Assembly: GCA_944389945.1 (NCBI GenBank) | Contig: CALXOF010000003.1 | Span: 1-64,000, forward strand | Origin: an uncultured Kiritimatiellota bacterium | GTDB taxonomy: Bacteria > Verrucomicrobiota > Kiritimatiellia > RFP12 > DVOR01 | Direction of reading: 5' to 3' | DNA length: 64,000 nucleotides | In this document: one piece after another, positions 1-64,000 of the stretch | Layout of the letters: every line of letters starts with the position of its first letter | Position numbering within the stretch: position 1 is the first letter of the stretch | The notes under the pieces: generated by a model | Databases searched by the model: none | Seen by the model: the letters and a program-made list of their open reading frames with translations, nothing else | What the model was told of the DNA's origin: nothing | Position numbers and translations under genes: made by a program

Positions 1-413
1 TCTGAAAGGAAAGACCGCAAATGAAGCTTTTTCAGCTGCTGCCTAAAAAATTGTACGATTTCGCTTGCAATCTACCTCTGGGGCGTTCCAACGCCCCAGA
101 GAACAGAGAACGGAGAACAGAAAACAGAGCGTGCAGGCGCGAAGCGCCAAACCTTCCACGGCTACAGATCCACGGCTACAGAGACGCCCCTGCGGGGCGA
201 CAAAGTGACTGCTATACAAAACGGCATCAGTCGCCGTCCTAGTGTCCTATCCGTCTTATATGTCCTATGCGTCCTACCGCGAAACCTTCGGGCGTTTCGC
301 GGAAGACAAGAAACGCAAGGGATGGGCACGGTAGTGAGGCGCAACGCGCCGAACGGTGAAGTGCCCAGGCCCTTGCGTTCCTTTGGTGTCTTCGTGGAAA
401 TGGGTCAGCGAAC
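1..413. repeat. Intergenic repeat mosaic
   Basis: I see no credible gene here. In order the stretch holds a GGGGCGTTCCAACGCCCC hairpin (about 78-98), a run of 7-bp units of the form GARAACR (about 98-128), and a run of 9-bp units related to TCCTATATG (about 244-282). It ends with a cruciform module at 315-400. There GCAAGGG (315-321) pairs with CCCTTGC (370-376), GGGCAC pairs with GTGCCC, and an inner GGCGC/GCGCC hairpin sits between them. The same modules recur in most long intergenic gaps of the window. Confidence 0.75.
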
Positions 414-968
414 TCAGTCCCACCAAGTGTCGCGCTCACGCTCGAAGTCAATGATGGCACGAGTGGCGGCGTTCACGGTGAATTCGTACTTGTACTTGTT
501 CGCGGTGAACTCGAGCTCCCACTGCGGGACGCCGTCGTCAATCTCGAACTTGGCACGATAGCGGCTGATCTGGCCCTCGGCGAGACCGGCCTGCGCAAGG
601 GCGATGGCCTTGGCCTCCGCTTCGGAGATGTTGCCGGCGGGCGCGGCGGGCACGGTCACGACAGGCTGAGCCGGGACGACGGGCGCGGCGGGCACGGTGA
701 AGGTGGGCAAGGGCTTCTGCTCGGCCTTGAGGACGGCGCCGGTGTTGGCGTCGATCTCGTAGTCGAACTTGGCCTTGCCGTTGTGGAAGGAGACGTCATA
801 GACCGCGCGGCCGTCGTCGTAATCGGGGGTCACGAGGAGGGCGTTGGCGGGGAGATCGGCGACGCCGGCATGCTTGAGGGCAGCCTGGGCGGCGGCGTTC
901 TGGTCGATGGCCGCGGCGGCGATACCAGCGGCGAATGCGGCTCCGAGGAGCAGGGTCTCTTTCTTCAT
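414..968 (-). CDS. Secreted PepSY-domain protein
   Basis: A 184-residue protein with an N-terminal signal peptide (MKKETLLLGAAFAAGIAAAA). Two PepSY-like modules follow, around residues 20-85 and 115-184. Each has the helix-then-strand pattern ending in 'Y.F.V...T..I..' (for example YEFTVNAATRAIIDFERE). A Pro/Ala/Val-rich linker (about 85-112) joins them. PepSY domains are found in secreted protease-inhibitory or metal-stress proteins, but no partner is encoded nearby and the specific function is unknown. An in-frame ATG with an upstream AAAGGA supports the start. It stands alone between repeat arrays. Confidence 0.8.
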   Translation of the reverse strand: MKKETLLLGAAFAAGIAAAAIDQNAAAQAALKHAGVADLPANALLVTPDYDDGRAVYDVSFHNGKAKFDYEIDANTGAVLKAEQKPLPTFTVPAAPVVPAQPVVTVPAAPAGNISEAEAKAIALAQAGLAEGQISRYRAKFEIDDGVPQWELEFTANKYKYEFTVNAATRAIIDFERERDTWWD

Positions 969-1800
969 CTGTGCGGTCCTTTCGGTTGATTCTCGTGCTT
1001 GCGAATTGGAACCATTTTAACATAGATAAGCCCCACACGGAAGAAAAAGTCACCCCCTGTGTCCTTTGGTAGGCGGGGCGCTGACGCGCCCCGCCTACCA
1101 AAGGAGAACGGAAAACGGAGAACGGAACGCCCCTGCGGGGCGACGGGCGAAGCCGTAGACAAGGTTGCCCCGTCCCAATGGTCCTACCGCGTCGACTCCT
1201 GGTACGTCGCAGACGTGCCTGTGGTGCAGGGGAGATTGGAAGCTTGGAAGTTTAGAGGCTTGGAGGCTTGGCTTTCCTTGTACAGCGCTTTATTTGTCGC
1301 CCGTAAGGGCGCTCCTGCTCCTCCTGCTGCGTGCCAGTTGGCACGTTGCAGACGTGCCGGGGGTGCAGGGAGAACTTCTCCCTGCCGGGGCGTGGGGCAG
1401 CGCCCCACACCTTCCAATCAGATAAATACCCTTTGTGTACTTTGTGATTCTTTGTGCTCTTTGTGGTAAAGATATTTTGGCAGTCCTGTGTGCGCTAGCA
1501 CGCCCTAAATCTGCTCAAAATCTGCGAGATACCGCAAGGTCTTCCTAGCGAAGCGACGGAACATCTGCGGTTCCCCACACTGGCAGTCTCAGTGGAAGTT
1601 TGGATGTTTAGAGGCTTGGAGACTTGGCTTTTTCACAACGGCTTCCTTCGTCGCCCCGTAGGGGCGCTCCGTTCTCTGTTCTCCGTTCTCCGGGGCGCAG
1701 TAGCGCCCCACCATCGCCGCCGTAGGCGGCAACCCGGGAGTCAACCTCTGGAGCTCTCCAAGCTTCCAAACTTCCAAGCTTCCAAACTTCCCTTCATTGA
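969..1800. repeat. Intergenic repeat mosaic
   Basis: No credible gene. Modules seen: GGGGCGCTGACGCGCCCC hairpins near 1075-1092; GARAACR runs near 1103-1128 and 1676-1695; 8-bp TTGGARGY runs near 1236-1275, 1590-1630 and, reversed, 1755-1795; and the three-hairpin module at 1338-1411. The last has arms GGCACG/CGTGCC, GCAGGGAG/CTCCCTGC and GTGGGGC/GCCCCAC. It is followed by a 9-bp-period TTTGTG run at about 1430-1470. Confidence 0.75.
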
Positions 1801-1802
1801 TG

Positions 1803-1835
1803 TGCTATACTATGCGTAATCCGTTTAGCAAGGAG
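1803..1835 (+). promoter_or_regulatory. Extended -10 promoter and SD of the rpiB-glyA fusion gene
   Basis: TGCTATACT gives an extended -10 (TGn + TATACT, 1806-1811). No good -35 is visible because the 8-bp repeat abuts it. AAGGAG at 1830-1835 is a strong ribosome binding site six bases before the ATG at 1842, which fixes the start of the fusion protein. Confidence 0.6.
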
Positions 1836-1841
1836 ATCTGA

Positions 1842-3527
1842 ATGAGCACGATTGCGATTGGGTGCGACCACGCCGGCGTGGCATTGAAGGCCAAACTTGT
1901 CGAGTTCCTAAAGGGGCGCGGCTGTGAGGTGCTCGACGTGGGATCGTTCGACGCGTCCGCACCGGATGATTACACCGATTTCGCCGTCCCTGTGTGTGAG
2001 GCGGTTCTGGAGGGACAGGCCGAGCGCGGTGTGCTGTTGTGCACCACCGGCATCGGCATGAGCATCATTGCGAACCGTTTCACCGGCATCCGCGCGGCCA
2101 TCGTGACGGATGAGGCGGTGGCGAAGCTGTCCCGCGAGCACAACGACGCGAACGTCTTTGTCCTCTCCGCGCGCGCCCTTGACGGTCAGGCCGCCGTGCG
2201 CGCCCTGGCGACGTGGCTGGACACGCCCTTCTCCGGCGCCGAGCGCCATGTCCGCCGCCTGGCAAAGTGCGACCGCGCGGGACGTCTGGCCGAGGCCTCT
2301 CTCTTGGCGAAGGTCGACCCGGAGGTGCATGCGGCCATTGTGGCACAGATTCATCAGGAAGACGAAACCATCAACCTGATCGCCTCCGAGAACTACACCT
2401 CCCCGGCCGTCCGCGAGGCCCAGGGTTCCGTCCTCACCAACAAGTACGCCGAGGGTTATCCGGGCAAGCGCTTCTACAACGGTTGCCTGCCGGTGGACGC
2501 GGTGGAGACGCTGGCCATCGAGCGCGTGAAGCAGCTCTTCGGCGCCGAGGCCGCCAACGTGCAGCCCCACTGCGGCAGCGCGGCGAACATGGCAATCTAC
2601 AACGCCTTCCTCAAGCCCGGCGACACCATCCTCTCCATGAGCCTGGATCAGGGCGGTCACTTGAGCCACGGCTCCCCCGCCAACTTCTCCGGCAAGCTCT
2701 ACAACATCGTCCCCTACACGGTGGACAAGGAAACCGAGTGCCTGGACTACGACGCCATTGAGCGTCTGGCGCTGGAGTGCAAGCCGCGCCTTATCCTCGC
2801 CGGCGCCTCCGCCTATCCGCGCACCATCGACTTCGCGCGCTTCCGTGAGATCGCCGACAAAGTGGGTGCCTACTATATGGTAGACATGGCGCACATCGCC
2901 GGGCTCGTCGCCGGCGGTGTCCATCCCAGCCCCGTGCCTTACGCCGACTTCGTGACCTCCACGACGCACAAGACCCTGCGCGGCCCCCGCGGCGGCCTGA
3001 TCCTCTGCAAGGAGAAGTTCATCAAGGACATCAACCGCAGTGTCTTCCCCGGCCTGCAGGGCGGTCCGCTGGAGAACGTCATCGCCGCCAAGGCCGTCTG
3101 CTTCGCCGAGTGGCTCCACCGCGATGCCCACGCCTACGCCCAGCGCATCGTGGACAACGCGCAGGCCCTCGCCGCGGCCCTCACCGAGGCTGGCTTCCGC
3201 TTGGTCTCCGGCGGCACGGACAACCACCTCTTCCTGGTGGACGTGAAGGCCGCCGGCATCACCGGCAAGGTGGCCGCCGCCGCGCTCGACGCCGCCGGCA
3301 TCGTCTGCAACAAGAACACCATCCCCTACGACACCGAAACGCCCTTCGTCACCTCCGGCATCCGCATCGGCACCGCCGCCGTCTCCACGCGCGGCATGGG
3401 CCCCGAGGAAATGCGCCAGATCGGCGCCTGGATTGCCCAGGTGCTTCGCGCCCCCGAGGACGCCGCCCTCGCCGCGCGCATCCGCACCGAGGTCAAGACG
3501 CTTGCGGCCCGTTTCCCCGTTCCCTGA
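1842..3527 (+). CDS. Ribose-5-phosphate isomerase B / serine hydroxymethyltransferase fusion
   Basis: A single 561-residue protein joins two enzymes. Residues 1 to about 145 are RpiB: the GCDHAG start, Cys67 in the [10 protein letters not shown] loop (the family catalytic Cys) and His100 in SREHNDANV (the ring-opening His). RpiB interconverts ribose-5-P and ribulose-5-P. Residues ~155-561 are a nearly full-length SHMT, which converts serine plus THF to glycine plus methylene-THF. It has [25 protein letters not shown] and the PLP lysine Lys377 in [12 protein letters not shown]. No stop or internal SD separates the domains. A GspG-like gene starts 8 bases downstream. Both activities look intact; channelling between them would be speculation. 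Confidence 0.95.
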
Positions 3528-3535
3528 GCCCAGCC

Positions 3536-3973
3536 ATGGAAGTCCCCAGCAAGAAGACCAGTGTCATCGTCAGCGCCCTCATGGTGGTCGCCGCCCTCGC
3601 AGGCGTCGGCATCGGCCTCTTGTGCGGGAACTTCGGCATCAAGCCGCCGGGCGAAGCGGCCACCGACACCGCGGAGGTCGCCCCCGGCGAGGAATTCCTT
3701 ACGCCGGATCCGGAGAACATTGACATGGGGCAGGTCGCCATCACACGCAACCGCTTGATGCGCGTCCGTTCCGCCATCGAGGATTATGCCCTCGGGAACG
3801 GCGGTTGCGCCCCGGCCTCCCTGCAAATCTTGGTGGACGAGGAAATCCTGGGCGCCAAGGCGCTCATGGATGCCTGGGGCCGCACCATCCAATACACGCC
3901 TAAGGGCAAAGGCTACAGTCTGCGTTCCTTGGGCCCGGACGGTGTGCCCTCGGCGGACGATGTGACCCCCTGA
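3536..3973 (+). CDS. GspG-like (type II secretion pseudopilin C-domain) membrane-anchored protein
   Basis: 145 residues. A hydrophobic segment (about residues 10-28, SVIVSALMVVAALAGVGIGL) anchors a soluble domain. The region from LMRVRSAIEDYALGNGG through ALMDAWGRTIQYTPKGKGYS to SLGPDGVPSADDV matches the major pseudopilin GspG C-terminal pattern ('DPWG..Y.Y......Y.l.SlG.DG......DI'). The N-terminus lacks the classical prepilin peptidase motif (G-FTLIE), so it is probably a GspG-like accessory protein rather than a standard pilin. It lies 8 bases after the fusion gene and 1 base before the phosphatase-like gene, so it is likely co-transcribed. Confidence 0.7.
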   Translation: MEVPSKKTSVIVSALMVVAALAGVGIGLLCGNFGIKPPGEAATDTAEVAPGEEFLTPDPENIDMGQVAITRNRLMRVRSAIEDYALGNGGCAPASLQILVDEEILGAKALMDAWGRTIQYTPKGKGYSLRSLGPDGVPSADDVTP

Positions 3974-3974
3974 C

Positions 3975-5210
3975 ATGCGCAAGCTTCTGGTCCTCAGCGT
4001 TGCCGCGTTGGGTGCCGACCTGCTCCATCGGGCCGGGGTGGAGCGCCTGGCCGGGATGCCCGTGCGCCCCGTCGCGCCGGTCTCGCCCGCGGTCACCTGC
4101 GTGGCCCAGGCCACGCTCCGCACCGCCCTCCCGCCCGAAGAACACGGCATCCCCTCCAACGGCCTCTACCTGCGCGACACCTTCCAAACGCAATTCTGGT
4201 GCCAGTCGTCGCGACTTGTCCGGGGTCCGCGCATTTGGGAGCCCTTCCGCGCCAAAGGCGGCCGCGTGGGCGTCTACTTCTTCCAGCAATCCCTTGGCGA
4301 GGACGTCGAGGAGTTGGTCTCCCCCGCGCCCATCCACACGCACGGCGGCGGCATGATTATGGCCACCTACCAGAAGCCCACGCGCGTGCTGGGATGCGAC
4401 AACCCCGTCAAGCTCTGGCGTTATTGGGGCCCCCTAGCCCACCCGAAGGTCGGCCGCGACATCGCCTCCGCCCTGGCCGGGCGCATCGCTCGCGGCGACG
4501 CCCCCGAGCTGATGTTCGTCTATCTCCCCACCCTCGACTACCAACTGCAGCGCCACGGCACGCGCCACCCCAAGGTCGAGGCCTCGGTCCGCGAACTCGT
4601 CGCGCAGGTCGACCTATTGACCGCCGCCGCCCGCGCGCAGGGCTATGCGTTGCTCATCCTCGGTGACTACGCCATCACCGACGTCACCGGCACGGTCGCC
4701 TTCCCCAACCGCGTCCTGCGACAGGCCGGACTCTTCGCCACGCGCCCAGTCCGCGCCATGCGCTATCCCGACCTCTACCAGACCCGCGCCCTGGCCCTCT
4801 GCGACCACCAGGTCGCCCCGGTCTACTGCGCCGACCCCGCGGCCAAGGAGGAGGCCCGCCGCCTTCTCGCCGCCCTCCCCGAGGTCGAGACCGTCCGCGA
4901 AGGCATCGCCGGTGCCGATTTGGAACTCATCGCCAAGCCCGGCTGTTGGTTCGCCTGGCCGTGGTGGGACGACCCGCGCGAGGCCCCTGACTACGCCACC
5001 CACGTCGACATCCACAACAAACCCGGCTTCGACCCCTGCGAACTCTTCTTTGGCGCCAATCCCTTCCATTGCTCGGCCGACGTCACCCGCATCCGCGGCA
5101 CCCATGGCCGCGCCGACGCACCCGTTGCCTGCGCCACCAACCTCCCCCTCGGCGACGCCCCCGACACCCTCTCCCTGACCCGCTCCCTCGCCGCCCTTTT
5201 GGACGGCTAA
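3975..5210 (+). CDS. Alkaline-phosphatase-superfamily phosphodiesterase/pyrophosphatase-like protein
   Basis: 411 residues. The layout resembles type I phosphodiesterase/nucleotide pyrophosphatase proteins. It has an N-terminal beta strand (KLLVLSVAALGADLL), a region with a possible nucleophile Thr (SPAVTCVAQATLRTALPPEEHGIPSNG), a YLPTLDYQLQRHG metal-site-like motif, LILGDYAIT in place of the usual SDHGM, and a C-terminal HVDIHNKPG motif with candidate His ligands. The degenerate GDYA leaves the substrate uncertain. There is no signal peptide of normal form. It is the last gene of the run that starts at 1842. Confidence 0.65.
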   Translation: MRKLLVLSVAALGADLLHRAGVERLAGMPVRPVAPVSPAVTCVAQATLRTALPPEEHGIPSNGLYLRDTFQTQFWCQSSRLVRGPRIWEPFRAKGGRVGVYFFQQSLGEDVEELVSPAPIHTHGGGMIMATYQKPTRVLGCDNPVKLWRYWGPLAHPKVGRDIASALAGRIARGDAPELMFVYLPTLDYQLQRHGTRHPKVEASVRELVAQVDLLTAAARAQGYALLILGDYAITDVTGTVAFPNRVLRQAGLFATRPVRAMRYPDLYQTRALALCDHQVAPVYCADPAAKEEARRLLAALPEVETVREGIAGADLELIAKPGCWFAWPWWDDPREAPDYATHVDIHNKPGFDPCELFFGANPFHCSADVTRIRGTHGRADAPVACATNLPLGDAPDTLSLTRSLAALLDG

Positions 5211-5945
5211 CGTCGCCCGAAGAACGGAGCGCGCGACGAGCGCGCGACCGGCGAAGGCGCTGGGAGAGTGTGGGAGGTTTACCCTGCGGGGCCGACACGA
5301 AGGTTCACGAAGGACCACAAAGATACACGAAGCACGATGCAAGGGGAACCGCAGATTACGGAGGACACAGAGGAGCACAGAGAGGACAGAGGGACACAGA
5401 GGGGGGCGGCGTGCTAGCGCACGCAGGACTGCCAGTGTGTCTTTAGAAATCACAAAGGACACCGTGCAGGCGCGAAGCGACAAACCTTCCACGGCTAAGG
5501 ACACAAAGAGCACGACGCAGGGAGCGGGCCGTGCGTGCGCGCAAGGCGCACGTCCGGCCCGAGGGCCTGAAGGGGCATGGCGGGCTTCGCACGCCATGCT
5601 TTGGTTTGGGGGAGTCCTCCGGCGAAGCCGCCGTCCTATATGTCCTATACGTCCTATATGTCCTACCGCGCTGTCCTTCTGGCACGTCGCAGACGTGCCG
5701 GGGGTGCAGGGAGAACTTCTCCCTGCCGGGGCGTGGGGCAGCGCCCCACACCTTCCAATCAGCTAATCAGCTAAAATTCTTTGTGGTAAATCCACACTGA
5801 CAGTCCTGCCGGCGGCAGCCGGCCCCTAATCGGCTTTAATCTGCGTAATCGGCGGTTCCCTATTCTGGCAGTCTAGCGTGCGCTAGCACGCCCTTAATCT
5901 GCTCGAAATCTGCGAAATCTGCGGTTCCCTTTATCCAAGCTTCTC
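5211..5945. repeat. Intergenic repeat mosaic
   Basis: No gene recognised in 735 bases. It contains CACAAAG-type 9-bp runs (about 5300-5345 and 5448-5510), a TCCTATATG/TCCTATACG 9-bp run (5632-5670), the complete three-hairpin module (5681-5751), GCTAATCAG repeats, and several copies of the 'GCAGATT' plus CTGCCAG module. Those carry GCCGGC or GTGCTAGCGCAC palindromes. Confidence 0.75.
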
Positions 5946-7280
5946 TTAGGACTCCGCCTTCTTGGCCTTAAGCCAAGCAAGGCGTTTGGCGATGGTCTCC
6001 TCATAGCCCGTGGGTTTGGGACGATAGTAGGTCTTAGGAACGGTAAGATAAGCTTGAGCGACGGCAGTGGCGGCGAAGTCATGCGGATACTTATAAGCCG
6101 GAGCCTCCGCCTTGCCCTCCGCCTTGACGTGGACATTCTTGAGGTGCTCTGGGACCGGCTGGACGCGCCCGGAGCGGACATCGGCGGCGGCCTCGTCCAG
6201 CGCGAGGTAGGCAGCGTTGGACTTCGGGGCGGAGGCGAGATAGGTGGTGGCCTGGGCAAGGTTGATTCGTGCCTCAGGCATGCCCACGAACTCGACCGCC
6301 TGCATGGCCGCCACGGCGATAGTCAGACCGCGCGGGTCGGCGTTACCGATGTCCTCCGAGGCAGAGATGACGAGCCGCCGCGCGATGAAACGGGGGTCCT
6401 CGCCGCCCTCGAGCATCTTGGCGAGCCAATAGACCGCCGCGTCGGGATCGGAGCCGCGGATGGACTTGATAAAGGCGGAGATGGTGTCGTAGTGCTGGTC
6501 CTCGTCCTTGTCATAGGCGATGACGCGGCGCTGGACGCATTCGGCCATGACCTCAGGCGTGACGACGATGCGGCCGTCATCCCCGGGCGAGGTGGAGCGC
6601 ACGGCGATTTCCAGCGCCGTGAGCGCGCGGCGGGCATCGCCGTCGCAAACCTGCGCCAAGAAGTCCGCAGCCTCGGGCTCGAGCACGGCGTTCGCGTCGC
6701 CCAGGCCGCGCTCGCGGTCGGCAAGGGCCCGAGCCAGGACAGTCTTGATGGCCGCCGCGTCAAGCGCGTGGAGCTCGAAGACGAGCGAGCGGGAGACGAG
6801 CGGAGTGTTGATGAAGATGCCGGGATTGTGCGTGGTGGCGCCGATGAGCGTCACCGTGCCATCCTCAATATAGGGCAGAAGGACATCCTGCTGGGACTTG
6901 TTGAAACGATGGATTTCGTCCACAAAGAGGACCGTGCCGATGTGGCCGCGCACCTCGCGGGCACGCTCGCAGACGGCGCGCAACTGGGCGACATTGCTCG
7001 TGACGCCGCTCGTGCGCTCGAAACGGCGATGCGTGGTGCGGGCGATGACCTCGGCCAACGTCGTCTTGCCGGTGCCGGGCGGCCCATAGAAGATGAGGTT
7101 AGTGAAACGGTCACTCTCAATCACGCGCCGCAAGAGACGTCCCGGCGCCAACAGATGGTCCTGCCCCACGATGTCCTCGAGGGTACGCGGCCGCATCCGC
7201 GCCGGCAGCGGCCCCAACTTCGCCGGGTCCACCCGTTCGGTCTCCTGCCCCTCATCCTCACGCTCAAACAAATCATCCAT
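5946..7280 (-). CDS. rarA: RarA/MgsA replication-associated AAA+ ATPase
   Basis: 444 residues, typical for RarA, which acts at stalled replication forks with SSB. It has a Walker A GPPGTGKT at residues 66-73, a Walker B LFVDEIHRFNKSQQD, a sensor-1 region TLIGATTHNP, and the C-terminal tetramerisation domain (LAKMLEGGEDPRFIARRL, PEARINLAQATTYLA). I chose the ATG at 7280 because the family begins with a short acidic leader before RMRPRTLEDIVGQ. A TATAAT lies only 6 nt upstream of this ATG, so the mRNA may be leaderless. It stands alone between repeats. Confidence 0.93.
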   Translation of the reverse strand: MDDLFEREDEGQETERVDPAKLGPLPARMRPRTLEDIVGQDHLLAPGRLLRRVIESDRFTNLIFYGPPGTGKTTLAEVIARTTHRRFERTSGVTSNVAQLRAVCERAREVRGHIGTVLFVDEIHRFNKSQQDVLLPYIEDGTVTLIGATTHNPGIFINTPLVSRSLVFELHALDAAAIKTVLARALADRERGLGDANAVLEPEAADFLAQVCDGDARRALTALEIAVRSTSPGDDGRIVVTPEVMAECVQRRVIAYDKDEDQHYDTISAFIKSIRGSDPDAAVYWLAKMLEGGEDPRFIARRLVISASEDIGNADPRGLTIAVAAMQAVEFVGMPEARINLAQATTYLASAPKSNAAYLALDEAAADVRSGRVQPVPEHLKNVHVKAEGKAEAPAYKYPHDFAATAVAQAYLTVPKTYYRPKPTGYEETIAKRLAWLKAKKAES

Positions 7281-7286
7281 GCCTCC

Positions 7287-7295
7287 ATTATACCA
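7287..7295 (-). promoter_or_regulatory. Extended -10 promoter of rarA, 6 nt from the start codon
   Basis: On the minus strand TGGTATAAT is followed by GGAGGC and then the ATG. A transcript starting about 7 nt after the -10 would begin at or next to the start codon. The GGAGG is only one base from the ATG, too close for a normal SD. Confidence 0.5.
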
Positions 7296-7338
7296 CACGC
7301 CCCGCCAGCGCCCGATACAAATACCATATATTCCAGTA

Positions 7339-7732
7339 GTGTCCGGGGAAAATGGGGACCGCAAAGACGCAACGCTTGCAGGAAAGATGGGGTGCTAACG
7401 CCGGGCGCACGAGCGTGCGCCCTCCCGCGCCCCACTTTCCTGCGCCAAAAGGGGGTGAGGAAGCTTGGAGGCTTGGAAGCTTGGTCTTCGGGGAAGGGCT
7501 TTGCCCCACACCCCTGCGATGGAAGTTTAGAAGTTTGGAGGCTTGGAAGCTTGGTTTTGTTGGTGAGGCTTCGCCCCACACCCCTGCATCTCTCCCTCAA
7601 GCGCGAAGACGATGGGCGGGAGGGAGCGCTCAACGGGCGTTTAGCCCGCAAAGCGACCGGCGTTAGCCCATCTGGCTTCGCGCACACTGGCGTTTTCGCG
7701 GGAAATTGGTATCTGCCGATTTCCCCGGACAC
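7339..7732. mobile_element. Candidate non-autonomous element with GTGTCCGGGGAAA inverted ends
   Basis: GTGTCCGGGGAAA at 7339-7351 is exactly mirrored by TTTCCCCGGACAC at 7720-7732. The roughly 390 bases between carry no transposase, only 8-bp TTGGARGY runs, hairpins and the block that recurs at 14282-14469. Similar end sequences bound segments at 40386-40723 and 55248-55665. The structure resembles a MITE, but no target duplication is obvious, so the assignment is tentative. Confidence 0.4.
7536..7725 (+). repeat. Direct repeat, left copy flanking the hsd operon
   Basis: About 190 bases running from GGAGGCTTGGAAGCTTGG to TTGGTATCTGCCGATTT recur with few differences at 14282-14469, in the same orientation, on the other side of hsdMSR. 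The block has the palindromic GCGGGCTAAACGCCCG-like segment near 7638-7650 and no convincing reading frame. Confidence 0.85.
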
Positions 7733-7741
7733 GATTGTATA

Positions 7742-7882
7742 TATTCAGTTGTCAAAGATCAAGCGTGGGTGCTTGATGAACACACCACGCACCCTTGCCA
7801 AAGACCTGTCATTCGACTCTTCTAAATCACAGTCAACCCCACGTGCCACCGCCAGATACGCCATCTTCAAGACCTGTCATTT
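7742..7882 (-). promoter_or_regulatory. Orphan nut-like leader (hairpin plus boxA), copy A
   Basis: On the minus strand a GCGTGG...CCACGC hairpin (7763-7790) is followed by a boxA-like GATCTTTGACAACTGAATA (7742-7760). Upstream are two AATGACAGGTCT blocks 68 nt apart. The arrangement is shared with copies at 40469-40608 and, shortened, at 55737-55804. E. coli boxA is TGCTCTTTAACA. No rRNA gene or CRISPR array follows, so it may be a displaced antitermination leader. Confidence 0.5.
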
Positions 7883-7920
7883 GGAAGCAGCCCACCTTCG
7901 ACCTCTGAGCGCCTCCAGAT

Positions 7921-7950
7921 TTGGCAAGGGAGGGTGGGTTTTGCTATTCT
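7921..7950 (+). promoter_or_regulatory. Promoter of the hsdMSR operon
   Basis: TTGGCA (7921-7926), an 18-bp spacer and an extended -10 TGCTATTCT (box 7945-7950) read toward hsdM. The predicted 5' UTR to the ATG at 8144 is about 185 nt. It could be translated from an in-frame upstream GTG at 7934, but that peptide (7934-8143) does not resemble HsdM. Confidence 0.6.
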
Positions 7951-8143
7951 AATGGCACGCCATGGGAGAGCCATGGTGAATGTTGCGCTTTGCGCAAACA
8001 AGTTGCTTAGCAGAAACTTAGGAACTTTCTATCAACAGCAACGTGTTTGGCGAGGTGCGCCGTATCGGCGCGCCTTCCTTGCATGTGTTGTTGATGGGCA
8101 TCCTAAGGCCTCTGCTAAGCACGTGCAGGAAGGTGCGTTTTTT

Positions 8144-9985
8144 ATGGCAGAGGCCACGGATTGGAACAAGAAACTGGAAGCATTGGAGGCGCGGCTCTGG
8201 GAGTCGGCGGATGCGTTGCGCTCGAACTCCAAACTTGACGCGACGGACTATTGCATGCCGGTGATGGGCCTCATCTTCCTGCGTTACGCGTGGGGGCGTT
8301 TCCACCGGGTGACCGAGGAACTGGAGCAGGAGAACATCCTGCCCAACGGGCGACGGATTCCCATTGAGAAGGAGGACTATCTAGCCCGCGGCGTGCTCTG
8401 GCTCCCCGAGACCGCGCGCTACAACCGCCTGGCCGCCCTGCCCGGCGACGAAAACCTCGCCGAGGCGCTCAACGCCGCCATGATCGCCATCGAGGCCGAG
8501 TCCACCACGCTCGCGGGTGTCCTCCCCAAGCAATACGGCGAGCTGCCGCCATCCGTCTTGGCCGACCTCGTGCGCACCTTCAACGACCCCGTGCTCGACA
8601 CCATCGGCGGGGACGTCTTCGGGCGCATCTATGAATACTTCCTTCAGAAGTTCGCCCCCACGGCCTCGGCCACCGACGGCGTCTTCTTCACCCCCAAATG
8701 CCTGGTGAAGTTGATTGTGGAGGTGGTGGAGCCCAGCGGCGGCAAAATCTTCGATCCCGCCTGCGGCAGCGGCGGCATGTTCATCCAGTCCGGAGACTTC
8801 ATCCGCTCGGAGACCGGCGCCGACAACCCCAACCTCACCGCCACCTTCTACGGCCAGGAAAAGGTGGAGCGGAACGCCCGACTCTGCCTCATGAATATGG
8901 CCGTCCACGGTCTCGAGGCGCACATCGCCTCCGGCAACGAAGCCAACTCCTTCTACCACGACGTCTTCAACTTGGAGGGCCAGTGCGACACGGTGATGGC
9001 CAATCCGCCCTTCAACGTCGACGCCGTAAGCGCGGAGCTCGCCGAAGCCGCCGGCCGCCTCCCCTTCGGCCTCCCAAAGGTCAATAAGGAGAAGAGCGTC
9101 TCCAACGCCAACTACCTCTGGGTCTCCTACTTCTACGCCTACCTCAAAAATACCGGCCGCGCCGGTTTCGTCATGCCCTCCTCCGCCACCGACAGCGACG
9201 CCAAGGGCGAAGATCGCGCCATCCGCGAAAAGCTCCTCGCCACCGGCCATGTCGATGTCATCGTCAGCGTGGGCAACAACTTCTTCTACACCAAATCCCT
9301 CCCCTGCACCCTCTGGTTCTTCGACAAGGGCAAATCCAAAGGACGCCAAGACACCGTTCTCTTCCTTGACGCCCGCGAGGTCTACACCCCCATCAGCCGC
9401 CGTATCAACGAGTGGAGCGCCTGGCAACTGCGTAACCTCGTCGCCATCATCCGCCTCTACCGCGGCCGCACCGACGACTACGCCCGCCTCCTCGCCGACT
9501 ACCGCGCCGCCATCGGTATCGATGAAGCCACATCCTTCACCCAAGCCAAGGCCGACGCCGAGACCGCACTCGCCAAGACCCGCGCCGACGCCGAGGCCGA
9601 CCTCGCCACGCGCAAAGGCAAGGAAAAGCGCGAGGCCAAGGAAGCTTGGGCGCGTCGCGAGGACGAGGCCAAGGCCCGCCTCGAAGCCGCCACCCAGGCC
9701 CTCTGGCTCACCGAGAAGTTCGGCGAAAACACGGGCGCCTACCGTGATATCCCCGGCCTCTGCAAGGCTGCGACCCGCGCCGAGATCGTCGCCAAAAACC
9801 ACTCCTTCACCCCCGGTGTCTACGTCGGCGTTCCCGAGACCCCGCCCGAGGATGAAGCCGTCTTCGCTGAACGCATGGCCGCCATCCATACCGAGCTCGC
9901 CACGCTCTCGTCCCAGGCCGAAGGGCTGATGAAGACAATCCTCTCCAACGCCGAGTCGCTGGCCAAAGAGAACGAAAGACAATAA
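8144..9985 (+). CDS. hsdM: Type I restriction-modification DNA methyltransferase subunit HsdM
   Basis: 613 residues. An N6-adenine methyltransferase with an N-terminal HsdM helical domain (from NKKLEALEARLWESADALR), SAM-binding motif I DPACGSGGM starting at Asp204, and catalytic motif IV NPPF starting at Asn287. A charged Ala/Lys/Glu-rich coiled coil follows (about 465-525). The ATG at 8144 has AGGAAGG upstream and aligns with the usual N-terminus; the frame stays open upstream to 7934 without family similarity. It modifies host DNA together with HsdS and forms the restriction complex with HsdR. hsdS begins 10 bases downstream. Confidence 0.95.
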   Translation: MAEATDWNKKLEALEARLWESADALRSNSKLDATDYCMPVMGLIFLRYAWGRFHRVTEELEQENILPNGRRIPIEKEDYLARGVLWLPETARYNRLAALPGDENLAEALNAAMIAIEAESTTLAGVLPKQYGELPPSVLADLVRTFNDPVLDTIGGDVFGRIYEYFLQKFAPTASATDGVFFTPKCLVKLIVEVVEPSGGKIFDPACGSGGMFIQSGDFIRSETGADNPNLTATFYGQEKVERNARLCLMNMAVHGLEAHIASGNEANSFYHDVFNLEGQCDTVMANPPFNVDAVSAELAEAAGRLPFGLPKVNKEKSVSNANYLWVSYFYAYLKNTGRAGFVMPSSATDSDAKGEDRAIREKLLATGHVDVIVSVGNNFFYTKSLPCTLWFFDKGKSKGRQDTVLFLDAREVYTPISRRINEWSAWQLRNLVAIIRLYRGRTDDYARLLADYRAAIGIDEATSFTQAKADAETALAKTRADAEADLATRKGKEKREAKEAWARREDEAKARLEAATQALWLTEKFGENTGAYRDIPGLCKAATRAEIVAKNHSFTPGVYVGVPETPPEDEAVFAERMAAIHTELATLSSQAEGLMKTILSNAESLAKENERQ

Positions 9986-9995
9986 GGGAACCACC

Positions 9996-11069
9996 ATGGG
10001 CACTTGGAAAACCTATAAGCTCGGTGACGTTTGTTTCCTTATGGACGGAGTACTTCGTAAAGGATGGGAAGGTCCAATCTTTGATGTAAAATCCTTACGC
10101 TCACATTCTCAAGGAAAGAATGTAACTTCTGGCCGGTTTGTTCCTCGAAATACGTATGTTATTCTCGTTGATGGAGAGAACTCGGGGGAGCTTTTTCAAA
10201 TCCCCGAGGATGGTTATATGGGAAGTACGTTTCGGCAATTGAACTTTTCTAACAAGGTTTGTCCGGAGTATCTTAGATATTTCTTGTCTTACCAACGGTT
10301 ACTCTTTAAAAAGTCTAAACGCGGGGCAGCAATCCCTCATTTAGATCGAACCCTCTTTGCGAACCTTTCCCTTGACCTTCCATCGTTGGAAGAGCAGGAG
10401 CGGATTGCAGGAGTGTTGGGGGCATACGACGATTTGATTGCGGTGAACGAGCGGCGGATAGCGTTGTTAGAGGAGGCGGCGCACCGTCTCTATCGCGACC
10501 GTTTCGTCACCCACGCCGACCCAGACTGGCCCCACCGCCCCCTTGGGGAGATGGCTGAACTTACAATGGGGCAAAGCCCTGAATCAAGGTTTTACAATAC
10601 GGAACAGAAGGGGTTGCCGTTTCATCAAGGCGTGGGAACGTTCGGGGTACTTTTTCCAAAAGAAGAGGTCTACAGTTCAGAGTATTCTCGAACGGCACGC
10701 CCCGGTGATATTTTGTTCAGCGTGCGAGCCCCGGTTGGCAGAATGAATATTGCGGATAAGCACTGCGCCCTTGGCCGTGGCTTGTCTGCCATTCGAAGCA
10801 AGTCCGGCCATCAGGCTTGGCTATTCTTGGCGCTGAAAAATCTCTTCGTCAAAGAAAACATGATTGGCAACGGCGCTATTTTCGCATCGGTGACAAAGGA
10901 TGATTTGGCCAACGTGGAAATACTTTCCCCTCCTTCCACTGTCGTGGCCAACTCAAACAACGTTTTGTCGCCGTACTTTGAGGCGATTGGGGTGTTGGTG
11001 CGGGAGAACGCGTTGTTGCGGGAGGGGCGGGACAAGTTGTTGCCGCGATTATTGCGGGAGGAGGTGTGA
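9996..11069 (+). CDS. hsdS: Type I restriction-modification specificity subunit HsdS
   Basis: 357 residues with two target-recognition halves. The first TRD (about 1-130) ends in a conserved helix, LEEQERIAGVLGAYDDLIAVNERRIALLEEAAHRLYRDRF. The second (about 175-320) starts with HRPLGEMAELTMGQSPES and ends in RENALLREGRDKLLPRLL. The TRD-coding stretches (about 10010-10390 and 10560-10940) are clearly more AT-rich than the conserved helices and the neighbouring genes, as expected for recombining recognition domains. It lies 10 bases after hsdM and one base before hsdR. The recognised DNA sequence cannot be deduced. Confidence 0.93.
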   Translation: MGTWKTYKLGDVCFLMDGVLRKGWEGPIFDVKSLRSHSQGKNVTSGRFVPRNTYVILVDGENSGELFQIPEDGYMGSTFRQLNFSNKVCPEYLRYFLSYQRLLFKKSKRGAAIPHLDRTLFANLSLDLPSLEEQERIAGVLGAYDDLIAVNERRIALLEEAAHRLYRDRFVTHADPDWPHRPLGEMAELTMGQSPESRFYNTEQKGLPFHQGVGTFGVLFPKEEVYSSEYSRTARPGDILFSVRAPVGRMNIADKHCALGRGLSAIRSKSGHQAWLFLALKNLFVKENMIGNGAIFASVTKDDLANVEILSPPSTVVANSNNVLSPYFEAIGVLVRENALLREGRDKLLPRLLREEV

Positions 11070-11070
11070 G

Positions 11071-14000
11071 ATGACGGTGTACAGCGAGAACGAGTTGGTG
11101 CAGGGGGCACTGCGGGAGTATCTGGCGAAGCTCGACTGGGAGGTGGTGAACGGCGGCGACGCCCCAGCGTTGGCGGCGTTAGGGCGGGTGTCGGATGAGG
11201 AGATGTTCCTGCGGGGGCCCTTGGAAGCGGCGTTGCGGCGGTTGAACCCGTGGTTGACGGACTCCTTGCTGAAGGACGCGATCACCAAGATCACGTCGCC
11301 GATTGGCCTCTCCGGTCTCTTGGAGGCGAACGCGACGCGCTACGACTGGGCGTTGCATGGGGTGGAGGTGAAGTTCCGGGACGCGCGGACGGGGGCGGTG
11401 GAGACGAAGTGGGCGAAGGTCTTCGACTTCGACAATCCGGAAGCAAACCGCTTTGTGGCGGTGTATGAGTGCCGGATTCGTGCGGGGGCCTTTCTGCGGC
11501 GGGCGGACGTGGTGGGTTTCGTGAATGGGCTACCCCTGCTCTTCGTGGAGCTGAAGGCGCCGGGGGTGGCGTTGCGGGAGGCCTTCGACAAGAATTACCA
11601 AGACTATCTGCGGGAGGTGCCGGCGCTCTTCGCGCACAATGCCTTCGTGGTCTTTTCGAACGGGACGCAGAGCAAGGTGGGGGCGTTGGGGGCGGACTAT
11701 GCCTTCTTCCATGAGTGGAAACGATTGGAGGAGCGCGACGGGGCGGGGTCGACGGCGCTCGAACGTCTGGCGGAGGGCATGTTCGCGAAGACGCGCTTCA
11801 TGGACCTCTTCGAGAACTTCATCCTCTTCGAGCGGGGCAAGGCGGGGATTGTGAAAATTGTGGCGCGGAACCATCAGGCGCTGGGCGTGAACAAGGCCTT
11901 CGAGGCCTATCGGCGGCGGGAGTCGCTGGGCGGGAAATTGGGCGTCTTTTGGCACACGCAGGGCAGCGGGAAGAGCTATTCGATGGTCTTCCTGGCACGG
12001 AAAATCCTGCGCAAGCTGGGTGGGACGCCGACCTTCCTGGTCTTGGTGGACCGCGAGGAACTGCAAGAACAACTGAGCGCGACCTTCGAGCAGTGCGGAG
12101 TGTGCCAACGGGCGCAATCCTTGGCGACGAGCGAGGCAGACCTCTACGCGAAGTTGGAGTCCGGGACGAAGGTGGTCTTCGCGCTGATCCAGAAGTTCAA
12201 GGAGCGCCACGCGCCGGTGCCGGGGAGCGAGGAGGTGGTGCTCTTCTCGGACGAGGCACACCGTTCGCAGTATGGCATCTACGCGGAGAATCTGGCGGAG
12301 GCGTTGCCGAACGCCGCACGTCTGGGTTTCACGGGAACACCGCTCTTGGGGAGTGACCAGCTGACGCGCCGCACCTTCGGCGACTATGTCTCCATCTACG
12401 ACTTCCAACGGGCGGTGGCGGACGGTGCCACCCTGCCGCTCTACTACGAGCCACGCGGGAAGGCGCTCCATGTGGAGCACGATGAACAGCTGAACGTCAA
12501 GATTGCCGAAGCCATCGATGAGGCCGAGCCCGAGGAAGAACAACGCGAGAAACTGGAACGGCGCTTCCGGAGGTCGTATCACGTGCTGACGGCGAAGGCG
12601 CGTCTACAGGCCATCGCGGAGGACTTGGCAGCGCACTTCGCGGCGCGGTGGCGGTGCGGCAAGGCCATGGCCGTCTGTCTGGACAAGCTGACCTGCGTGA
12701 AACTGTATAACTACGTACGCGAGGCGTGGGAACGCTTGACGGCGGCGGAGACAGACCCCGAAAAGCGCGCCTGGATGGAGGCCACCGACATGGCCGTAGT
12801 GGTGAGCGCGGAACAGGGCGAAGAGACCGTCTTCGAAAAGCATGGGTTGGACATCCGTCCCCATCGGGCACGCATGGAGCGGGAGCGGCTGGACAAGCGG
12901 TTCAAGGACCGCAATGACCCATTGCGATTGGTCTTCGTCTGCGCCATGTGGCTGACGGGATTCGACGTGAAGCCGCTGAGTTGCCTTTATCTGGACAAGC
13001 CGTTGAAGGCCCACACGCTGATGCAGACCATCGCCCGCGTGAATCGCGTGGACACCGGAAAGGTCGGTGGACTGGTGGTGGATTACATCGGCATCGTCGA
13101 TGCCCTCCGCAAGGCGCTGGCCGACTACACCAACATCGAGGGCGCAGCAGGGCAGGACCCCTTCCAAGACCTGGATACGCTCGTGGCACGGTTCCGCGAG
13201 GCGCTGGCCGAGGCCACGCGGCGTCTGGCCGAGGGTGGCTTCGCGATTGAGCGCCTCTTTAGGCAATTGACGGCCACGGAGCGTCTGCAAGCGCTGGAAG
13301 ACGCCGCCGAGGCCGCCAGCCAAAGCGCCGAGAACAAGGCGGCCTATCTCGCCGCCGTGCGACTGCTCAACCGCACCGCGGCGCTCATCGGCCGGGAGAA
13401 GTTGTCTGAGCGAGAAGTCGCCGAGCGGGAGGCCCACCGCGCCATCACGGCCTTCTTCGAGAACCGCCGCCGCGAGATTGACGTCACGGACCTCTCCGCC
13501 GCCGTCCAAAGGATTGTCGATGCCTATGTCCATGTCGAGGCGGACGCGGGCAAGGCCGTCGCCGAACCGCTCGACCTTTCCTCCATCGACTTCGCTCGCC
13601 TGGCCGGGGCCTTTCGGCGGAACACACACAAGCGTCTGATGATGGAAGAGGTGTTGGAGCGGGTCAAGGTCATGGTAGCGAAACTCGCCCGTAAAAACCC
13701 CACCCGCACAGATTTCCTCAAGGCTTACGAGGCCATCGCCGAGGCTTACAACGCGTGCCAAGACCCCGAGGCCGCCGAACAACTCTTCCTCAAGCTCTTG
13801 GCGCTCTCCGAACAACTCACCGAGGAGCAGGACCGCTATCTACGCGAGGGTTTCACGAGCGAGGAGGAACTGGCGGTCTACGACGTGATCCGTAGCGGAG
13901 TCGCCCTCTCCAAGGAAGACGTGCAAAAGGCCAAGCAGGTGGCCCGGCAGATTTTGGAGGCCGTGCGCGCTGTCCTCGACAAGCCGGACTTCTGGGCTAG

Positions 14001-14151
14001 CGAGAGCGCCCGCTCCAACCTCTCCAGCCAAATCCGAAAACTCCTCTATCATGTATGGCCAAACCTCCCCGATGAGGCCATCGCCGACCGCCGTGAGGCC
14101 CTGCTCGCCCACTTCCGCGATGTCTGGAACACCCTCCGCCCCGCCTCGTAA
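11071..14151 (+). CDS. hsdR: Type I restriction enzyme HsdR subunit
   Basis: 1026 residues. An N-terminal PD-(D/E)XK nuclease ends in Glu160-Leu-Lys162 (VELK). A superfamily 2 translocase follows, with Walker A GSGKS (Lys301), DEAH motif Asp394-His397 (SDEAHRSQYG), motif III GFTGTPL and motif VI QTIARVNRV. A helical C-terminal region binds HsdM. I start at the ATG at 11071, one base after the hsdS stop, although the frame is open further upstream inside hsdS. It cleaves unmodified DNA after ATP-driven translocation. All three subunits look intact, so the system is probably functional. Confidence 0.95.
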   Translation: MTVYSENELVQGALREYLAKLDWEVVNGGDAPALAALGRVSDEEMFLRGPLEAALRRLNPWLTDSLLKDAITKITSPIGLSGLLEANATRYDWALHGVEVKFRDARTGAVETKWAKVFDFDNPEANRFVAVYECRIRAGAFLRRADVVGFVNGLPLLFVELKAPGVALREAFDKNYQDYLREVPALFAHNAFVVFSNGTQSKVGALGADYAFFHEWKRLEERDGAGSTALERLAEGMFAKTRFMDLFENFILFERGKAGIVKIVARNHQALGVNKAFEAYRRRESLGGKLGVFWHTQGSGKSYSMVFLARKILRKLGGTPTFLVLVDREELQEQLSATFEQCGVCQRAQSLATSEADLYAKLESGTKVVFALIQKFKERHAPVPGSEEVVLFSDEAHRSQYGIYAENLAEALPNAARLGFTGTPLLGSDQLTRRTFGDYVSIYDFQRAVADGATLPLYYEPRGKALHVEHDEQLNVKIAEAIDEAEPEEEQREKLERRFRRSYHVLTAKARLQAIAEDLAAHFAARWRCGKAMAVCLDKLTCVKLYNYVREAWERLTAAETDPEKRAWMEATDMAVVVSAEQGEETVFEKHGLDIRPHRARMERERLDKRFKDRNDPLRLVFVCAMWLTGFDVKPLSCLYLDKPLKAHTLMQTIARVNRVDTGKVGGLVVDYIGIVDALRKALADYTNIEGAAGQDPFQDLDTLVARFREALAEATRRLAEGGFAIERLFRQLTATERLQALEDAAEAASQSAENKAAYLAAVRLLNRTAALIGREKLSEREVAEREAHRAITAFFENRRREIDVTDLSAAVQRIVDAYVHVEADAGKAVAEPLDLSSIDFARLAGAFRRNTHKRLMMEEVLERVKVMVAKLARKNPTRTDFLKAYEAIAEAYNACQDPEAAEQLFLKLLALSEQLTEEQDRYLREGFTSEEELAVYDVIRSGVALSKEDVQKAKQVARQILEAVRAVLDKPDFWASESARSNLSSQIRKLLYHVWPNLPDEAIADRREALLAHFRDVWNTLRPAS

Positions 14152-14573
14152 AGTGCCACGAAGCCACAAAGGAACGCAAAGGGCCTAGGCACTTCACCGT
14201 TCGGCCCACCGGGCCGGACGTACACCTTGCGTGCCCCACTTTCCTGCATCAAAAGGAGGTGAGGAAGTTTGGAAGCTTGGAGGCTTGGAAGCTTGGTTTT
14301 GTTGGTGAGGCTTCGCCCCACACCCCTACTTCTCTCCTTCAAGCGCGAAGACGATGGGCGGGAGGGAGCGGTCAGCGGGCGTTTAGCCCGCAAAGCGACC
14401 GGCGTTAGCCCATCTGGCTTTGCGCGCATTGGCGTTTTTGCGGGCAATTGGTATCTGCCGATTTTCCTGGATACTACTGCGTTTCTTCACTGTTGCGGAA
14501 AGTTGCGCAATAGAGTAAACCGAGGCGAGAAGGAGCTAGGCGGGAGGGGTGCAATCGCCCCCTCTAAAGGGGC
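14152..14573. repeat. Repeat mosaic with the right direct-repeat copy flanking hsdMSR
   Basis: No gene. After a partial cruciform module (about 14160-14215), TTGGARGY units lead into the copy of the 7536-7725 block at 14282-14469. It ends in TTTTCCTGGATACTACTG, a decayed version of the TTTCCCCGGACAC end. The remaining ~100 bases show nothing recognisable. Confidence 0.75.
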
Positions 14574-14671
14574 CTTTCTGAGACCCTATAGTGGTCCGAG
14601 GTCAACCACTATAGGGGTCGGGGTCGAGACCCTATAGTGGTCCGACCCGAAACCCTTAGGGGTCCAGAAAG
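14574..14671 (+). repeat. 98-bp palindromic CTATAG element, copy 1
   Basis: CTTTCTG opens and CAGAAAG closes a 98-bp unit. Inside, GAGACCCTATAGTGGTCCGA occurs twice, 46 bases apart, around a central CCACTATAGGGG, which is the 12-bp palindrome CCACTATAGTGG in copy 3. A same-length copy lies at 51013-51110 and an inverted, diverged copy at about 34400-34497. The outer ends form an imperfect inverted repeat. Confidence 0.85.
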
Positions 14672-14733
14672 GGGCGCTGACGCGCCCCGGAGAAGAGAAC
14701 CCGGAGGATGGGGACAGAACGCGCGGCAAGATG

Positions 14734-14821
14734 AAAAAAGGACACATCCTCTACACCGAGGATGTGTCCCACCCAGAGCTTTCCCTCTGGTCCCATCGGT
14801 GACGGGCAACCCGCCACCTTC
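14734..14821 (-). ncRNA. Candidate 88-nt structured small RNA
   Basis: Reading the minus strand, three hairpins follow in sequence. They are GGTG-G-CGGG/CCCG-T-CACC (14818-14798), CCAGAG/CTCTGG with a GGAAAG loop (14790-14773), and a perfect 12-bp stem GGACACATCCTC/GAGGATGTGTCC (14769-14740). The last runs straight into six Us (14739-14734), an intrinsic terminator. A strong promoter lies upstream at the right distance. I could not match it to SRP RNA, 6S RNA or a known riboswitch. There is no gene just downstream, so it is probably a free-standing RNA. Confidence 0.6.
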
Positions 14822-14827
14822 ACTGAT

Positions 14828-14856
14828 AGTATCCCACAACTCGCACCCGCTGTCAA
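14828..14856 (-). promoter_or_regulatory. Promoter of the candidate small RNA
   Basis: TTGACA (14856-14851), a 17-bp spacer and GATACT (14833-14828), both on the minus strand. It is one of the best -35/-10 pairs in the window and has no downstream ORF other than the structured RNA. Confidence 0.6.
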
Positions 14857-14920
14857 CCATGTCGCCCACACCCAAACGCAGGGTGTGGGGCGGACTCCCA
14901 CCAAGAAAGCCAAGCTTCCA

Positions 14921-14969
14921 GGCAACAAAAAAGCCCCCGGCCTGGAAGGTCGGGGGCTTTTGTTGCCTG
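14921..14969. terminator. Bidirectional intrinsic terminator
   Basis: GCCCCCGGCC (14933-14942) pairs with GGTCGGGGGC (14948-14957), flanked by AAAAAA and TTTTG tracts. The arms extend further through GGCAAC/GTTGCC. On the minus strand it ends the toxin-antitoxin transcript. Confidence 0.85.
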
Positions 14970-14977
14970 GTGCCGCT

Positions 14978-15262
14978 TTATTCGGCGGGGGCGGGTTCGG
15001 CGACGGATTTGCCAGTCTGGTGTTCGTAGTAGCCGAGTTCCCAGAGGCGGTCGAGGATGTCTTCGGCAAGTTTGCCGGTGATGCCAATTTTGCGGAGCTC
15101 GCGCTTGGCCTTCGCCCAGAAGGCCTGCTCGGCCTCCAGCTCGGCCTCAATCCTCGCACGCTCTTCTTCGTATCCCGGCTGATTGATGATGTCCGCAAAG
15201 ACCTCTTCATGGGTGTACAATTCAATGGGCTTCCCGGACACTTTCCCGATAACCGTTCTCAT
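14978..15262 (-). CDS. Probable antitoxin of a HigB-like pair
   Basis: 94 residues, acidic and mostly helical, with a long Glu/Arg/Lys/Ala-rich stretch (EERARIEAELEAEQAFWAKAKREL) and a GITGKLAEDILDRLWELG helix pair. I recognise no classical HTH. It starts inside the toxin stop codon (ATGA, 4-nt overlap), the coupling typical of toxin-antitoxin operons. The toxin-first order is that of higBA. The antitoxin role is inferred from position. Confidence 0.6.
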   Translation of the reverse strand: MRTVIGKVSGKPIELYTHEEVFADIINQPGYEEERARIEAELEAEQAFWAKAKRELRKIGITGKLAEDILDRLWELGYYEHQTGKSVAEPAPAE

Positions 15263-15591
15263 AATCCAAACTCCTTCATAATGGCCCTTGCGAGGCGCAG
15301 TTCTTTCAGCGGTGTTTCCTGAGTCTTCTTGATGAAACCATTGAGCATGTAGATAGCGTTACTATCGGCGTAGGCATAGAAGACTCGCACTTGCCCATCC
15401 CACGGCGAACGAACGCGAATCTCAAAAAGATTGTCGTGCCCCTGCATCTTCCGTGCATCCGGATAGGTCAGCAAACCTTCCTGCATAAGCCTGTCGACAA
15501 TCACCTCGAAGCGCTTTCGCGTCCGCTTGTCAAGCGTATCGAGAAAGTCTTCGGTCCAATGTGTGTAGATGACAGCCTTTTTCAGTCTCAT
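15259..15591 (-). CDS. HigB/Gp49-like toxin (RelE superfamily)
   Basis: 110 residues matching the phage-derived Gp49/HigB pattern: helical N-terminus, a central FEIRVRSPWDGQVRVFYAY core, and the signature FIKKTQETPLKELRLARAIMKEF. Family members are ribosome-dependent mRNA interferases. I place the start at the ATG at 15591, where the family begins. The frame continues upstream to 15777 through repeat DNA without similarity. A TATACT lies 7 nt before this ATG and there is no SD, so translation may be leaderless. Confidence 0.75.
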   Translation of the reverse strand: MRLKKAVIYTHWTEDFLDTLDKRTRKRFEVIVDRLMQEGLLTYPDARKMQGHDNLFEIRVRSPWDGQVRVFYAYADSNAIYMLNGFIKKTQETPLKELRLARAIMKEFGL

Positions 15592-15598
15592 CGGGATT

Positions 15599-15607
15599 AG
15601 TATAGCA
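15599..15607 (-). promoter_or_regulatory. Extended -10 of the toxin-antitoxin operon
   Basis: TGCTATACT on the minus strand (box 15604-15599). Only AATCCCG separates it from the ATG at 15591. Confidence 0.5.
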
Positions 15608-15966
15608 CAGGTGGTGATGTAAGGGAAATGAAGATTGTTCCGTCGCTTCGCTAGGAAGACCTTCGGTGACACAGATTTTGGGTAGATTTGGGGCCGGCTA
15701 CCGCCGGCAGGACAAGGGCGCTTCGCGCCCGGAGAACGGAGCGTGCAGGCCCAAAGGGCCAAACCTTCCACGGCCACGGAGAACAGAGAGCGCCCCTACG
15801 GGCGACGGAACGAACGCGAAGGCCGCACAGGAGGTCCAGGAGATTCAGGAGCGCCCGGCAAGCGGGCGACGGAGTGGAGGAAGGGGTGTGGGGCGGGGCC
15901 CCACCAAGGGAACCAAGCCTCCAAACTTCCAAACTTCTAAGCTTCCAAAGGCTCTAAGCTTCCAAA
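15608..15966. repeat. Intergenic repeat mosaic
   Basis: No gene. It contains the GGCCGGCTACCGCCGGC palindrome (about 15692-15708), GARAACR runs (15732-15742 and 15778-15790), an AGGAGATTCAGGAG run (about 15830-15850), a CCCGGCAAGCGGGCGACGGA composite (about 15857-15876), and reversed TTGGARGY units (15910-15965). Confidence 0.7.
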
Positions 15967-16002
15967 CAAAAAGCCCCCGGCCGTGAAGGACGGGGGCTTT
16001 TT
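15967..16002. terminator. Terminator of the ribosomal protein operon
   Basis: GCCCCCG (15973-15979) pairs with CGGGGGC (15991-15997), with A- and T-tracts on either side. It lies 17 bases after the rplQ stop on the minus strand. It can work in both directions. Confidence 0.85.
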
Positions 16003-16018
16003 GTTGCCTTGGGGCCAA

Positions 16019-16417
16019 TTATTCGGCGGCGGGGGTTTCCGCGGGGGCTTCGGCGGCGGGGGCCTTATCGACCCACTCGAGGACGCACATTTCGGTGGCG
16101 TCGCCACGGCGGAAGCCGAGCTTGGTGATGCGGGTGTAGCCGCCGTTACGGCCGTTGAGGGCGGGGACGACGGTGTCGAAGAGGGCCTTGACGGCCTCGG
16201 GGCTGCGGAGACGGGCAGCGGCGAGGCGGCGGGCGGCGAGGGTGCCTTTGCGGGCGAGGGTGACGAGCTTTTCGGCGTCCTTGCGGGCCTGCTTGGCTTT
16301 CTTGAGGGTGGTTTCGATGCGGCCGTGGATGATGAGGGCGGCGCAGAGCATGCGCATCAATTGGGCGCGGTGCTCGGGGGAGCGGCCGAATTTCTTGGCG
16401 AGTCGTTTGTGACGCAT
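16019..16417 (-). CDS. rplQ: 50S ribosomal protein L17 (bL17)
   Basis: 132 residues. The L17 start MRHKRLAKKFGRSPEHR and core NGGYTRITKLGFRRGDATEM are clear. It ends with an acidic Ala/Pro/Glu tail (APAAEAPAETPAAE) that E. coli L17 lacks. It is the last gene of the operon, 36 bases after rpoA, followed directly by the terminator. Confidence 0.96.
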   Translation of the reverse strand: MRHKRLAKKFGRSPEHRAQLMRMLCAALIIHGRIETTLKKAKQARKDAEKLVTLARKGTLAARRLAAARLRSPEAVKALFDTVVPALNGRNGGYTRITKLGFRRGDATEMCVLEWVDKAPAAEAPAETPAAE

Positions 16418-16453
16418 GGTGGATGTTCCTTAAAGGTGTTGAGTGGAGTGGGC

Positions 16454-17452
16454 TCAGTCGTTCTTCTTGTCGAGCAGGTTGGGGTCGATCTTCATGCCGA
16501 AGGAGAGGCCCATCTCCTGGAGTTTCTCGCGGATTTCGGTGAGGGATTTCTTGCCGAAGTTGCGGTACTTGAGCATGTCGGCCTCGGTCTTCGTCACGAG
16601 CTCGCCAACGGTGGTGATGCCGGCGGCGTTGAGGCAGTTGGCGGAGCGGACGGAGAGCTCGATTTCGCCGACGCCCATGTTGAGCTTGCGGCGGAGGTCT
16701 TCGATCTCGGTGGAGTCGGCCTGGGAGGGGGAGTCGAACTCGAGGATCTCGTCGGCGGTGGCGACGAAGGCGTCAAGGTGGTGCCTCAGGAGGGCGGCGC
16801 TGGTCTTGAGGGCTTCGTCGGGGGAGACGCGGCCGTCGGTCCAGATGTCGAGGATGAGGCGCTCGTAGTCGGTGCGCTGACCGACGCGGGTGTTGACGAC
16901 GTCGTAGTTGACGCGGGTGACGGGAGAGAAGGCGGAGTCGATCGGGATGACGCCGATATCGAAGGCGGGGTCTTTGTTGCCTTCAGCGAGGCAGAAGCCA
17001 CGGCCGACGCCGACCTGGGCCTCGAGGTTGAGCTTGCCGTCGACATCGAGGGTGGCGATGACCTGATCGGGATTGAGGATCTCGATGGAGTTATCGACGG
17101 CGAAGTCGGCGGCGGTGACGACGCAGGGACCCTGCTTGTTGAGGCGGATCCAGCGGGTGTCGCGGGTGAAGCTCTTGAGGAGGACCTTTTTGAGGTTGAG
17201 GACGATGTCGGTGACGTCTTCAGCAACGCCGGGAAGGGAGCAGAACTCGTGAGCGGCGCCTTCGAGCTTGATGGCCTTGATGGCGAAGCCCTCGATGGAG
17301 GAGAGGAGGACGCGGCGGAGAGAGTTTCCGATGGTGCGTCCGTAGCCAATCTCGAAGGGGTCGGCGGTGTACCGGGCGTAGGTCTCGGTGGCGGTGGCGT
17401 CGTCCCGGACGATGTGGGTGGGCATTTCAAAGCGACTCAGGCGAATCGGCAT
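16454..17452 (-). CDS. rpoA: RNA polymerase alpha subunit
   Basis: 332 residues, normal length. The N-terminal assembly domain contains FEIGYGRTIGNSLRRVLLSSIEGFAI. A linker follows, then the C-terminal DNA- and activator-binding domain (SVRSANCLNAAGITTVGELVTKTEADML). I choose the ATG at 17452 because MPIRLSRFEMP aligns with the family and AAAGGA lies upstream. The rpsD-rpoA gap carries a perfect 10-bp hairpin (17478-17505). Confidence 0.97.
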   Translation of the reverse strand: MPIRLSRFEMPTHIVRDDATATETYARYTADPFEIGYGRTIGNSLRRVLLSSIEGFAIKAIKLEGAAHEFCSLPGVAEDVTDIVLNLKKVLLKSFTRDTRWIRLNKQGPCVVTAADFAVDNSIEILNPDQVIATLDVDGKLNLEAQVGVGRGFCLAEGNKDPAFDIGVIPIDSAFSPVTRVNYDVVNTRVGQRTDYERLILDIWTDGRVSPDEALKTSAALLRHHLDAFVATADEILEFDSPSQADSTEIEDLRRKLNMGVGEIELSVRSANCLNAAGITTVGELVTKTEADMLKYRNFGKKSLTEIREKLQEMGLSFGMKIDPNLLDKKND

Positions 17453-17477
17453 GATGGTCCGTCCTTTCTGACGTGTT

Positions 17478-17505
17478 GGGGCCGCGCGGGTGGTGTTCCC
17501 GCGCG
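17478..17505 (-). other. Intercistronic hairpin between rpsD and rpoA
   Basis: GCCGCGCGGG pairs perfectly with CCCGCGCGGC around a short loop. There is no U-tract, so it is more likely an mRNA processing, stability or translational-control structure than a terminator. Confidence 0.6.
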
Positions 17506-17526
17506 GCTCTGGGACAACGGGTGGGT

Positions 17527-18132
17527 TTAGCGAGAGTAGAGTTCGACGATGAGCTGGACGTCGATGTTTTCCGGGATCTCGGAGCGCTCGGGGACGCTGA
17601 GGAGGGTGCCGGCCATGTTGGCCTCGTCCCACTGCAGCCAGGATTGGGCGGCGGTGCGGGGGCTCTTGATGGAATCGACGATGACGCTCATGGAGCGATC
17701 TTTCTCACGCACGGCGACGGTCTGGCCGGGCTTGACGGTGTAGGAGGGGATGTTGCAGACCTTGCCGTCGACGGTGATGTGGCGGTGGGAGACCAGCTGG
17801 CGGGCAGCGGCGCGGGTGGGCGCGATGCCGAGGCGGTAGACGATGTTGTCGAGGCGGGTCTCGCAGAGCTGGAGGAGGATGTCGCCGGTCTTCCCCTGGC
17901 GGGCCTTGGCGCGCTCGAAGAAGATGTGGAACTGGCGCTCGAGCATGCCGTAGATGTACTTGGCCTTCTGCTTCTCACGGAGCTGGACGCCGTACTCGGA
18001 GAGTTTGCGGCGGCGGTTGGCGCCGTGCTGGCCGGGGGGATTCTTGCGGCGTTCGAGGACTTTGTCGGGCCCGTAGATGGGCTCGCCAAAGCGACGGGAA
18101 ATCTTGGTGCGGGGGCCGGTGTAACGAGCCAT
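17527..18132 (-). CDS. rpsD: 30S ribosomal protein S4 (uS4)
   Basis: 201 residues. It begins [19 protein letters not shown] and has an S4 RNA-binding domain ([27 protein letters not shown]). S4 initiates 30S assembly and in many bacteria represses its own operon. It lies two bases after rpsK. No Zn-binding Cys cluster is present near the N-terminus, so this is the C-minus form. Confidence 0.97.
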
Positions 18133-18134
18133 GA

Positions 18135-18632
18135 TTAAACCCTCCTGCGCTTGCGGGGACGGCAGCCGTTGTGAGCGACGGGGGTGCAGTCCTTGATGCA
18201 CGTGACGTGGATGCCGACGGACTGGATGGCGCGGACGGCGGATTCGCGGCCGGCGCCGGCACCCTGCATGCGGACTTCAACTTCGTGCATGCCACGGGCG
18301 AAAGCGGTGCGGGCGGCGTCCTGCGCGACCATGGTGGCGGCGAAGGCGGTGGACTTGCGGGAGCCCTTGAAGCCGGCCTTGCCGGAGGAGCTCCAGGAGA
18401 TCACGCCACCGCGGGCGTCGGCGATGGAGACGAGGGTGTTGTTGTAAGTGGCGCGGATGAAGGCGATGCCAGCGGGCATGGCCTTGACCTTGGACTTCTT
18501 CTTGGCAGCCTCTGCGTCGGCGGCGGCGGTAGCGGCCGTATCGGCGGCGAGGATCTGCTGGGCCTCGCTGAGGGCAGGCTTCTGTTGCTCCTCGGCGGAG
18601 ACGGCCTGCTGTTCGGTGTTTTCTTCGCTCAT
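18135..18632 (-). CDS. rpsK: 30S ribosomal protein S11 (uS11) with an N-terminal extension
   Basis: 165 residues. The canonical S11 starts near residue 49 ([22 protein letters not shown]) and ends in CRPRKRRRV. The first ~48 residues, rich in Glu, Gln and Ala and ending in KKKSK, are extra compared with the ~129-residue E. coli protein. The upstream ATG has an AGGAA ribosome binding site, so the extension is probably real. S11 forms the platform of the 30S subunit. Confidence 0.95.
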
Positions 18633-18647
18633 TTGGGGTTCCTGGGA

Positions 18648-19019
18648 TTACTTTTCGCGGACGGTGGAGACCGTCTTCTTGGCGCCTTTGCGGGTGCGCG
18701 CATTGGTCTTGGTGCGCTGGCCGCGGCAGGGGAGACCGCGTTTGTGGCGGTAACCGCGATAGGTGCCGATGCTCATGAGGCGGCGGATGTTGCCGGAGAC
18801 CTCGCGGCGGAGGTCGCCCTCAACGCGGTAGTTTTCCTGGATGTAGGTGACGACCTGACGGATCTCGTCGGGGGTGAGGGCGTCGGCCTTCTTCCCGATT
18901 TCGATGTTGCAGGCTTCAACGATGTCCATGGCCCGTTTGGGGCCGATTCCGTGGATGTACCGCAAGGCATACTCGATGCGCTTGTTGCCGGGGACATCCA
19001 CACCCATCAATCTCGGCAT
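18648..19019 (-). CDS. rpsM: 30S ribosomal protein S13 (uS13)
   Basis: 123 residues. It has PRLMGVDVPGNKRIEYALRYIHGIG at the start and the basic C-terminal tail GLPCRGQRTKTNARTRKG that contacts the P-site tRNA. It lies 15 bases from both rpmJ and rpsK, in the usual alpha-operon order. Confidence 0.97.
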   Translation of the reverse strand: MPRLMGVDVPGNKRIEYALRYIHGIGPKRAMDIVEACNIEIGKKADALTPDEIRQVVTYIQENYRVEGDLRREVSGNIRRLMSIGTYRGYRHKRGLPCRGQRTKTNARTRKGAKKTVSTVREK

Positions 19020-19034
19020 GTCTGTGTTCTCCGA

Positions 19035-19148
19035 TTAACCTTGACGCTGCTTGTGGCGGGGGTTCGAGCAGATGACACGAACGACGCCCTTGCGCCGGAC
19101 GATGCGGCACTGCTCACAAATGCGTTTGACAGAACTACGAACTTTCAT
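19035..19148 (-). CDS. rpmJ: 50S ribosomal protein L36 (bL36)
   Basis: 37 residues. It begins [20 protein letters not shown] and has the four zinc ligands CEQC...C...H (Cys11, Cys14, Cys27, His32), so it is the zinc-binding C+ form. It is a short gene, read directly from the minus strand between map and rpsM. The infA gene usually found just upstream is absent. It has its own promoter. Confidence 0.93.
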
Positions 19149-19177
19149 GGCCTGTTCCTTCTTAAAATGAGTGGTTC

Positions 19178-19207
19178 AGTATAACACATTTCTGTGTGCG
19201 CTGTCCA
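19178..19207 (-). promoter_or_regulatory. Internal promoter for rpmJ-rpsM-rpsK-rpsD-rpoA-rplQ
   Basis: TGGACA (19207-19202), an 18-bp spacer and the extended -10 TGTTATACT (box 19183-19178) on the minus strand. It lies in the 79-base map-rpmJ gap, and the leader to the rpmJ ATG is about 25 nt. It splits the super-operon into an alpha unit. Confidence 0.65.
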
Positions 19208-19227
19208 CTGTTAAAAAGCAAAAATCT

Positions 19228-20031
19228 TCACTCCTTCATCCAATCGTCGGACCAGGGGTCCTTTTCGAACCAGGGTGTGAGGATTTCCGCTCGGTCGCTG
19301 AGCACAGCCACGGAGTACTCAAAGTGCGCGGCGGGGAGGCCGTCGCGCGTGACGACTGTCCAACCATCGGGGAGGACGCGGATGGCGGACTTGCCAAGGT
19401 TGACCATTGGCTCGATGGCCAAGGTCATGCCTTCGTGTAAAATGGGGCCGCGCCCGGGTTTCCCGTAGTTGGGGATGGGCGGGTCTTCGTGAAGCTTGCG
19501 GCCGACGCCGTGGCCGGTGTATTCCCGGACGACGGTGCACCCACCCTGGGTGACGATGCGCTCGATGAGGTGGCAGATGTCGCCGAGGTGGATGCCGGGG
19601 CGGATGGCGCGGACGGCTTCTTCGAGAGATTGGCGGGTGACGCGCAGGAGGCGGCGGCGGTCGGCGTCGAGGTGTTCGGGGCCGCCGACGACGATGGTGC
19701 GGGTATTGTCGCCGACGAAGCCGTGGTAGAAGCCGCAGACGTCGAGGCTGACGAGGTCGCCGCGCTGGAGGATGCGGTCGCCGGGGATGCCGTGGATGAC
19801 CTCTTCGTTGACGGAGACGCAGAGGGAGGCGGGATAGCCCATGTAGCCGAGGGAGCCTGATTGGGCGGTGCCGTCGCCGAGGGTGCGGAGGGTGGCGCGG
19901 CAGAAGGCGTCGACTTCGGCGGTGGTGATGCCGGGCTGGATGAAGTCGCAACACGCGTTCAGCAGGTCGGCCATGAGGCGGCCGGCCTGGCGCATGGCGT
20001 CGAGCTCTGCGGGCGTGTGGACGTTAATCAT
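19228..20031 (-). CDS. map: Methionine aminopeptidase, type I
   Basis: 267 residues. It removes N-terminal Met from nascent proteins. The five metal ligands are in place: Asp in SLDVCGFYHG, Asp in VGDNTRT, His in GHGVGRKLHE, Glu in LAIEPMVN and Glu in AHFEYSVAV. The ATG at 20031 overlaps the adk stop by 8 bases and fits the family start (INVHTPAELDAMRQAGRL). secY-adk-map is the normal spc-operon tail. Confidence 0.95.
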   Translation of the reverse strand: MINVHTPAELDAMRQAGRLMADLLNACCDFIQPGITTAEVDAFCRATLRTLGDGTAQSGSLGYMGYPASLCVSVNEEVIHGIPGDRILQRGDLVSLDVCGFYHGFVGDNTRTIVVGGPEHLDADRRRLLRVTRQSLEEAVRAIRPGIHLGDICHLIERIVTQGGCTVVREYTGHGVGRKLHEDPPIPNYGKPGRGPILHEGMTLAIEPMVNLGKSAIRVLPDGWTVVTRDGLPAAHFEYSVAVLSDRAEILTPWFEKDPWSDDWMKE

Positions 20032-20674
20032 GGATTTTGCGGAGGGCGGCCTCAATCTTGGGCTCAAGGTCGTGGCCGGAGGCGTCGACGGCGTGGAGGA
20101 GTCCGCGCTGGCGGTAGTAATCGATGAGGGGGAAGGTCTGCTCGGCGTAGACTTCGAGGCGGTGGCGGACGGTGGCGGGGTCGTCGTCCTTGCGGGTGAC
20201 GAGGGTGGCGCCGCAGGCGTCGCAGACGCCCTCGACCTTGGGGGGGAGGGTGGTGACGTTGAAGGTGGCGGAGCAGGCGGGGCAGACGCGGCGGCCGGCG
20301 ATGCGGGCGATGAGGATGTCGTCGGGGACTTCGAGGAAGAGGGCGCCACGGAGGTGGACGCCCTTGCGGTCGAGGAGGTCGGCCAAGATGTCGGCCTGGG
20401 CGACGTTGCGCGGGAAGCCGTCGAGGAGGAGGACGTTGGTGGAGGGGTCGGCGTCGAGATTCTCGGCGAGGAGCTCAGCGATGACGGCGTCGGGGACGAG
20501 GTTGCCGGCCTCCATGTAGGTCTTGGCCTTGAGGCCGGCGGGGGTGCCGGCCTTGACGGCCGCGCGGAGCAGGTCGCCGGTGGAGAGGTGGCGGATGCCG
20601 GGGACGCGGGCGAGCTCGGCGGCGAGGGTGCCTTTGCCGGAGCCGGGAGCGCCAAGGAGGATGACAACGTTCAT
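20024..20674 (-). CDS. adk: Adenylate kinase with zinc-binding lid
   Basis: 216 residues. It converts ATP plus AMP to 2 ADP. The P-loop is GAPGSGKGT, the AMP-binding region is HLSTGDLLRAAV, and the core motif is LDGFPRN. The long-form LID carries CPACSATFNV...GVCDACG, a four-Cys zinc site as in Gram-positive enzymes. It sits 21 bases after secY. Confidence 0.96.
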   Translation of the reverse strand: MNVVILLGAPGSGKGTLAAELARVPGIRHLSTGDLLRAAVKAGTPAGLKAKTYMEAGNLVPDAVIAELLAENLDADPSTNVLLLDGFPRNVAQADILADLLDRKGVHLRGALFLEVPDDILIARIAGRRVCPACSATFNVTTLPPKVEGVCDACGATLVTRKDDDPATVRHRLEVYAEQTFPLIDYYRQRGLLHAVDASGHDLEPKIEAALRKIHD

Positions 20675-20695
20675 GGTGAGGGGACCCTTCTGTGC

Positions 20696-22054
20696 TTAGC
20701 GGCGGCCGGTGATGCGGCCGTGCTTGAGGAAGCCGTCAAAGTTGCGCATGACGAGCTGGGATTCGAGGCGGCGGAGGGTGTCGAGGGCGACGCCGACGAT
20801 GATGAGCAGGGAGGTGCCGCCGAAGAAGGTGGAGATGCTCCAGGGGATGTCGCGGAAGGAGACGAGGAGGAGCGGGATGATGGCGATGGCGAGGAGGGAG
20901 AGGGCGCCGATGAAGGTGACGCGGGTCATGACGGCATCGAGATATTCCGCGGTGGCGAGGCCAGGGCGGATGCCGGGGATGTAGGAACCATCGCGCTTGA
21001 GGCCGTCGGAGATGTTCATGGCGTTGAACTGCGTGGCGACCCAGAAGAAGGTGAAGAAGAGGATGAGGACGGCGTAGAGGATGATGTGGGTGGGGGTGGT
21101 GACGTTGGCGACCTGCTCGCCCACGCGCTTGAGGAAGAGGGTGACGGCGTTGGAGCCGTTGAGGCGGGAGAGGAAGCCGATGAGCTGGAGGATGGGGCCG
21201 GCGAAGATGATGGGCATGACGCCGGCGTAGTTGACGCGCAGGGGGAGGTAGGTGACGCCGCCGCCATAGGCGGAGCCGCGGGAGATGGCGCGGGTGGAGT
21301 GAATCGGAATCTTGCGGAGGGCCTGGGTGAGGGCCACGGTGCCGAGGAGGACGGCAAAGAAGAAGACGAGGAGGAGGACGAGCTCCCAGATCTGGCCCTG
21401 GGCCTCGGCGCCGCCGACGCTGAAGTAGCGGCGGGCCGCGTCGGAAACGGCGGCGGGCAGGCGGGAGGTGATGTTGATCATGATGAGGAGGGAGACGCCG
21501 TTGCCGATGCCACGGTCGGTGATTTGGTCGCCCAGCCACATGACGAACATGGAGGTGCCAGTCATGGCGATGACGGTGTTGATATAGAAGAAGAGGGGGC
21601 TCATGGTGACGAGGCCGCTGACACCGAAGACTTCCTGGGAGTTGAGCATGGTGGCGGCGAGGGCACAGGCCTGGAAGACGCAGATGCCAATGGTGAGCCA
21701 GCGGGTGTAGAGATTGAGGGTCTTGCGGCCGGCATCACCCTCGCGCTGAAGGCGGCCGAGGGTGGGAATGACGGCGGTCATCAGCTGGATGATAATCTGG
21801 GCGGAGATGTAGGGCCAGATGGAGAGGGTGCCGATGGAGCACTGGGTGAGGGCGCCGCCGGTAAAGGTGTCGAACCAGTTGAGCAGGCCGCCATCGGACT
21901 GGAGACGCTCCTGGAGCGAGACGATGGCGGACCAGTCCACGCCGGGGGTCGGAATCATGGCGAGGAGACGGGCCACGGCGACCAGCGCGATGGTGAAGAG
22001 AATGCGGGCGCGGAGGTCGGGAATCTTGAAGAGATTGGCGAAGGTCTTGAGCAT
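20696..22054 (-). CDS. secY: Preprotein translocase subunit SecY
   Basis: 452 residues with ten hydrophobic helices. It has SecY signatures GVDWSAIV after TM1, the TM2 plug region (LLNWFDTFTGGALTQCSIGTLSIWPYISAQI), GNGVSLLIMINI, and the cytoplasmic loop LPLRVNYAGVMPIIFAG. It forms the SecYEG inner-membrane channel. The 102-base gap before rplO holds a strong hairpin with a U-rich tail. Confidence 0.97.
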   Translation of the reverse strand: MLKTFANLFKIPDLRARILFTIALVAVARLLAMIPTPGVDWSAIVSLQERLQSDGGLLNWFDTFTGGALTQCSIGTLSIWPYISAQIIIQLMTAVIPTLGRLQREGDAGRKTLNLYTRWLTIGICVFQACALAATMLNSQEVFGVSGLVTMSPLFFYINTVIAMTGTSMFVMWLGDQITDRGIGNGVSLLIMINITSRLPAAVSDAARRYFSVGGAEAQGQIWELVLLLVFFFAVLLGTVALTQALRKIPIHSTRAISRGSAYGGGVTYLPLRVNYAGVMPIIFAGPILQLIGFLSRLNGSNAVTLFLKRVGEQVANVTTPTHIILYAVLILFFTFFWVATQFNAMNISDGLKRDGSYIPGIRPGLATAEYLDAVMTRVTFIGALSLLAIAIIPLLLVSFRDIPWSISTFFGGTSLLIIVGVALDTLRRLESQLVMRNFDGFLKHGRITGRR

Positions 22055-22109
22055 GGGGGTCCTCTGGGTGCAGGGCGCTCAACGTCGCGGGGGCTTGGCC
22101 CCGGAAAGG

Positions 22110-22146
22110 GAAAAGGGGCCCGGCCCGACGGGGTGTCGGGCCGGGG
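22110..22146 (-). terminator. Attenuator-like hairpin between rplO and secY
   Basis: A 9-bp GC-only stem (CCCGGCCCG 22119-22127 with CGGGCCGGG 22137-22145) is followed on the minus strand by CCCCTTTTCCC. It could terminate part of the transcription entering secY-adk-map, lowering their level relative to the ribosomal proteins. Confidence 0.55.
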
Positions 22147-22156
22147 AGGGCGAGTG

Positions 22157-22603
22157 TCAGATGACCTCGCAGGTACCGCCGGCGGCCTCAATCTTGGCCT
22201 TGGCGGCGGCGGAGAAGGCGGAGGCCTTCACGGTGAGCTTCTTGGTGAGCTCGCCGTTGCCGAGGATCTTGATGCCGGCGTCCTTGGCCGGGCGGTAGCC
22301 GAAGCCAGCCGCGAGCATCACATCGATGTCCACGACGGTACCGTCGTCGAAGCAGTTGAGCTTGCCGACGTTGACGCCGTAGTAAGGGATGCGGTTGGGG
22401 TTCTTGAAGCCGCGCTTGGGCAGACGGCGCATGAGGGGCATCTGGCCGCCTTCGAAGCCGAGCTTCTGCTTGTGGCCCTTGCGGGCGCCCTGACCCTTGT
22501 GACCGCGGGTAGAGGTCTTGCCCATGCCCGAGCCCATGCCGCGGCCGACGCGCTTGCGGCTCTTGCGGGCGCCGGGGGTGTTGGTGAGGTTGGAAAGATC
22601 CAT
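22157..22603 (-). CDS. rplO: 50S ribosomal protein L15 (uL15)
   Basis: 148 residues. It has the Gly/Lys/Arg-rich N-terminal extension ([29 protein letters not shown]) and the C-terminal [22 protein letters not shown] domain. The ATG at 22603 is preceded by GAAAGGA. It follows rpsE directly; the rpmD (L30) gene that usually lies between is missing. Confidence 0.96.
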
Positions 22604-22625
22604 TTCGGAAATCCTTTCGTAAGTG

Positions 22626-22654
22626 GCGCGCGGGCGGGGGTTGGCCGCCCGCGC
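22626..22654 (-). other. Intercistronic hairpin between rpsE and rplO
   Basis: GCGCGGGCGG pairs with CCGCCCGCGC around a 7-nt loop, in the gap where rpmD would be expected. There is no U-tract. Confidence 0.55.
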
Positions 22655-22661
22655 GGCGCCG

Positions 22662-23150
22662 TCAGGCGCGGAGGGCCGCGATGGCCTCCGCGGAGCGGAG
22701 CTGGTGGAGGGCGTCGATGGTGGCCTTGACCACGTTGAGGCGGTTCTTGGAGCCGAGGCTCTTGCCCACGACGTCGCGGATGCCGGCGGCCTCAAGGACG
22801 GGGCGCATGGCGCCGCCGCAGATGATGCCGGTGCCGTCAGGCGCGGGCTTGAGGAGGACCTTGCCGCCGTCGCAGACGCCGGTGACCTCGTGGGGGATGG
22901 TGGTGCCCTTCATGCAGACGGGGCGCATGGCCTTGCGGGCGGCGTCGCCACCCTTGCGGATGGCATCGCCGACTTCGTTGGCCTTGCCGATGCCGAGGCC
23001 GACCTTGCCGTTGTTGTCGCCGACGACGATGACGGCGGAGAAGCTGAAGCGGCGGCCGCCCTTCACGGTCTTGGCGCAACGGTTGACGAACACGGTCTTC
23101 TCATCGAGCTCGGGGCCGGCGTCGCGGTCACGGTTGTTGCGGTCGAACAT
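22662..23150 (-). CDS. rpsE: 30S ribosomal protein S5 (uS5)
   Basis: 162 residues. It has [19 protein letters not shown] (RNA-binding N-domain) and [29 protein letters not shown]. It acts in decoding accuracy. The start is coupled to the rplR stop by a TAATG overlap. Confidence 0.97.
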
Positions 23151-23518
23151 TACGCTTCCTCCGTCTTGGCGCTGATGGAAAGGCCCGCGGCAACGGCGGA
23201 CTCGACGATGGTCTTGACGCGGCCGTGGAACTTGTAACCGGCGCGGTCAACGACGATGGCCTTGAGGCCCTTGGCCTGGGCGGCCTGAGCGGCGGCCTCG
23301 CCGAGGGCCTTGGCGCCCTCAAGGTTGCACTTCCAGCCGCCCTTGAGGGTGGAGGCGGAAGCGAGGGTGGTGCCGGCCACGTCGTCGATGAACTGCACGT
23401 ACATGTAGCGGTTCGAGACGAAGATGGCCATGCGCGGACGCTCGGCGGTGCCGCTGACGTGGCGGCGAATGCGCTTGTGGCGCGCCACGCGTTGTTCTTT
23501 GCGATTCTTGAGACTCAT
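23150..23518 (-). CDS. rplR: 50S ribosomal protein L18 (uL18)
   Basis: 122 residues. It begins with the basic segment [24 protein letters not shown] and contains [21 protein letters not shown]. It binds 5S rRNA with L5. It is translationally coupled to rpsE. Confidence 0.97.
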
Positions 23519-23541
23519 GGTTGCGATTCTCCTGGCCGGGG

Positions 23542-24081
23542 TTAGGCGACGGTCTTGCCTTCCTTGCGGCGGATCTTCTCGTCCTTGTAGCGGATGCCCT
23601 TGCCTTTGTAGGGCTCGGCAGGGTAGTAGGAGCGGATGCGGGCGGCAGCCTCGCCGACGACCTGCTTGTCGATGCCCTCAACCTTGACGTTGACGTCAGC
23701 GGTGACGGTGACGGTGCAGCCGTCGGGGATGAGGTATTCCTTGGGGGAGGCGAAGCCGAGGGTGAGGACGGCCTTGCGGCCCTGGACGGCGGCCTTGAAG
23801 CCGGTGCCCTCGATAACGAGCTCCTTGGTGTAACCCTGGGTGACGCCCTCGATCATGTTCTTGATGAGGGTGCGGGAGAGGCCGTGGTAGCTCTTCTGGG
23901 CGCGGCTGTCATCCGCGCGGGAGACGAGAACCTGGGAGCCTTCGACGGCGACGGTGATGCCCTTCTGGAGGGAGCGGGAGAGCTCGCCCTTGGGGCCCTT
24001 GACCGTCACCTCGTTCCCGTTGGCCACCGTGACGGTGACGCCGGCGGGGATGGTGATGGGCTGTTTGCCGATACGAGACAT
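23542..24081 (-). CDS. rplF: 50S ribosomal protein L6 (uL6)
   Basis: 179 residues. It starts MSRIGKQPITIPAGVTV and ends with the L6 signature PEPYKGKGIRYKDEKIRRKEGK. It lies at the base of the stalk near the GTPase centre. Order rpsH-rplF-rplR is canonical. Confidence 0.97.
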   Translation of the reverse strand: MSRIGKQPITIPAGVTVTVANGNEVTVKGPKGELSRSLQKGITVAVEGSQVLVSRADDSRAQKSYHGLSRTLIKNMIEGVTQGYTKELVIEGTGFKAAVQGRKAVLTLGFASPKEYLIPDGCTVTVTADVNVKVEGIDKQVVGEAAARIRSYYPAEPYKGKGIRYKDEKIRRKEGKTVA

Positions 24082-24093
24082 GTGTGCTCTCCT

Positions 24094-24486
24094 TTACCAG
24101 ATGGTGCAGAGCAGCTCGCCGCCGAGACGACGCTCGCGGGCGGTCTTGCCGCTCATGATGCCGCCGGAGGTGCTGAGCACGGCGATGCCCAGGCCGCCGA
24201 GGACTTTGGGGATGTCGGTGTAGCCGCAGAAACGGCGCAGGCCGGGGCGGGAGACGCGCTCAAGGCCGCGGATGGCGGGCTCGGCACGGTCGCTGTACTT
24301 CAGCTCGATGGTGAGGGTGCGCTTGGTCTCGCCGACCATGGAGTAATCGGCGATGTAGCCCTCTTCCTTGAGCACGCGGGCGATCTCGCCCTTGATGCGG
24401 GAGCCGGGCATGGACACCTCGGGGTGGCGCGCCTTCTGCGCGTTGCGGATGCGCACCAGCATGTCGGAAATGGGGTCGGTCATCAT
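24094..24486 (-). CDS. rpsH: 30S ribosomal protein S8 (uS8)
   Basis: 130 residues. It starts MMTDPISDMLVRIRNAQKA and ends STSGGIMSGKTARERRLGGELLCTIW, the S8 C-terminal signature. It binds 16S helix 21 and in E. coli represses the spc operon. The start could be either of two adjacent ATG codons. Confidence 0.97.
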   Translation of the reverse strand: MMTDPISDMLVRIRNAQKARHPEVSMPGSRIKGEIARVLKEEGYIADYSMVGETKRTLTIELKYSDRAEPAIRGLERVSRPGLRRFCGYTDIPKVLGGLGIAVLSTSGGIMSGKTARERRLGGELLCTIW

Positions 24487-24502
24487 AGTCGTGTGCCCTT
24501 TC

Positions 24503-24688
24503 TTACCAGCTGGCCTTGGTGACGCCGGGGATTTCGCCGTTGAGGGCCATCTCGCGGAAGCAGAGACGGCAGAGGCGGAACTTGCGGATGACGCTGTGGG
24601 GGCGGCCGCAACGGGAGCAGCGGGTGTACGCGCGGACGCCGAACTTCGGCTTGCGCGCCGCTTTGACGATCAGGGAGGTCTTAGCCAT
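24503..24688 (-). CDS. rpsN: 30S ribosomal protein S14, zinc-binding type Z (uS14)
   Basis: 61 residues, the short form. [20 protein letters not shown] provides four zinc ligands (CxxC...CxxC), followed by [18 protein letters not shown]. It is the zinc-dependent S14; any zinc-free paralogue would lie elsewhere. Confidence 0.97.
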
Positions 24689-24705
24689 TTTCTCTCTCCT
24701 TATCC

Positions 24706-25236
24706 TTAGCGGCCCATGAACGCCATGCCGAGGGCCTCGAGGAGGGCCTTGGCGCCGTCCTTGTCCTTGGCGGTGGTGACGAAGGTGATGTCCAGGCCCG
24801 AAGCCGTGCTGACGGCGGTGATTTCGGGGAAGGTCACGTATTCCTTCATGCCCATGGTGTAGTTGCCGGCCTTGTCGAAGCCGCGATTCGGCACGCCGCG
24901 GAAGTCGCGGATGCGGGGCAGGGTGACGTTGAAGAAGCGGTCGGCGAACTCGTACATGCGGTTGCCGCGCAGCGTCACCTTCGCGCCGATGGGCATGCCC
25001 TCGCGGAGCTTGAAGTTGGAGATGCTCTTGCGGGCCTTGCAGAGGACGGCCTTCTGGCCGGTGATCGCCTCAAGGTCCTGCACCAGCTGCTTCTGGACGT
25101 CCTTTTCCTGGATGCCGAACGCCATGTTGACGACGATCTTCGTCAGGCGGGGCACCAACATCGGGTTCGTGACCCCGAGCTTCTTCTCGAGCGCGGGGAC
25201 GATTTCCTTGGCGTAGGTCTCTTTCAGATTGGCCAT
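24706..25236 (-). CDS. rplE: 50S ribosomal protein L5 (uL5)
   Basis: 176 residues. It contains [13 protein letters not shown], the L5 signature region, and FEIT-like [10 protein letters not shown]. It carries 5S rRNA into the large subunit and contacts P-site tRNA. It lies 12 bases after rplX. Confidence 0.97.
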
Positions 25237-25248
25237 GTTCGCTGCTCC

Positions 25249-25563
25249 TTAGTCCAACGCCTTGCCGGAGACCTTGAGGGTGCGCACCTTGGTCTCGCCG
25301 TTCTGGGTACGGGTGATGCGGCTACCGCACTTCTTGTCCGCGTCATAAGGCATCAGGTTCGAGAGCTGGATGGGCGCCTCGACCTCGATGATGCCGCCTT
25401 CTTGCTGTTCGGTGCGGCGGACGGTCTTCTTGACCTTCCGCAGGCCTTCCACGATCGCGGTGCCCTGCTTGGGGTTCACGGAGACGACTTTCCCCGTCTT
25501 GCCCTTGTCGGCGCCGGCGATCGCGATCACCGTGTCGTTCTTCTTGATTCTTGCGATGCTCAT
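25249..25563 (-). CDS. rplX: 50S ribosomal protein L24 (uL24)
   Basis: 104 residues. It has the KOW motif KKNDTVIAIAGADKGKTGKV and the C-terminal SNLMPYDADKKCGSRI. The frame continues upstream, but the ATG at 25563 matches the family start. A 116-base gap separates it from rplN, unusually long for this operon. It has no clear promoter or terminator and could hold a translational control structure. Confidence 0.96.
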   Translation of the reverse strand: MSIARIKKNDTVIAIAGADKGKTGKVVSVNPKQGTAIVEGLRKVKKTVRRTEQQEGGIIEVEAPIQLSNLMPYDADKKCGSRITRTQNGETKVRTLKVSGKALD

Positions 25564-25679
25564 TGTTCTGTTCCGTAACTCGCCGTTGTAACAAACGCAG
25601 TTCGCAAACGTCCCGTTCGTCCTGTGGGTTCCCGGCTTACGCTTACGTATTACCTGCGCGGTCCGGACGGCATCTCGCC

Positions 25680-26045
25680 TCACACCACTTCGGGCGCGAG
25701 GGAGATGACCTTCATCTGGCCCTTGTCGCGCAGCTCGCGCGCCACAGGCCCGAAAATGCGGGTACCCATCGGGTTGTGCTTCGCGTCGACGATCACGCAC
25801 GCGTTCTGGTCGAAGCGCACGTAGGAGCCGTCGGGACGCGCGATGGGGTGCGCCGTGCGCACGATGAGGGCGTGGCAGACCTGCCCCTTCTTCACCGCGC
25901 CGGTGGGGCTGGCCTCCTGGATGGAGACACGGATGATGTCACCCACCCCGGCGGTGCCCTTGCGCTGACCCAGGATGCGGAAGCACTTGGCGATCTTCGC
26001 GCCGGTGTTGTCCGCGACCACAAGCTTGCTCTCTTCGATGATCAT
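25680..26045 (-). CDS. rplN: 50S ribosomal protein L14 (uL14)
   Basis: 121 residues, normal length. It starts [22 protein letters not shown] and has [20 protein letters not shown] at the end. It forms an inter-subunit bridge. It lies three bases after rpsQ. Confidence 0.97.
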
Positions 26046-26048
26046 GGC

Positions 26049-26312
26049 TTACTTCTCCTCAACGGAGACCAGGCGCCAGCGCTTGGTCTTGCTCAGGGGG
26101 CGGGTTTCCATGATGGTCACCGTGTCGCCCACTTTGGCCACGTTCGCTTCGTCATGCGCGTGGAACTTCTTGCTCGTCTTCACCACTTTCCCGTAGATGG
26201 GGTGGAGCAGGCGACGCTCGACGCGCACGGTGATGGACTTGTCGCCCGACTTGCTGACGACGGTGCCCTTGCGCACCTTGCGCGAACCGCGCTCGACAGT
26301 AGTTTCGCTCAT
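26049..26312 (-). CDS. rpsQ: 30S ribosomal protein S17 (uS17)
   Basis: 87 residues. An OB-fold protein with [23 protein letters not shown] and the signature [22 protein letters not shown]. It overlaps rpmC by four bases (ATGA), implying coupled translation. Confidence 0.97.
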
Positions 26313-26506
26313 TTGTTCACCTTCTTCTGGTTGGCCACCGTCTTGAGCTGGGCAATGTCCTTGCGCAGCTTGGCGAGGCGCCCGGGGGCCTCGATGCCCG
26401 TGGTGGAGTTGTGCTTCAGGCGAAGCCCGCGCAGCTCAGTCTCCTTGTCGCGGATCTGGGCGGCGAGCTCCTCGGCGCTGAGGTCTTTGATTTCTGCGAT
26501 CTTCAT
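26309..26506 (-). CDS. rpmC: 50S ribosomal protein L29 (uL29)
   Basis: 65 residues, two helices: [24 protein letters not shown] and [16 protein letters not shown]. It sits at the polypeptide exit, next to the trigger-factor site. It lies between rplP and rpsQ as usual. Confidence 0.96.
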
Positions 26507-26516
26507 GGCGTCCTCC

Positions 26517-26924
26517 TTAGCGGCTCACGAGCTGCGTGCGGATGCCCAGCTTGGTGTCGGCCAGGCGCAGGCACTCACGCGCCAGCGACTCGGGGATGCC
26601 GCCCACCTCAAAGAGCACCTTGCCGGGGAGCACCACGGCCACCCAGAATTCCGGATTGCCCTTACCGGAGCCCATACGGACTTCGATCGGCTTCTTCGTC
26701 ACCGGCTTGTCCGGGAAGATGCGGACCCAAAGCTTGCCCTTGCGCTTCATGTGGCGGTTGATCGCCACGCGGCAGGCCTCAATCTGGGTGTTCGTCACCC
26801 AGCCACGGCCCAGGGCCTTGATTCCGAACTCGCCGTAGGCGAGCTTGTCACCGCTCGTCGCGAACCCCTTGCGGGAGCCCTTCGACACCTTGCGGTGCTT
26901 CACGCGTTTAGGCATGAGAGGCAT
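26517..26924 (-). CDS. rplP: 50S ribosomal protein L16 (uL16)
   Basis: 135 residues. It has [19 protein letters not shown] and the L16 signature [16 protein letters not shown]. Two ATGs are possible. The first (26924) has a strong GGAAGGAGG four bases upstream and overlaps rpsC by 17 bases; the second (26915) starts MPKRVKHR. I keep the first because its SD spacing is better. Confidence 0.95.
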
Positions 26925-27594
26925 AGTTCCTCCTTCCGCGGTCGCCGCCGCGCGCCTGGCGCGTGGGCTGGAAGTCTTCGCGCTTGCAGATCCACACCTT
27001 CACGCCGATCTTGCCGGCGGTGGTGTTGGCCTCCACAAAGCCATAGTCAATGTTGGCGCGGAGGGTGTGCAGGGGCACCTTGCCCTTCTTGCTCCACTCC
27101 ACGCGGGAAATCTCGGCGCCGTTGATACGCCCGGCGCAACGGATCTTGATCCCGTCCACGCCAAGCTCCATCGCCGTCTTCTCCGCGCGCTTGATGGCAC
27201 GCTTCACGGCAATGCGGTGCTCGATCTGCTGGGCGATGCTCTCGGCCACCAGCTGGGCGTCGGCGTCGGGCGTGCGGACCTCCTGGATGTCCAGGTAGAT
27301 TTCCTTGCCCGTCTTCTTCGCCAGGGCGGTCTTCAGCTTCTCCACGTCCTGGCCATTGCGCCCGACGATGATGCCCGGGCGGGCCGTGAAGATCACCACG
27401 CGCACGCGGTTGGCGTAACGCTCGATGCCGATCTTCGTGATGGCCGCGCCCTCGATGGACTTGCGGACCGTCTCACGGATGGCGTTGTCCTCGGCCAGGT
27501 TCAGGCCGAAATCCTGCTTCTTCGCGAACCAACGCGACTGCCACTGCTTGTTCAGGGCAATGCGGAAGCCGATAGGGTTGACTTTCTGTCCCAA
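26908..27594 (-). CDS. rpsC: 30S ribosomal protein S3 (uS3)
   Basis: 228 residues. It starts [20 protein letters not shown], has a KH domain ([21 protein letters not shown]) and the C-terminal [21 protein letters not shown]. It forms the mRNA entry site. It lies 15 bases after rplV. Confidence 0.97.
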
Positions 27595-27609
27595 GGTAGG
27601 CTCCTCGTT

Positions 27610-27942
27610 TTACTCGTTCGTCAACACCACCGTGAGGTGGCTGAGCTTCTTCTGGATCGGCTTGGCGCTGCCGCGCGCACCGCACCAGTAGCGCTTCATG
27701 CGCGTGCCCTCGTCGAAAACCGCCTTCTTCACCGTCAGCGTCTCGGGGTCGAGGTTGTTGTTGTTCTGCGCGTTCGCCGCAGCGGAGCGCAGCGTCGCAG
27801 CCAGGAAACGCGCCGCCTTCAGCGGGCTGAAATCCGCCACCGCAAGGGCGTCGGAGAGCTTCAGACCCTGCACGCGACGGGCGATCGGGCGCGCCTTGCG
27901 CACGGAGATGCGGAGATTGCGGGTGATGGCTTTCACTTCCAT
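27610..27942 (-). CDS. rplV: 50S ribosomal protein L22 (uL22)
   Basis: 110 residues. It begins MEVKAITRNLRISVRKARPIAR and ends in the WCGARGSAKPIQKKLSHLTVVL exit-tunnel hairpin region. It is the S10 operon member between rpsS and rpsC. Confidence 0.97.
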   Translation of the reverse strand: MEVKAITRNLRISVRKARPIARRVQGLKLSDALAVADFSPLKAARFLAATLRSAAANAQNNNNLDPETLTVKKAVFDEGTRMKRYWCGARGSAKPIQKKLSHLTVVLTNE

Positions 27943-27954
27943 GATCCGTCTCCT

Positions 27955-28233
27955 TTACTTCGAGGCCTTCTCGGTCAGGCCGCCGTGGGCCTTGAACGTG
28001 CGGGTGTTCGAGAACTCGCCCAGGCGGTGCCCGACCATGTTCTCGGTGATGAACACCGGCATGTGCTGCTTGCCGTTGTGGATCGCGAACGTGTGCCCCA
28101 CGAACTCAGGGAGCACCATCGAACGGCGCGACCACGTCTTGATCGGCAGTTTCTTGCCCGACGCGTTCATCTTCTCCACCTTGCGGAGAAGAGACGCCTC
28201 AACATACGGGCCCTTCTTAATGGAACGTGCCAT
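27955..28233 (-). CDS. rpsS: 30S ribosomal protein S19 (uS19)
   Basis: 92 residues. It begins [21 protein letters not shown] and has [30 protein letters not shown] and [20 protein letters not shown]. It sits in the 30S head and contacts S13. It lies five bases after rplB. Confidence 0.97.
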
Positions 28234-28238
28234 AAACG

Positions 28239-29063
28239 TTACTTCCTCCGCTTGACGATGAAGCGATTGCTGTTCTTGCGGCGGTTGCGCGTCTTCCCGC
28301 CCTTGGCGAGCTTGCCCCAGGGGCTGCGCGGGTGGCTGCCGCCGGACGTGCGGCCTTCACCGCCGCCCATCGGGTGGTCGACAGGGTTCATCGCCACACC
28401 ACGGACCGTCGGGCGGATGCCCAACAGGCGCTTGCGGCCGGCCTTGCCAAACCTCACGCCCGACCAATCGCCTTCGCCCACCACGCCGACCGTCGCCATG
28501 CAGAGCACGGAGACCATGCGGACTTCACCGGAGGGGAGGCGGAGCGTCGCCATGCCGTTCGCGCGGGCCATCAGCGTCGCGCTCGTGCCGGCGCTGCGCA
28601 CCATCTGCGCGCCCTTGCCGGGCACCAGCTCGATGTTGTGGACCGCCATGCCCAGCGGAATCTTCTCCAAGGGCAGCGCGTTGCCGACGGTCGGCTCCGC
28701 GTCAGGGCCGGAGACCACGGTCATGCCGGGCTTCAGGCCTTCGGGGGCCAGGATGTAGCGCTTCTCGCCGTCGGCGTAGTTCAGCAGGGCCAGGTTGGCC
28801 GTGCGGTTCGGGTCATAGCAGAGCGCCGCCACCTTCGCGGGGATCCCGTGCTTGTCGCGCAGGAAGTCCACGATGCGGAAACGGCGACGCACGCCGCCGC
28901 CACGATGGCGGACGGTGATGCGACCCTGGTTGTTGCGCCCGGCATTGCCGTTCTTCGCGACCGTCAAGTGCGCGACCGGCTTCTCCTTCGAGAGGTGGGT
29001 GCGCACCTGGGAAACGCGGAAGCGCATGCCCGGGCTGCGGGGTTTGTAACTCTTCAGTGCCAT
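28239..29063 (-). CDS. rplB: 50S ribosomal protein L2 (uL2)
   Basis: 274 residues. It starts [19 protein letters not shown] and has [21 protein letters not shown], then the peptidyl-transferase-proximal signature [22 protein letters not shown] with the conserved His. The ATG at 29063 matches the family; the frame is open further upstream without similarity. Confidence 0.97.
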
Positions 29064-29091
29064 AGATAGGGTGTCCTTTGGCTCTTTCTGT

Positions 29092-29364
29092 TTAGGCAAG
29101 CTCGATGCGCTCACCCTCGCGCAGCGTCACATACGCGCGCTTCCACGCCGGCGTCTGGGTGGTGCGGCGCGTGCGCGTCGCCACCGTGCGGGGACGGTAG
29201 TTCGCCGTGTTCACGCTCTTCACGTGCACGCCGAACTGCTCCTCCACCGCCGCGCGGATCTGGGGCTTCGTCGCCTCCGGGGCGACCTCGAGCATGTATT
29301 GGTTCATCGCGCCGATCAGGGTGCCCTTCTCGGTCACGGAGACCTTGCGGATAATCGTCTTCAT
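29092..29364 (-). CDS. rplW: 50S ribosomal protein L23 (uL23)
   Basis: 90 residues. It contains [44 protein letters not shown] and the RNA-binding loop around [17 protein letters not shown]. It docks trigger factor and SRP at the tunnel exit. It overlaps rplD by four bases. Confidence 0.97.
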
Positions 29365-30032
29365 TCCTGCACCGCCTTTCCGGTGGTCGCACGGGCCAGA
29401 CGCGCCATCAAGCCCTCAAGGGCCTGGGGCGTGACCACGATTTGCTTGTAGCGGCACAGCATGTAGACGTCCGTCTCCGCCACGGTGGCCAAATCCACGT
29501 TCGGCAGATTGCACACCGCGAGGATGAAGTTCTCGTTCGCGTCGCCGGCCAGGGCGTCGTCCGCGATGACGGTCAGGCAGGAGCGGGTCGCGCCCAGGGC
29601 CTTGTACATCGCGGCGGCCTGCTTGGTCTTGGGCTCCTCGAAGTTCAGGGAGTCCACCACGCACAGCTCGCCGGCGGCGATCTTGTCGCTCAGCGCGCGG
29701 GCGAAGGCCAGCGCCGCCACCTTCTTGTTGATCTTCTGCGCGTAATCGCGGGGCACGGGGCCGAAGGCCACGCCACCGCCACGCCACACAGGGTTGCGGC
29801 TACCGCCGAAGCTCGCACGGCCGGTCCCCTTCTGCTTCCAGGGCTTCTTGCCCGAGCCGGAGACTTCGCTGCGGTTCTTCGTCTTCGCCGTCCCGGCGCG
29901 CATCCCGTTCAGGATCGCCACCACGGTGTCCTTCACGGCCTGCTCGCCGCGGTCAAGCACCAGCTGCGCCTCGTCGACGGTCTTCTCGCCCGCCGCGGCG
30001 CCGGTCTTGTCGTAAACTTTGATCGTGCTCAT
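29361..30032 (-). CDS. rplD: 50S ribosomal protein L4 (uL4)
   Basis: 223 residues. The long internal loop (NRSEVSGSGKKPWKQKGTGRAS) reaches the exit tunnel, and the C-terminal Rossmann-like core ends in [19 protein letters not shown]. In E. coli L4 represses the S10 operon. It lies 10 bases after rplC. Confidence 0.97.
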   Translation of the reverse strand: MSTIKVYDKTGAAAGEKTVDEAQLVLDRGEQAVKDTVVAILNGMRAGTAKTKNRSEVSGSGKKPWKQKGTGRASFGGSRNPVWRGGGVAFGPVPRDYAQKINKKVAALAFARALSDKIAAGELCVVDSLNFEEPKTKQAAAMYKALGATRSCLTVIADDALAGDANENFILAVCNLPNVDLATVAETDVYMLCRYKQIVVTPQALEGLMARLARATTGKAVQE

Positions 30033-30042
30033 TGCTCAAGCC

Positions 30043-30669
30043 TCACTTCTTCAGCGCCTTCGTCACACGGACGATGCCGCCGTTGGGGCCGGGGACCGCG
30101 CCGTGCAGGAGGATGAGGTTCTCATCAGCCAGCACCTTCGCCACGCGGATGTTCTGGGTGGTGCGCGTCACGCTGCCCATGTGGCCGGGCATCTTCTTGC
30201 CCTTCTCGACCCAACCGGGCAGGTCACGTGCCGCGATGCCGCCGGGGCGGCGCTTGCTGTGGCCACCGTGGCCATGGGGGCCGCCGCGGAACTTGTAGCG
30301 ACGCACCACGCCCGCGAAGCCGCGGCCCTTCGTCGTCGCCTGCACGTCCACGTACGCCACGCCTTCAAAGACGCTCGCCGTGAGCGTGTCGCCGGCCTTG
30401 ACCTCGGCCGCGCCATCCCAGCGGAACTCCTGGATCACGCGCTGCGCAGGCACGCCGGCCTTCTCGAAACGCGTGCGCTCGGCCTTGCTCAGGCGCTGCG
30501 CCTTCTGCTCTTCGAACCCGAGCTGGGCGGCCACATAGCCATCCTTCTCGACGGTCTTCACTTGGACCACCGGGCAGGGGCCAACCTCGACCACCGTGAC
30601 GGGCACGGCCACGCCGTTCTCGTCCCAAATCTGGGTCATGCCGATCTTCTTGCCAATCAAGCCTTGCAT
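30043..30669 (-). CDS. rplC: 50S ribosomal protein L3 (uL3)
   Basis: 208 residues. It starts MQGLIGKKIGMTQIWDENG and contains KGRGFAGVVRRYKFRGGPHGHGGHSKRRPGGI and GHMGSVTRTTQN, the loop that reaches the peptidyl transferase centre. It lies 10 bases after rpsJ. Confidence 0.97.
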   Translation of the reverse strand: MQGLIGKKIGMTQIWDENGVAVPVTVVEVGPCPVVQVKTVEKDGYVAAQLGFEEQKAQRLSKAERTRFEKAGVPAQRVIQEFRWDGAAEVKAGDTLTASVFEGVAYVDVQATTKGRGFAGVVRRYKFRGGPHGHGGHSKRRPGGIAARDLPGWVEKGKKMPGHMGSVTRTTQNIRVAKVLADENLILLHGAVPGPNGGIVRVTKALKK

Positions 30670-30679
30670 GGTCCCCTCC

Positions 30680-30988
30680 TTAGATGCGAATGGTGATGTC
30701 CACGCCGGCCGGCAGGTTCAGCTTCTTGAGCTCATCGACGGTCTTCGCCGTCGGGCCCACGATGTCCAGCAGACGCTTGTGCGTCCGCATCTCGAACTGA
30801 TCCATCGACTTCTTGTCCACGTGCGGCGAACGGTTCACCGTGAAGCGCTCGATGCGCGTCGGCAGCGGGATGGGGCCGACGATCTGCGCGCCGGTGCTCC
30901 GCGCCGTGTCGAGGATCGCGCCCACGGCCTGGTCCAGCACCTTGTGGTCGTACGCCTGCAAGCGAATGCGTATGCGTTGACTTTGCAT
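30680..30988 (-). CDS. rpsJ: 30S ribosomal protein S10 (uS10, NusE)
   Basis: 102 residues. It contains [20 protein letters not shown] and the S10 signature [36 protein letters not shown]10 is also NusE, the partner of NusB in boxA-dependent antitermination, which fits the boxA ahead of this operon. The ATG at 30988 is the family start; a GTG two codons earlier is possible. Confidence 0.97.
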
Positions 30989-30995
30989 GCTCACA

Positions 30996-33065
30996 TTACC
31001 TGTTGAGTAGTTCTTCTTTAACCGTTTTGGGCGCCACCGCAAACGCGCCGGGCTCCATCGTGTACCCGGCCCGCCCACGCGACAGCGAGCGGATCGCCGT
31101 GGCGTACCCAAACAGCTCCGCCAACGGCACCGACGCGCGCACTTCCTGAAGGTCGCCCTTCATCTCCATGTCGCGCACCTGGCCGCGGCGGCCGTTGATG
31201 TCCCCCATGATGTCGCCCACGTACTCGGGCGGCGTCACGATGTCGAGGGACATGATCGGCTCCAGGAACTCCGGCCCAGCGGCCAACGCCGCCTCCCGGA
31301 AGCCCATTACGGCCGCGCTCCTGAAAGCCACGTCCGAAGCCGTCTCATCGTCCAGCATGGCGCAATCGGTCACCTCCGCCCGCACGTCCGTCATCGGGAA
31401 ACGTGCCAAAACGCCGGTGGCTATTGCGTCAAATAAAGCGTCCTTTATGATAGCACAAACCTCGGGCCGGGGCAAGCGTTTTTCCGCGGCCCTGCTGACC
31501 GCCGCCTGCCGGCCCTCGCCACGCTTCAACGGGGAGACCTCGATCGTCAGCGTCGCGTAATGCCGCTTACCCGCGATCTCCCTGTCAAAGGTGTACGTCC
31601 GGCGGGCCACCGTGGTCACCGTCTCACAGTACGAGACCATCGGCTTGCCCGTGTTCGCCGTCACATTGAACTCACGTCTCAGGCGGTCGACGAGAATCTC
31701 CAAGTGGAGCTCGCCCATACCGCTCAAAATCTTCTGCCCCGTCTCCGCGTCCGTCCGCACCTGGCAGGTCGGGTCCTCCGCCGCCAGCAGGTCCAGCGCG
31801 TCGGCCAACTTGTCCTTCTCGGCCGTGCTCTTGGGCTCGATTGCCATGAACATCACCGGCTCCGGCGCCGTGATGCCCATCAGCGCCACCGGCTTATTCT
31901 CCGCGCACAGCGTGTCGCCCGTCGTGGCCTGTTTCAGGCCCACCACCGCGCCGATGTCGCCCGCCTGGAGAAGCTCAAGCTCCTCCTCCTCGTCGGACTT
32001 CACGCGCAGGATCTTCATCACGCGCTCACGCTGCCGCGTCCGGGGATTGTAAACATTCTGCCCCTTCTTCAACGTGCCGCCATAGACACGCACAAAGAAG
32101 AGCCGGCCCACATAAGGATCCGTCGCAATCTTGAAGACCAGCGCCGAGAGCGGCGCCGTCGGCGACATCTCGATCTCCGTCGCCTCCTCCGTCTTCACGT
32201 TCGTCCCCACCGGCGCCTTGCGCTCGCTCGGCGCGGGCAGATAATCCACCACCCCGTCCAGCAACGCCTGCACGCCCTTGTTCTTCAGGGACGACCCGCA
32301 GAAGACCGGCACCAGCGTCTGCGCGATCACGCAACGGCGAACCGCCGCCCGCACCGCCTCCGCCGGCTGCTCCGGATCCTCCAGGTAAGCCTCCATGAAA
32401 GCATCGTCCGCCTCGGCCAGCGCCTCCAGCAACGCCTCATGCGCCGCCTGCGCCTCATCGGCCAAAGCCGCGTCGATCGCCCCGTCCTCGAAGGCCTTGC
32501 CCTCCGCGTCCAGGTAACGCCGCTGCTTCATGGCAATCAAATCGATTTCACCCGCATAGCACTCCGCGGCCCCAACCGGCAACACCACCGGCACCGCGTT
32601 CGCCCCCAACTTCCCCTTCATCTCCGCCACCACGCGCTCAAAGTTCGCCCCCATCCGGTCCATCTTATTGACGAACGCGATGCGCGCCACGTGATAACGG
32701 TTCGCCTGGCGCCACACCGTCTCCGACTGCGGCTGCACCCCGCCCACCGCGCAGAAGACGCCCACCGCACCATCCAACACACGCAACGCGCGCTCCACCT
32801 CAATGGTGAAGTCCACGTGTCCGGGCGTATCGATAAGGTTGATTTGCGTCCCGCGCCAAGCGCAGGTGATCGCGGCCGAAGTGATCGTGATGCCACGCTC
32901 ACGCTCCTGCACCATCCAGTCCGTCACCGTATTCCCCTCGTCCACATTGCCGAGGCGGTGCGTCATTCCCGCATAAAAGAGGATACGCTCGGTCGTCGTC
33001 GTCTTGCCCGCGTCGATGTGGGCGACGATGCCGATATTCCGAATCTCTGCCAGGTCAGTGGCCAT
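30996..33065 (-). CDS. fusA: Elongation factor G
   Basis: 689 residues. The translocation GTPase has a P-loop [25 protein letters not shown], and [12 protein letters not shown] (NKMD), followed by domains II-V ending in [19 protein letters not shown]. The ATG at 33065 follows GAGGAATAC; an in-frame TTG at 33086 is less likely. Unusually it is the first gene here: rpsL and rpsG, which normally precede fusA, are not present upstream. Confidence 0.97.
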
Positions 33066-33095
33066 GTATTCCTCGAATGCGTCCAAAAGGACCGG

Positions 33096-33130
33096 ATGAT
33101 GTCAAAGAGCATTGCCCCCACCTAGGGGCA
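33096..33130 (-). promoter_or_regulatory. Nut-like antitermination leader of the fusA-ribosomal operon
   Basis: On the minus strand a TGCCCC/GGGGCA hairpin (33130-33113) is followed by TGCTCTTTGACATCAT (33111-33096), which matches the boxA consensus in its TGCTCTTT core. NusB-S10 binding here would help polymerase through the ~17-kb operon. Confidence 0.6.
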
Positions 33131-33140
33131 AAACGCACAT

Positions 33141-33169
33141 AAAATACCAAAAGCCTTTACAAAAAGCAA
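33141..33169 (-). promoter_or_regulatory. Main promoter of the fusA-ribosomal super-operon
   Basis: TTGCTT (33169-33164), a 17-bp spacer and the extended -10 TGGTATTTT (box 33146-33141). The leader to the fusA ATG is about 70 nt and contains the hairpin-boxA pair. Confidence 0.65.
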
Positions 33170-33179
33170 GACCTTTTTG

Positions 33180-33700
33180 AGGGGCGGCGCTGCCGCCCCG
33201 CTGATTGGCTGATTCGCTGATTGGCGATTGGCGGCCGTTGTACAAACGGCGAAGCCGCCGTCCTATATGTCCTATACGTCCTATATGTCCTACCGCGTCG
33301 CAAAGACTGCCAAAATAGGAACCGCAGATTTCACAGATTGGGGCAGATTTGGGGCCGGCTACCGCCGGCAGGACTGCCAGAATAAGGGAACCGCAGATTT
33401 CACAGATTTGTTGCAGATTAAGGGCGTGCTAGCGCACGCAGGACGCGTGTTTGGAAGCTTGGAAGTTTAGAAGTTTGGAGGCTTGGCTTTTCGCGGCTTA
33501 GCCGCCCCGCACGACGCTCTCGCCCGTCGCCCGCAGGGGCGCTCCTGTATCTCCTGAATCTCCTGCATCTCCTGAGAAACGCCGTGGGCCTTCAAGAAGC
33601 CACAGAGACGCAAGGGATGGGCACGGTAGTGAGGCGCAACGCGCCGAACGGTGAAGTGTCCAGGCCCTTGCTTTCTTTTTGTGTCTTCGTGGAAACCTCT
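33180..33700. repeat. Intergenic repeat mosaic
   Basis: No gene. It holds GCTGATTG 8-bp runs (33200-33232), a TCCTATATG 9-bp run (33262-33292), 'GCAGATT' modules with the GGCCGGCTACCGCCGGC palindrome (33315-33380), TTGGARGY units (33450-33490), a CTCCTGTAT-type 9-bp run (33540-33572), and the cruciform module (about 33611-33696). Confidence 0.75.
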
Positions 33701-33707
33701 AAAAAGG

Positions 33708-33734
33708 AAAAGGCCCCGGGGACCGGGGCCTTGG
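33708..33734 (-). terminator. Terminator of the frameshifted secreted gene
   Basis: GGCCCCGG and CCGGGGCC pair around a 3-nt loop (33712-33730), followed on the minus strand by TTTTCCTTTTT. Confidence 0.8.
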
Positions 33735-33942
33735 GACAAATCCAAGTTTTCAGCCTGTTGGTCCGTGAGGTTCATGACCACGGCGTAGGTGATGACGTTG
33801 CCGCCTTTGCTGACGTAGGCATCCGGCAACGTGATTTGCCGACTAGTAGTCAAACTGGTGATATTCTTGAAGTTTGCCGCTTGGGCGCACCAGGGATTGC
33901 GGCGGCGAGGGCCGCCACCATAAAGAGGAATCTCCGAAACAT
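33735..33942 (-). pseudogene. Small secreted protein gene broken by a frameshift
   Basis: From the ATG at 33942 the minus strand encodes MFRRFLFMVAALAAAIPG, a signal-peptide start, but stops after 30 codons (33850). An adjacent frame continues CAQAANFKNITSLTTSRQI, as if after signal cleavage, and runs on through LPDAYVSKGGNVITYAVVMNLTDQQAENL to the terminator. A single-base change near 33890 would join them. A promoter (TGTTAAACT, box 34010-34005), an AAAGGA SD and a terminator all remain. It may be a recent pseudogene or a sequencing error. The product family is not recognised. Confidence 0.5.
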
Positions 33943-34059
33943 ATCGTGTCCTTTCTCCATGAGACTAAAGCGGGAGAGTGGAAACAATCTCCCAGAATGG
34001 AATCAGTTTAACACTTACCCCCCGAATGCAAGTTAAATCTTTTGTGCATACTGAGATGG

Positions 34060-34399
34060 GAGGGGCACTGGCGCCCCGGAGAACGGAACGTCTTAGGTTT
34101 CCACGAAGACGCGAAGGGGAATTGGCTGATTAGCTGATTGGCTGATTAGCTGATTGGGAAGTGGGGCGCTGCCCCACACCCCGGCAGGGGGAAGTTCTCC
34201 CTGCACCCCCGGCACGTCTGCGACGTGCCAACAGGCAACGCGGTAGGACATATAGGACCTATAGGACATATAGGACGGCGGCTGTCGCCGCTTGGAAAGC
34301 CAACCTTTCCCTTTTGCGTGCGGTAGCACGCCCCTAATCGGCTTTAATCGGCGTAATCGGCGGTTCCCTTCTGCGCTGTTTTTCGCCCTCCAGAAGGGT
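34060..34399. repeat. Intergenic repeat mosaic
   Basis: No gene. It contains GCTGATTA/GCTGATTG 8-bp runs (34122-34158), the three-hairpin module inverted (34161-34230), an AGGACATATAGGACC-type 9-bp run (34242-34275), and GCAGATT/GGCTTTAATC-type units (about 34330-34370). Confidence 0.75.
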
Positions 34400-34497
34400 G
34401 CTTCGCGGACCCTTAAGGGTTTCGGGTCGGACCACTATAGGGTCTCACCCTCGACCACTATAGTGGTTGACCTCGGACCACTATAGGGTCTCGGAAG
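34400..34497 (-). repeat. 98-bp palindromic CTATAG element, copy 2 (inverted)
   Basis: The inverted counterpart of 14574-14671. It keeps three ACCACTATAG boxes, including a perfect CCACTATAGTGG, and the CCCTTAAGGGTTTCGGGTCGG arm. Its outer ends have diverged (GGTCTCGGAAGG in place of GGTCTCAGAAAG). Confidence 0.8.
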
Positions 34498-34900
34498 GCC
34501 ACCTTAAAGGGCGGCTTCGCCACCCTAGAGAACAGAGAACAGAAAACAGAGCGCCCGCAAGCGGGCGACGGAGGAGGCGAAGGCGCTATGCAAAGGCGGC
34601 GTTAGCCGCAAAAGCCAAGCTGCCAAACTTCCCTGGCGCGTGTCAGGAGATTCAGGAGATGCAGGAGATACAGGAGGGCGCCTAAGGCGCCCAATTCTAA
34701 CAACATACTGGCAGTCCTGCCGGCGGTAGCCGGCCCTTAATCTGCCCAAAATCTGCGAAATCTGCGGTTCCCTACACTGGCAGTCCTGCCGGCGGTAGCC
34801 GGCCCTTAATCTGCCAAAATCTGCGGAATCTGCGGTTCCCCATTCTGGCAGTCCTGCGTGCGGCAGTACGCCGAACCAATCAGCTAATCAGCCAATCAGC
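34498..34900. repeat. Intergenic repeat mosaic
   Basis: No gene. A GARAACR run plus CCCGCAAGCGGGCGACGGA composite (34530-34575), an AGGAGATTCAGGAGATGC 9-bp run (34645-34678), three successive CTGCCAG/GCCGGCGGTAGCCGGC plus GCAGATT modules (34705-34850), and CTGATT-type units (34875-34900). Confidence 0.75.
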
Positions 34901-34902
34901 CA

Positions 34903-34945
34903 ACAAAAAAGCCCCGGCGGGTGCCGGGGCTTTTTTTGTTGCCAG
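34903..34945. terminator. Terminator of the ispE-rplI operon
   Basis: GCCCCGGC pairs with GCCGGGGC around GGGT (34910-34929), with A6 on one side and T7 on the other. It lies just after the rplI stop on the minus strand. Confidence 0.88.
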
Positions 34946-34949
34946 AGGG

Positions 34950-35408
34950 TTACTCGGCGACGATGGCGAGGCGGAGGGTGACTTCGACACCGGCCATGAG
35001 GGCGATGGTGAGGTCGGTGGTGCCGAGGTTTTTGATGGGCTCTTCGAGCTTGACCATGGCGGGGTCGACGGCGACGCCGGCCTCGGTGAGGGCCTTGGCG
35101 ATGTCGGCGGCGGTGACGGAGCCGTAGAGCTTGCCTTCTTCGTCGCCTTCAATGGCCTTGACGGCGATGGTGAGGGTCTGGCCACGGAGCTTGGAGGCCT
35201 TGTCCTGGGCTTCGGCGCGGCGGATCTTGAGGAGTTCTTCGCGCTCCTTGCGGATCTTGTCGAGCTTGCGGAGGGCGTTCTTGGTGACGGGCTCGGCGAG
35301 GCCTTTGGGGAGGAGGTAGTTGCGGGCGTAGCCGTCGCGGACGTGCACGGTGTCGCCGATCTTGCCGAGGTTGGCGACGTCGTCCATGAGAATGACTTGC
35401 TGGGACAT
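34950..35408 (-). CDS. rplI: 50S ribosomal protein L9 (bL9)
   Basis: 152 residues. It begins MSQQVILMDDVANLGKIGDTV with the L9 signature VRDGYARNYLLPKGLA, a central helix (RKLDKIRKEREELLKIRRAE) and the C-terminal KLYGSVTAADIAKAL domain. It is last in the operon, after rpsR, as in many bacteria (rpsF-ssb-rpsR-rplI). Confidence 0.97.
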   Translation of the reverse strand: MSQQVILMDDVANLGKIGDTVHVRDGYARNYLLPKGLAEPVTKNALRKLDKIRKEREELLKIRRAEAQDKASKLRGQTLTIAVKAIEGDEEGKLYGSVTAADIAKALTEAGVAVDPAMVKLEEPIKNLGTTDLTIALMAGVEVTLRLAIVAE

Positions 35409-35425
35409 GTTGGGGTGTCCTTTCG

Positions 35426-35668
35426 TTAGGCGAGGAGGCCCATGTTGCGGGCGCGGCGGATGCCTTTTTTGATGTGGCGCTGCTGGAGGGCGGTGACGCC
35501 GGTGACGCGGGCGGGGATGATCTTGCCGTATTCGGTGACGAAGCGGCGGAGGAGCTCGATGTCGTTGATGTCGACGAGCTCGGTGGGCTCGAGGGCGGCC
35601 TGGCGCTTGCGGGGCAGGACTTCGGCCTTGGGCTTGCGGGTGCCGGGGCGTTTGGGTTTGATAGGCAT
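35426..35668 (-). CDS. rpsR: 30S ribosomal protein S18 (bS18)
   Basis: 80 residues. It contains DINDIELLRRFVTEYGKIIPARVTGV and the C-terminal QRHIKKGIRRARNMGLLA, both S18 signatures. It pairs with S6 in the 30S platform, and S6 is encoded two genes upstream. Confidence 0.96.
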   Translation of the reverse strand: MPIKPKRPGTRKPKAEVLPRKRQAALEPTELVDINDIELLRRFVTEYGKIIPARVTGVTALQQRHIKKGIRRARNMGLLA

Positions 35669-35696
35669 GGTGGTGTTCCTTGCGATTCAGAGTGTT

Positions 35697-36209
35697 TTAG
35701 AAGGGGAGGTCTTCGAGGTCGCGTCCCTCGGGGTTGTGCTCGGCGGGCGCGGGGGCTGCGGGGGCGGCCTGGGGCGCGGGCTGGGCGGCGCGGGGGGGCG
35801 TGGGGGGATTGTTGGCCGGGGTCCAATCGCCGCCCATGGAGGCACCGTTGGTGTCACGGCGGGCGCGCTCGGGGGCGTAGAGGAATTGGACGCGGTCGGC
35901 GCGGACGCGGAGGCGGCTGCGCTTTTGGCCGGAGGCCTTGTCTTCCCAGGTGTCGAGGACGAGGCGGCCCTCAACGAAGATGGGGCGGCCTTTGGTGAGG
36001 TATTGGCCGCAGTTTTCTGCGACTTTGCCCCAGACGGTGATGTCCACGAAGGTGACCACCTCGCGGGTCTCCCCGGTGGTGCGGCTGCGGAACTGCTCGC
36101 TGACGGCCAGGCCGAGCTCGGCGACGGTTTCGCCGGTGGGGGTCTGGCGCATGTCGGGGTCCCGCGTGAGGTTGCCCATGAGGAAGACTTTGTTGAGGGT
36201 GGCGGCCAT
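35697..36209 (-). CDS. ssb: Single-stranded DNA-binding protein
   Basis: 170 residues. An OB-fold (MAATLNKVFLMGNLTRDPDMRQTPTG, then KGRPIFVEGRLVLDTWEDK) is followed by a Pro/Ala-rich linker and the acidic tip DLEDLPF that recruits repair proteins. It lies between rpsF and rpsR, the usual place. Confidence 0.97.
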   Translation of the reverse strand: MAATLNKVFLMGNLTRDPDMRQTPTGETVAELGLAVSEQFRSRTTGETREVVTFVDITVWGKVAENCGQYLTKGRPIFVEGRLVLDTWEDKASGQKRSRLRVRADRVQFLYAPERARRDTNGASMGGDWTPANNPPTPPRAAQPAPQAAPAAPAPAEHNPEGRDLEDLPF

Positions 36210-36230
36210 GGAAGATTTCCCTTATCGGAT

Positions 36231-36611
36231 TTAGGCCTCGGCGGGGGCTTCGGCGGCCTGCTGGGCGGCGGCTTCCTCGCGGGCTTTCTTTTCGGCGGCC
36301 TGCTTGGAGAGCTTCATCTCAACGATGGGATCGATGGCCAGGATCTGGAGGCGGAAGATCTCTTCGATGAGGGCGTAACGGGCGCGGAGCTCGTTGACTT
36401 TGGCGGGGTCCAGCTCGAAGCGGATGGTGAGGTAGGTGCCGGATTCCTTCTTCTGCTGGGGGCGGGCGAAGGTCTTCTTGCCGAGGTCTTCGGTGGAGAG
36501 GACTTTGCCGCCGATGCGGGTGATTTCGCCCTGCATGCGTTCGATGGTTTTCGCCCAGGCCTCGTCGCGGCCGGATTGGACGAAGATGAAGTGTGCGTCG
36601 TACTGCTTCAT
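36231..36611 (-). CDS. rpsF: 30S ribosomal protein S6 (bS6)
   Basis: 126 residues. It has MKQYDAHFIFVQSGRDEAWAKTIERMQGEI and GTYLTIRFELDPAKVNELRARYALIEEIFRL, plus an Ala/Glu-rich C-terminal tail from about residue 100. I use the ATG at 36611; a TTG five codons upstream is less likely. Confidence 0.95.
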   Translation of the reverse strand: MKQYDAHFIFVQSGRDEAWAKTIERMQGEITRIGGKVLSTEDLGKKTFARPQQKKESGTYLTIRFELDPAKVNELRARYALIEEIFRLQILAIDPIVEMKLSKQAAEKKAREEAAAQQAAEAPAEA

Positions 36612-36632
36612 GGCAAGTGGTTCCAAGTGGTT

Positions 36633-37223
36633 TTAGCGGGTGGTTTCGGTGCGGGCCGCGTTGTGGCGGTTTTGGGCTTCGGCGATGCCGTGGTCGAGCC
36701 AGCAGAGGGCGGCGTCGGCGGCGTCTTGGGCGGCGGTCCGGGCGGTTTCGAGCTCCTGGGCGGTGAAGCGGTGGAGGACGAAGTCGACCAGTGCGCGGTG
36801 TTCCCCGGGTTCACGGCCGGCCCCGATGCGGACGCGTGCGAAGGCGTCGGTGCCGAGGGCGGCGATGAGGCTTTTGAGGCCGTTGTGGCCGCCGGGGCCG
36901 CCGGAGGGGCGGACGCGGATGCGGCCGGGGGGGAGGTCGCAATCGTCGCTGAGGACGAGGAGGTCACGGGGCTGGCCGCCGTAGTAGCGCAGGAACGGGG
37001 CGACGCTGTCGCCGGAGGCGTTCATATAGGTCTGCGGCTTGAGCAGCCAGAGGGTTTCGCCGTTGCGGGTGGTCTTCGCGATGAGGGCGTTGAAGCGCTT
37101 TTCCTGTTTCCAGGGGCCGGCGCCGAGGCGTTCGCAGAGGGCGTCCGCGGCCATGAAGCCGAGGTTGTGGGGGGTTTCGGCGTATTCGGCGCCGGGGTTC
37201 CCGAGTCCTGCGATCGCTTTCAT
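36633..37223 (-). CDS. pth: Peptidyl-tRNA hydrolase
   Basis: 196 residues. It recycles peptidyl-tRNA released from ribosomes. Key motifs are AGLGNPGAEYAETPHNLGFMA (with the catalytic His), KPQTYMNASGDSV (Asn), LVLSDDCDLPPGRIRVRPSGGPGGHNGLKSLIA, and RVRIGAGREPG. It sits between rplY and rpsF, as in many genomes. Confidence 0.97.
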   Translation of the reverse strand: MKAIAGLGNPGAEYAETPHNLGFMAADALCERLGAGPWKQEKRFNALIAKTTRNGETLWLLKPQTYMNASGDSVAPFLRYYGGQPRDLLVLSDDCDLPPGRIRVRPSGGPGGHNGLKSLIAALGTDAFARVRIGAGREPGEHRALVDFVLHRFTAQELETARTAAQDAADAALCWLDHGIAEAQNRHNAARTETTR

Positions 37224-37258
37224 CGTGAGGGTGCCAGTGGGTGGCCCGCGGGCCGTGC

Positions 37259-37927
37259 TTACTTCTTGGCGTCGGCGGCGGGGGCCGCGGCGTCGTCCTT
37301 CTTGGCGCCGATTACTTCGGGTTCGGCGGCGGGGGCCGCGCCATCAGCCACGGGCGGGAGCTCGATCTCTTCGTCGGCGGCGACGCAGGAGGCCACGACG
37401 GCGTCGGCATGGGTGGTGACGTGGTACTTGTCGCCCAGGTTGAGCTGGGAGGCGAGGAGCTTGTCGCCGATCTTGAGGGCGGAGACGTCGATGTCGAAGC
37501 TTTCGACGATGTCGCCGGGGAGGCAGTCGACGTGGATGGCGCGGAGGTCCTGCTCGAGGACGCCGTTGGCGTTCTTGACGCCGTCGGGGGTGCCGACGAG
37601 GTTGATGGCGATTTCGACGCGGACGGTGTGGCCCATGTCGACCTCACCGAAGTCGGCGTGGATGACCTTGCCGGAGATGACGTCGTGCTGGAGCTCGCGG
37701 AGGAGGGCGGAGACCTTGGTCTGGCCGAGGTCGATGACGACGAGGAGCTGGTCGCCGTGGTGGCCGCGCATGGCCATGTCGTAGTCGTGCGCGTCGAGCT
37801 GGATGAGGGTGGCATCGCCGTTCATGCGCTTGATGATGCCGGGGATCATCCCGGCGCGGCGCAGACGGCCGGCGGCCTTGGATCCCTGCTCGGAGCGCAC
37901 TTGGGCGGTGAGTGTGATCTGGTTCAT
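37259..37927 (-). CDS. rplY: 50S ribosomal protein L25/general stress protein Ctc (bL25)
   Basis: 222 residues. It has the two-domain CTC form: a 5S rRNA-binding N-domain (SKAAGRLRRAGMIPGIIK) and the C-terminal TL5 domain (EIAINLVGTPDGVKNANGVLEQDLRAIHVDCLPGDI). It ends in a low-complexity Ala/Pro/Lys tail. It lies between prs and pth, the common prs-ctc-pth arrangement. Confidence 0.95.
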   Translation of the reverse strand: MNQITLTAQVRSEQGSKAAGRLRRAGMIPGIIKRMNGDATLIQLDAHDYDMAMRGHHGDQLLVVIDLGQTKVSALLRELQHDVISGKVIHADFGEVDMGHTVRVEIAINLVGTPDGVKNANGVLEQDLRAIHVDCLPGDIVESFDIDVSALKIGDKLLASQLNLGDKYHVTTHADAVVASCVAADEEIELPPVADGAAPAAEPEVIGAKKDDAAAPAADAKK

Positions 37928-37968
37928 GGATGTATCGTGTCCTTGGTTCTGCGAAAAAGCCCGGCTCC

Positions 37969-38919
37969 TCACGACAAACGGAAGAGGGAGGAGACGGACT
38001 GGTTGTTATGGATGCGGGTGATCGCCTCGGCCAGGAGGGGGGCGACGGAGAGCACCTTGATCGACGGCAGGCCCGCGATGGTCTCATCGAGGGGAATGGA
38101 GTCGGTCGTGATGAGCTCTTCGATGAGCCCGTCGTTGGCGCGCAGGCGGTCGATGCCGACCTGCGTGAGGGGGATGTGGCTGACGACGGCGCGGACGCTC
38201 TTGGCGCCGTGCGACTTCAGCAACTTCGCCGCGGCGCAGAGGGTGCCGCAGGTCGTCGTCATGTCATCCACCATGATCACGTCACAGCCGTCGACGTCGC
38301 CGACGACGCTGAACGCATCCACTTCCGCGGCACCCAGACGCTGCTTCGCGACGATGGCCAGGCCGGTGCCCAGCATCTGCGAATAAGCGTAAGCCGTCTT
38401 GACCCCGCCGGTATCGGGGGAAACCACAAGCGGCTTATCCAGCTTCATTTCGCGCAGGTATTTCACCATTACCGGCGCGGCGTGAAGGTGATCCACGGGA
38501 ATATCGAAAAAGCCTTGAATCTGCTGCGCGTGCAGGTCCATCGTGAGCACGCGGTTGGCGCCGGCAGCCACCAGGAGGTTGGCGACCAGCTTGGCGGTGA
38601 TCGGCACGCGGGGCTGGTCCTTGCGGTCCTGGCGCGCGTAGCCATAATAAGGGAGGACGGCGGTGATGCGGTCGGCCGAGCCGCGGCGGGCGGCGTCGAT
38701 CATGATGAGCAGCTCCATGAACATTTCATTGGGCTGCTTGCAGATGGGCTGGACCAGGAAGAGGTCGGCGCCGCGCACATTGTCGCTGTACTTGACGAAG
38801 GTCTCGCCGTCCGGGAAGTGCCGGATGTCAATGGCCCCGAGCGTCGTGCCCATGCACGCCGCAATCTTCTCGGCCAGGGGCCGGTTCGCGCTTCCGGAGA
38901 AGACTTGCAGGTTTTCCAT
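37969..38919 (-). CDS. prs: Ribose-phosphate pyrophosphokinase
   Basis: 316 residues. It makes PRPP from ribose-5-P and ATP, the RpiB product pathway. It has FPDGETFVKYSDNVRG, the flexible loop YYGYARQDRKDQPRVPITAK, and MDLHAQQIQGFFDIPVDHLHA. The ribose-phosphate loop reads VDDMTTTCGTL instead of the common DDMIDTGGT, keeping the first two Asp but replacing the later Asp. It starts 26 bases downstream of the tRNA-Gln gene. Confidence 0.95.
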   Translation of the reverse strand: MENLQVFSGSANRPLAEKIAACMGTTLGAIDIRHFPDGETFVKYSDNVRGADLFLVQPICKQPNEMFMELLIMIDAARRGSADRITAVLPYYGYARQDRKDQPRVPITAKLVANLLVAAGANRVLTMDLHAQQIQGFFDIPVDHLHAAPVMVKYLREMKLDKPLVVSPDTGGVKTAYAYSQMLGTGLAIVAKQRLGAAEVDAFSVVGDVDGCDVIMVDDMTTTCGTLCAAAKLLKSHGAKSVRAVVSHIPLTQVGIDRLRANDGLIEELITTDSIPLDETIAGLPSIKVLSVAPLLAEAITRIHNNQSVSSLFRLS

Positions 38920-38933
38920 CGCGTTCCCTTTCT

Positions 38934-40094
38934 TCAGACGCTGCATGGTTGCCCGACATGGATTCGAACCATGACTATGGGCGTCAAAGGCCCGTGTGCT
39001 GCCATTACACCATCGGGCAGCGTCTGTGTGCACGCCCGCCAACAGCCGGCCAATGCCGGATGCGCAAGCGCACGCTCCCCCTCCGCACGGGACCCGACCA
39101 GCCCGAAAACCGTCGCGCCGCTGCCGCACAGGGTCACCCCCATGCAACCCGCCGCCCGCAACGCTTCCGCTGTCTTGGCGACGCCGGGGAAAAGCCCCAA
39201 ACAAGGCTCCGAGAGGTCGTTGATGACCGCCCCGGCCACATCCGTGGGCCTTCCCATCCGAAGGAAGAAACACAAATTATCCCATAACTCACCCGCCTTT
39301 GTCAAGTCGGGCGAGTTGCTGATTGGCTGATTCGCTGATTGGCTGATTGGTTGGCCCCCTACGGGGGCGTTAAGGAAGTTTGGAAGTTTGGAGGCTTGGA
39401 AGTTTGGTGATTGCGGTGGGGCGTCGCCCCACACCCCTTCGGAAGAGGGCTCCGCCGGTCGCCCCGAAGGGGCGTTCTCTGTTCTCTGTTCTCCGTTCTC
39501 TGTTCTCTGGTGCTTGGGATGCCCGGCATCCCAAGCACCATAAACCTGCGGTGTGGGGCAGTGGGAGCCGTCGTTGGCGAGGACGAGCCAGAGGGGCGGG
39601 GCGCCATCCATCGGGAGGCGCTCGACGGTTTCGCCGCGGCCGGTCATCCGCACGGTGCCATCCAAGAGAAAGAGGGGGACGTCTGAGCCCAGCTCCGCGC
39701 CAAGGGCGCAGAGGCGTTCGCGGGAGAGCCCCAGGGTCCAGAGGTCGTTCATCCCGCGCAGGACGGCCGCGGCGTCGGTGCTGCCGCCGCCCAGTCCGCC
39801 GCCCAGGGGAATGCGTTTGGTGATGCGGATACGCGTGGGCAAGGGGCGCCCCACCTCGCGTTCCAAGAGACGCACCGCGCGCACCGCCAGGTTGCGTTCG
39901 ATGTCCGTCGGCAGAGCCCCAAGGCCTACGCCGTCATCCACCATCTCCAGCGTGGTCGTCTCGGCCCGGTCCAACTCCACGTCGTCGCCAAAGCCCAAGA
40001 GCGCCACCACAGAATCGAGCGCATGAAACCCATCCGCACGCGTGCCCAGCACGCGCAGCCCCAGATTGACCTTCGCCGGCGCAAATACTTTCAT
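38934..40094 (-). CDS. ispE: 4-diphosphocytidyl-2-C-methyl-D-erythritol kinase with an in-frame repeat insertion
   Basis: 386 residues, about 100 longer than usual. It is the GHMP kinase of the MEP isoprenoid pathway: N-terminal APAKVNLGLRVLG, ATP loop IPLGGGLGGGSTDAAA, and C-terminal GVTLCGSGATVFGLV. Residues ~190-260 (39314-39525) are encoded by intergenic-type repeats. GARAACR units read as RTENGEQRTEN, TTGGARGY units as PNFQASKLPNF, and GCTGATTG units as QPISQSANQPIS. The last ~28 residues run through the tRNA-Gln gene before the stop. Core motifs on both sides are intact, so it may still work. Confidence 0.88.
   Translation of the reverse strand: MKVFAPAKVNLGLRVLGTRADGFHALDSVVALLGFGDDVELDRAETTTLEMVDDGVGLGALPTDIERNLAVRAVRLLEREVGRPLPTRIRITKRIPLGGGLGGGSTDAAAVLRGMNDLWTLGLSRERLCALGAELGSDVPLFLLDGTVRMTGRGETVERLPMDGAPPLWLVLANDGSHCPTPQVYGAWDAGHPKHQRTENGEQRTENAPSGRPAEPSSEGVWGDAPPQSPNFQASKLPNFLNAPVGGQPISQSANQPISNSPDLTKAGELWDNLCFFLRMGRPTDVAGAVINDLSEPCLGLFPGVAKTAEALRAAGCMGVTLCGSGATVFGLVGSRAEGERALAHPALAGCWRACTQTLPDGVMAAHGPLTPIVMVRIHVGQPCSV
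38946..39019 (-). tRNA. tRNA-Gln (anticodon UUG)
   Basis: The minus strand folds as a tRNA. The acceptor pairs TGCCCGA with TCGGGCA, the T-arm is CATGG-TTCGAAT-CCATG, and the anticodon loop CTTTGAC gives UUG. The discriminator A is followed by an encoded CCA (38948-38946). The lowest anticodon stem pair is C-A. The gene lies wholly inside the 3' end of the ispE frame, same strand, so it must be cut from a shared transcript. Confidence 0.93.
39314..39540. repeat. Repeat array inside the ispE coding sequence
   Basis: Reading the plus strand: GCTGATTG units (39314-39350), TTGGARGY units (39375-39408), a GTGGGGCGTCGCCCCAC hairpin (39416-39433), GCCCCGAAGGGGC (39461-39473), TTCTCTG/TTCTCCG 7-bp units (39474-39509), and a 15-bp perfect inverted repeat TGGTGCTTGGGATGC/GCATCCCAAGCACCA (39508-39540). 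The arm nearest the array codes for part of the IspE sequence itself. The same order of modules occurs in noncoding DNA. Confidence 0.85.
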
Positions 40095-40112
40095 AGCTGT
40101 CCTTTCACCTTT

Positions 40113-40121
40113 AGTATAGCA
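40113..40121 (-). promoter_or_regulatory. Extended -10 promoter of the ispE-rplI operon
   Basis: TGCTATACT (box 40118-40113) on the minus strand. AAAGGA lies between it and the ispE ATG at 40094. No clear -35. Confidence 0.55.
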
Positions 40122-40380
40122 AAGGGCGGCTAGTGTGATGAAACCGCAGATTACGCCGATTAAAGCAGATTAGGGGCCGGCTACCGCCGGCAGGACTGCC
40201 AGAATAGATTGGAAATCACAAAGGACACAAAGGGAAATCGGCTGATTAGCTGATTAGCTGATTAGCTGATTGGTGGATGTGGGGCGCTGCCCCACGCCCC
40301 GGCAGGGAGAAGTTCTCCCTGCACCCCCGGCACGTCTGCGACGTGCCAACAGGCGACGCGATAGGACATATAGGACATAT
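40122..40380. repeat. Intergenic repeat mosaic
   Basis: No gene. It holds a GCAGATT plus GGCCGGCTACCGCCGGC module (40145-40200), a CACAAAG 9-bp run (40215-40235), CTGATTAG units (40240-40272), and the inverted three-hairpin module (40278-40346). Confidence 0.75.
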
Positions 40381-40385
40381 CAATA

Positions 40386-40723
40386 GTGTCCGGGGAAAAT
40401 CTTTCTCGAAAAGACGAGAGGTGAGGCAGGTGGAGCATACAATGAAACACGACGCCGAGAGCTTACCAAATGACAGGTCTTGAAGATGGCGTATCTTGCT
40501 ATAGGGAATGAGGTTGACATTGATTTAGAGGATGCGAATGACAGGTCCTTGGCAAAGGTGCGTGGGACTGTCATGAAGTAACCACGCCTGATCTTTGACA
40601 ACTGAATAGATGTGTTTGTATCGAATGATTGACCATGGGGAACCGGTCTCACAGGGGCCTTATTTATATAAGGTACAGTTTGGCGCCCTGTTGGTCGACG
40701 AGAAAACATCCCCGGCCAGTATT
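40386..40723. mobile_element. Candidate non-autonomous element carrying a nut-like leader
   Basis: It begins AATAGTGTCCGGGGAAAAT (about 40382-40400) and ends with the imperfect inverse AACATCCCCGGCCAGTATT (40705-40723). There is no transposase. It contains nut-like copy B and a CCTTATTTATATAAGG palindrome near 40660-40676. It resembles the segments at 7339-7732 and 55248-55665 only in its ends. Confidence 0.4.
40469..40608 (+). promoter_or_regulatory. Orphan nut-like leader, copy B
   Basis: Two AATGACAGGTC blocks 68 nt apart (40469 and 40537) are followed by a GCGTGG...CCACGC hairpin (40560-40587) and boxA-like GATCTTTGACAACTGAATA (40590-40608). The layout is the same as in copy A, including the 68-nt spacing. 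A short ATG frame (MAYLAIGNEVDIDLEDAND...) runs through it but is not supported as a gene. Confidence 0.5.
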
Positions 40724-40983
40724 GGGAAACGCAGATTTCGCAGCTCCGTGCAGATTTTGGCCTGCGTGATTTCCAAGACACACTGGCAGTCCAGCCGGCG
40801 GTAGCCGGCCCCTAATCTGCTTTAATCGGCGTAATCGGCGGTTTCCCCTGCGTCGCCTGGGGGCTTCCAAGAAAGGCACAGAGACGCGAGGGATGGGCAC
40901 GGTAGTGAGGCGCAACGCGCTGAACGGTGAAGTGCCCAGGCCCTCGCGTCCCTTTTATGTCTTCGTGGAAACGATCCGGCGCA
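40724..40983. repeat. Intergenic repeat mosaic
   Basis: No gene. A GCAGATT module with GCCGGCGGTAGCCGGC (40790-40812) and a GGCTTTAATC-type unit is followed by the cruciform module (about 40875-40972). Confidence 0.7.
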
Positions 40984-41018
40984 AAAAGGGCGCGGGGGAG
41001 AGAGTCCCGCGCCCTGGG
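40984..41018 (-). terminator. Terminator of the outer-membrane protein gene
   Basis: GGGCGCGGG (40988-40996) pairs with CCCGCGCCC (41006-41014), with five Us on the minus-strand exit side (40987-40983). Confidence 0.85.
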
Positions 41019-41041
41019 TATATGTTGTGGGTTGTCCGAAA

Positions 41042-41965
41042 TCAGAAGGAATAGGAGAGGGCAACGCCGCCATAGGCCACGAAGTCGTCATCGCCGACGA
41101 TGTCGCGGGCGGTGGAGTCGAGCTGGTAGTGGCAGCCGGCGTAGGGGGCGATGGTGAAGCCCTCGAAGGGAGAATAGGCGAGCTCGATGGAGGCGAAGCC
41201 GTCGCGGAACATGAAGGACTCGTTCTCGCCGAAGTCGGCCTCGTTGCGGTCGCGGTTGGCGATGGCGAAACCGAGGGTCGGGGTGAGGGTCAGCATGCCC
41301 TCCTCCAGACCGAAGCAGTCGGCGCCGAGGTCGAAGTCGTGGGCCACGGAGAAGGTGGCGTAGATACCGCCCTTGCCGGTTTCCTCACCCTCAGGGCCCT
41401 GGCGGACGAGCTGGTATTCCAGCGTGAAGGCGGGCTGGAGCCAGAGGTCGGGGAGGCCGAGCTCGAGATTGAGCCACTGGGTGTCGGGGTTGGAGTAGCC
41501 GGCGAGGGGCTTGTTGCAGGCGCGGGGGTGATATTCGTAGGTGTAGTTGATGGAGGTGTCGAGGGTGGAGCCGAGGAACTCGGTGGTGTCCCAGTTCTTG
41601 GAGAGGGTGATGCCGGGGGTCAACTCCTGATACTTCCAGCGGCGATCGGCATAGCCGCCGTCCTTGGCGCCGTAGTTGGTGGTGTCGAAGATGGCGTCGA
41701 CGGAGAAGGTGAGGGTGAACCACTCCTCGTTGGCGATGGAGAGCTCGACGGAGGGCGTGACGATGGCGTGGGGGTTGTCGATCAAGCCATAGGTGAGCTG
41801 CTTGGAGGTGAAGTCCAACGTGGCCCCGCCGCCGATGGTCCAGCCGGAGCTTTCTTCGCCTTCGGCCGCGTACGCGCCGCAGGCGAGGAGAACAGAGAAC
41901 AGAGAACAGAGGACAGTCCGCCCGGCAAGCGGGCGACGGATGGATTTGCGGGAGGATTGCTTCAT
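41042..41965 (-). CDS. Outer-membrane beta-barrel protein with a repeat-derived signal peptide
   Basis: 307 residues. Alternating hydrophobic strands with aromatic girdles and a final Phe (VALSYSF) indicate an outer-membrane barrel. Examples are WTIGGGATLDFTSKQLTYG and GFTIAPYAGCHYQLDS. No ligand is identifiable. Residues 10-27 of the signal peptide (the LCSLFSVLL core included) are encoded by 41886-41938. That stretch is a GARAACR repeat run plus the CCCGGCAAGCGGGCGACGGA composite found between genes elsewhere. The signal still has a basic start, hydrophobic core and AYA cleavage site. Confidence 0.82.
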   Translation of the reverse strand: MKQSSRKSIRRPLAGRTVLCSLFSVLLACGAYAAEGEESSGWTIGGGATLDFTSKQLTYGLIDNPHAIVTPSVELSIANEEWFTLTFSVDAIFDTTNYGAKDGGYADRRWKYQELTPGITLSKNWDTTEFLGSTLDTSINYTYEYHPRACNKPLAGYSNPDTQWLNLELGLPDLWLQPAFTLEYQLVRQGPEGEETGKGGIYATFSVAHDFDLGADCFGLEEGMLTLTPTLGFAIANRDRNEADFGENESFMFRDGFASIELAYSPFEGFTIAPYAGCHYQLDSTARDIVGDDDFVAYGGVALSYSF

Positions 41966-41997
41966 GGCTGGGTTCCTTAAGAATGGGTGGGAGATTG

Positions 41998-42035
41998 GTT
42001 AGTGTTTACTAACAGACTTTTTTGCGTTGGGTCAA
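41998..42035 (-). promoter_or_regulatory. Promoter with operator-like palindrome
   Basis: TTGACC (42035-42030), a 17-bp spacer and TTAGTA on the minus strand. The -10 lies inside an inverted repeat GTTAGT-GTTT-ACTAAC (41998-42013), so a repressor could compete with polymerase for the outer-membrane protein promoter. Confidence 0.5.
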
Positions 42036-42068
42036 AAAGGGGGCGGGACGCGAGGGTGCATCCCGCCC
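42034..42068 (-). terminator. Terminator of feoAB
   Basis: GGGCGGGA (42041-42048) pairs with TCCCGCCC (42061-42068), with five Us on the exit side (42038-42034). The stop codon of feoB is eight bases away. Confidence 0.85.
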
Positions 42069-42075
42069 AGAAGAA

Positions 42076-44379
42076 TCACTGAACAACGGGAATCTTGTGT
42101 TTCCGGCCGTAGGCGGCGAAGAAGGCCGCGACGCCGGCAAGGAGGACGCAGGGCGTTGCCACCCAGAGGAAGGAGTGGCCGACGGTGACCTGGTAGTAGA
42201 GGGTGGCGACGCACCAGCCCAAGAGGGTGAGGTAGCCGAAGAGGATGGAGGAGTAAGCCCAGCCGATCTCGCGCACCACGGTGGCCATGGCGGCCAGGCA
42301 GGGGACGTAGAGCAGGACGAAGAGCAAGTAGGCGAAGGCGCGATGCTTGTCGTTGTCGAACTTCTGCGCGAGGGTACGGGTGAGGGTGGCCTCCTCGGCG
42401 GCCTTGGCATTGGCGGTCACGGCGGCCTCGGCCTCGGGGACTTCCTCGAACTCGGCGAAGGAGTCTTCGTAACCGATGGGGTCGCGGAAGGTGGCGGCCA
42501 GGCCGGAGAAGGCGTCGGGGATGGTCGCGAAGGCATCGGCGATGCCCGTGGCGAAGGTCTCCTTGGCGCTGCCCCAGGTGAGCGGCTCCTCCTCTTCTTC
42601 CTCGGCGGCCGTCTCGGCGTCACCGATAGAATAGAGGGTGTTGAGGGAGGAGACAACCTGTTCCTTGGCGAAGAGGCCCACGATGAGCGCCACGGAGCCC
42701 TGCCAGTTGTCGCCCTCCACGCCCATCGGGGCGAAGACGGGGGCGAGGGCGCGGCCGGAGACCTCGATGACGGAGGCCTTGGGGGCGGGCTCCTCGGCGG
42801 TCTTCTCGCCGAAGGGGTTGGGGATGACAATCTTGTCGCAGACGGCGAGGACCAGGACCATGAGGGCCATCACCTTGCCGGCGCGGAAGAGGAAGTGGCG
42901 CAGACGCTCCCAGGCCGACTTGAGGACGGTCGAGACGCGCGGGATGTGGTAGAGCGGGAGCTCCATCACGAAGGGCGAGGGCTCGCCCACAAAGAGCGTA
43001 TGCTTCAGGAGCAGGCCCGTGAGGACGGCCAGGACGATGCCGGCGAGGTAGATGGCGAAGACCATCGTGCCGCTGGCCGCGCCGAAGAAGGCCGCGCCGA
43101 AGAGGGCGTAGACCGGCAGACGCGCGCCGCAGCTCATGAAGGGCGTCATGAAGATGGTGAGCAGACGATCACGGCGGTTGCTCAACGTGCGCGTGGCCAT
43201 GATGGCCGGCACCGTGCACCCGAAGCCCACGAGCATCGGCACGAAGGCGCTGCCCGGCAGTCCCAGGAAACGCATGAAGCGGTCCATCACGAGCGCCGCG
43301 CGGGCCATGTAGCCGGAGTCCTCAAGGATGGAGAGGCCCAGGAAGATGAAGAAGACCGGCGGGATGAAGGTCATCACCGTCTGAATGCCCACGCCCAGGC
43401 CGTCGGCCAACAGCGTGACGAGCCAGCCGGGCAGGCCGCAGAGGGTGAGCAGGTTGCCCAGGCCGGTGACGAAGAAAGCGTCGCCCAGGCCGTCAAAGAA
43501 GTCGATGAAGCACCCGCCGATCACCTGGGTGAACCAGAAGAGGAGGTACATCATCAGCAGGAAGAGCGGGATGCCCAGCCAACGGTTCAGGGCGATGCGA
43601 TCGAGCGCGCGGCCCAGCTCGGTGCGGGCGTGGCCGATTTGACGGCTGATGTCCTTGGTGAGCTCGGCAATCTTCGCGTAACGGGCGTCGGCGATCAGCA
43701 CGTCGGGGGTGGTGCCCAGAGCCTTCTCGACGTCGGCAATGACGTCCTCGGCGCCGGGCAGGATGCCCTCCAGACGGTGGATGGCGAGCACCTCGGGCTC
43801 GTTCTCACGGGCCACACGGTGCAGGGCGTGGGTCAACGCGGCTGGCACCTCCATGCGCGGGGTCTGCTGGCGCGTGGCCAACGCCTCCAACACGGCGCGC
43901 TCGAGGGCCACGCGGGAGGAACGCCGCTTCACGTCGCCCGTCACAACGGGCACGCCCAGACGGCGCGACAGCTCAGGGATGTCGATCTCGAAACCTTGAC
44001 GGCGCAGGACGTCGGTCATCGTGAGGACCACGACCATCGGCTTGCCCAGCTCCATCAGCGCCAGGGTGAGATAGAGGTTGCGCTCCAGGTTCACCGCGTC
44101 GACCACGTTGATGATCAGGTCGGCCTCGCCGCTGCGGGCGTAATCCGAGGCCACGCGCTCATCCTGCGACACGGCATGGAGCGAATACATGCCCGGAAGG
44201 TCCACCAGGACCAACTTCTCGCCGCCGGGCAGGGCAATCTCGCCCAGCAGCTTCTCAACAGTGACGCCCGGCCAGTTGCCGGTCACCTGGTGCATGCCCG
44301 TCCAGGCATTGAAGAAGGTCGATTTGCCGGTGTTGGGGTCGCCGGCCAGCGCGGCGGTGATGGTGCGCTTCTCGCTCAT
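42076..44379 (-). CDS. feoB: Ferrous iron transporter FeoB
   Basis: 767 residues. It has an N-terminal GTPase domain with G1 GDPNTGKST, G3 DLPGMYSL and a G4 that reads TMTD rather than the usual NxxD. A helical spacer follows, then the membrane permease with Gate motifs (FFIFLGLSILEDSGYMARAALVMD; GFGCTVPAIMATRTL) and about eight to ten helices. It imports Fe(II) across the inner membrane. The start overlaps feoA by four bases. The acidic insert EEEEEEPLTW lies in the C-terminal half. The altered G4 could change guanine specificity. Confidence 0.95.
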   Translation of the reverse strand: MSEKRTITAALAGDPNTGKSTFFNAWTGMHQVTGNWPGVTVEKLLGEIALPGGEKLVLVDLPGMYSLHAVSQDERVASDYARSGEADLIINVVDAVNLERNLYLTLALMELGKPMVVVLTMTDVLRRQGFEIDIPELSRRLGVPVVTGDVKRRSSRVALERAVLEALATRQQTPRMEVPAALTHALHRVARENEPEVLAIHRLEGILPGAEDVIADVEKALGTTPDVLIADARYAKIAELTKDISRQIGHARTELGRALDRIALNRWLGIPLFLLMMYLLFWFTQVIGGCFIDFFDGLGDAFFVTGLGNLLTLCGLPGWLVTLLADGLGVGIQTVMTFIPPVFFIFLGLSILEDSGYMARAALVMDRFMRFLGLPGSAFVPMLVGFGCTVPAIMATRTLSNRRDRLLTIFMTPFMSCGARLPVYALFGAAFFGAASGTMVFAIYLAGIVLAVLTGLLLKHTLFVGEPSPFVMELPLYHIPRVSTVLKSAWERLRHFLFRAGKVMALMVLVLAVCDKIVIPNPFGEKTAEEPAPKASVIEVSGRALAPVFAPMGVEGDNWQGSVALIVGLFAKEQVVSSLNTLYSIGDAETAAEEEEEEPLTWGSAKETFATGIADAFATIPDAFSGLAATFRDPIGYEDSFAEFEEVPEAEAAVTANAKAAEEATLTRTLAQKFDNDKHRAFAYLLFVLLYVPCLAAMATVVREIGWAYSSILFGYLTLLGWCVATLYYQVTVGHSFLWVATPCVLLAGVAAFFAAYGRKHKIPVVQ

Positions 44380-44609
44380 TCGGCCACCTCTTTCAACTTC
44401 AGGATGGTGGCCTCGTCCTTGCGCAACGACAACTCAAAGCCGCGCACGCGAAAACGTAGCGGGTCGCCCATCGGCGCCACGCCAATCAATTGAATAACGG
44501 CTCCGCGGGTCAACCCCAGGGCCAGCAGCTTCGCACGATAACCCGCTGCGGTTTCTTCATATCCCGTAATCTCGGCCTTGTCGCCGATCTTCATGTCCGT
44601 GATGCCCAC
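44376..44609 (-). CDS. feoA: FeoA, ferrous iron transport accessory protein
   Basis: 77 residues. An SH3-like domain with GDKAEITGYEE, LLALGLTRGAVIQLIGVAPMGDPLRFRVRG. It is thought to regulate FeoB. I choose the GTG at 44609, which has AAAGGAG seven bases upstream; an ATG five codons later (44594) is the alternative. Promoter TTGACC-17-TATCTT lies directly upstream. No Fur box is evident by eye. Confidence 0.88.
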   Translation of the reverse strand: MGITDMKIGDKAEITGYEETAAGYRAKLLALGLTRGAVIQLIGVAPMGDPLRFRVRGFELSLRKDEATILKLKEVAE

Positions 44610-44640
44610 TGTTAGGCTCCTTTCATTCAATGACGGCCAT

Positions 44641-44669
44641 AAGATAGCAAAGGCTAATGAACTGGTCAA
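44641..44669 (-). promoter_or_regulatory. Promoter of feoAB
   Basis: TTGACC (44669-44664), a 17-bp spacer and TATCTT (44646-44641), with a TGC extended -10 element. One of the best promoters in the window. Confidence 0.7.
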
Positions 44670-44689
44670 GCAATTTCTTCAGCGCATCT

Positions 44690-45278
44690 AATAGTTGAAG
44701 GCTTGGAAGCTTAGAGGGTTGGAAGTTTGGAAGCTTAGAGGCTTGGAAGTTTGGAGGAGCCACAGAGGTGAAAGCCCGGGCCGCCGCCCTTGGCGGCGAT
44801 GAGACCGAACGCTGCGCGGCACTCACAAAGGACACGAAGGGCCACAAAGATACACAAAGGAAGGCGACGCAAGAGGAACCGCAGATTTCACAGATTTGGG
44901 CAGATTTGGGGCCGGCTACCGCCGGCAGGACGCGCAATGGAAGCTTGGAAGTTTGGAGGCTTGGAGGTTTGGCTTTTTCCGCACGACGGCCTCTCCCGTC
45001 GCCCCGCAGGGGCGTTCTGTAGCCGTGGAAGGTTTGCGGCTTCGCCGCTGCACGCTCCGTTCTCCTTTTTCCGTTCTCCGGGGCGCGTCAGCGCCCCTTG
45101 TCCTATATGTCCTACCGCAACGTCTTTTGGCACGTCGCAGACGTGCCGGGGGTGCAGGGGCAATTGGAAGCTTGGAAGCTTGGAGGCTTGGCTTTTTCGG
45201 TGGGGCTCCGCCATACTACCTTCGTCACCTCAACGGGGCGCCTCCTATATCTCCTATACACCGTTTGGCGAGAAATGT
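44690..45278. repeat. Intergenic repeat mosaic
   Basis: No gene. TTGGARGY runs (44698-44760, 44938-44972, 45160-45198), CACAAAG-type runs (44824-44862), a GCAGATT module with the GGCCGGCTACCGCCGGC palindrome (44880-44930), a partial three-hairpin module (45129-45160), and TCCTATATG and CTCCTATAT units (45100-45260). Confidence 0.75.
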
Positions 45279-45677
45279 TCACCGAACAGTGACGTGTGCG
45301 GCAAAGGCCGCCGCGACTTCTTCTTTCCCGAGATGGCCTTCGGCCACACGCATGACAAGCGTCTCAAGCGCTCCCTCATCCATCTCAAGCGTCAAGCCAT
45401 TTGCCGCCAAAAAGTTGAAGGCCAAAACCGTGGCAGTACGTTTGTTGCCGTCCAAGAACGGGTGACCTTGGCAAAGGGAAACCAACAACGCCGCCGCCAT
45501 TTTAGGCAACGTGGGATTCAAAAAATCCCCACCCATCGTCATCTGTGGGGCCGCGATAGCGGCCTCCAATTGTGCATAGTCACGGACGCCATCTAGACCG
45601 CCGTATTGTGACAGCATCTCGGCATGAATGTCCAACGCCAACTCAACAGTTGGGAAGCGCGGAGTAAAGGCGGTCAT
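45279..45677 (-). CDS. Doc-type Fic-domain toxin
   Basis: 132 residues, close to P1 Doc (126). The core HPFLDGNKRTA matches the Fic/Doc motif HxFx(D/N)GNKR, with the catalytic His and anion-binding residues. It also has YGGLDGVRDYAQLEAAIAAPQ, typical of Doc. Doc phosphorylates EF-Tu and stops translation. The ATG at 45677 overlaps the upstream small gene by four bases (ATGA), a coupling typical of toxin-antitoxin pairs. Confidence 0.85.
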   Translation of the reverse strand: MTAFTPRFPTVELALDIHAEMLSQYGGLDGVRDYAQLEAAIAAPQMTMGGDFLNPTLPKMAAALLVSLCQGHPFLDGNKRTATVLAFNFLAANGLTLEMDEGALETLVMRVAEGHLGKEEVAAAFAAHVTVR

Positions 45678-45826
45678 TTGGAGAGAGCCCGCAAGGTATT
45701 CCCATACTTCGCGATGGCTTCTTTCGTGTAACTCGCCCATTCTGCCCGCGAGATGGGACGCGCCTCGGGCTTACGCACGGGCTTCGGCGTTGCGGGGGAT
45801 TTAAGTGGTGGCTGGGCGGTCTTCAT
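45674..45826 (-). CDS. Putative antitoxin partner of the Doc-type toxin
   Basis: 50 residues: a Lys/Pro/Ala-rich start (KTAQPPLKSPATPKPVRKPEARP) and a C-terminal helix SRAEWASYTKEAIAKYGNTLRALSK. It does not look like Phd, which has a DNA-binding domain. It could neutralise Doc through the C-terminal helix alone. The assignment is from position and the ATGA overlap. Confidence 0.55.
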   Translation of the reverse strand: MKTAQPPLKSPATPKPVRKPEARPISRAEWASYTKEAIAKYGNTLRALSK

Positions 45827-45848
45827 GATAACCTCGTTTGTTGCCTTT

Positions 45849-45877
45849 ATTATAGAAGATTTAGAGAATAAACGCAA
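45849..45877 (-). promoter_or_regulatory. Promoter of the Doc toxin-antitoxin operon
   Basis: TTGCGT (45877-45872), a 17-bp spacer and TATAAT (45854-45849) on the minus strand, giving a short leader to the ATG at 45826. Confidence 0.6.
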
Positions 45878-45944
45878 AATCAGGGCGTGCTGGCGCACGC
45901 AGGACAAGGGGTACCCCTTCGTGTCTTTGTGGAGACGAGCGACC

Positions 45945-47522
45945 TTAGGCGAGTCGTTCGAAGGCTGTGCCGATGAGCTGGCGAGTCTTACCATCGAAGG
46001 AGAGGCCGATGAGGAAGACCTCTTTGCCGCTGTGGCGGTAAGGCTCGGCGTACCCCCTTTCCTTGATTTGGTTGAGAGCCTGTTGGGGCGTGCCGTCGAC
46101 CTTGAGCTCGAAGATGAAGACGCGTTCGGACGTCTCGGCGACCAAGTCTGCACGCCCCTGGGCTTGTCGGTCCTCGGCGGTGACGCGGAAGGAGCCATCG
46201 GAAGTCAACAGGACATAGAGGATGCGCTGATAGGAGAACTCCTGAACACTATCCTCTTGAGGGCCATAGGCGAGGTGGGCGTAAAGGTCGGAGAGACGTC
46301 CGAGAAAGGTCGTGACCTCACCCTTCATTAGCGCCAAGCAGGTGAGATTGCGGTAGTCGTTGTCTTTCTTTCCGGCAAACTTCTGAACGAGCTGGGTGTT
46401 AAAGGCGCGGCGGACCTCTTCGTCCGGGATACCAAGGGTTAAATAAGGGTCACGAAAATCCTTGATGGTGAGGTAGCCTCCTTGATAGAGCATGGCAACG
46501 GGGCGGAGATTCTCCAATCCGCAAACGTCCAAGTCCTCCTCGGTGACACCCTCGATGTTCTCGTAGTCCTTCTCGGCGAGTTGATTGTTTGTGAAGTAGT
46601 TGATAACGACAGAGGTCTGCCCGGAGCGAATCCAGGTGCCGGAGAAGTAGCTTTTCTGTGCGCCAAGGGTCTTGGCAACGGCATAGGGATTGTAGACCTT
46701 GCTCTCGCAATCTTGAGAGAAGCGGTAACCATTGTACCACCAACGGAACTTATCGCGATAGTCTTCGTAGGAGAGTTTCATGATGTCGGCGTGACGGCGC
46801 ATAGCCTTGCCGAAATACATCTCCAACTCGCTATCTGTGTAACCGAGAAACGTAGCATAGCGCTCGTCCATCGTCAGGTCATTGAGGTTATTCAGCGCCG
46901 AAAAGACGGAGAGCTGTGTGAAACGCGTCACACCCGTCATCATCATAAAGCGGATATTCGCGGCTTTGTTCTTGATCTGGATGTAGAAATCCGAGAGCTC
47001 CTGCCGGATGTCCGCAGCAAGCTTGGTGTCGAACAAAGCGTGACTCACCGGCGCGTCATATTCATCGATGAGAACGACCACGGGCTTGCCAGACTGTTCC
47101 GCGAGCGCACTGATGGCCCGGCGGAAGTTTGCTCCCGGGGAAATCGTTGGGTTCCAAGGCGCCTTCACGGCGGTGAAAGTCTCCTCAAGACAGGTCTTGA
47201 AGTCCGCCATGAAGGCCTCAAAGGTCTTGGACTGAATCCCGGCGAAGTTGAAATGCAAGATGGGATACTCCGCCCAGTCGTAGTCCAACTTGTCGATGGC
47301 AAGGCCTTTGAAGAGCTCGCGTTGGCCGCGGAAGATACACTCCAACGTGGAGAGCATGAGGGACTTGCCGAAGCGCCGCGGGCGGGAGATGAAGAAGAGT
47401 TTCCCGCCAATGTCACTGCCATTGACCAAGCGATAGAGTGGCTCGGTCTTGTCCACATAAATGTACCCCTTCTCCCGCAATTCACGAAAGTCGGCGGTGT
47501 CTTGGGCAATTCTCGGTTCCAT
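45945..47522 (-). CDS. AAA-ATPase-like / PD-(D/E)XK nuclease superfamily protein
   Basis: 525 residues. The N-terminal AAA-ATPase-like domain (PF09820 type) has DTADFRELREKGYIYVDKTEP, the P-loop variant SRPRRFGKSLMLS and a Walker B VVVLIDEYDAP. The C-terminal DUF1703-type PD-(D/E)XK region has GRADLVAET...RVFIFELKVDG (D and ExK) and YAEPYRHSGKEVFLIGLSF. Such proteins are abundant in gut bacteria and occur in many copies per genome; their role is unproven. I start at the ATG at 47522 with AAGGAG upstream; the open frame beyond runs into repeats. Confidence 0.88.
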   Translation of the reverse strand: MEPRIAQDTADFRELREKGYIYVDKTEPLYRLVNGSDIGGKLFFISRPRRFGKSLMLSTLECIFRGQRELFKGLAIDKLDYDWAEYPILHFNFAGIQSKTFEAFMADFKTCLEETFTAVKAPWNPTISPGANFRRAISALAEQSGKPVVVLIDEYDAPVSHALFDTKLAADIRQELSDFYIQIKNKAANIRFMMMTGVTRFTQLSVFSALNNLNDLTMDERYATFLGYTDSELEMYFGKAMRRHADIMKLSYEDYRDKFRWWYNGYRFSQDCESKVYNPYAVAKTLGAQKSYFSGTWIRSGQTSVVINYFTNNQLAEKDYENIEGVTEEDLDVCGLENLRPVAMLYQGGYLTIKDFRDPYLTLGIPDEEVRRAFNTQLVQKFAGKKDNDYRNLTCLALMKGEVTTFLGRLSDLYAHLAYGPQEDSVQEFSYQRILYVLLTSDGSFRVTAEDRQAQGRADLVAETSERVFIFELKVDGTPQQALNQIKERGYAEPYRHSGKEVFLIGLSFDGKTRQLIGTAFERLA

Positions 47523-47820
47523 GGCGCTACTCCTTGCACACAGTATAGCATAAGGGCGGCTTCGCCGCCCCGGAGAACGGAAAACAGAGCGCGCGGTAAG
47601 CGCGCGACAGGTGGAGCCGCTGAGAGAGTGTGGAAGGTTTGCCCTGCGGGGCTGACACGAAGAGGCACGAAGAACCACGAAGAAGCACTGCCAGTGTGGG
47701 GCGTGCAGGTGCGAAGCACCAAACCTTCCACGGCTACCGCAGATTACGCAGATTTTGGCAGATTTGGGGCCGGCTACCGCCGGCAGGACTGCCAGTTCGT
47801 TTTAGATTATAGTGCACTGG
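47523..47820. repeat. Repeat mosaic and promoter of the AAA-ATPase gene
   Basis: The minus-strand extended -10 TGCTATACT (box 47547-47542) serves the gene at 45945-47522. The rest is repeats: GARAACR units (47573-47590), a GCGCGGTAAGCGCGCGAC composite (47590-47608), CACGAAGA 9-bp units (47655-47692), and a GCAGATT module with GGCCGGCTACCGCCGGC (47740-47795). Confidence 0.7.
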
Positions 47821-47822
47821 CA

Positions 47823-47867
47823 TAAAAAAGCCCCGGCCTCACAGCGAGGTCGGGGCTTTTTTGTCGC
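47823..47867. terminator. Terminator of the PEP-CTERM gene
   Basis: GCCCCGGCCTC pairs with GAGGTCGGGGC around ACAGC (47832-47858), flanked by A6 and T6. Confidence 0.88.
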
Positions 47868-47877
47868 TGGAAGGCGC

Positions 47878-48516
47878 TTAGGCCACGCGGCGGCGGAGGG
47901 CCACGCCGGCCACGCCCAGCGCCAACAGTGCCAACGCCGTCGGCTCAGGGAGAACCACTCCGGTTTTCGAGGCCTCCTGCGCGATGGTGTAGATGTCCTC
48001 GCCCTCGCTCGCGGTGTAGACAGTGGCGTTCGTAAGCCCACCGTTGTTGAAGACGAGGGTGGTGATGGGCGCACTCAAATCTTGAGAGAGCGTCAGTTCA
48101 CCAACTTTGTTCCCGCCCACGTAGAGCGTAGCCACGGATTTGTCGTTCCGTTGATCGACGACCAAAGAGATGATGTAATCCCGGGCACTCACCACTTGGT
48201 CAGTGGTGAGGCTGTCCTCGCTTCCGCTACCACCCTTGGCCCAGAACTTGAGAGCTCCGTTTTGATTGCTGTTCAGGTTCTTTGCCACCTTGATGTAGTT
48301 GGTGCTCGCACCATCACCATTACCCAAGCGGAAGAGGTCTTGGCCATTGGCGCTCGGCACGGTGAGGGTGGCCGTGAGGGCGAAGACTGTGCCATCGCCG
48401 TAGGAACCAATGGTGTTGGTCCCGGTGACGGATTCGGCCGTCCAATCGATGGACACCGCCTGGGCGGCGCCGAAGGTCAACGCGGCAAGGGTCGCCGCCA
48501 TCATCAGTTTCTTCAT
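47878..48516 (-). CDS. PEP-CTERM sorting-domain surface protein
   Basis: 212 residues. It has a signal peptide (MKKLMMAATLAALTFGAAQA), a beta-rich middle with no recognised catalytic motif, and the C-terminal sorting signal VLPEPTALALLALGVAGVALRRR (PEP, transmembrane helix, Arg cluster). Exosortase would cut here and attach or release the protein at the surface; no exosortase is in the window. The ATG at 48516 has TTGGAG upstream, and the promoter is very good. The frame upstream to 48567 is not needed. Confidence 0.9.
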   Translation of the reverse strand: MKKLMMAATLAALTFGAAQAVSIDWTAESVTGTNTIGSYGDGTVFALTATLTVPSANGQDLFRLGNGDGASTNYIKVAKNLNSNQNGALKFWAKGGSGSEDSLTTDQVVSARDYIISLVVDQRNDKSVATLYVGGNKVGELTLSQDLSAPITTLVFNNGGLTNATVYTASEGEDIYTIAQEASKTGVVLPEPTALALLALGVAGVALRRRVA

Positions 48517-48566
48517 GTCTGACTCCAAATAATCATGCCCGGGCGAAGTGCCCAGGAACGGTTGCA

Positions 48567-48595
48567 ACTATAGCACAACACAAGGGGGGGGGCAA
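48567..48595 (-). promoter_or_regulatory. Promoter of the PEP-CTERM gene
   Basis: TTGCCC (48595-48590), a 17-bp spacer largely of C residues, and TATAGT (48572-48567) with a TGC extension. Confidence 0.65.
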
Positions 48596-48642
48596 GATTT
48601 ATTTTAAGTCACTGTTCGGAGTGGCCCTCGCAGGGGGAGTGA

Positions 48643-48675
48643 AAAAGAGAAGGACCGCCGGGGCGGTCCTTCGCT
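48643..48675 (-). terminator. Terminator of the asd operon
   Basis: AAGGACCGCC (48650-48659) pairs with GGCGGTCCTT (48662-48671), followed on the minus strand by CTCTTTTTC. Confidence 0.75.
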
Positions 48676-48736
48676 TTGCGTGTTGGTTGCTTTGTCGCCC
48701 TTTGGGCGCGCCAAGCCTCCAAACTTCCAGCCCGGC

Positions 48737-49258
<522 letters not shown>

Positions 49259-49268
49259 GGGGCGCTCC

Positions 49269-50297
49269 TTAGATGAGGCCGCGGGCGATGAGGGTCTCGG
49301 CGATCTGGACGGCGTTGAGGGCGGCACCCTTGCGGATGTTGTCGCCGCAGCACCAGAGGGCCAGGCCGTTCTCCACGGAGGGGTCGATGCGGATGCGGCC
49401 GATGCCGACGTCGTCCTGCCCGCCGAAGTCCTTGGGCATGGGGTAGACGGCGTTGGGGAGGTCGTCGACGAGCTTGACGCCGGGGGCCTTGGTGAGGACC
49501 TCGCGGGCCTCTTCGACGGAGAAGGGGCGCTCGAACTCGGCGTGGACGGCGATGCTGTGGGCGTAGAAGACCGGGACGCGGACGCAGGTGCAGGCGATGC
49601 GCAGGTCGGGCGCGCCAAGGATCTTGCGGCTCTCGAAGGTGAGCTTGGCCTCTTCGGTGGTGAAGCCGGGCATCTCGGGCTTGGCGCCGCCGATCTGCGG
49701 GAGGACGTTCGCGGCGATCTGGTGGGCGAAGGCCTTGGGGACGATGGGCTCGCCGGCGGCGATCTGGCGGGTCTGCAGCTCCAGCTCGTCGATGGCGGCG
49801 CGGCCGGCGCCGGAGACGCTCTGGAAGGTGACGGCGGTCATATGGCGCAGGGGGTTGACGCGGTGGAGGGCGGCCACGCCCATGAGGGTGATGATGGTGG
49901 AGCAGTTGGGGTTGGCGATGAAGCGGGCGCCGCCGCGCACCATGCGCTCCATGTCGTCGGCGTTGATCTCGGGGATGACCAGGGGCACGTCGTCGTGCAT
50001 GCGGAAGTCGTCGCCGTTGTCGATGACGATGGCGCCGGCGTCGGTCGCCACCTTGCCCCACATCTTGCTGGCGCCCTTGGCACCCTCGGTGCCAGCGAAG
50101 AGGACGACATCCAGGCCCTCGAAGGCCTCGGGCGTGGTGGCGCGCACGTGGAAGGTCTCCCCGGCGATCTCCTCATCGCGGTCGCGCGTGGCGAGGACGC
50201 GGATTTCGGAGGCAGGGAAGTTGCGCTGGCGCAGAACCTTGATCATCTCGGTGCCGACGGCGCCGATACCGACCAAACCGACTTTGTATTGCTTCAT
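49269..50297 (-). CDS. asd: Aspartate-semialdehyde dehydrogenase
   Basis: 342 residues. NADP-dependent reduction of aspartyl phosphate, leading to lysine, threonine, methionine and diaminopimelate. It has a GIGAVGTEM dinucleotide loop (10-18), the catalytic Cys132 in ANPNCSTI, the substrate-binding QSVSGAGR, and a C-terminal [19 protein letters not shown] with the catalytic His. It lies 44 bases after the hypothetical gene at 50342. Confidence 0.95.
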
Positions 50298-50341
50298 TGT
50301 GAAACTCCAGTCTGCAAATAGAGGTGCTTGGGATAAGACAC

Positions 50342-50812
50342 TTACTCGAAGTCGAGCGTGAGGGCGCGGTCCGCCACCGCCAGGGTGCGGACGGTGCCGC
50401 CCAGGGTGATGCCGCGCTGCTGGGCGAGGGAGGCGATTTCGACGGTCAGGGTGGTACCGTTGACGGAGAGGCCGGGCTTGCCCGCGACCGCCTGGGCCAC
50501 CTGGCCCATCAGCGCGCTCGCACCGGCGGCCCCGCCCATCATCATCATGGAGACCTTTTCCAGCGTGATGTCGAGCGCACGGCCGTCCTGCGCAGGCTCC
50601 AGGCGAATCTGCGCCTCGATCGGCATGGGCATGATGCCCATGGCGGCACGGCACTTGAAGATGACCAACCCCTTCTTCAGCTCAACGCGGGGGTTCTTCA
50701 CCTTCTTGAGGGCTTCGCCCTGGGGCCCTTCGGCCATCTTCTCGAACGCGGCCTCAAGACCTTTGTTGATGTCGTCCTCGGTCACGGTCAGCGCCAACTT
50801 GCTCAACGTCAT
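50342..50812 (-). CDS. Hypothetical protein, possibly DUF2993/LmeA-like
   Basis: 156 residues starting MTLSKLALTVTEDDINKGLEAAF. It has no signal peptide or membrane segment apart from a Met/Gly/Ala-rich stretch (VSMMMMGGAAGASALMGQVAQAV). The alternation of short strands (VELKKGLVIFKCRA, EAQIRLEPAQD, TTLTVEI) loosely resembles DUF2993 lipid-binding proteins, but I am not confident. Start chosen by GGAG nine bases upstream; the open frame extending to 50953 reads through repeats. A TATAAT lies at 50854-50849. Confidence 0.65.
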   Translation of the reverse strand: MTLSKLALTVTEDDINKGLEAAFEKMAEGPQGEALKKVKNPRVELKKGLVIFKCRAAMGIMPMPIEAQIRLEPAQDGRALDITLEKVSMMMMGGAAGASALMGQVAQAVAGKPGLSVNGTTLTVEIASLAQQRGITLGGTVRTLAVADRALTLDFE

Positions 50813-50859
50813 CTGTGTTGTCTCCAATTGGTGGATTGATTGCCGCCTATTATAACATA

Positions 50860-51012
50860 TAAGAGAACAGAGAACAGAAAACAGTGAACAGAGAACGCCC
50901 CTGCGGGGCGACCGGCGAAACCACCCCGAACCTAAAAATAGCCTATCTTTCATAGCATTTCAATGACTTTTGACAAAACTGCACGCCAGTTCCCATGGAG
51001 GGCGTAAGGGGG
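50860..51012. repeat. GARAACR repeat composite and spacer
   Basis: No gene. A 7-bp-period run (50862-50896) is joined to CCCCTGCGGGGCGACCGGCG (about 50897-50916), the same composite as inside ispE. The remaining bases show nothing recognisable. Confidence 0.75.
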
Positions 51013-51110
51013 CTTTCTGAGACCCTATAGTGGTCCGAGGTCAACCACTATAGTGGTCGGGGTCGAGACCCTATAGTGGTCCGACCCGAAACCCTTAGGG
51101 GTCCAGAAAG
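51013..51110 (+). repeat. 98-bp palindromic CTATAG element, copy 3
   Basis: Same length as, and nearly identical to, 14574-14671. It has CTTTCTG and CAGAAAG ends, two GAGACCCTATAGTGGTCCGA boxes and a perfect central CCACTATAGTGG. It ends 41 bases before the GNAT -10 box. Confidence 0.88.
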
Positions 51111-51147
51111 TACCCTTTGGCGCCCCCTGCACCTGACGGAGAAGGTT

Positions 51148-51156
51148 TGCTAGAAT
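51148..51156 (+). promoter_or_regulatory. Extended -10 of the GNAT gene, 7 nt from the start codon
   Basis: TGCTAGAAT (box 51151-51156) is followed by GTGCCAC and the ATG at 51164. There is no SD in between, suggesting a leaderless transcript. Confidence 0.45.
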
Positions 51157-51163
51157 GTGCCAC

Positions 51164-51619
51164 ATGGATTTTAAGGCGCCCTACATGGACATTGCCATTA
51201 CCCGCGAAGAGACCCCGCCCGCAGACATCCTCACCGAAATCTGGGAGCGCTCTGTGCGCGCCACCCACACCTTCATCACCGAGGACGAAATCGCGATGTT
51301 CCGGCCGCAGGTGCGGGAGATGCTCCTGGCTATCCGCCCCTTTGTCCTGCGCGTGAACGGCGTGCCGAGCGGGTTCCTCGCGCTCAATGAACAGCACGTC
51401 GAGGCGCTCTTCATCGACCCGCCGCTCTTCTGCAAAGGCCTTGGCGGGCGTCTCCTCCGTGCGGCCATCGAGGCCGACGCGACGACCGTTGACGTGAACG
51501 AGGAGAATCCCGGCGCGTTGGCCTTTTATCTCGCTAGCGGTTTCCGCCAGACGGGCCGTTCGCCTCTTGACCCCTCCGGTCTGCCCCACCCCATCATCCA
51601 TCTGGCGTTGGGGCGCTGA
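51164..51619 (+). CDS. YjaB-like GNAT N-acetyltransferase
   Basis: 151 residues. It has the GNAT fold with an acetyl-CoA loop region FCKGLGGRLLRAAI and VDVNEENPGALAFYLASGF, and strong similarity in layout to E. coli YjaB (ERSVRATHTFI, FLALNEQHVEALFIDPP, TGRSPLDPSGLPHPIIHLAL). The substrate is unknown. The ATG at 51164 lies 7 nt after a -10 box; ATGs at 51155 (inside the -10) and 51185 are alternatives. The last would match the YjaB start best. Confidence 0.87.
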   Translation: MDFKAPYMDIAITREETPPADILTEIWERSVRATHTFITEDEIAMFRPQVREMLLAIRPFVLRVNGVPSGFLALNEQHVEALFIDPPLFCKGLGGRLLRAAIEADATTVDVNEENPGALAFYLASGFRQTGRSPLDPSGLPHPIIHLALGR

Positions 51620-51722
51620 CGCGCCCCAACGCCGGAGAACAGAAAACGGAAAACGGAGAACGCGCGACAAGCGCGCGACGGACAGAGCGGAATGAAGGGA
51701 CCAAGTTTCTAAGCTTCCCCAA
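51620..51722. repeat. Short repeat composite
   Basis: GGGGCGCTGACGCGCCCC hairpin (51613-51630, overlapping the GNAT stop), GARAACR units (51634-51660), then GCGCGACAAGCGCGCGACGGA (about 51662-51682, joined as elsewhere) and a short TTGGARGY-type remnant. Confidence 0.7.
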
Positions 51723-52520
51723 TCACTCGAGCGTTTTGTATATCAATGCCGCGCGGAGGTTGCCGTGCTTTGCGGCTTCAAGCAACCACTGCTTCGCCTG
51801 CGCGGTCGATTGCTCCACGCCGTGGCCGACATAATAGCACGCGCCGAGATTGTATTGTGCGGCGGCAAATCCTTGCTCTGCGGCCTTGCGAAACCACCGG
51901 ACAGCCTCTGTGTAGGACTGCGCCACACCTTGGCCGCTGTAATAGCACCTGCCGAGGGCGAATTGCGCGTAAGCATCGCCTTGCTCGGCGGCCTCGCGGA
52001 ACCACCGGGCGGCCTCCGTGTAAGATTGTTCCACGCCCCGGCCACCATAATAGCACCCACCGAGATAGAATTGCGCCTCGGCGTACCCTTGCTCCGCGGC
52101 TTTGCGATACCACTGGACGGCCTCCGCATAGGACGGTCTCACGCCTTGCCCTAAGGCATAATACAAGCCAAGGGAGAACTGCGCCCTGGCGAGGCCTTGC
52201 TCCGCGGCCTTGCGATGCCAGCGGACGGCCTCCGTGTAGGACTGTTCCACGCCTTCACCGACATGATAGCACACGCCGAGGGCAAGCTGGGCCTTGGCAT
52301 TGCCTTGCTCCGCGGCCTTGAGGAACCACTTAGCGGCCTCTGCGTAGGACTGCTTCACGCCTTGACCGTTGGCATAGCGCACGCCAAGCGTGAATTGTGC
52401 CTCGGCATTCTCCGCTTCCGTCTGGCCCTGTCCGGCGCTCGGCATCTCGGTCGTGGCCGTCGCGGCAGAAACGCCTACGACGCCCACGATAAGCCAGGTT
52501 GCCACGGACAGTCTTTTCAT
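51723..52520 (-). CDS. Secreted Sel1-repeat (TPR-like) protein
   Basis: 265 residues. A signal peptide (MKRLSVATWLIVGVVGVSAATA) precedes six 36-residue Sel1 repeats of the form AEAQF.LG..Y..G.GV.QSY.EA..W..KAAEQG. The repeats form an alpha-solenoid, probably for protein contacts in the periplasm. They are highly similar to each other in DNA, so copy number may vary. It lies 20 bases after the HAD gene. Confidence 0.9.
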   Translation of the reverse strand: MKRLSVATWLIVGVVGVSAATATTEMPSAGQGQTEAENAEAQFTLGVRYANGQGVKQSYAEAAKWFLKAAEQGNAKAQLALGVCYHVGEGVEQSYTEAVRWHRKAAEQGLARAQFSLGLYYALGQGVRPSYAEAVQWYRKAAEQGYAEAQFYLGGCYYGGRGVEQSYTEAARWFREAAEQGDAYAQFALGRCYYSGQGVAQSYTEAVRWFRKAAEQGFAAAQYNLGACYYVGHGVEQSTAQAKQWLLEAAKHGNLRAALIYKTLE

Positions 52521-52540
52521 GCGCGGCCCTCTGCCGGGCC

Positions 52541-53395
52541 TCAGGCCCAAGCGGGTTTGTCGGGGAGGGCGGCGGAGAAGTCGGCGATGAGGGCGGCCTC
52601 GCGCTCGGGGGTGTAGCGACCGGCGAGGAAGTCGGGGAAGACCTCGCGGGTGAAGCGCTCCCAGGAATCGCCTTCGCGGCCGGGAAGAATGGGGAAGAAA
52701 CGGCAACCGAAGGTGCGGGCGGCGTTGAGGTCACCAAAGGCATCACCCACCATCAGCACGTCGGCGGGAGGACGGCCCTCGGCAAGGGCGGCGAGCTGGG
52801 CGGGTTTGGCGCCGAGTTCCTGCCCGGCGACGAGGTCGACAAAGTCCAGCAGTCCGTGGGCACCCCAGTCCTGGCGCAGGACGCGTTCCGGGGACTGCGA
52901 CACGATGCCCACGCGGCAGGGACCGTGCATGGCGGCCAGCGCCTCGCGGACACCGGGGAAGACGTCAAAGACGGCGCCGGAGGTGAGGATGGCGTCGTTG
53001 ACCGCGTGGCCCCAAGCGAGGAGTTTTTCCAAGAGGGGCGAGGGGTGGTCGCGGAGCCAACCGGCGAGGGCGTCGGCGCTCAGGGGCAGACCACTCTCCA
53101 CAAAGGCGCGGAGGTCGGCGGTGGGCACGGGCGGGAAGCCGGCGGCGCGGACGTCGGGGTGGGCGTTGAAGGCCTCGAGGGTGAGGAGGATGGCGTTGAA
53201 GCGCGAGATGCCGCGGGTGGCGGAGAAGAGGTTCACGAAGTCGGCGCACGCGTGGTAGGCCGCGGCCTGGGACTGGAGGCCGAAGGCCTCGATGAACATC
53301 GGCTGAAGGAAACGGTGCTGCTTGGGCGCCATCGTGTCGAGGACGGTGCCGTCGCTGTCGAGCGCCACGCAGGCGCGGGGCGCGGGGCCGCTCAT
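52541..53395 (-). CDS. HAD-superfamily phosphatase
   Basis: 284 residues. HAD motif I is ALDSDGTVLDTM (Asp nucleophile in DSDGT), motif II is VGIVSQS, and motif III/IV is DVLMVGDAFGDLNAAR. A helical cap lies between. Phosphoglycolate-phosphatase-like, with the substrate unknown. It overlaps mazG by four bases (ATGA), so it may belong to the same housecleaning unit. Confidence 0.85.
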   Translation of the reverse strand: MSGPAPRACVALDSDGTVLDTMAPKQHRFLQPMFIEAFGLQSQAAAYHACADFVNLFSATRGISRFNAILLTLEAFNAHPDVRAAGFPPVPTADLRAFVESGLPLSADALAGWLRDHPSPLLEKLLAWGHAVNDAILTSGAVFDVFPGVREALAAMHGPCRVGIVSQSPERVLRQDWGAHGLLDFVDLVAGQELGAKPAQLAALAEGRPPADVLMVGDAFGDLNAARTFGCRFFPILPGREGDSWERFTREVFPDFLAGRYTPEREAALIADFSAALPDKPAWA

Positions 53396-54192
53396 GCGTG
53401 GGCCTCGCGTTTGACGGCGTCCCACTCGGCGTCGAGCTCCTCGAGGGAGAGCTTGCCCATCTCGCGGCCGGAGGCCTTGACGCGCTGTTCGACGGCCCTG
53501 AAGCGGCGGGCGAACTTCTCGGTAGCGGCGCGGAGGGCGCTCTCGGCGTCGACGTCCAGGTGGCGGGCGAGGTTGACAAGGGTGAAGAGGGCGTCGCCCA
53601 GTTCCTCGGAGACGCCCTCCTTCTTGCCTTCGCGCATGGCGGCGCGGAGTTCGGCGATCTCCTCGTCGAGCTTGGCATCGGGGCCCTCGGCGCCCTTCCA
53701 GTCGAAGCCGACCTTGGCGGCCTTGTGCTGGGTGCGTTGGGCGCGGAGGAGTGCGGGCAGGGCGGCGGGCACACCGTCGAGGGCGGAGGCCTTGGGGCTC
53801 TTGCGCTCGGTCTGCTTGATGCGCTCCCAGTTGCGGAGGGCGGCCTCGGTGTCGCCGGCGGCGGCCTGGCCGAAGACGTGCGGGTGACGGCGGATGAGCT
53901 TGTCGGCGAGGGCGTTGACCACGTCGTCGAAGCCGAAGGCGCCCTGCTCCTCGCGGATGTCGCACTGGAAGAGGACCTGGAGGAGGACGTCGCCGAGTTC
54001 CTCGCGGTGGTGCGGCAGGTCGTCGCCGGCCATGGCGTCGAGGAGTTCGTAGCACTCTTCCTGTAGGCAGGGCTCGATGGTCTTGAGGGTCTGGGCGCGG
54101 TCCCAGGGGCAACCGTCGGGGGCGCGCAGGGCCTTGAGCACCCAGCGCAGACGGTCCATGGGGGTGGCGAAATCGGTGAGGACGTCTCTCAT
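53392..54192 (-). CDS. mazG: Nucleoside triphosphate pyrophosphohydrolase MazG
   Basis: 266 residues. It has tandem MazG domains: LRAPDGCPWDRAQTLKTIEPCLQEECYELLDAM with EExxE-type metal ligands, and GDVLLQVLFQCDIREEQGAFGFDDVV. The second has KLDEEIAELRAAMREG and EELGDALFTLVNLARHLDVD. It hydrolyses aberrant or excess NTPs. It lies 12 bases downstream of the hypothetical gene. Confidence 0.94.
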   Translation of the reverse strand: MRDVLTDFATPMDRLRWVLKALRAPDGCPWDRAQTLKTIEPCLQEECYELLDAMAGDDLPHHREELGDVLLQVLFQCDIREEQGAFGFDDVVNALADKLIRRHPHVFGQAAAGDTEAALRNWERIKQTERKSPKASALDGVPAALPALLRAQRTQHKAAKVGFDWKGAEGPDAKLDEEIAELRAAMREGKKEGVSEELGDALFTLVNLARHLDVDAESALRAATEKFARRFRAVEQRVKASGREMGKLSLEELDAEWDAVKREAHA

Positions 54193-54204
54193 TTCTCTTC
54201 TTCC

Positions 54205-55206
54205 TTAGGCAAGCTTGGCAAAGGCCTCGGTGGCGGCCTGGAGCAACGCCTTCAGCGTCTGATAGGCCGAGGCCTCGGGATTGTCGACGGTGATACGGCG
54301 CTCGGCGGCCAGTGCGGCCAGGCCCGAGGCCTCGAGCGCTTGGGCGGACTCCTCGGGAGCGGGGCGGCGGCGGGTCTTGGCATCGCGCGGGAGGGCGACC
54401 GAGACGCGGATGGCGAGGTCCTCCAGGCGAATTTCGGCCACCCACTGAGCCTCGAAGGCGCGCCCCTCGATGCGCACGGTGCGCGTCAGGCTCAGGCGTC
54501 CGCCCGGTTCCGCACGGAGGGCATCGCCGCCCAGACCCGCGGCGCGGAGTTTGCCTTCCAAGCGCTTGGCGAAGGCCTCGGACTCCTCGGCAATCTCGCG
54601 GCGGAAGGAGAGGAGGCTTTCAATCTTCTCGCGGTTACGGTCATAGAAACGCAGGGCGTCGGTCAAATCTTTCATCGGTTCGGCTCCGGTGGTGCGGTCA
54701 AGCTCGGTCATCCAATCGGCCAGCGCGGCCCACCAGAAGGGGGCAGCCCCGCGCAGATAACCCGGCAGGAAACGCCGCAACTGCTCCAAAAAGTTAGGGA
54801 AGGATTCCGCCACAAAGGGCGGCGTGGGCGACTCCGCGCCTAGGAGGATGGCGGTGTTGAAGCGCTTGCGCGGGTCGGGCGGCGCCTCCGTGCCCTCGGG
54901 CAAGGCCCCCACGGCCACCCAGATGAGCGACCGCTCGGTCTCCACCCGCAACAGGCCGCCGGGCGCCAGGCGCACATCCGTCACGCGGCGCGGCGGCGGC
55001 TCCACCGGCGTCCCCGAGGCGCGCAAGAGCGCCGAGAGCACCAGGTCGCCCAGTCCGTGCGACTCCCGCGAATCCAAGAAAAAGGCCAACGGCCCCACGA
55101 GCCCATCGAAGCCCGGGGAGAGCCCGAACACCGTCCGCCGCGGCGGCTTACGGCCGAGCAGCCGCAGCTCCATCGCCGCTTGATCCAACTTCGCCTGCGT
55201 AATCAT
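54205..55206 (-). CDS. Hypothetical protein, first gene of the mazG operon
   Basis: 333 residues, no signal peptide or membrane span. Notable parts are GRKPPRRTVFGLSPGFDGLVGPLAFFLDSRESHGLGDLVL, a Pro-rich PVEPPPRRV, and helices around DRNREKIESLLSFRREIAEESEAFAKRLEGKLRAAGLG. I do not recognise the family. A TAAACT box with a TGG extension ends 6 nt before the ATG and there is no SD, so it may be leaderless. Confidence 0.75.
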   Translation of the reverse strand: MITQAKLDQAAMELRLLGRKPPRRTVFGLSPGFDGLVGPLAFFLDSRESHGLGDLVLSALLRASGTPVEPPPRRVTDVRLAPGGLLRVETERSLIWVAVGALPEGTEAPPDPRKRFNTAILLGAESPTPPFVAESFPNFLEQLRRFLPGYLRGAAPFWWAALADWMTELDRTTGAEPMKDLTDALRFYDRNREKIESLLSFRREIAEESEAFAKRLEGKLRAAGLGGDALRAEPGGRLSLTRTVRIEGRAFEAQWVAEIRLEDLAIRVSVALPRDAKTRRRPAPEESAQALEASGLAALAAERRITVDNPEASAYQTLKALLQAATEAFAKLA

Positions 55207-55212
55207 GTCTCT

Positions 55213-55221
55213 AGTTTACCA
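55213..55221 (-). promoter_or_regulatory. Extended -10 of the mazG operon, 6 nt from the start codon
   Basis: TGGTAAACT (box 55218-55213) on the minus strand, then AGAGAC and the ATG at 55206. Confidence 0.45.
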
Positions 55222-55247
55222 TATTCCACGACACCCATAGGAAGACC

Positions 55248-55665
55248 AATAGTGTCCAGTACTGTCCGAGGGAAAATAGAGACTCAGGGGACTGAGCGAC
55301 GCAAGAGAAACCGCAGATTCCGCAGATTTTGAGCAGATTAAGGGCGTGCTACCGCACGCAGGACTGCCAGTGTGTTTTTACCACAAAGAGCACAAAGATT
55401 CACAAAGGACACAAAGGTTTTGGGTGATTAGAGGAATGAGATGATTGGGAGGTGTGGGGCGCTGCCCCACGCCCCGGCAGGGAGAAGTTCTCCCTGCACC
55501 CCCGGCACGTCTGCGACGTGCCAGGTACGACGGATGATGCTTCCCGAAAAACACGAGAAACACAAGGGATGGGGATAGGGAGTGAGGCCCGGAGGGCCGA
55601 ACGGTGAAGTGCCCAGGCCCTTGCGTCCTTCGTGTCTTCGTGGAAACTGCCCCGGACAGTATTGA
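55248..55665. mobile_element. Candidate non-autonomous element filled with repeat modules
   Basis: A left end with AATAGTGTCCAGT and CTGTCCGAGGGAAAAT (about 55248-55276) and an inverted right end GCCCCGGACAGTATTG (about 55650-55665). Inside are a GCAGATT module, a CACAAAG 9-bp run (55380-55415), the inverted three-hairpin module (55453-55522) and the cruciform module (about 55565-55645). No transposase. A further AGTAGTGTCCAGGGAAAGT (55676-55694) follows directly. Confidence 0.4.
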
Positions 55666-55736
55666 TCGTGTCCCAGTAGTGTCCAGGGAAAGTCTTTCCT
55701 CAAAGACAGGCAATCCAAGTCTCTAGGCTTCCTCGT

Positions 55737-55804
55737 AATGACAGGTCTTGAGCAAAGTGCGTGGAGCGTATCCTATGCCCACGATTGCTCTTTGACAACT
55801 GAAT
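55737..55804 (+). promoter_or_regulatory. Orphan nut-like leader, copy C
   Basis: AATGACAGGTCTTGAGCAAA, then the hairpin CGTGG...CCACG (55760-55783) and the boxA TGCTCTTTGACAACTGAAT (55786-55804), the copy closest to the rRNA boxA consensus. The first AATGACAGG block of copies A and B is missing. It is followed by a CCTTAT...ATAAGG palindrome (about 55840-55860), as in copy B, and then the 3' end of a convergent gene. Confidence 0.5.
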
Positions 55805-55869
55805 GTATACTGATAAGCCGGAATACGCGTGCGCGCGTACCTTATTTTCTATATAAGGCCCCGAGACGC

Positions 55870-56871
55870 TCAGCGGCGCCAGAAGGCGGAGGAAAGGAGG
55901 TGGGCGTTGGCGCGGGTGGCGTAGCGAGAGCGAAGTTCGCGCCAACGGGGGGAGCGACGGTAACGGGGCAAGCAAAGCGCCGTGCAGACAAGCCATTTAG
56001 TGAGGTGGCAATAGGTGCGGACGGCGAGCCAACGCCACCAAGGGATGTCGGGGCGGAGGTCGGTGCGGGAAACACCGAGGACCTCTTTGACGAAGTTGAG
56101 CCAGATGACGGCGGCATCGAAGTAGCCGCCGCCCCAGCGGAAGCGCATGCGCGTGGGCAGGGCGATGCCGAAGAGGTAGTGGATGCAGGCGGGGCGGGGA
56201 ACCTCGAAGGCGAGGTAGGAGAAGATGCCCCATTCGTGGGGGAGACCCTTCACGTGGCCGGCACAGGCGAGGTTGAGAACGGTCTCATCGACGCAGGGGA
56301 TGTCAGGGTAGGTGCGGATGAGGTCAAGGCAGCGAGCGGTGACATCGTGCGCACGGAACCAGACCAGGTTGATGAGGAGGAAGCCGGAGCAGACGTAGTG
56401 GTCCCAGTCTTGGGAGATGTGGTGTTTGTCATACCACTTGCCAAAGTGTTGGTAGGGCTGAGTGCCGAGCTGGCCGAGCATGGCGGCGTCTGGATCGCGC
56501 AGGTCAAGGAGCTTGAGAGGGTCGTCGGTAAAGAGGGTGTCGGCATCGGAATAGACGCACCACTCGAGGTCGGGGAGAATGCTGGGGATGTCGAGGCGGC
56601 CATAGATGGCCATGCTGTTGCCGCGCCACTTGGGGAAGCCGGCGAACTGGGCCATGTCGAGCGGGTGGCGCACGATGGCGACCTCGCCAACGGCGGCGTG
56701 GGTCTCGGAGACGAAGCGGTCCCAGTCGGCATCGGGAATACCGCAGTCGAGGACGTGGAAAACGAGGTCGTCGGGACGCGCGCACATCTTAGCCGCACTG
56801 CAAAGAGAGACACGAGTGAGGAAGAGGTAATTGGCGTCGGTGGCGTAGACGAGGTGGAGGCGTTCGTTCAT
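55870..56871 (-). CDS. Family 8-like glycosyltransferase
   Basis: 333 residues. It starts MNERLHLVYATDANYLFLTRVSLCSA, the GT8 pattern, with the metal-binding DxD in VYSDADTLF. GFLLINLVWFRA, CVDETVLNLAC and a His-containing C-terminal CIHYLFG follow. It probably transfers a hexose to a surface glycan or lipid. It lies 9 bases after the MBL gene and is last in its operon. Confidence 0.85.
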   Translation of the reverse strand: MNERLHLVYATDANYLFLTRVSLCSAAKMCARPDDLVFHVLDCGIPDADWDRFVSETHAAVGEVAIVRHPLDMAQFAGFPKWRGNSMAIYGRLDIPSILPDLEWCVYSDADTLFTDDPLKLLDLRDPDAAMLGQLGTQPYQHFGKWYDKHHISQDWDHYVCSGFLLINLVWFRAHDVTARCLDLIRTYPDIPCVDETVLNLACAGHVKGLPHEWGIFSYLAFEVPRPACIHYLFGIALPTRMRFRWGGGYFDAAVIWLNFVKEVLGVSRTDLRPDIPWWRWLAVRTYCHLTKWLVCTALCLPRYRRSPRWRELRSRYATRANAHLLSSAFWRR

Positions 56872-56880
56872 GGCATCGTC

Positions 56881-57669
56881 TCAGAGGGTGAGGGAAAGGC
56901 CGTCGTAAGCGGGGAGGACGGTGGGGGGGAGATGGGGAAGGAGTTGGGCGTGGGTGTAGTCGTGGGAGAGGTGGGTGAGGAGGGTGCGGCGGGGGGCGAG
57001 GCGGGCGGCGTAGACCAGGGCGCGGCCCAGGGTGAGGTGGGTGGGGTGCGGGCGCGGACGGAGCATGTTGAGCACCAGAAGGTCGAGGCCGCGCATGAGG
57101 TCGAGGGTGGAGGCGGGGATTTCGTGGACGTCGGGGAGGTAGGCGAGGGAGCGGCCTTGGAAGTCGATGCGCAGACCGTTGGTCTCGATGGAGCCGTGGA
57201 TGACGGGCAGGGGGGTGAGGCGGGCGCCGAGGGCCTCGAAGGGCGCGGTGACAGAGATGAAGTCGATGAGCGGACGGTAGAGGCCGAGGGCGTTGCGGCG
57301 CTGGGTGATGTAGGGGAAGACGCGGTGCATGCCGGCGATGGTGTCGGGACCGGCATAGCAGGGAATGACGGCGTTGCCCTGCATGGTGTTGAAACGGCGG
57401 ATGTCGTCGAAGCCGAAGAGGTGGTCGGCGTGGGCGTGGGTGATGAAGACGGCATCGATACGCGACACGCGGCGGCGCAGGCACTGGGCGCGGAAGTCGG
57501 GCCCCGCGTCGAGCAGGAAGGTGCGGCCGCCGAGGGTGACGAGCGCGGAGGAACGGAGGCGTTCGTCGCGCGGGTCATGGCTCCGGCAGACCTCGCACCC
57601 ACACCCAATCAGCGGCACCCCCGTGGAGGTGCCAGTCCCCAAGAAGAGGATGGAGAAGTCGCCGTTCAC
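56881..57669 (-). CDS. MBL-fold hydrolase, PhnP/RNase Z-like
   Basis: 262 residues. Metallo-beta-lactamase fold: FLGTGTSTGVPLIGCGCEVCRS at the start (Cys residues as in PhnP), LLDAGPDFRAQ, the HxHxDH motif in ITHAHADHLFGFDD, and a late His in LTHLSHDYTH. Similar proteins are cyclic phosphodiesterases. The GTG start at 57669 overlaps the upstream stop by four bases (GTGA). Confidence 0.85.
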   Translation of the reverse strand: MNGDFSILFLGTGTSTGVPLIGCGCEVCRSHDPRDERLRSSALVTLGGRTFLLDAGPDFRAQCLRRRVSRIDAVFITHAHADHLFGFDDIRRFNTMQGNAVIPCYAGPDTIAGMHRVFPYITQRRNALGLYRPLIDFISVTAPFEALGARLTPLPVIHGSIETNGLRIDFQGRSLAYLPDVHEIPASTLDLMRGLDLLVLNMLRPRPHPTHLTLGRALVYAARLAPRRTLLTHLSHDYTHAQLLPHLPPTVLPAYDGLSLTL

Positions 57670-58763
57670 GCGAGTTGCTTTTCCCAGTCGGCGAAGCCGG
57701 CGCGGGTGCCGACCCAACGGAGGCCGACGACCTGGTCGCCGCGGCGGAGGATGGTCTTGCGGATGAAGGGCGGGGTCTCCTCCACGCACTTCTCCAGGAG
57801 GCCGGGGGAGCGGACGTCGCCAAGGGTGTGGAACTCCACGTCGCCGACCTTCATGAAGAGCGGCAGACGGGGGTCGGCCCAAGGCTGGGTGGGCTGACCG
57901 GCGAGCTCGGCGAGGAGGTTCTTCGCGGCGAGCTGGCCCATGAGCTGGGCGCGGCGGACGGAGCAGGTGGGGCGGCTGGCCGGCGGCTCGGCGGGGTCGC
58001 CCGCGGCATAGACGCAGGGCGCGAGGGAGAGGTCGCCACCGGTCTTGAGGTAGCCCTCGGTGCCGGCGGCGGGGCCGTTGGGGCGGGCGCCGGTGGAGCA
58101 GAGGAGCAGGTCGTCGGCGATGGTGCGGCCATTGGCGAGGGTGAGGCCCTCGGCGGTGATTTCGGCGACGCCGACGCCGACGCTGAGGGCGATGCCTTTG
58201 GCCTCGAGTGCGCGGCGGAGGGTGGCCTCGCAGTCGCCCAAGACCCCGCCGGCCAGGAAGGGCGCGGATTCGATGACGGTGACGCGGAGTCCGGCTTCGG
58301 CGGCACGGAGCGCGGCCTCAAGTCCGAGGACGCCGCCGCCGATGACGGTAATGGCCTTGCCGGGGGTGGCGGCCTCGCGGATGGCGAGGGCATCAGCCAG
58401 CGTCCAGAGGGTGTGGGCGCGGGTGCGTTCGCCCTTAAAGGGCGGCACGAAGGGGTGCGAACCGGGCGAGACGATGAGCCCATCGAAGGCCTGACCGTTC
58501 ACCGTGCGCGCCTGAACATCGACCGCTGTCGCGGGCTCGTGGCGCAGCGTGATGCCGGCCTTGGCGTAGGCGGCCTCGGGTTTGATGGCGATGGCATCGG
58601 GCGCGGCCTGACCGAAGGCGACCGCGATGAGGCGGGGCCGAAAGTAAGGCAGGCCGGGTTCGTTGGAGAAGAGGGTGACGGCGGCACCGGCGGCGGCGAG
58701 GGCGAAGGCGGCCTCAACGCCGGCGTGCCCGGCTCCGACAATGGCGATGGTGGGTTGGCTCAT
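57666..58763 (-). CDS. FAD-dependent NAD(P)H oxidoreductase
   Basis: 365 residues. Two Rossmann motifs: FAD loop IAIVGAGHAGVEAAFALAAAG and NAD loop ITVIGGGVLGLEAALRAAEAG. The C-terminal FAD motif is CVYAAGDPAEPP. It resembles rubredoxin or ferredoxin reductases and NADH-dependent nitrite reductase-type modules. No electron-carrier gene is adjacent, so the partner is unknown. The upstream gene ends four bases away. Confidence 0.85.
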   Translation of the reverse strand: MSQPTIAIVGAGHAGVEAAFALAAAGAAVTLFSNEPGLPYFRPRLIAVAFGQAAPDAIAIKPEAAYAKAGITLRHEPATAVDVQARTVNGQAFDGLIVSPGSHPFVPPFKGERTRAHTLWTLADALAIREAATPGKAITVIGGGVLGLEAALRAAEAGLRVTVIESAPFLAGGVLGDCEATLRRALEAKGIALSVGVGVAEITAEGLTLANGRTIADDLLLCSTGARPNGPAAGTEGYLKTGGDLSLAPCVYAAGDPAEPPASRPTCSVRRAQLMGQLAAKNLLAELAGQPTQPWADPRLPLFMKVGDVEFHTLGDVRSPGLLEKCVEETPPFIRKTILRRGDQVVGLRWVGTRAGFADWEKQLA

Positions 58764-58767
58764 GGTG

Positions 58768-59376
58768 TCACTCCTCCGGATATGCGGCGTCGCGGATGCG
58801 TGCCTCGGTGGCGATAATGGGCAGGAAGGCATCGTGGTCTTCCAAGGGAATGGAGGGCACAATCTGCGCTTCGTAACATAGGCCGACGCGAGTCGTGAAA
58901 TGGTTGTCCTCAAGCGGCCTCAGCAGACGGTCGTAGATGCCCGCGCCGTGGCCCAGACGGGCGCCTTCCGGGGAGAAGGCCAGTCCGGGAACGAGGACGA
59001 GCTCGATGTGCTCCGGCTTGCGCACGGGGAAGATTTCGGCGGGCTGCGGAATCCCATGAGGACCTTCAATCAGAGGCCCGTCGAGGTAGGCCCAGACATA
59101 CTGCTTGGCCTTGGCATCCCAAGCGGGGACGCACAGGGCTTGCTTGCGTTCCAAAATGAGAGCATTCAATCGCGTGGTGGGAAACTCATCGCCAACGCTA
59201 AGGTAGGTGGCAATAAGATGATCCTCTTCGTAAGGCCCGCCAAGCAGATTGACGAGGGCAATGACGGTATCGACGATTTCCTCGACGTCCGGATCCGGGT
59301 TTGCCGCGTGGGCGGCGGCACGCTTGGCCTTAGCCTCCACGCGCAAGGCGGCCTTCACGGCTTTCGGATTGTTCAT
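58768..59376 (-). CDS. 5-formyltetrahydrofolate cyclo-ligase
   Basis: 202 residues. ATP-dependent conversion of 5-formyl-THF to 5,10-methenyl-THF, linked to the folate chemistry of SHMT. It has a basic N-terminus (KAALRVEAKAKRAAAHA), IELVLVPGLAFSPEGARLGHGAGIYDRLL (phosphate-binding signature) and GLCYEAQIVPSIPLEDHD. The ATG overlaps proA by four bases. Confidence 0.93.
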   Translation of the reverse strand: MNNPKAVKAALRVEAKAKRAAAHAANPDPDVEEIVDTVIALVNLLGGPYEEDHLIATYLSVGDEFPTTRLNALILERKQALCVPAWDAKAKQYVWAYLDGPLIEGPHGIPQPAEIFPVRKPEHIELVLVPGLAFSPEGARLGHGAGIYDRLLRPLEDNHFTTRVGLCYEAQIVPSIPLEDHDAFLPIIATEARIRDAAYPEE

Positions 59377-60563
59377 GGGCGGGTCGCTCCTTGGCTGTCG
59401 ATGAGCCATTTGTAGGTGGTGAGGGCGTCGAGACCCATGGGGCCGCGCGCGTGCAGTTTCTGGGTGGAGATGCCGACCTCCGCACCCAGGCCGAACTCGC
59501 CGCCGTCGGTGAAGGAGGTGGGCGTGTTGACGTAGACGCAGGCGGCGTCGACCTCGCGGCGGAAGCGCTCGGCGGCCTCGGGGCTCTGCGTGACGATGGC
59601 CTCGCTGTGGCCGGAACCGAAGCGGGCGATGTGCGCGAGCGCCTCGTCCAAATCCTCCACCACGCGCACGGAGAGGTCCATCGAGAGCCACTCGCGGCCC
59701 CAGTCCTCGGGCTCCGTGTACAGGGTCACGCCCTTGGCCAGGCAGGGGGCCAACAACTCCTCGAGGCGGTTGGCCCAATCGCGGTGCACCAGCAGACAGT
59801 CGAGCGCGTTGCAGACCGAGACGCGGCGGGTCTTGGCGTTGTCGATGACGCGCGCCGCCAGGGCCGGGTCGGCGTCCGCATGGACGTAGACGTGGCAGAC
59901 GCCGGCGCCGGTCTCGATCACCGGCACCAAGGCCTGCTCGCGGACGGCGCGAATCAGTCGAGCCGACCCGCGCGGAATGAGGACGTCCACCAGTCCCTCC
60001 GCGGCCATCAGCTCATCGGCGGCCTCATGCGTCGGCGGCAAGAGGGTGACGGCGGCCTCCGGCACGCCCTCGGCGCGGAGCGCCTCGCCCAGCATGGCGG
60101 CCAGCGCGGCGTTGGAGCGCGCGGCCTCCTTGCCACCCTTGAGGGCGGCGGCGTTGCCGGTGCGCAGACAGAGGCACGCCACATCGACCGTCACGTTGGG
60201 GCGCGCCTCGTAGATACACGCCACCACGCCCAACGGCACACGCACGCGCCGCAGGTGGATGCCGCTGGGACGGTCGCGCTCCTCCAGCGTCTGCCACAGG
60301 TTGTCGGGCAGGTCCGCGACGGCCTCCGCGCCGGCGGCCATGGCCTCGACCCGTTCGGGCGTCAGCAACAGGCGGTCGCGGAAGGGATAGTCCGCCGGGA
60401 GCGCGTCCAAGTCCGCCGCGTTGGCGGTCAGGATATAGCCCTCCCCGCGCCGCAGGTTGGCGGCGATGCGGCGGAGCAGACCCTGCCGCGCGCCGTCGGA
60501 GAGCAACCCAACGGCGCGCGAGGCCGCCTTGGCCGCGGCGAGCGCTTGGCGCACGTCAGTCAC
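59373..60563 (-). CDS. proA: Gamma-glutamyl phosphate reductase
   Basis: 396 residues. The second step of proline synthesis. It has VPLGVVACIYEARPNVTVDVACL, RTGNAAALKGGKEAARSN, the catalytic Cys in RRVSVCNALDCLLV, and PTSFTDGGEFGLGAEVGISTQKLHARGPMGL. The GTG at 60563 is the best start (TDVRQALAAAKAASR) and overlaps the upstream gene by 8 bases. proB is not in the window. Confidence 0.95.
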   Translation of the reverse strand: MTDVRQALAAAKAASRAVGLLSDGARQGLLRRIAANLRRGEGYILTANAADLDALPADYPFRDRLLLTPERVEAMAAGAEAVADLPDNLWQTLEERDRPSGIHLRRVRVPLGVVACIYEARPNVTVDVACLCLRTGNAAALKGGKEAARSNAALAAMLGEALRAEGVPEAAVTLLPPTHEAADELMAAEGLVDVLIPRGSARLIRAVREQALVPVIETGAGVCHVYVHADADPALAARVIDNAKTRRVSVCNALDCLLVHRDWANRLEELLAPCLAKGVTLYTEPEDWGREWLSMDLSVRVVEDLDEALAHIARFGSGHSEAIVTQSPEAAERFRREVDAACVYVNTPTSFTDGGEFGLGAEVGISTQKLHARGPMGLDALTTYKWLIDSQGATRP

Positions 60564-61755
60564 GGTGGAAGACCTCGCCTTCGATGACCTTCCAGGGCAG
60601 ACCGTACTTCGCAAGGTCCTCCAAGAAGGGATCGGGGTCGAACTGCTCCATGTTGAAGACGCCCTTGCCGCGCCACTTGCCCGTGAGCATCATCTTGGCG
60701 CCGACCATCGCCGGCACGCCGGTGGTGTAGCTGATGGCCTGCGACTTGACCTCCTTGTAGCACTCTTGGTGGTCGCAGATGTTATAGATGTAGACCGTCT
60801 TGGGCTTGCCGTCGAAGTCCAGGCCGCGCACCTGGCAGCCGATGCAGGTCTTGCCCTTGGTCACGGGGCCGAGCGTCGCGGGGTCGGGCAGCAACGCCTT
60901 GAGGAACTGGATCGGGATGATTTCGTGACCCTCGTACATCACGGGGTCGATGCGCGTCATGCCCACGTTCTTCAGCACCTCCAGGTGCTTCAGGTAGTTG
61001 TCCGAGAAGCTCATCCAGAAGCGGGCGCGCTCCAGACCGGGGATATGCTTGGCCAGCGACTCCAGCTCCTCGTGGTACATCAAATAGGTGTTCAGCGTGC
61101 CCAGGCCCTCGGGCATCTCGAACGGCTGCTTCACCGAGAGCGGATCCGTCTCCACAAAGCCCTTGCCGGCCTCCCAATAGCGGCCCTTCGCCGACACCTC
61201 GCGGATGTTGATCTCCGGGTTGAAGTTCGTTGCGAAGGGGTGGCCGTTGCTGCCCGCGTTGCAGTCGATGATGTCGATCTGCTTGATCTGCGGGATGTAG
61301 TGCTTCTGGATGTAGGTGCAGAAGACCGAGCTCACGCCCGGGTCGAAGCCCGAGCCCAAGAGCGCCATCAGCCCGGCGTCCTTGAACTTCTGGTCATATG
61401 CCCACTGCCACTTGTACTCAAACTTCGCCACGTCCGGCGGCTCGTAGTTCGCCGTGTCCAGATAATCCACGCCCGCCGCCAGGCTCGCGTCCATGATGTG
61501 CAGGTCCTGATAAGGCAGGGCGATGTTCATCACCAGGTCAGGCTTGAAATCCTTGATGAGCGCCGTCAACGCCGGCACGTCATCCGCGTCCACCTGCGCC
61601 GTCTGCACCGGCCGCGGCAACTGCGCCGCCAGCTCATCCACACGCTTCTTCGTGCGCGACGCCAAGAGAATGTCCGCAAACACCTCCGGCACCTGCGCCA
61701 GCTTATGGGCCACCACACTGCCGACGCCGCCGGCGCCAATCATCAACACGCGCAT
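60556..61755 (-). CDS. Carboxynorspermidine dehydrogenase-like saccharopine dehydrogenase family protein
   Basis: 399 residues. It starts MRVLMIGAGGVGSVVAHKLAQ (NADP loop) and has ANYEPPD, LGSGFDPGVSSVF and AISYTTGVPAMVGAKMML, all typical of the Lys1/CANSDH group that makes carboxy(nor)spermidine from aspartate semialdehyde and a diamine. The partner decarboxylase (NspC) is not in the window. The ATG at 61755 has AAAGGAG upstream, with an extended -10 further up. It is the first gene of the 55870-61755 operon. Confidence 0.9.
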   Translation of the reverse strand: MRVLMIGAGGVGSVVAHKLAQVPEVFADILLASRTKKRVDELAAQLPRPVQTAQVDADDVPALTALIKDFKPDLVMNIALPYQDLHIMDASLAAGVDYLDTANYEPPDVAKFEYKWQWAYDQKFKDAGLMALLGSGFDPGVSSVFCTYIQKHYIPQIKQIDIIDCNAGSNGHPFATNFNPEINIREVSAKGRYWEAGKGFVETDPLSVKQPFEMPEGLGTLNTYLMYHEELESLAKHIPGLERARFWMSFSDNYLKHLEVLKNVGMTRIDPVMYEGHEIIPIQFLKALLPDPATLGPVTKGKTCIGCQVRGLDFDGKPKTVYIYNICDHQECYKEVKSQAISYTTGVPAMVGAKMMLTGKWRGKGVFNMEQFDPDPFLEDLAKYGLPWKVIEGEVFHRD

Positions 61756-61789
61756 AGGAAACACTCCTTTCAAGTTGAGTACTCCTCCC

Positions 61790-61798
61790 ATTATACCA
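61790..61798 (-). promoter_or_regulatory. Extended -10 promoter of the carboxynorspermidine-proA operon
   Basis: TGGTATAAT (box 61795-61790) on the minus strand, about 35 nt before the ATG. No good -35. Confidence 0.55.
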
Positions 61799-61799
61799 C

Positions 61800-62023
61800 A
61801 CCTCACCCCTCCCGCTCCGTCAGGATTCTATTGGGGCGGCATTGCCAAGCCTCCAAGCTTCCAAACCTCCAAACTTCCACCATTCATGGTAATCAGTTGC
61901 ACTGGGGCGGGGGGTGTGTTATCCTTATAGTGTCTTTGATACCCGGTTGCGGGCTTTGGGCGGACTTGGCCGAGTGGTCGGCCGTGCCAGGGAACGTGAT
62001 GGGAGAACGAAAAGGAGTAAACG
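61800..62023. repeat. Short TTGGARGY remnant and leader of the zinc-ribbon gene cluster
   Basis: Reversed TTGGARGY units stand at 61845-61880. The rest (61881-62023) has no repeat I recognise. A CGGACTTGGCCGAGTGGTCGG stretch at about 61962-61982 resembles a tRNA D-arm but no tRNA follows. AAAAGGAG lies seven bases before the next ATG. Confidence 0.55.
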
Positions 62024-62515
62024 ATGTTCTGCGGCAAATGCGGCAAAGAAATGCCTGACGGCGCCGTGGCCTGCCCGGCCTGCGGCGCACCCACCGATGC
62101 CCCCACCGGCGCGGCCCCCACGCCCCCTCCCCAGCCCCCCAAGGCCCCTGTGAGCAAGGGCAAGGTGATTGGCTTCTCCATTCTTGGCGTCATCGTCGTG
62201 CTTATTCTCGGCTTGATTGTCTGGGCCTTCATCCCCAACGACAAGACGCGTATCGAAGACGAGCTCTATCGCATCATGGAAGAGGAGTACAACGCCAGCG
62301 GCGACCTCTTCTCTGTGGAGAAAATCTCGCCGATTATGAAAGGCGAAATCGAGGAGGGCAAGGCTAACGTTTACGTCTTCACGATTCGCACCTGCGGCGG
62401 GGATCTTCAGTCCGGCGTTGCCGTGGTGTCGAAAGAAAAGGACAAGGATCGCAAGATTGAGATTGCCCACACGCCTGATTTGTTCGATCAAATCGAAGCG
62501 CTTAACTTGAAGTAA
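62024..62515 (+). CDS. Zinc-ribbon membrane protein, paralogue 1
   Basis: 163 residues. An N-terminal zinc ribbon has ligands Cys3, Cys6, Cys17 and Cys20 (CGKC...CPAC), then a Pro/Ala-rich linker and one transmembrane helix (about 47-70, VIGFSILGVIVVLILGLIVWAF). A 90-residue external domain follows with helix EDELYRIMEEEY, 'LFSVEKISPI' and strands ANVYVFTIRTCGG. The function is unknown. The layout recurs in the next three genes. Confidence 0.85.
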   Translation: MFCGKCGKEMPDGAVACPACGAPTDAPTGAAPTPPPQPPKAPVSKGKVIGFSILGVIVVLILGLIVWAFIPNDKTRIEDELYRIMEEEYNASGDLFSVEKISPIMKGEIEEGKANVYVFTIRTCGGDLQSGVAVVSKEKDKDRKIEIAHTPDLFDQIEALNLK

Positions 62516-62533
62516 CCGGAAGGGAGCACTGCA

Positions 62534-62932
62534 ATGAAAAAAGCATGGATTATCGCCGGTTCCGTCGTTGGTGCCATCGTCGTGGCCATTGTCGCTTGGA
62601 TTGTGATTGACCTGTGCGTCACCACCAACGCCGAGGTCGCCGAGAACCTGATTTACGAGTCCTTTGACGAGATGGAGAAGGAAGCCAAGAAGATGGCCGA
62701 GAAAGAAGATGGGAGCTTCAAGCTCTATCGCGACTTCATCACTGTCGAGGATGTCACCCAAATCGGCAAGGACAAAGACAACGCGGAATACTTCCTGGTC
62801 ACCTATCGCGAGAATGGGGCTGAGTTCACCTCTGCGGTCGTCAAGATCGAGGAGAAGAACGGCGAACCTAAAGGCGAATTCGTTAATGGCAGGTTCGACG
62901 TCAAGTATATGTTGCGATATATGTTGCGATAA
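62534..62932 (+). CDS. Membrane-anchored paralogue 2, lacking the zinc ribbon
   Basis: 132 residues. It starts directly with a transmembrane segment (KKAWIIAGSVVGAIVVAIVAWIVI). The external domain matches its neighbours: helix, then ITVEDVTQIGKDKDNAEYFLVTYRENGAEFTSAVV. It lacks the Cys4 ribbon. The last codons (YMLRYMLR) come from a 12-bp direct repeat just before the stop, suggesting recent slippage. It lies 18 bases after paralogue 1 and has an AAGGGAG upstream. Confidence 0.8.
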   Translation: MKKAWIIAGSVVGAIVVAIVAWIVIDLCVTTNAEVAENLIYESFDEMEKEAKKMAEKEDGSFKLYRDFITVEDVTQIGKDKDNAEYFLVTYRENGAEFTSAVVKIEEKNGEPKGEFVNGRFDVKYMLRYMLR

Positions 62933-63021
62933 GCAATGATAGCGTGACGTGCGTCGCCGACGCTTATGGGCGTGGGCTCTGCCCCGCCCTTTTCTTTTGA
63001 TACAAGCACTGGAGCAAGACC

Positions 63022-63528
63022 ATGAAGTGTGAACAGTGTGGCACCGAGATGCCGGAAGGGCAGACGGCTTGTCCAATTTGTGGTGCGGGAAAACCCACCG
63101 CGTCGAAGAAGCGCCTCTTCTTGATTGGCGGTATCGTTGCCGTGATTGCGGTCGTGGCCATCTGTGCCGTGGTGGCACTGAGCCAGCGGCACCTCTCCAA
63201 TGATGAAGAGGCCATCCGAGACTACTTCTACGAGATGCTGGACGAACTGGACATCGACAAGGACGCCTTCCGCGTGGCCGACGTCAAGCAGGTCGCCACC
63301 TATAACGATCGTCGTCATTGGCGAGAGACCGAAGTGGAAAAGTATGTTTTACTCCTCAAGTTGCCTGGAGGCAAATCCGAGTTTGTCACCCTAGAACGCT
63401 CCAAGGAGCAGGATGACAAGGAGGAGCACGAGATGTGGGTGTGGATGGGCGCACCTTCATTGAGTGCGGTCATGTATGAGGCGAAGAGCCATATGCCCGG
63501 CAACTCGGTTCCCTATCGTTGGCATTAA
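63022..63528 (+). CDS. Zinc-ribbon membrane protein, paralogue 3
   Basis: 168 residues. Zinc ribbon Cys3, Cys6, Cys17, Cys20 (CEQC...CPIC), transmembrane helix about 31-52 (LFLIGGIVAVIAVVAICAVVAL), and an external domain EEAIRDYFYEMLDEL, AFRVADVKQVATYND, KYVLLLKLPGGKSEFVTLE. It is separated from paralogue 2 by 89 bases containing no obvious terminator. Confidence 0.85.
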   Translation: MKCEQCGTEMPEGQTACPICGAGKPTASKKRLFLIGGIVAVIAVVAICAVVALSQRHLSNDEEAIRDYFYEMLDELDIDKDAFRVADVKQVATYNDRRHWRETEVEKYVLLLKLPGGKSEFVTLERSKEQDDKEEHEMWVWMGAPSLSAVMYEAKSHMPGNSVPYRWH

Positions 63529-63539
63529 GGAGCGCGAAA

Positions 63540-64000
63540 ATGTTTTGTAAGCACTGTGGACAATCCAATCCCGATGGCGTCGCATTCTGCGCGGCCTGCG
63601 GCAAGCCAATGGGCACGGAAACCGCTACGATGGCCCCACAAGCGTCCGCCGGTACCCCCAAAAAGAAATGGTGGCTCGTCCTTGCCGCCGGGGTGGTGGC
63701 GCTCGTGATTCTCGGAGCCATCCTCACCTTCGCATTGTGGCCTTCTTTTGACAAGGAAGATCGTGAGGTGTTGCGTTTGGTGGAGGAACACTTGGACGCC
63801 AACTTGGGAGAGGGCGGTACAACCCACCCAGGCTTCTATGAAGTGACCGACATCAACGAAGTCTGGGAAAAGGACGACCGCACCGCTTATCTGGTCACAA
63901 TCCGCTTTATGGATGATGCCTGTGGCACTGCGGTCGTGATAACGCAAAAGAATCGCCGTGACGAGTTGTTGATGGAAGACTTCATCTTTGACTTCCCCTT
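63540..64000 (+). CDS. Zinc-ribbon membrane protein, paralogue 4 (cut by the window end)
   Basis: Partial. It starts MFCKHCGQSNPDGVAFCAAC (Cys3, Cys6, Cys17, Cys20), has a transmembrane helix near residues 43-62 (WWLVLAAGVVALVILGAILT), and an external domain EVLRLVEEHLDANL, GFYEVTDINEVWEKDD, AYLVTIRFMDDACGTAVVI. It remains open at base 64000. It has a GGAG SD and follows paralogue 3 by 11 bases. Confidence 0.83.
   Translation, partial: MFCKHCGQSNPDGVAFCAACGKPMGTETATMAPQASAGTPKKKWWLVLAAGVVALVILGAILTFALWPSFDKEDREVLRLVEEHLDANLGEGGTTHPGFYEVTDINEVWEKDDRTAYLVTIRFMDDACGTAVVITQKNRRDELLMEDFIFDFP

Follow-up and report, generated by a model that had tools for sequence, protein, structure and literature searches.

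The window, by which we mean the whole 64,000-nt stretch of DNA that was analysed, carries ispE on its minus strand as a single open frame of 386 amino acids in the ORF listing (38934-40094). The enzyme is usually essential, and the product shows the features of its family, a GHMP kinase fold and the IspE family profile: PF00288 and PF08544 both match in profile searches, and TIGR00154 gives a split match whose pieces, over residues 2-199 and over the C-terminal domain, are separated by a gap. An in-frame insert of intergenic repeat modules, about 218 nt long, lies at about 39309-39526 (minus strand), and directly downstream of it is a sigma70-type promoter-like site, TTGACA-18-GATAAT with an extended -10 (39276-39305, minus strand). 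The 3' end of the frame contains a tRNA-Gln(TTG) gene (38946-39019, minus strand), the sole match in an Rfam search. The two genes overlap on the same strand; in the genus the ispE frame reads through the entire tRNA and gives the C-terminus LPDGVMAAHGPLTPIVMVRIHVGQP, and among the order-level relatives examined, ispE stops 14 or 43 nt inside the tRNA gene or past it.

An earlier sequence-only reading had placed intergenic modules in frame inside ispE. TRF for the arrays and the alignment breaks against relatives for the edges (39306-39308 on one side and 39527-39550 on the other) bore this out at coordinates close to those it had given. Read 5' to 3' on the coding strand, with every part on the minus strand of the window, the region begins with a perfect 15-bp palindrome (39508-39540) that adjoins a heptamer array and whose 5' arm consists of native codons (YGAWDA). 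The heptamer array, (AGAGAAC)n with GAGAACR units, encodes QRTENGEQRTEN (39474-39509) and is followed by a GC hairpin, CGCCCC-TTC-GGGGCG and then ACCGGC (39460-39474), by GAAGGGGTGTGGGGCGACGCCCC, by an array of CCAARCTT octamers of the TTGGARGY family that encodes PNFQASKLPNF (39374-39407), by a second GC hairpin, GCCCCC-GTA-GGGGGC (39354-39368), and by an array of CAATCAGC octamers of the GCTGATTG family, whose stop-free strand reads QPISQSANQPIS (39318-39350). IspE codons 196-259 read QRTENGEQRTEN...PNFQASKLPNF...QPISQSANQPIS, and PNFQASK and LPNFLNAPVGGQPISQSANQPISNSPDLTK are among the peptide stretches encoded by the insert, a hydrophilic linker just as it had been described. Folding predicts separate local hairpins and no end-to-end fold, with z-scores of -3.9 for the 246-nt region and -8.8 for the palindrome.

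The flanking GHMP-kinase parts had been called intact, and besides the profile matches this agrees with an AlphaFold2 model, which has the GHMP fold and in which nearly all insert residues (198-266) have a pLDDT below 50. The top Foldseek matches of the model are IspE crystal structures, the flanking fold reaching a TM-score to the target of 0.84, and in the M. abscessus structure about 16 residues bridge the points that flank the insert. The modelling gives an intact fold with a disordered insert, and we infer that the enzyme remains functional.

The modules in ispE have many counterparts in the host genome. In a 464-kb sample TRF found 241 arrays, whose units, 7-10 nt long, fall into about eight families. 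Although 83% of it is coding, a 1.24-Mb sample yielded 405 arrays, of which 371 lie outside coding segments and 34 overlap them. Array density is 2.7-2.8 per kb in tandem and divergent spacers and 1.06 per kb in convergent ones. The heptamer pattern is not a product of chance, because it has 145 matches in the genome against 0 for the reversed control. A left-abutting hairpin accompanies 57 of 86 heptamer arrays (1.3% in shuffled flanks), and the 49 distinct stems among these hairpins mean that the pairing is kept while the sequence varies. On the right a second hairpin is present in 67 of 86 (6% in shuffles); its standard form is the CGCCCC-TTC-GGGGCG with ACCGGC that is also found in the insert. 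Several long unique palindromes adjoin other arrays.

A genome-wide search with the ispE insert found matches at 57 or more further sites. The top one, the intergenic C11:58189-58311, covers insert nucleotides 25-153 in identical module order with 78% identity over 129 nt, and an intergenic example in the window (about 50862-50917) matches at 93%, which confirms the earlier statement that the composite order is the one seen in noncoding DNA. Local slippage within ispE, in place of copying from intergenic modules, would suit tandem repeats, which are able to expand in this way; we regard it as very improbable, because the insert combines several unrelated unit families with hairpins, in the intergenic composite order and at that level of identity. 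Two further observations concern repeats. At one intergenic site (50863-50916 in the window; L120 near 8059) the module strings of the host and its nearest relative diverge past a common start, and two other members of the clade described below (G008 and G004) have no modules there, which points to fast module turnover. A repeat family with 23-nt units, for example GAGACCCTATAGTGGTCCGAGGTC, occurs at 14580-14665, 34427-34492 and 51019-51104 of the window.

Only two of the 405 arrays have coding sequence on both sides, those in ispE and in a lipoprotein linker (C1:95891-96376), and no conserved enzyme other than IspE is interrupted by arrays in the surveyed sample; this survey covered about half of the host genome and used home-made gene calls on metagenome-assembled genomes. 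The suggestion that modules enter genes and are tolerated at loops therefore stands as regards the in-frame insertion and does not stand as a general tendency, since the case is exceptional. Arrays also read into the ends of genes. The heptamer array at 41888-41916 encodes TVLCSLFSVL, the hydrophobic core of a signal peptide-like region in an ORF at 41042-41965 (minus strand), similar N-terminal read-ins are found at C6:77321-77845 and C6:31272-32732, and an LspA-like gene (C11:13420-13929) has a C-terminal array tail.

We aligned IspE with 15 orthologues of the same genus. The loop has 78 amino acids in the host (G000) and 11-22 in ten of the 15 other orthologues; it has 118 in the nearest relative (G005), 54 in G008, 46 in G006, 36 in G004 and 22 in G001. 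The DNA of the relatives aligns at 85-95% up to 39306-39308 and picks up again at 39527-39550. Orthologues that lack exactly this segment had been named as the proof of an insertion, and the comparison shows that the segment was inserted relative to the relatives. Because the window was taken from a genome assembled from a metagenome, misassembly had to be weighed, together with the reading of the segment as an old IspE domain. We consider either of these hardly conceivable: the independent assembly of G005 has a homologous but different in-frame insert, and ten relatives have none, so that neither of the two objections foreseen in the sequence-only reading applies.

The nearest relative is 98% identical to the host ispE outside the loop, and its insert has the palindrome, the heptamer array and the hairpin region in common with that of the host. 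Additional modules in it are a TCTCCTGTA 9-mer array and another octamer array, and the CAATCAGC array is missing from it; the two inserts differ by four alignment gaps of 30, 51, 21 and 18 nt, all in frame. The hairpin region is all that G001 has in common with the host insert, G004 has this region together with a decayed CAATCAGC stretch, and G006 has only a decayed octamer array. The insert is thus layered, as judged from these comparisons, with an older hairpin part common to several species and younger species-specific modules. Support of 98/99 unites G000, G005, G004 and G008 in one clade; G006 belongs to another supported group, so at least two histories are likely. Module-bearing IspE loops are restricted to genomes carrying intergenic arrays, and when matches to two octamer families are counted, six genomes reach five or more, precisely those with long or module-bearing loops (kinship uncorrected). 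Long loops also go with a higher load of intergenic modules (Mann-Whitney p 0.0016 for 6 against 10 genomes, without kinship correction), and in G006, whose modules belong mainly to the TTGGARG family, the IspE loop contains a decayed array of that family.

Comparisons other than that of the nearest pair give dN/dS values of 0.09-0.19 for the part of ispE before the insert and 0.17-0.29 for the part after it (the value of 0.59 for the C-terminal part of G000 and G005 is based on very few changes). These ratios show purifying selection on both halves of ispE. The dS of ispE falls sharply past the insert (38937-39275), to about 0.2-0.6 from 0.8-1.1 before it, which would be consistent with a constrained leader for tRNA-Gln-prs.

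The promoter-like site has 11 of 12 consensus matches and is the only such site found in 38900-40200; it lies about 260 nt upstream of tRNA-Gln and about 360 nt upstream of prs. TTGAC and the 18-nt spacing before a RAYAMT hexamer are present in all 16 genus members, while the spacer sequence varies. The Leu264 codon is TTG in 16/16 (12% genome use) and the Thr265 codon is ACA in 15/16 (3.4% genome use; 0-5 of 14-16 at other conserved Thr positions), and IspE has no further conserved Leu or Thr position at which these codons are fixed. The Leu-Thr pair at the putative promoter is also conserved as protein. The codon alignments show conservation of the promoter-like hexamers at the codon level, from which we infer that the ispE-internal promoter is active. 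In enteric bacteria, prs has a long leader that extends into the neighbouring gene upstream. A literature search for an ispE-internal prs promoter found nothing usable.

The insertion site had been described as a loop. It is a disordered loop, as described, though not merely that, for it also adjoins this conserved internal promoter-like sequence. Among promoter-like sites near gene starts, an array lies within 200 nt upstream in 15 of 33 and downstream in 2, an asymmetry imposed in part by the genes that lie downstream. Given that arrays elsewhere also lie upstream of promoters, the ispE loop may be regarded as intergenic-like DNA, the usual niche of the modules, and a loop in that position would account for the near-uniqueness of the ispE case. 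The promoter-adjacent position thus probably explains why ispE was hit. A different reading is that a neutral or selfish insertion entered a permissive loop, as in the Rickettsia palindromic elements, and that the nearby promoter is coincidental. The insert is disordered, hydrophilic and quickly evolving, as such an insertion would be; a 218-nt composite has an about 18% chance of an open frame, hence some survive by chance; and the insert in the lipoprotein linker, which has no known promoter, suggests that a promoter is not required. We nevertheless hold this reading to be unlikely, because 11/12 promoter-like sites occur inside only two genes in 363 kb of genes, ispE among them, and because no other conserved enzyme in the sample is interrupted by arrays. 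The modules could also be functional and selected, tuning or insulating tRNA-Gln-prs transcription, for example through hairpins acting on ispE read-through. The strength of the hairpins and the position of arrays upstream of promoters elsewhere in the genome would fit such a role, which seems to us distinctly improbable given that sister species show a rapid turnover of module content and that in most of the genus this promoter-like site stands without modules.

The explanation we consider probable as a whole is that mosaic modules were copied into the ispE loop upstream of an internal promoter for tRNA-Gln and prs. In a subclade of this Spyradenecus-like genus, intergenic mosaic modules would have been copied into ispE between its N-terminal part and its C-terminal GHMP domain, where the target segment would be both a permissive disordered loop and the DNA directly upstream of the conserved internal promoter. 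Selection would have purged frame-breaking copies, and within the loop modules would have been gained, lost and decayed in multiples of three. Module identity, module order and frame-preserving turnover are shown by the alignments.

The palindrome with its native ispE 5' arm and the long unique palindromes at other arrays suggest fold-back template switching as a possible copying route. The view that the right arm is a wholly new inverted copy of native codons is weakened by G004, which has related codons at that position (GAC GCG GGG CGC CCG); a perfected pre-existing quasi-palindrome is therefore as likely as a new copy. Two candidate drivers were considered and set aside. A RAYT/Y1 transposase was not found, a search for PF01797 giving no match in G000 or G005 (genomes 92-95% complete). 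Genes of the AAA-ATPase_like/PDDEXK_9 type (PF09820) number 35 in the host (45945-47678 in the window and about 34 elsewhere), 26 in G005 and 0-8 in other genus members, and genomes of the genus with more copies tend to have a higher module load (Spearman 0.81, related genomes taken as independent); they are not enriched beside arrays and hence are a lead only. No clean empty/filled intergenic pair with a target duplication was found, and G005 contigs C1 and C2 had no syntenic overlap with the host-genome sample.

A literature search for a Kiritimatiellota repeat family gave nothing usable. The closest known kind appears to be the Rickettsia palindromic elements (RPE), which, like the Wolbachia palindromic elements, are intergenic families also found in frame in conserved genes at tolerated positions and with strong stem-loops (PMC3767692; PMC2229807). 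The likeness lies in the mode of insertion, a repeat family both intergenic and in frame within a conserved gene, and is judged from descriptions of the elements. RPE are 100-150 bp palindromic elements in many genes, whereas the host has a mosaic of tandem 7-9-mers, hairpins and palindromes in almost one gene, and its insert is not a single element folding end to end. Unlike the Rickettsiales, the host belongs to the PVC group, in the same genus as Candidatus Spyradenecus, and its insert stands beside an internal promoter-like site. The MITE-like repeats ERIC/IRU, RU-2, RU-3 and NEMIS are small intergenic repeats that have been joined in frame to ORFs (PMC2229807); most have terminal inverted repeats and target duplications. 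The heptamer repeats TAACTGA of Beggiatoaceae and STRR of cyanobacteria are short, tandem, largely intergenic and near gene starts (PMC4679880). The host repeats resemble them in being short, tandem and concentrated in intergenic DNA, but have different units and combine several unit families with hairpins in composites. REP/BIME/REPIN are likewise mosaic intergenic elements with palindromes, in their case with RAYT, whose Y1 (TnpA_REP) transposase is the one not found in G000 and G005. Perfect inverted repeats within coding sequence, with template switching proposed, are known from Nematomorpha (PMC6649704); those are mitochondrial and without array modules.

We raise only tentatively, as a possibility that we ourselves rather doubt, that the modules form a new class of multi-family intergenic mosaic, which would spread without a known transposase, build or extend palindromes from flanking target DNA, and prefer promoter-upstream sites, including one inside a usually essential gene, where it would be forced into protein.

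What is new here is that the insert adjoins a sigma70-type promoter-like site conserved at the codon level in 16/16 genus members, so that in a few closely related gut bacteria one stretch of DNA would be both protein-coding and promoter-flanking "intergenic" DNA. The locus offers, within one genus, a clean case of noncoding repeat DNA turning into protein in a conserved enzyme, with empty, partial and filled states, and a testable reason for the insertion site, namely that one coding segment is at the same time promoter-upstream DNA. Members of the genus could reveal stepwise how such inserts begin, grow, hold frame and decay.
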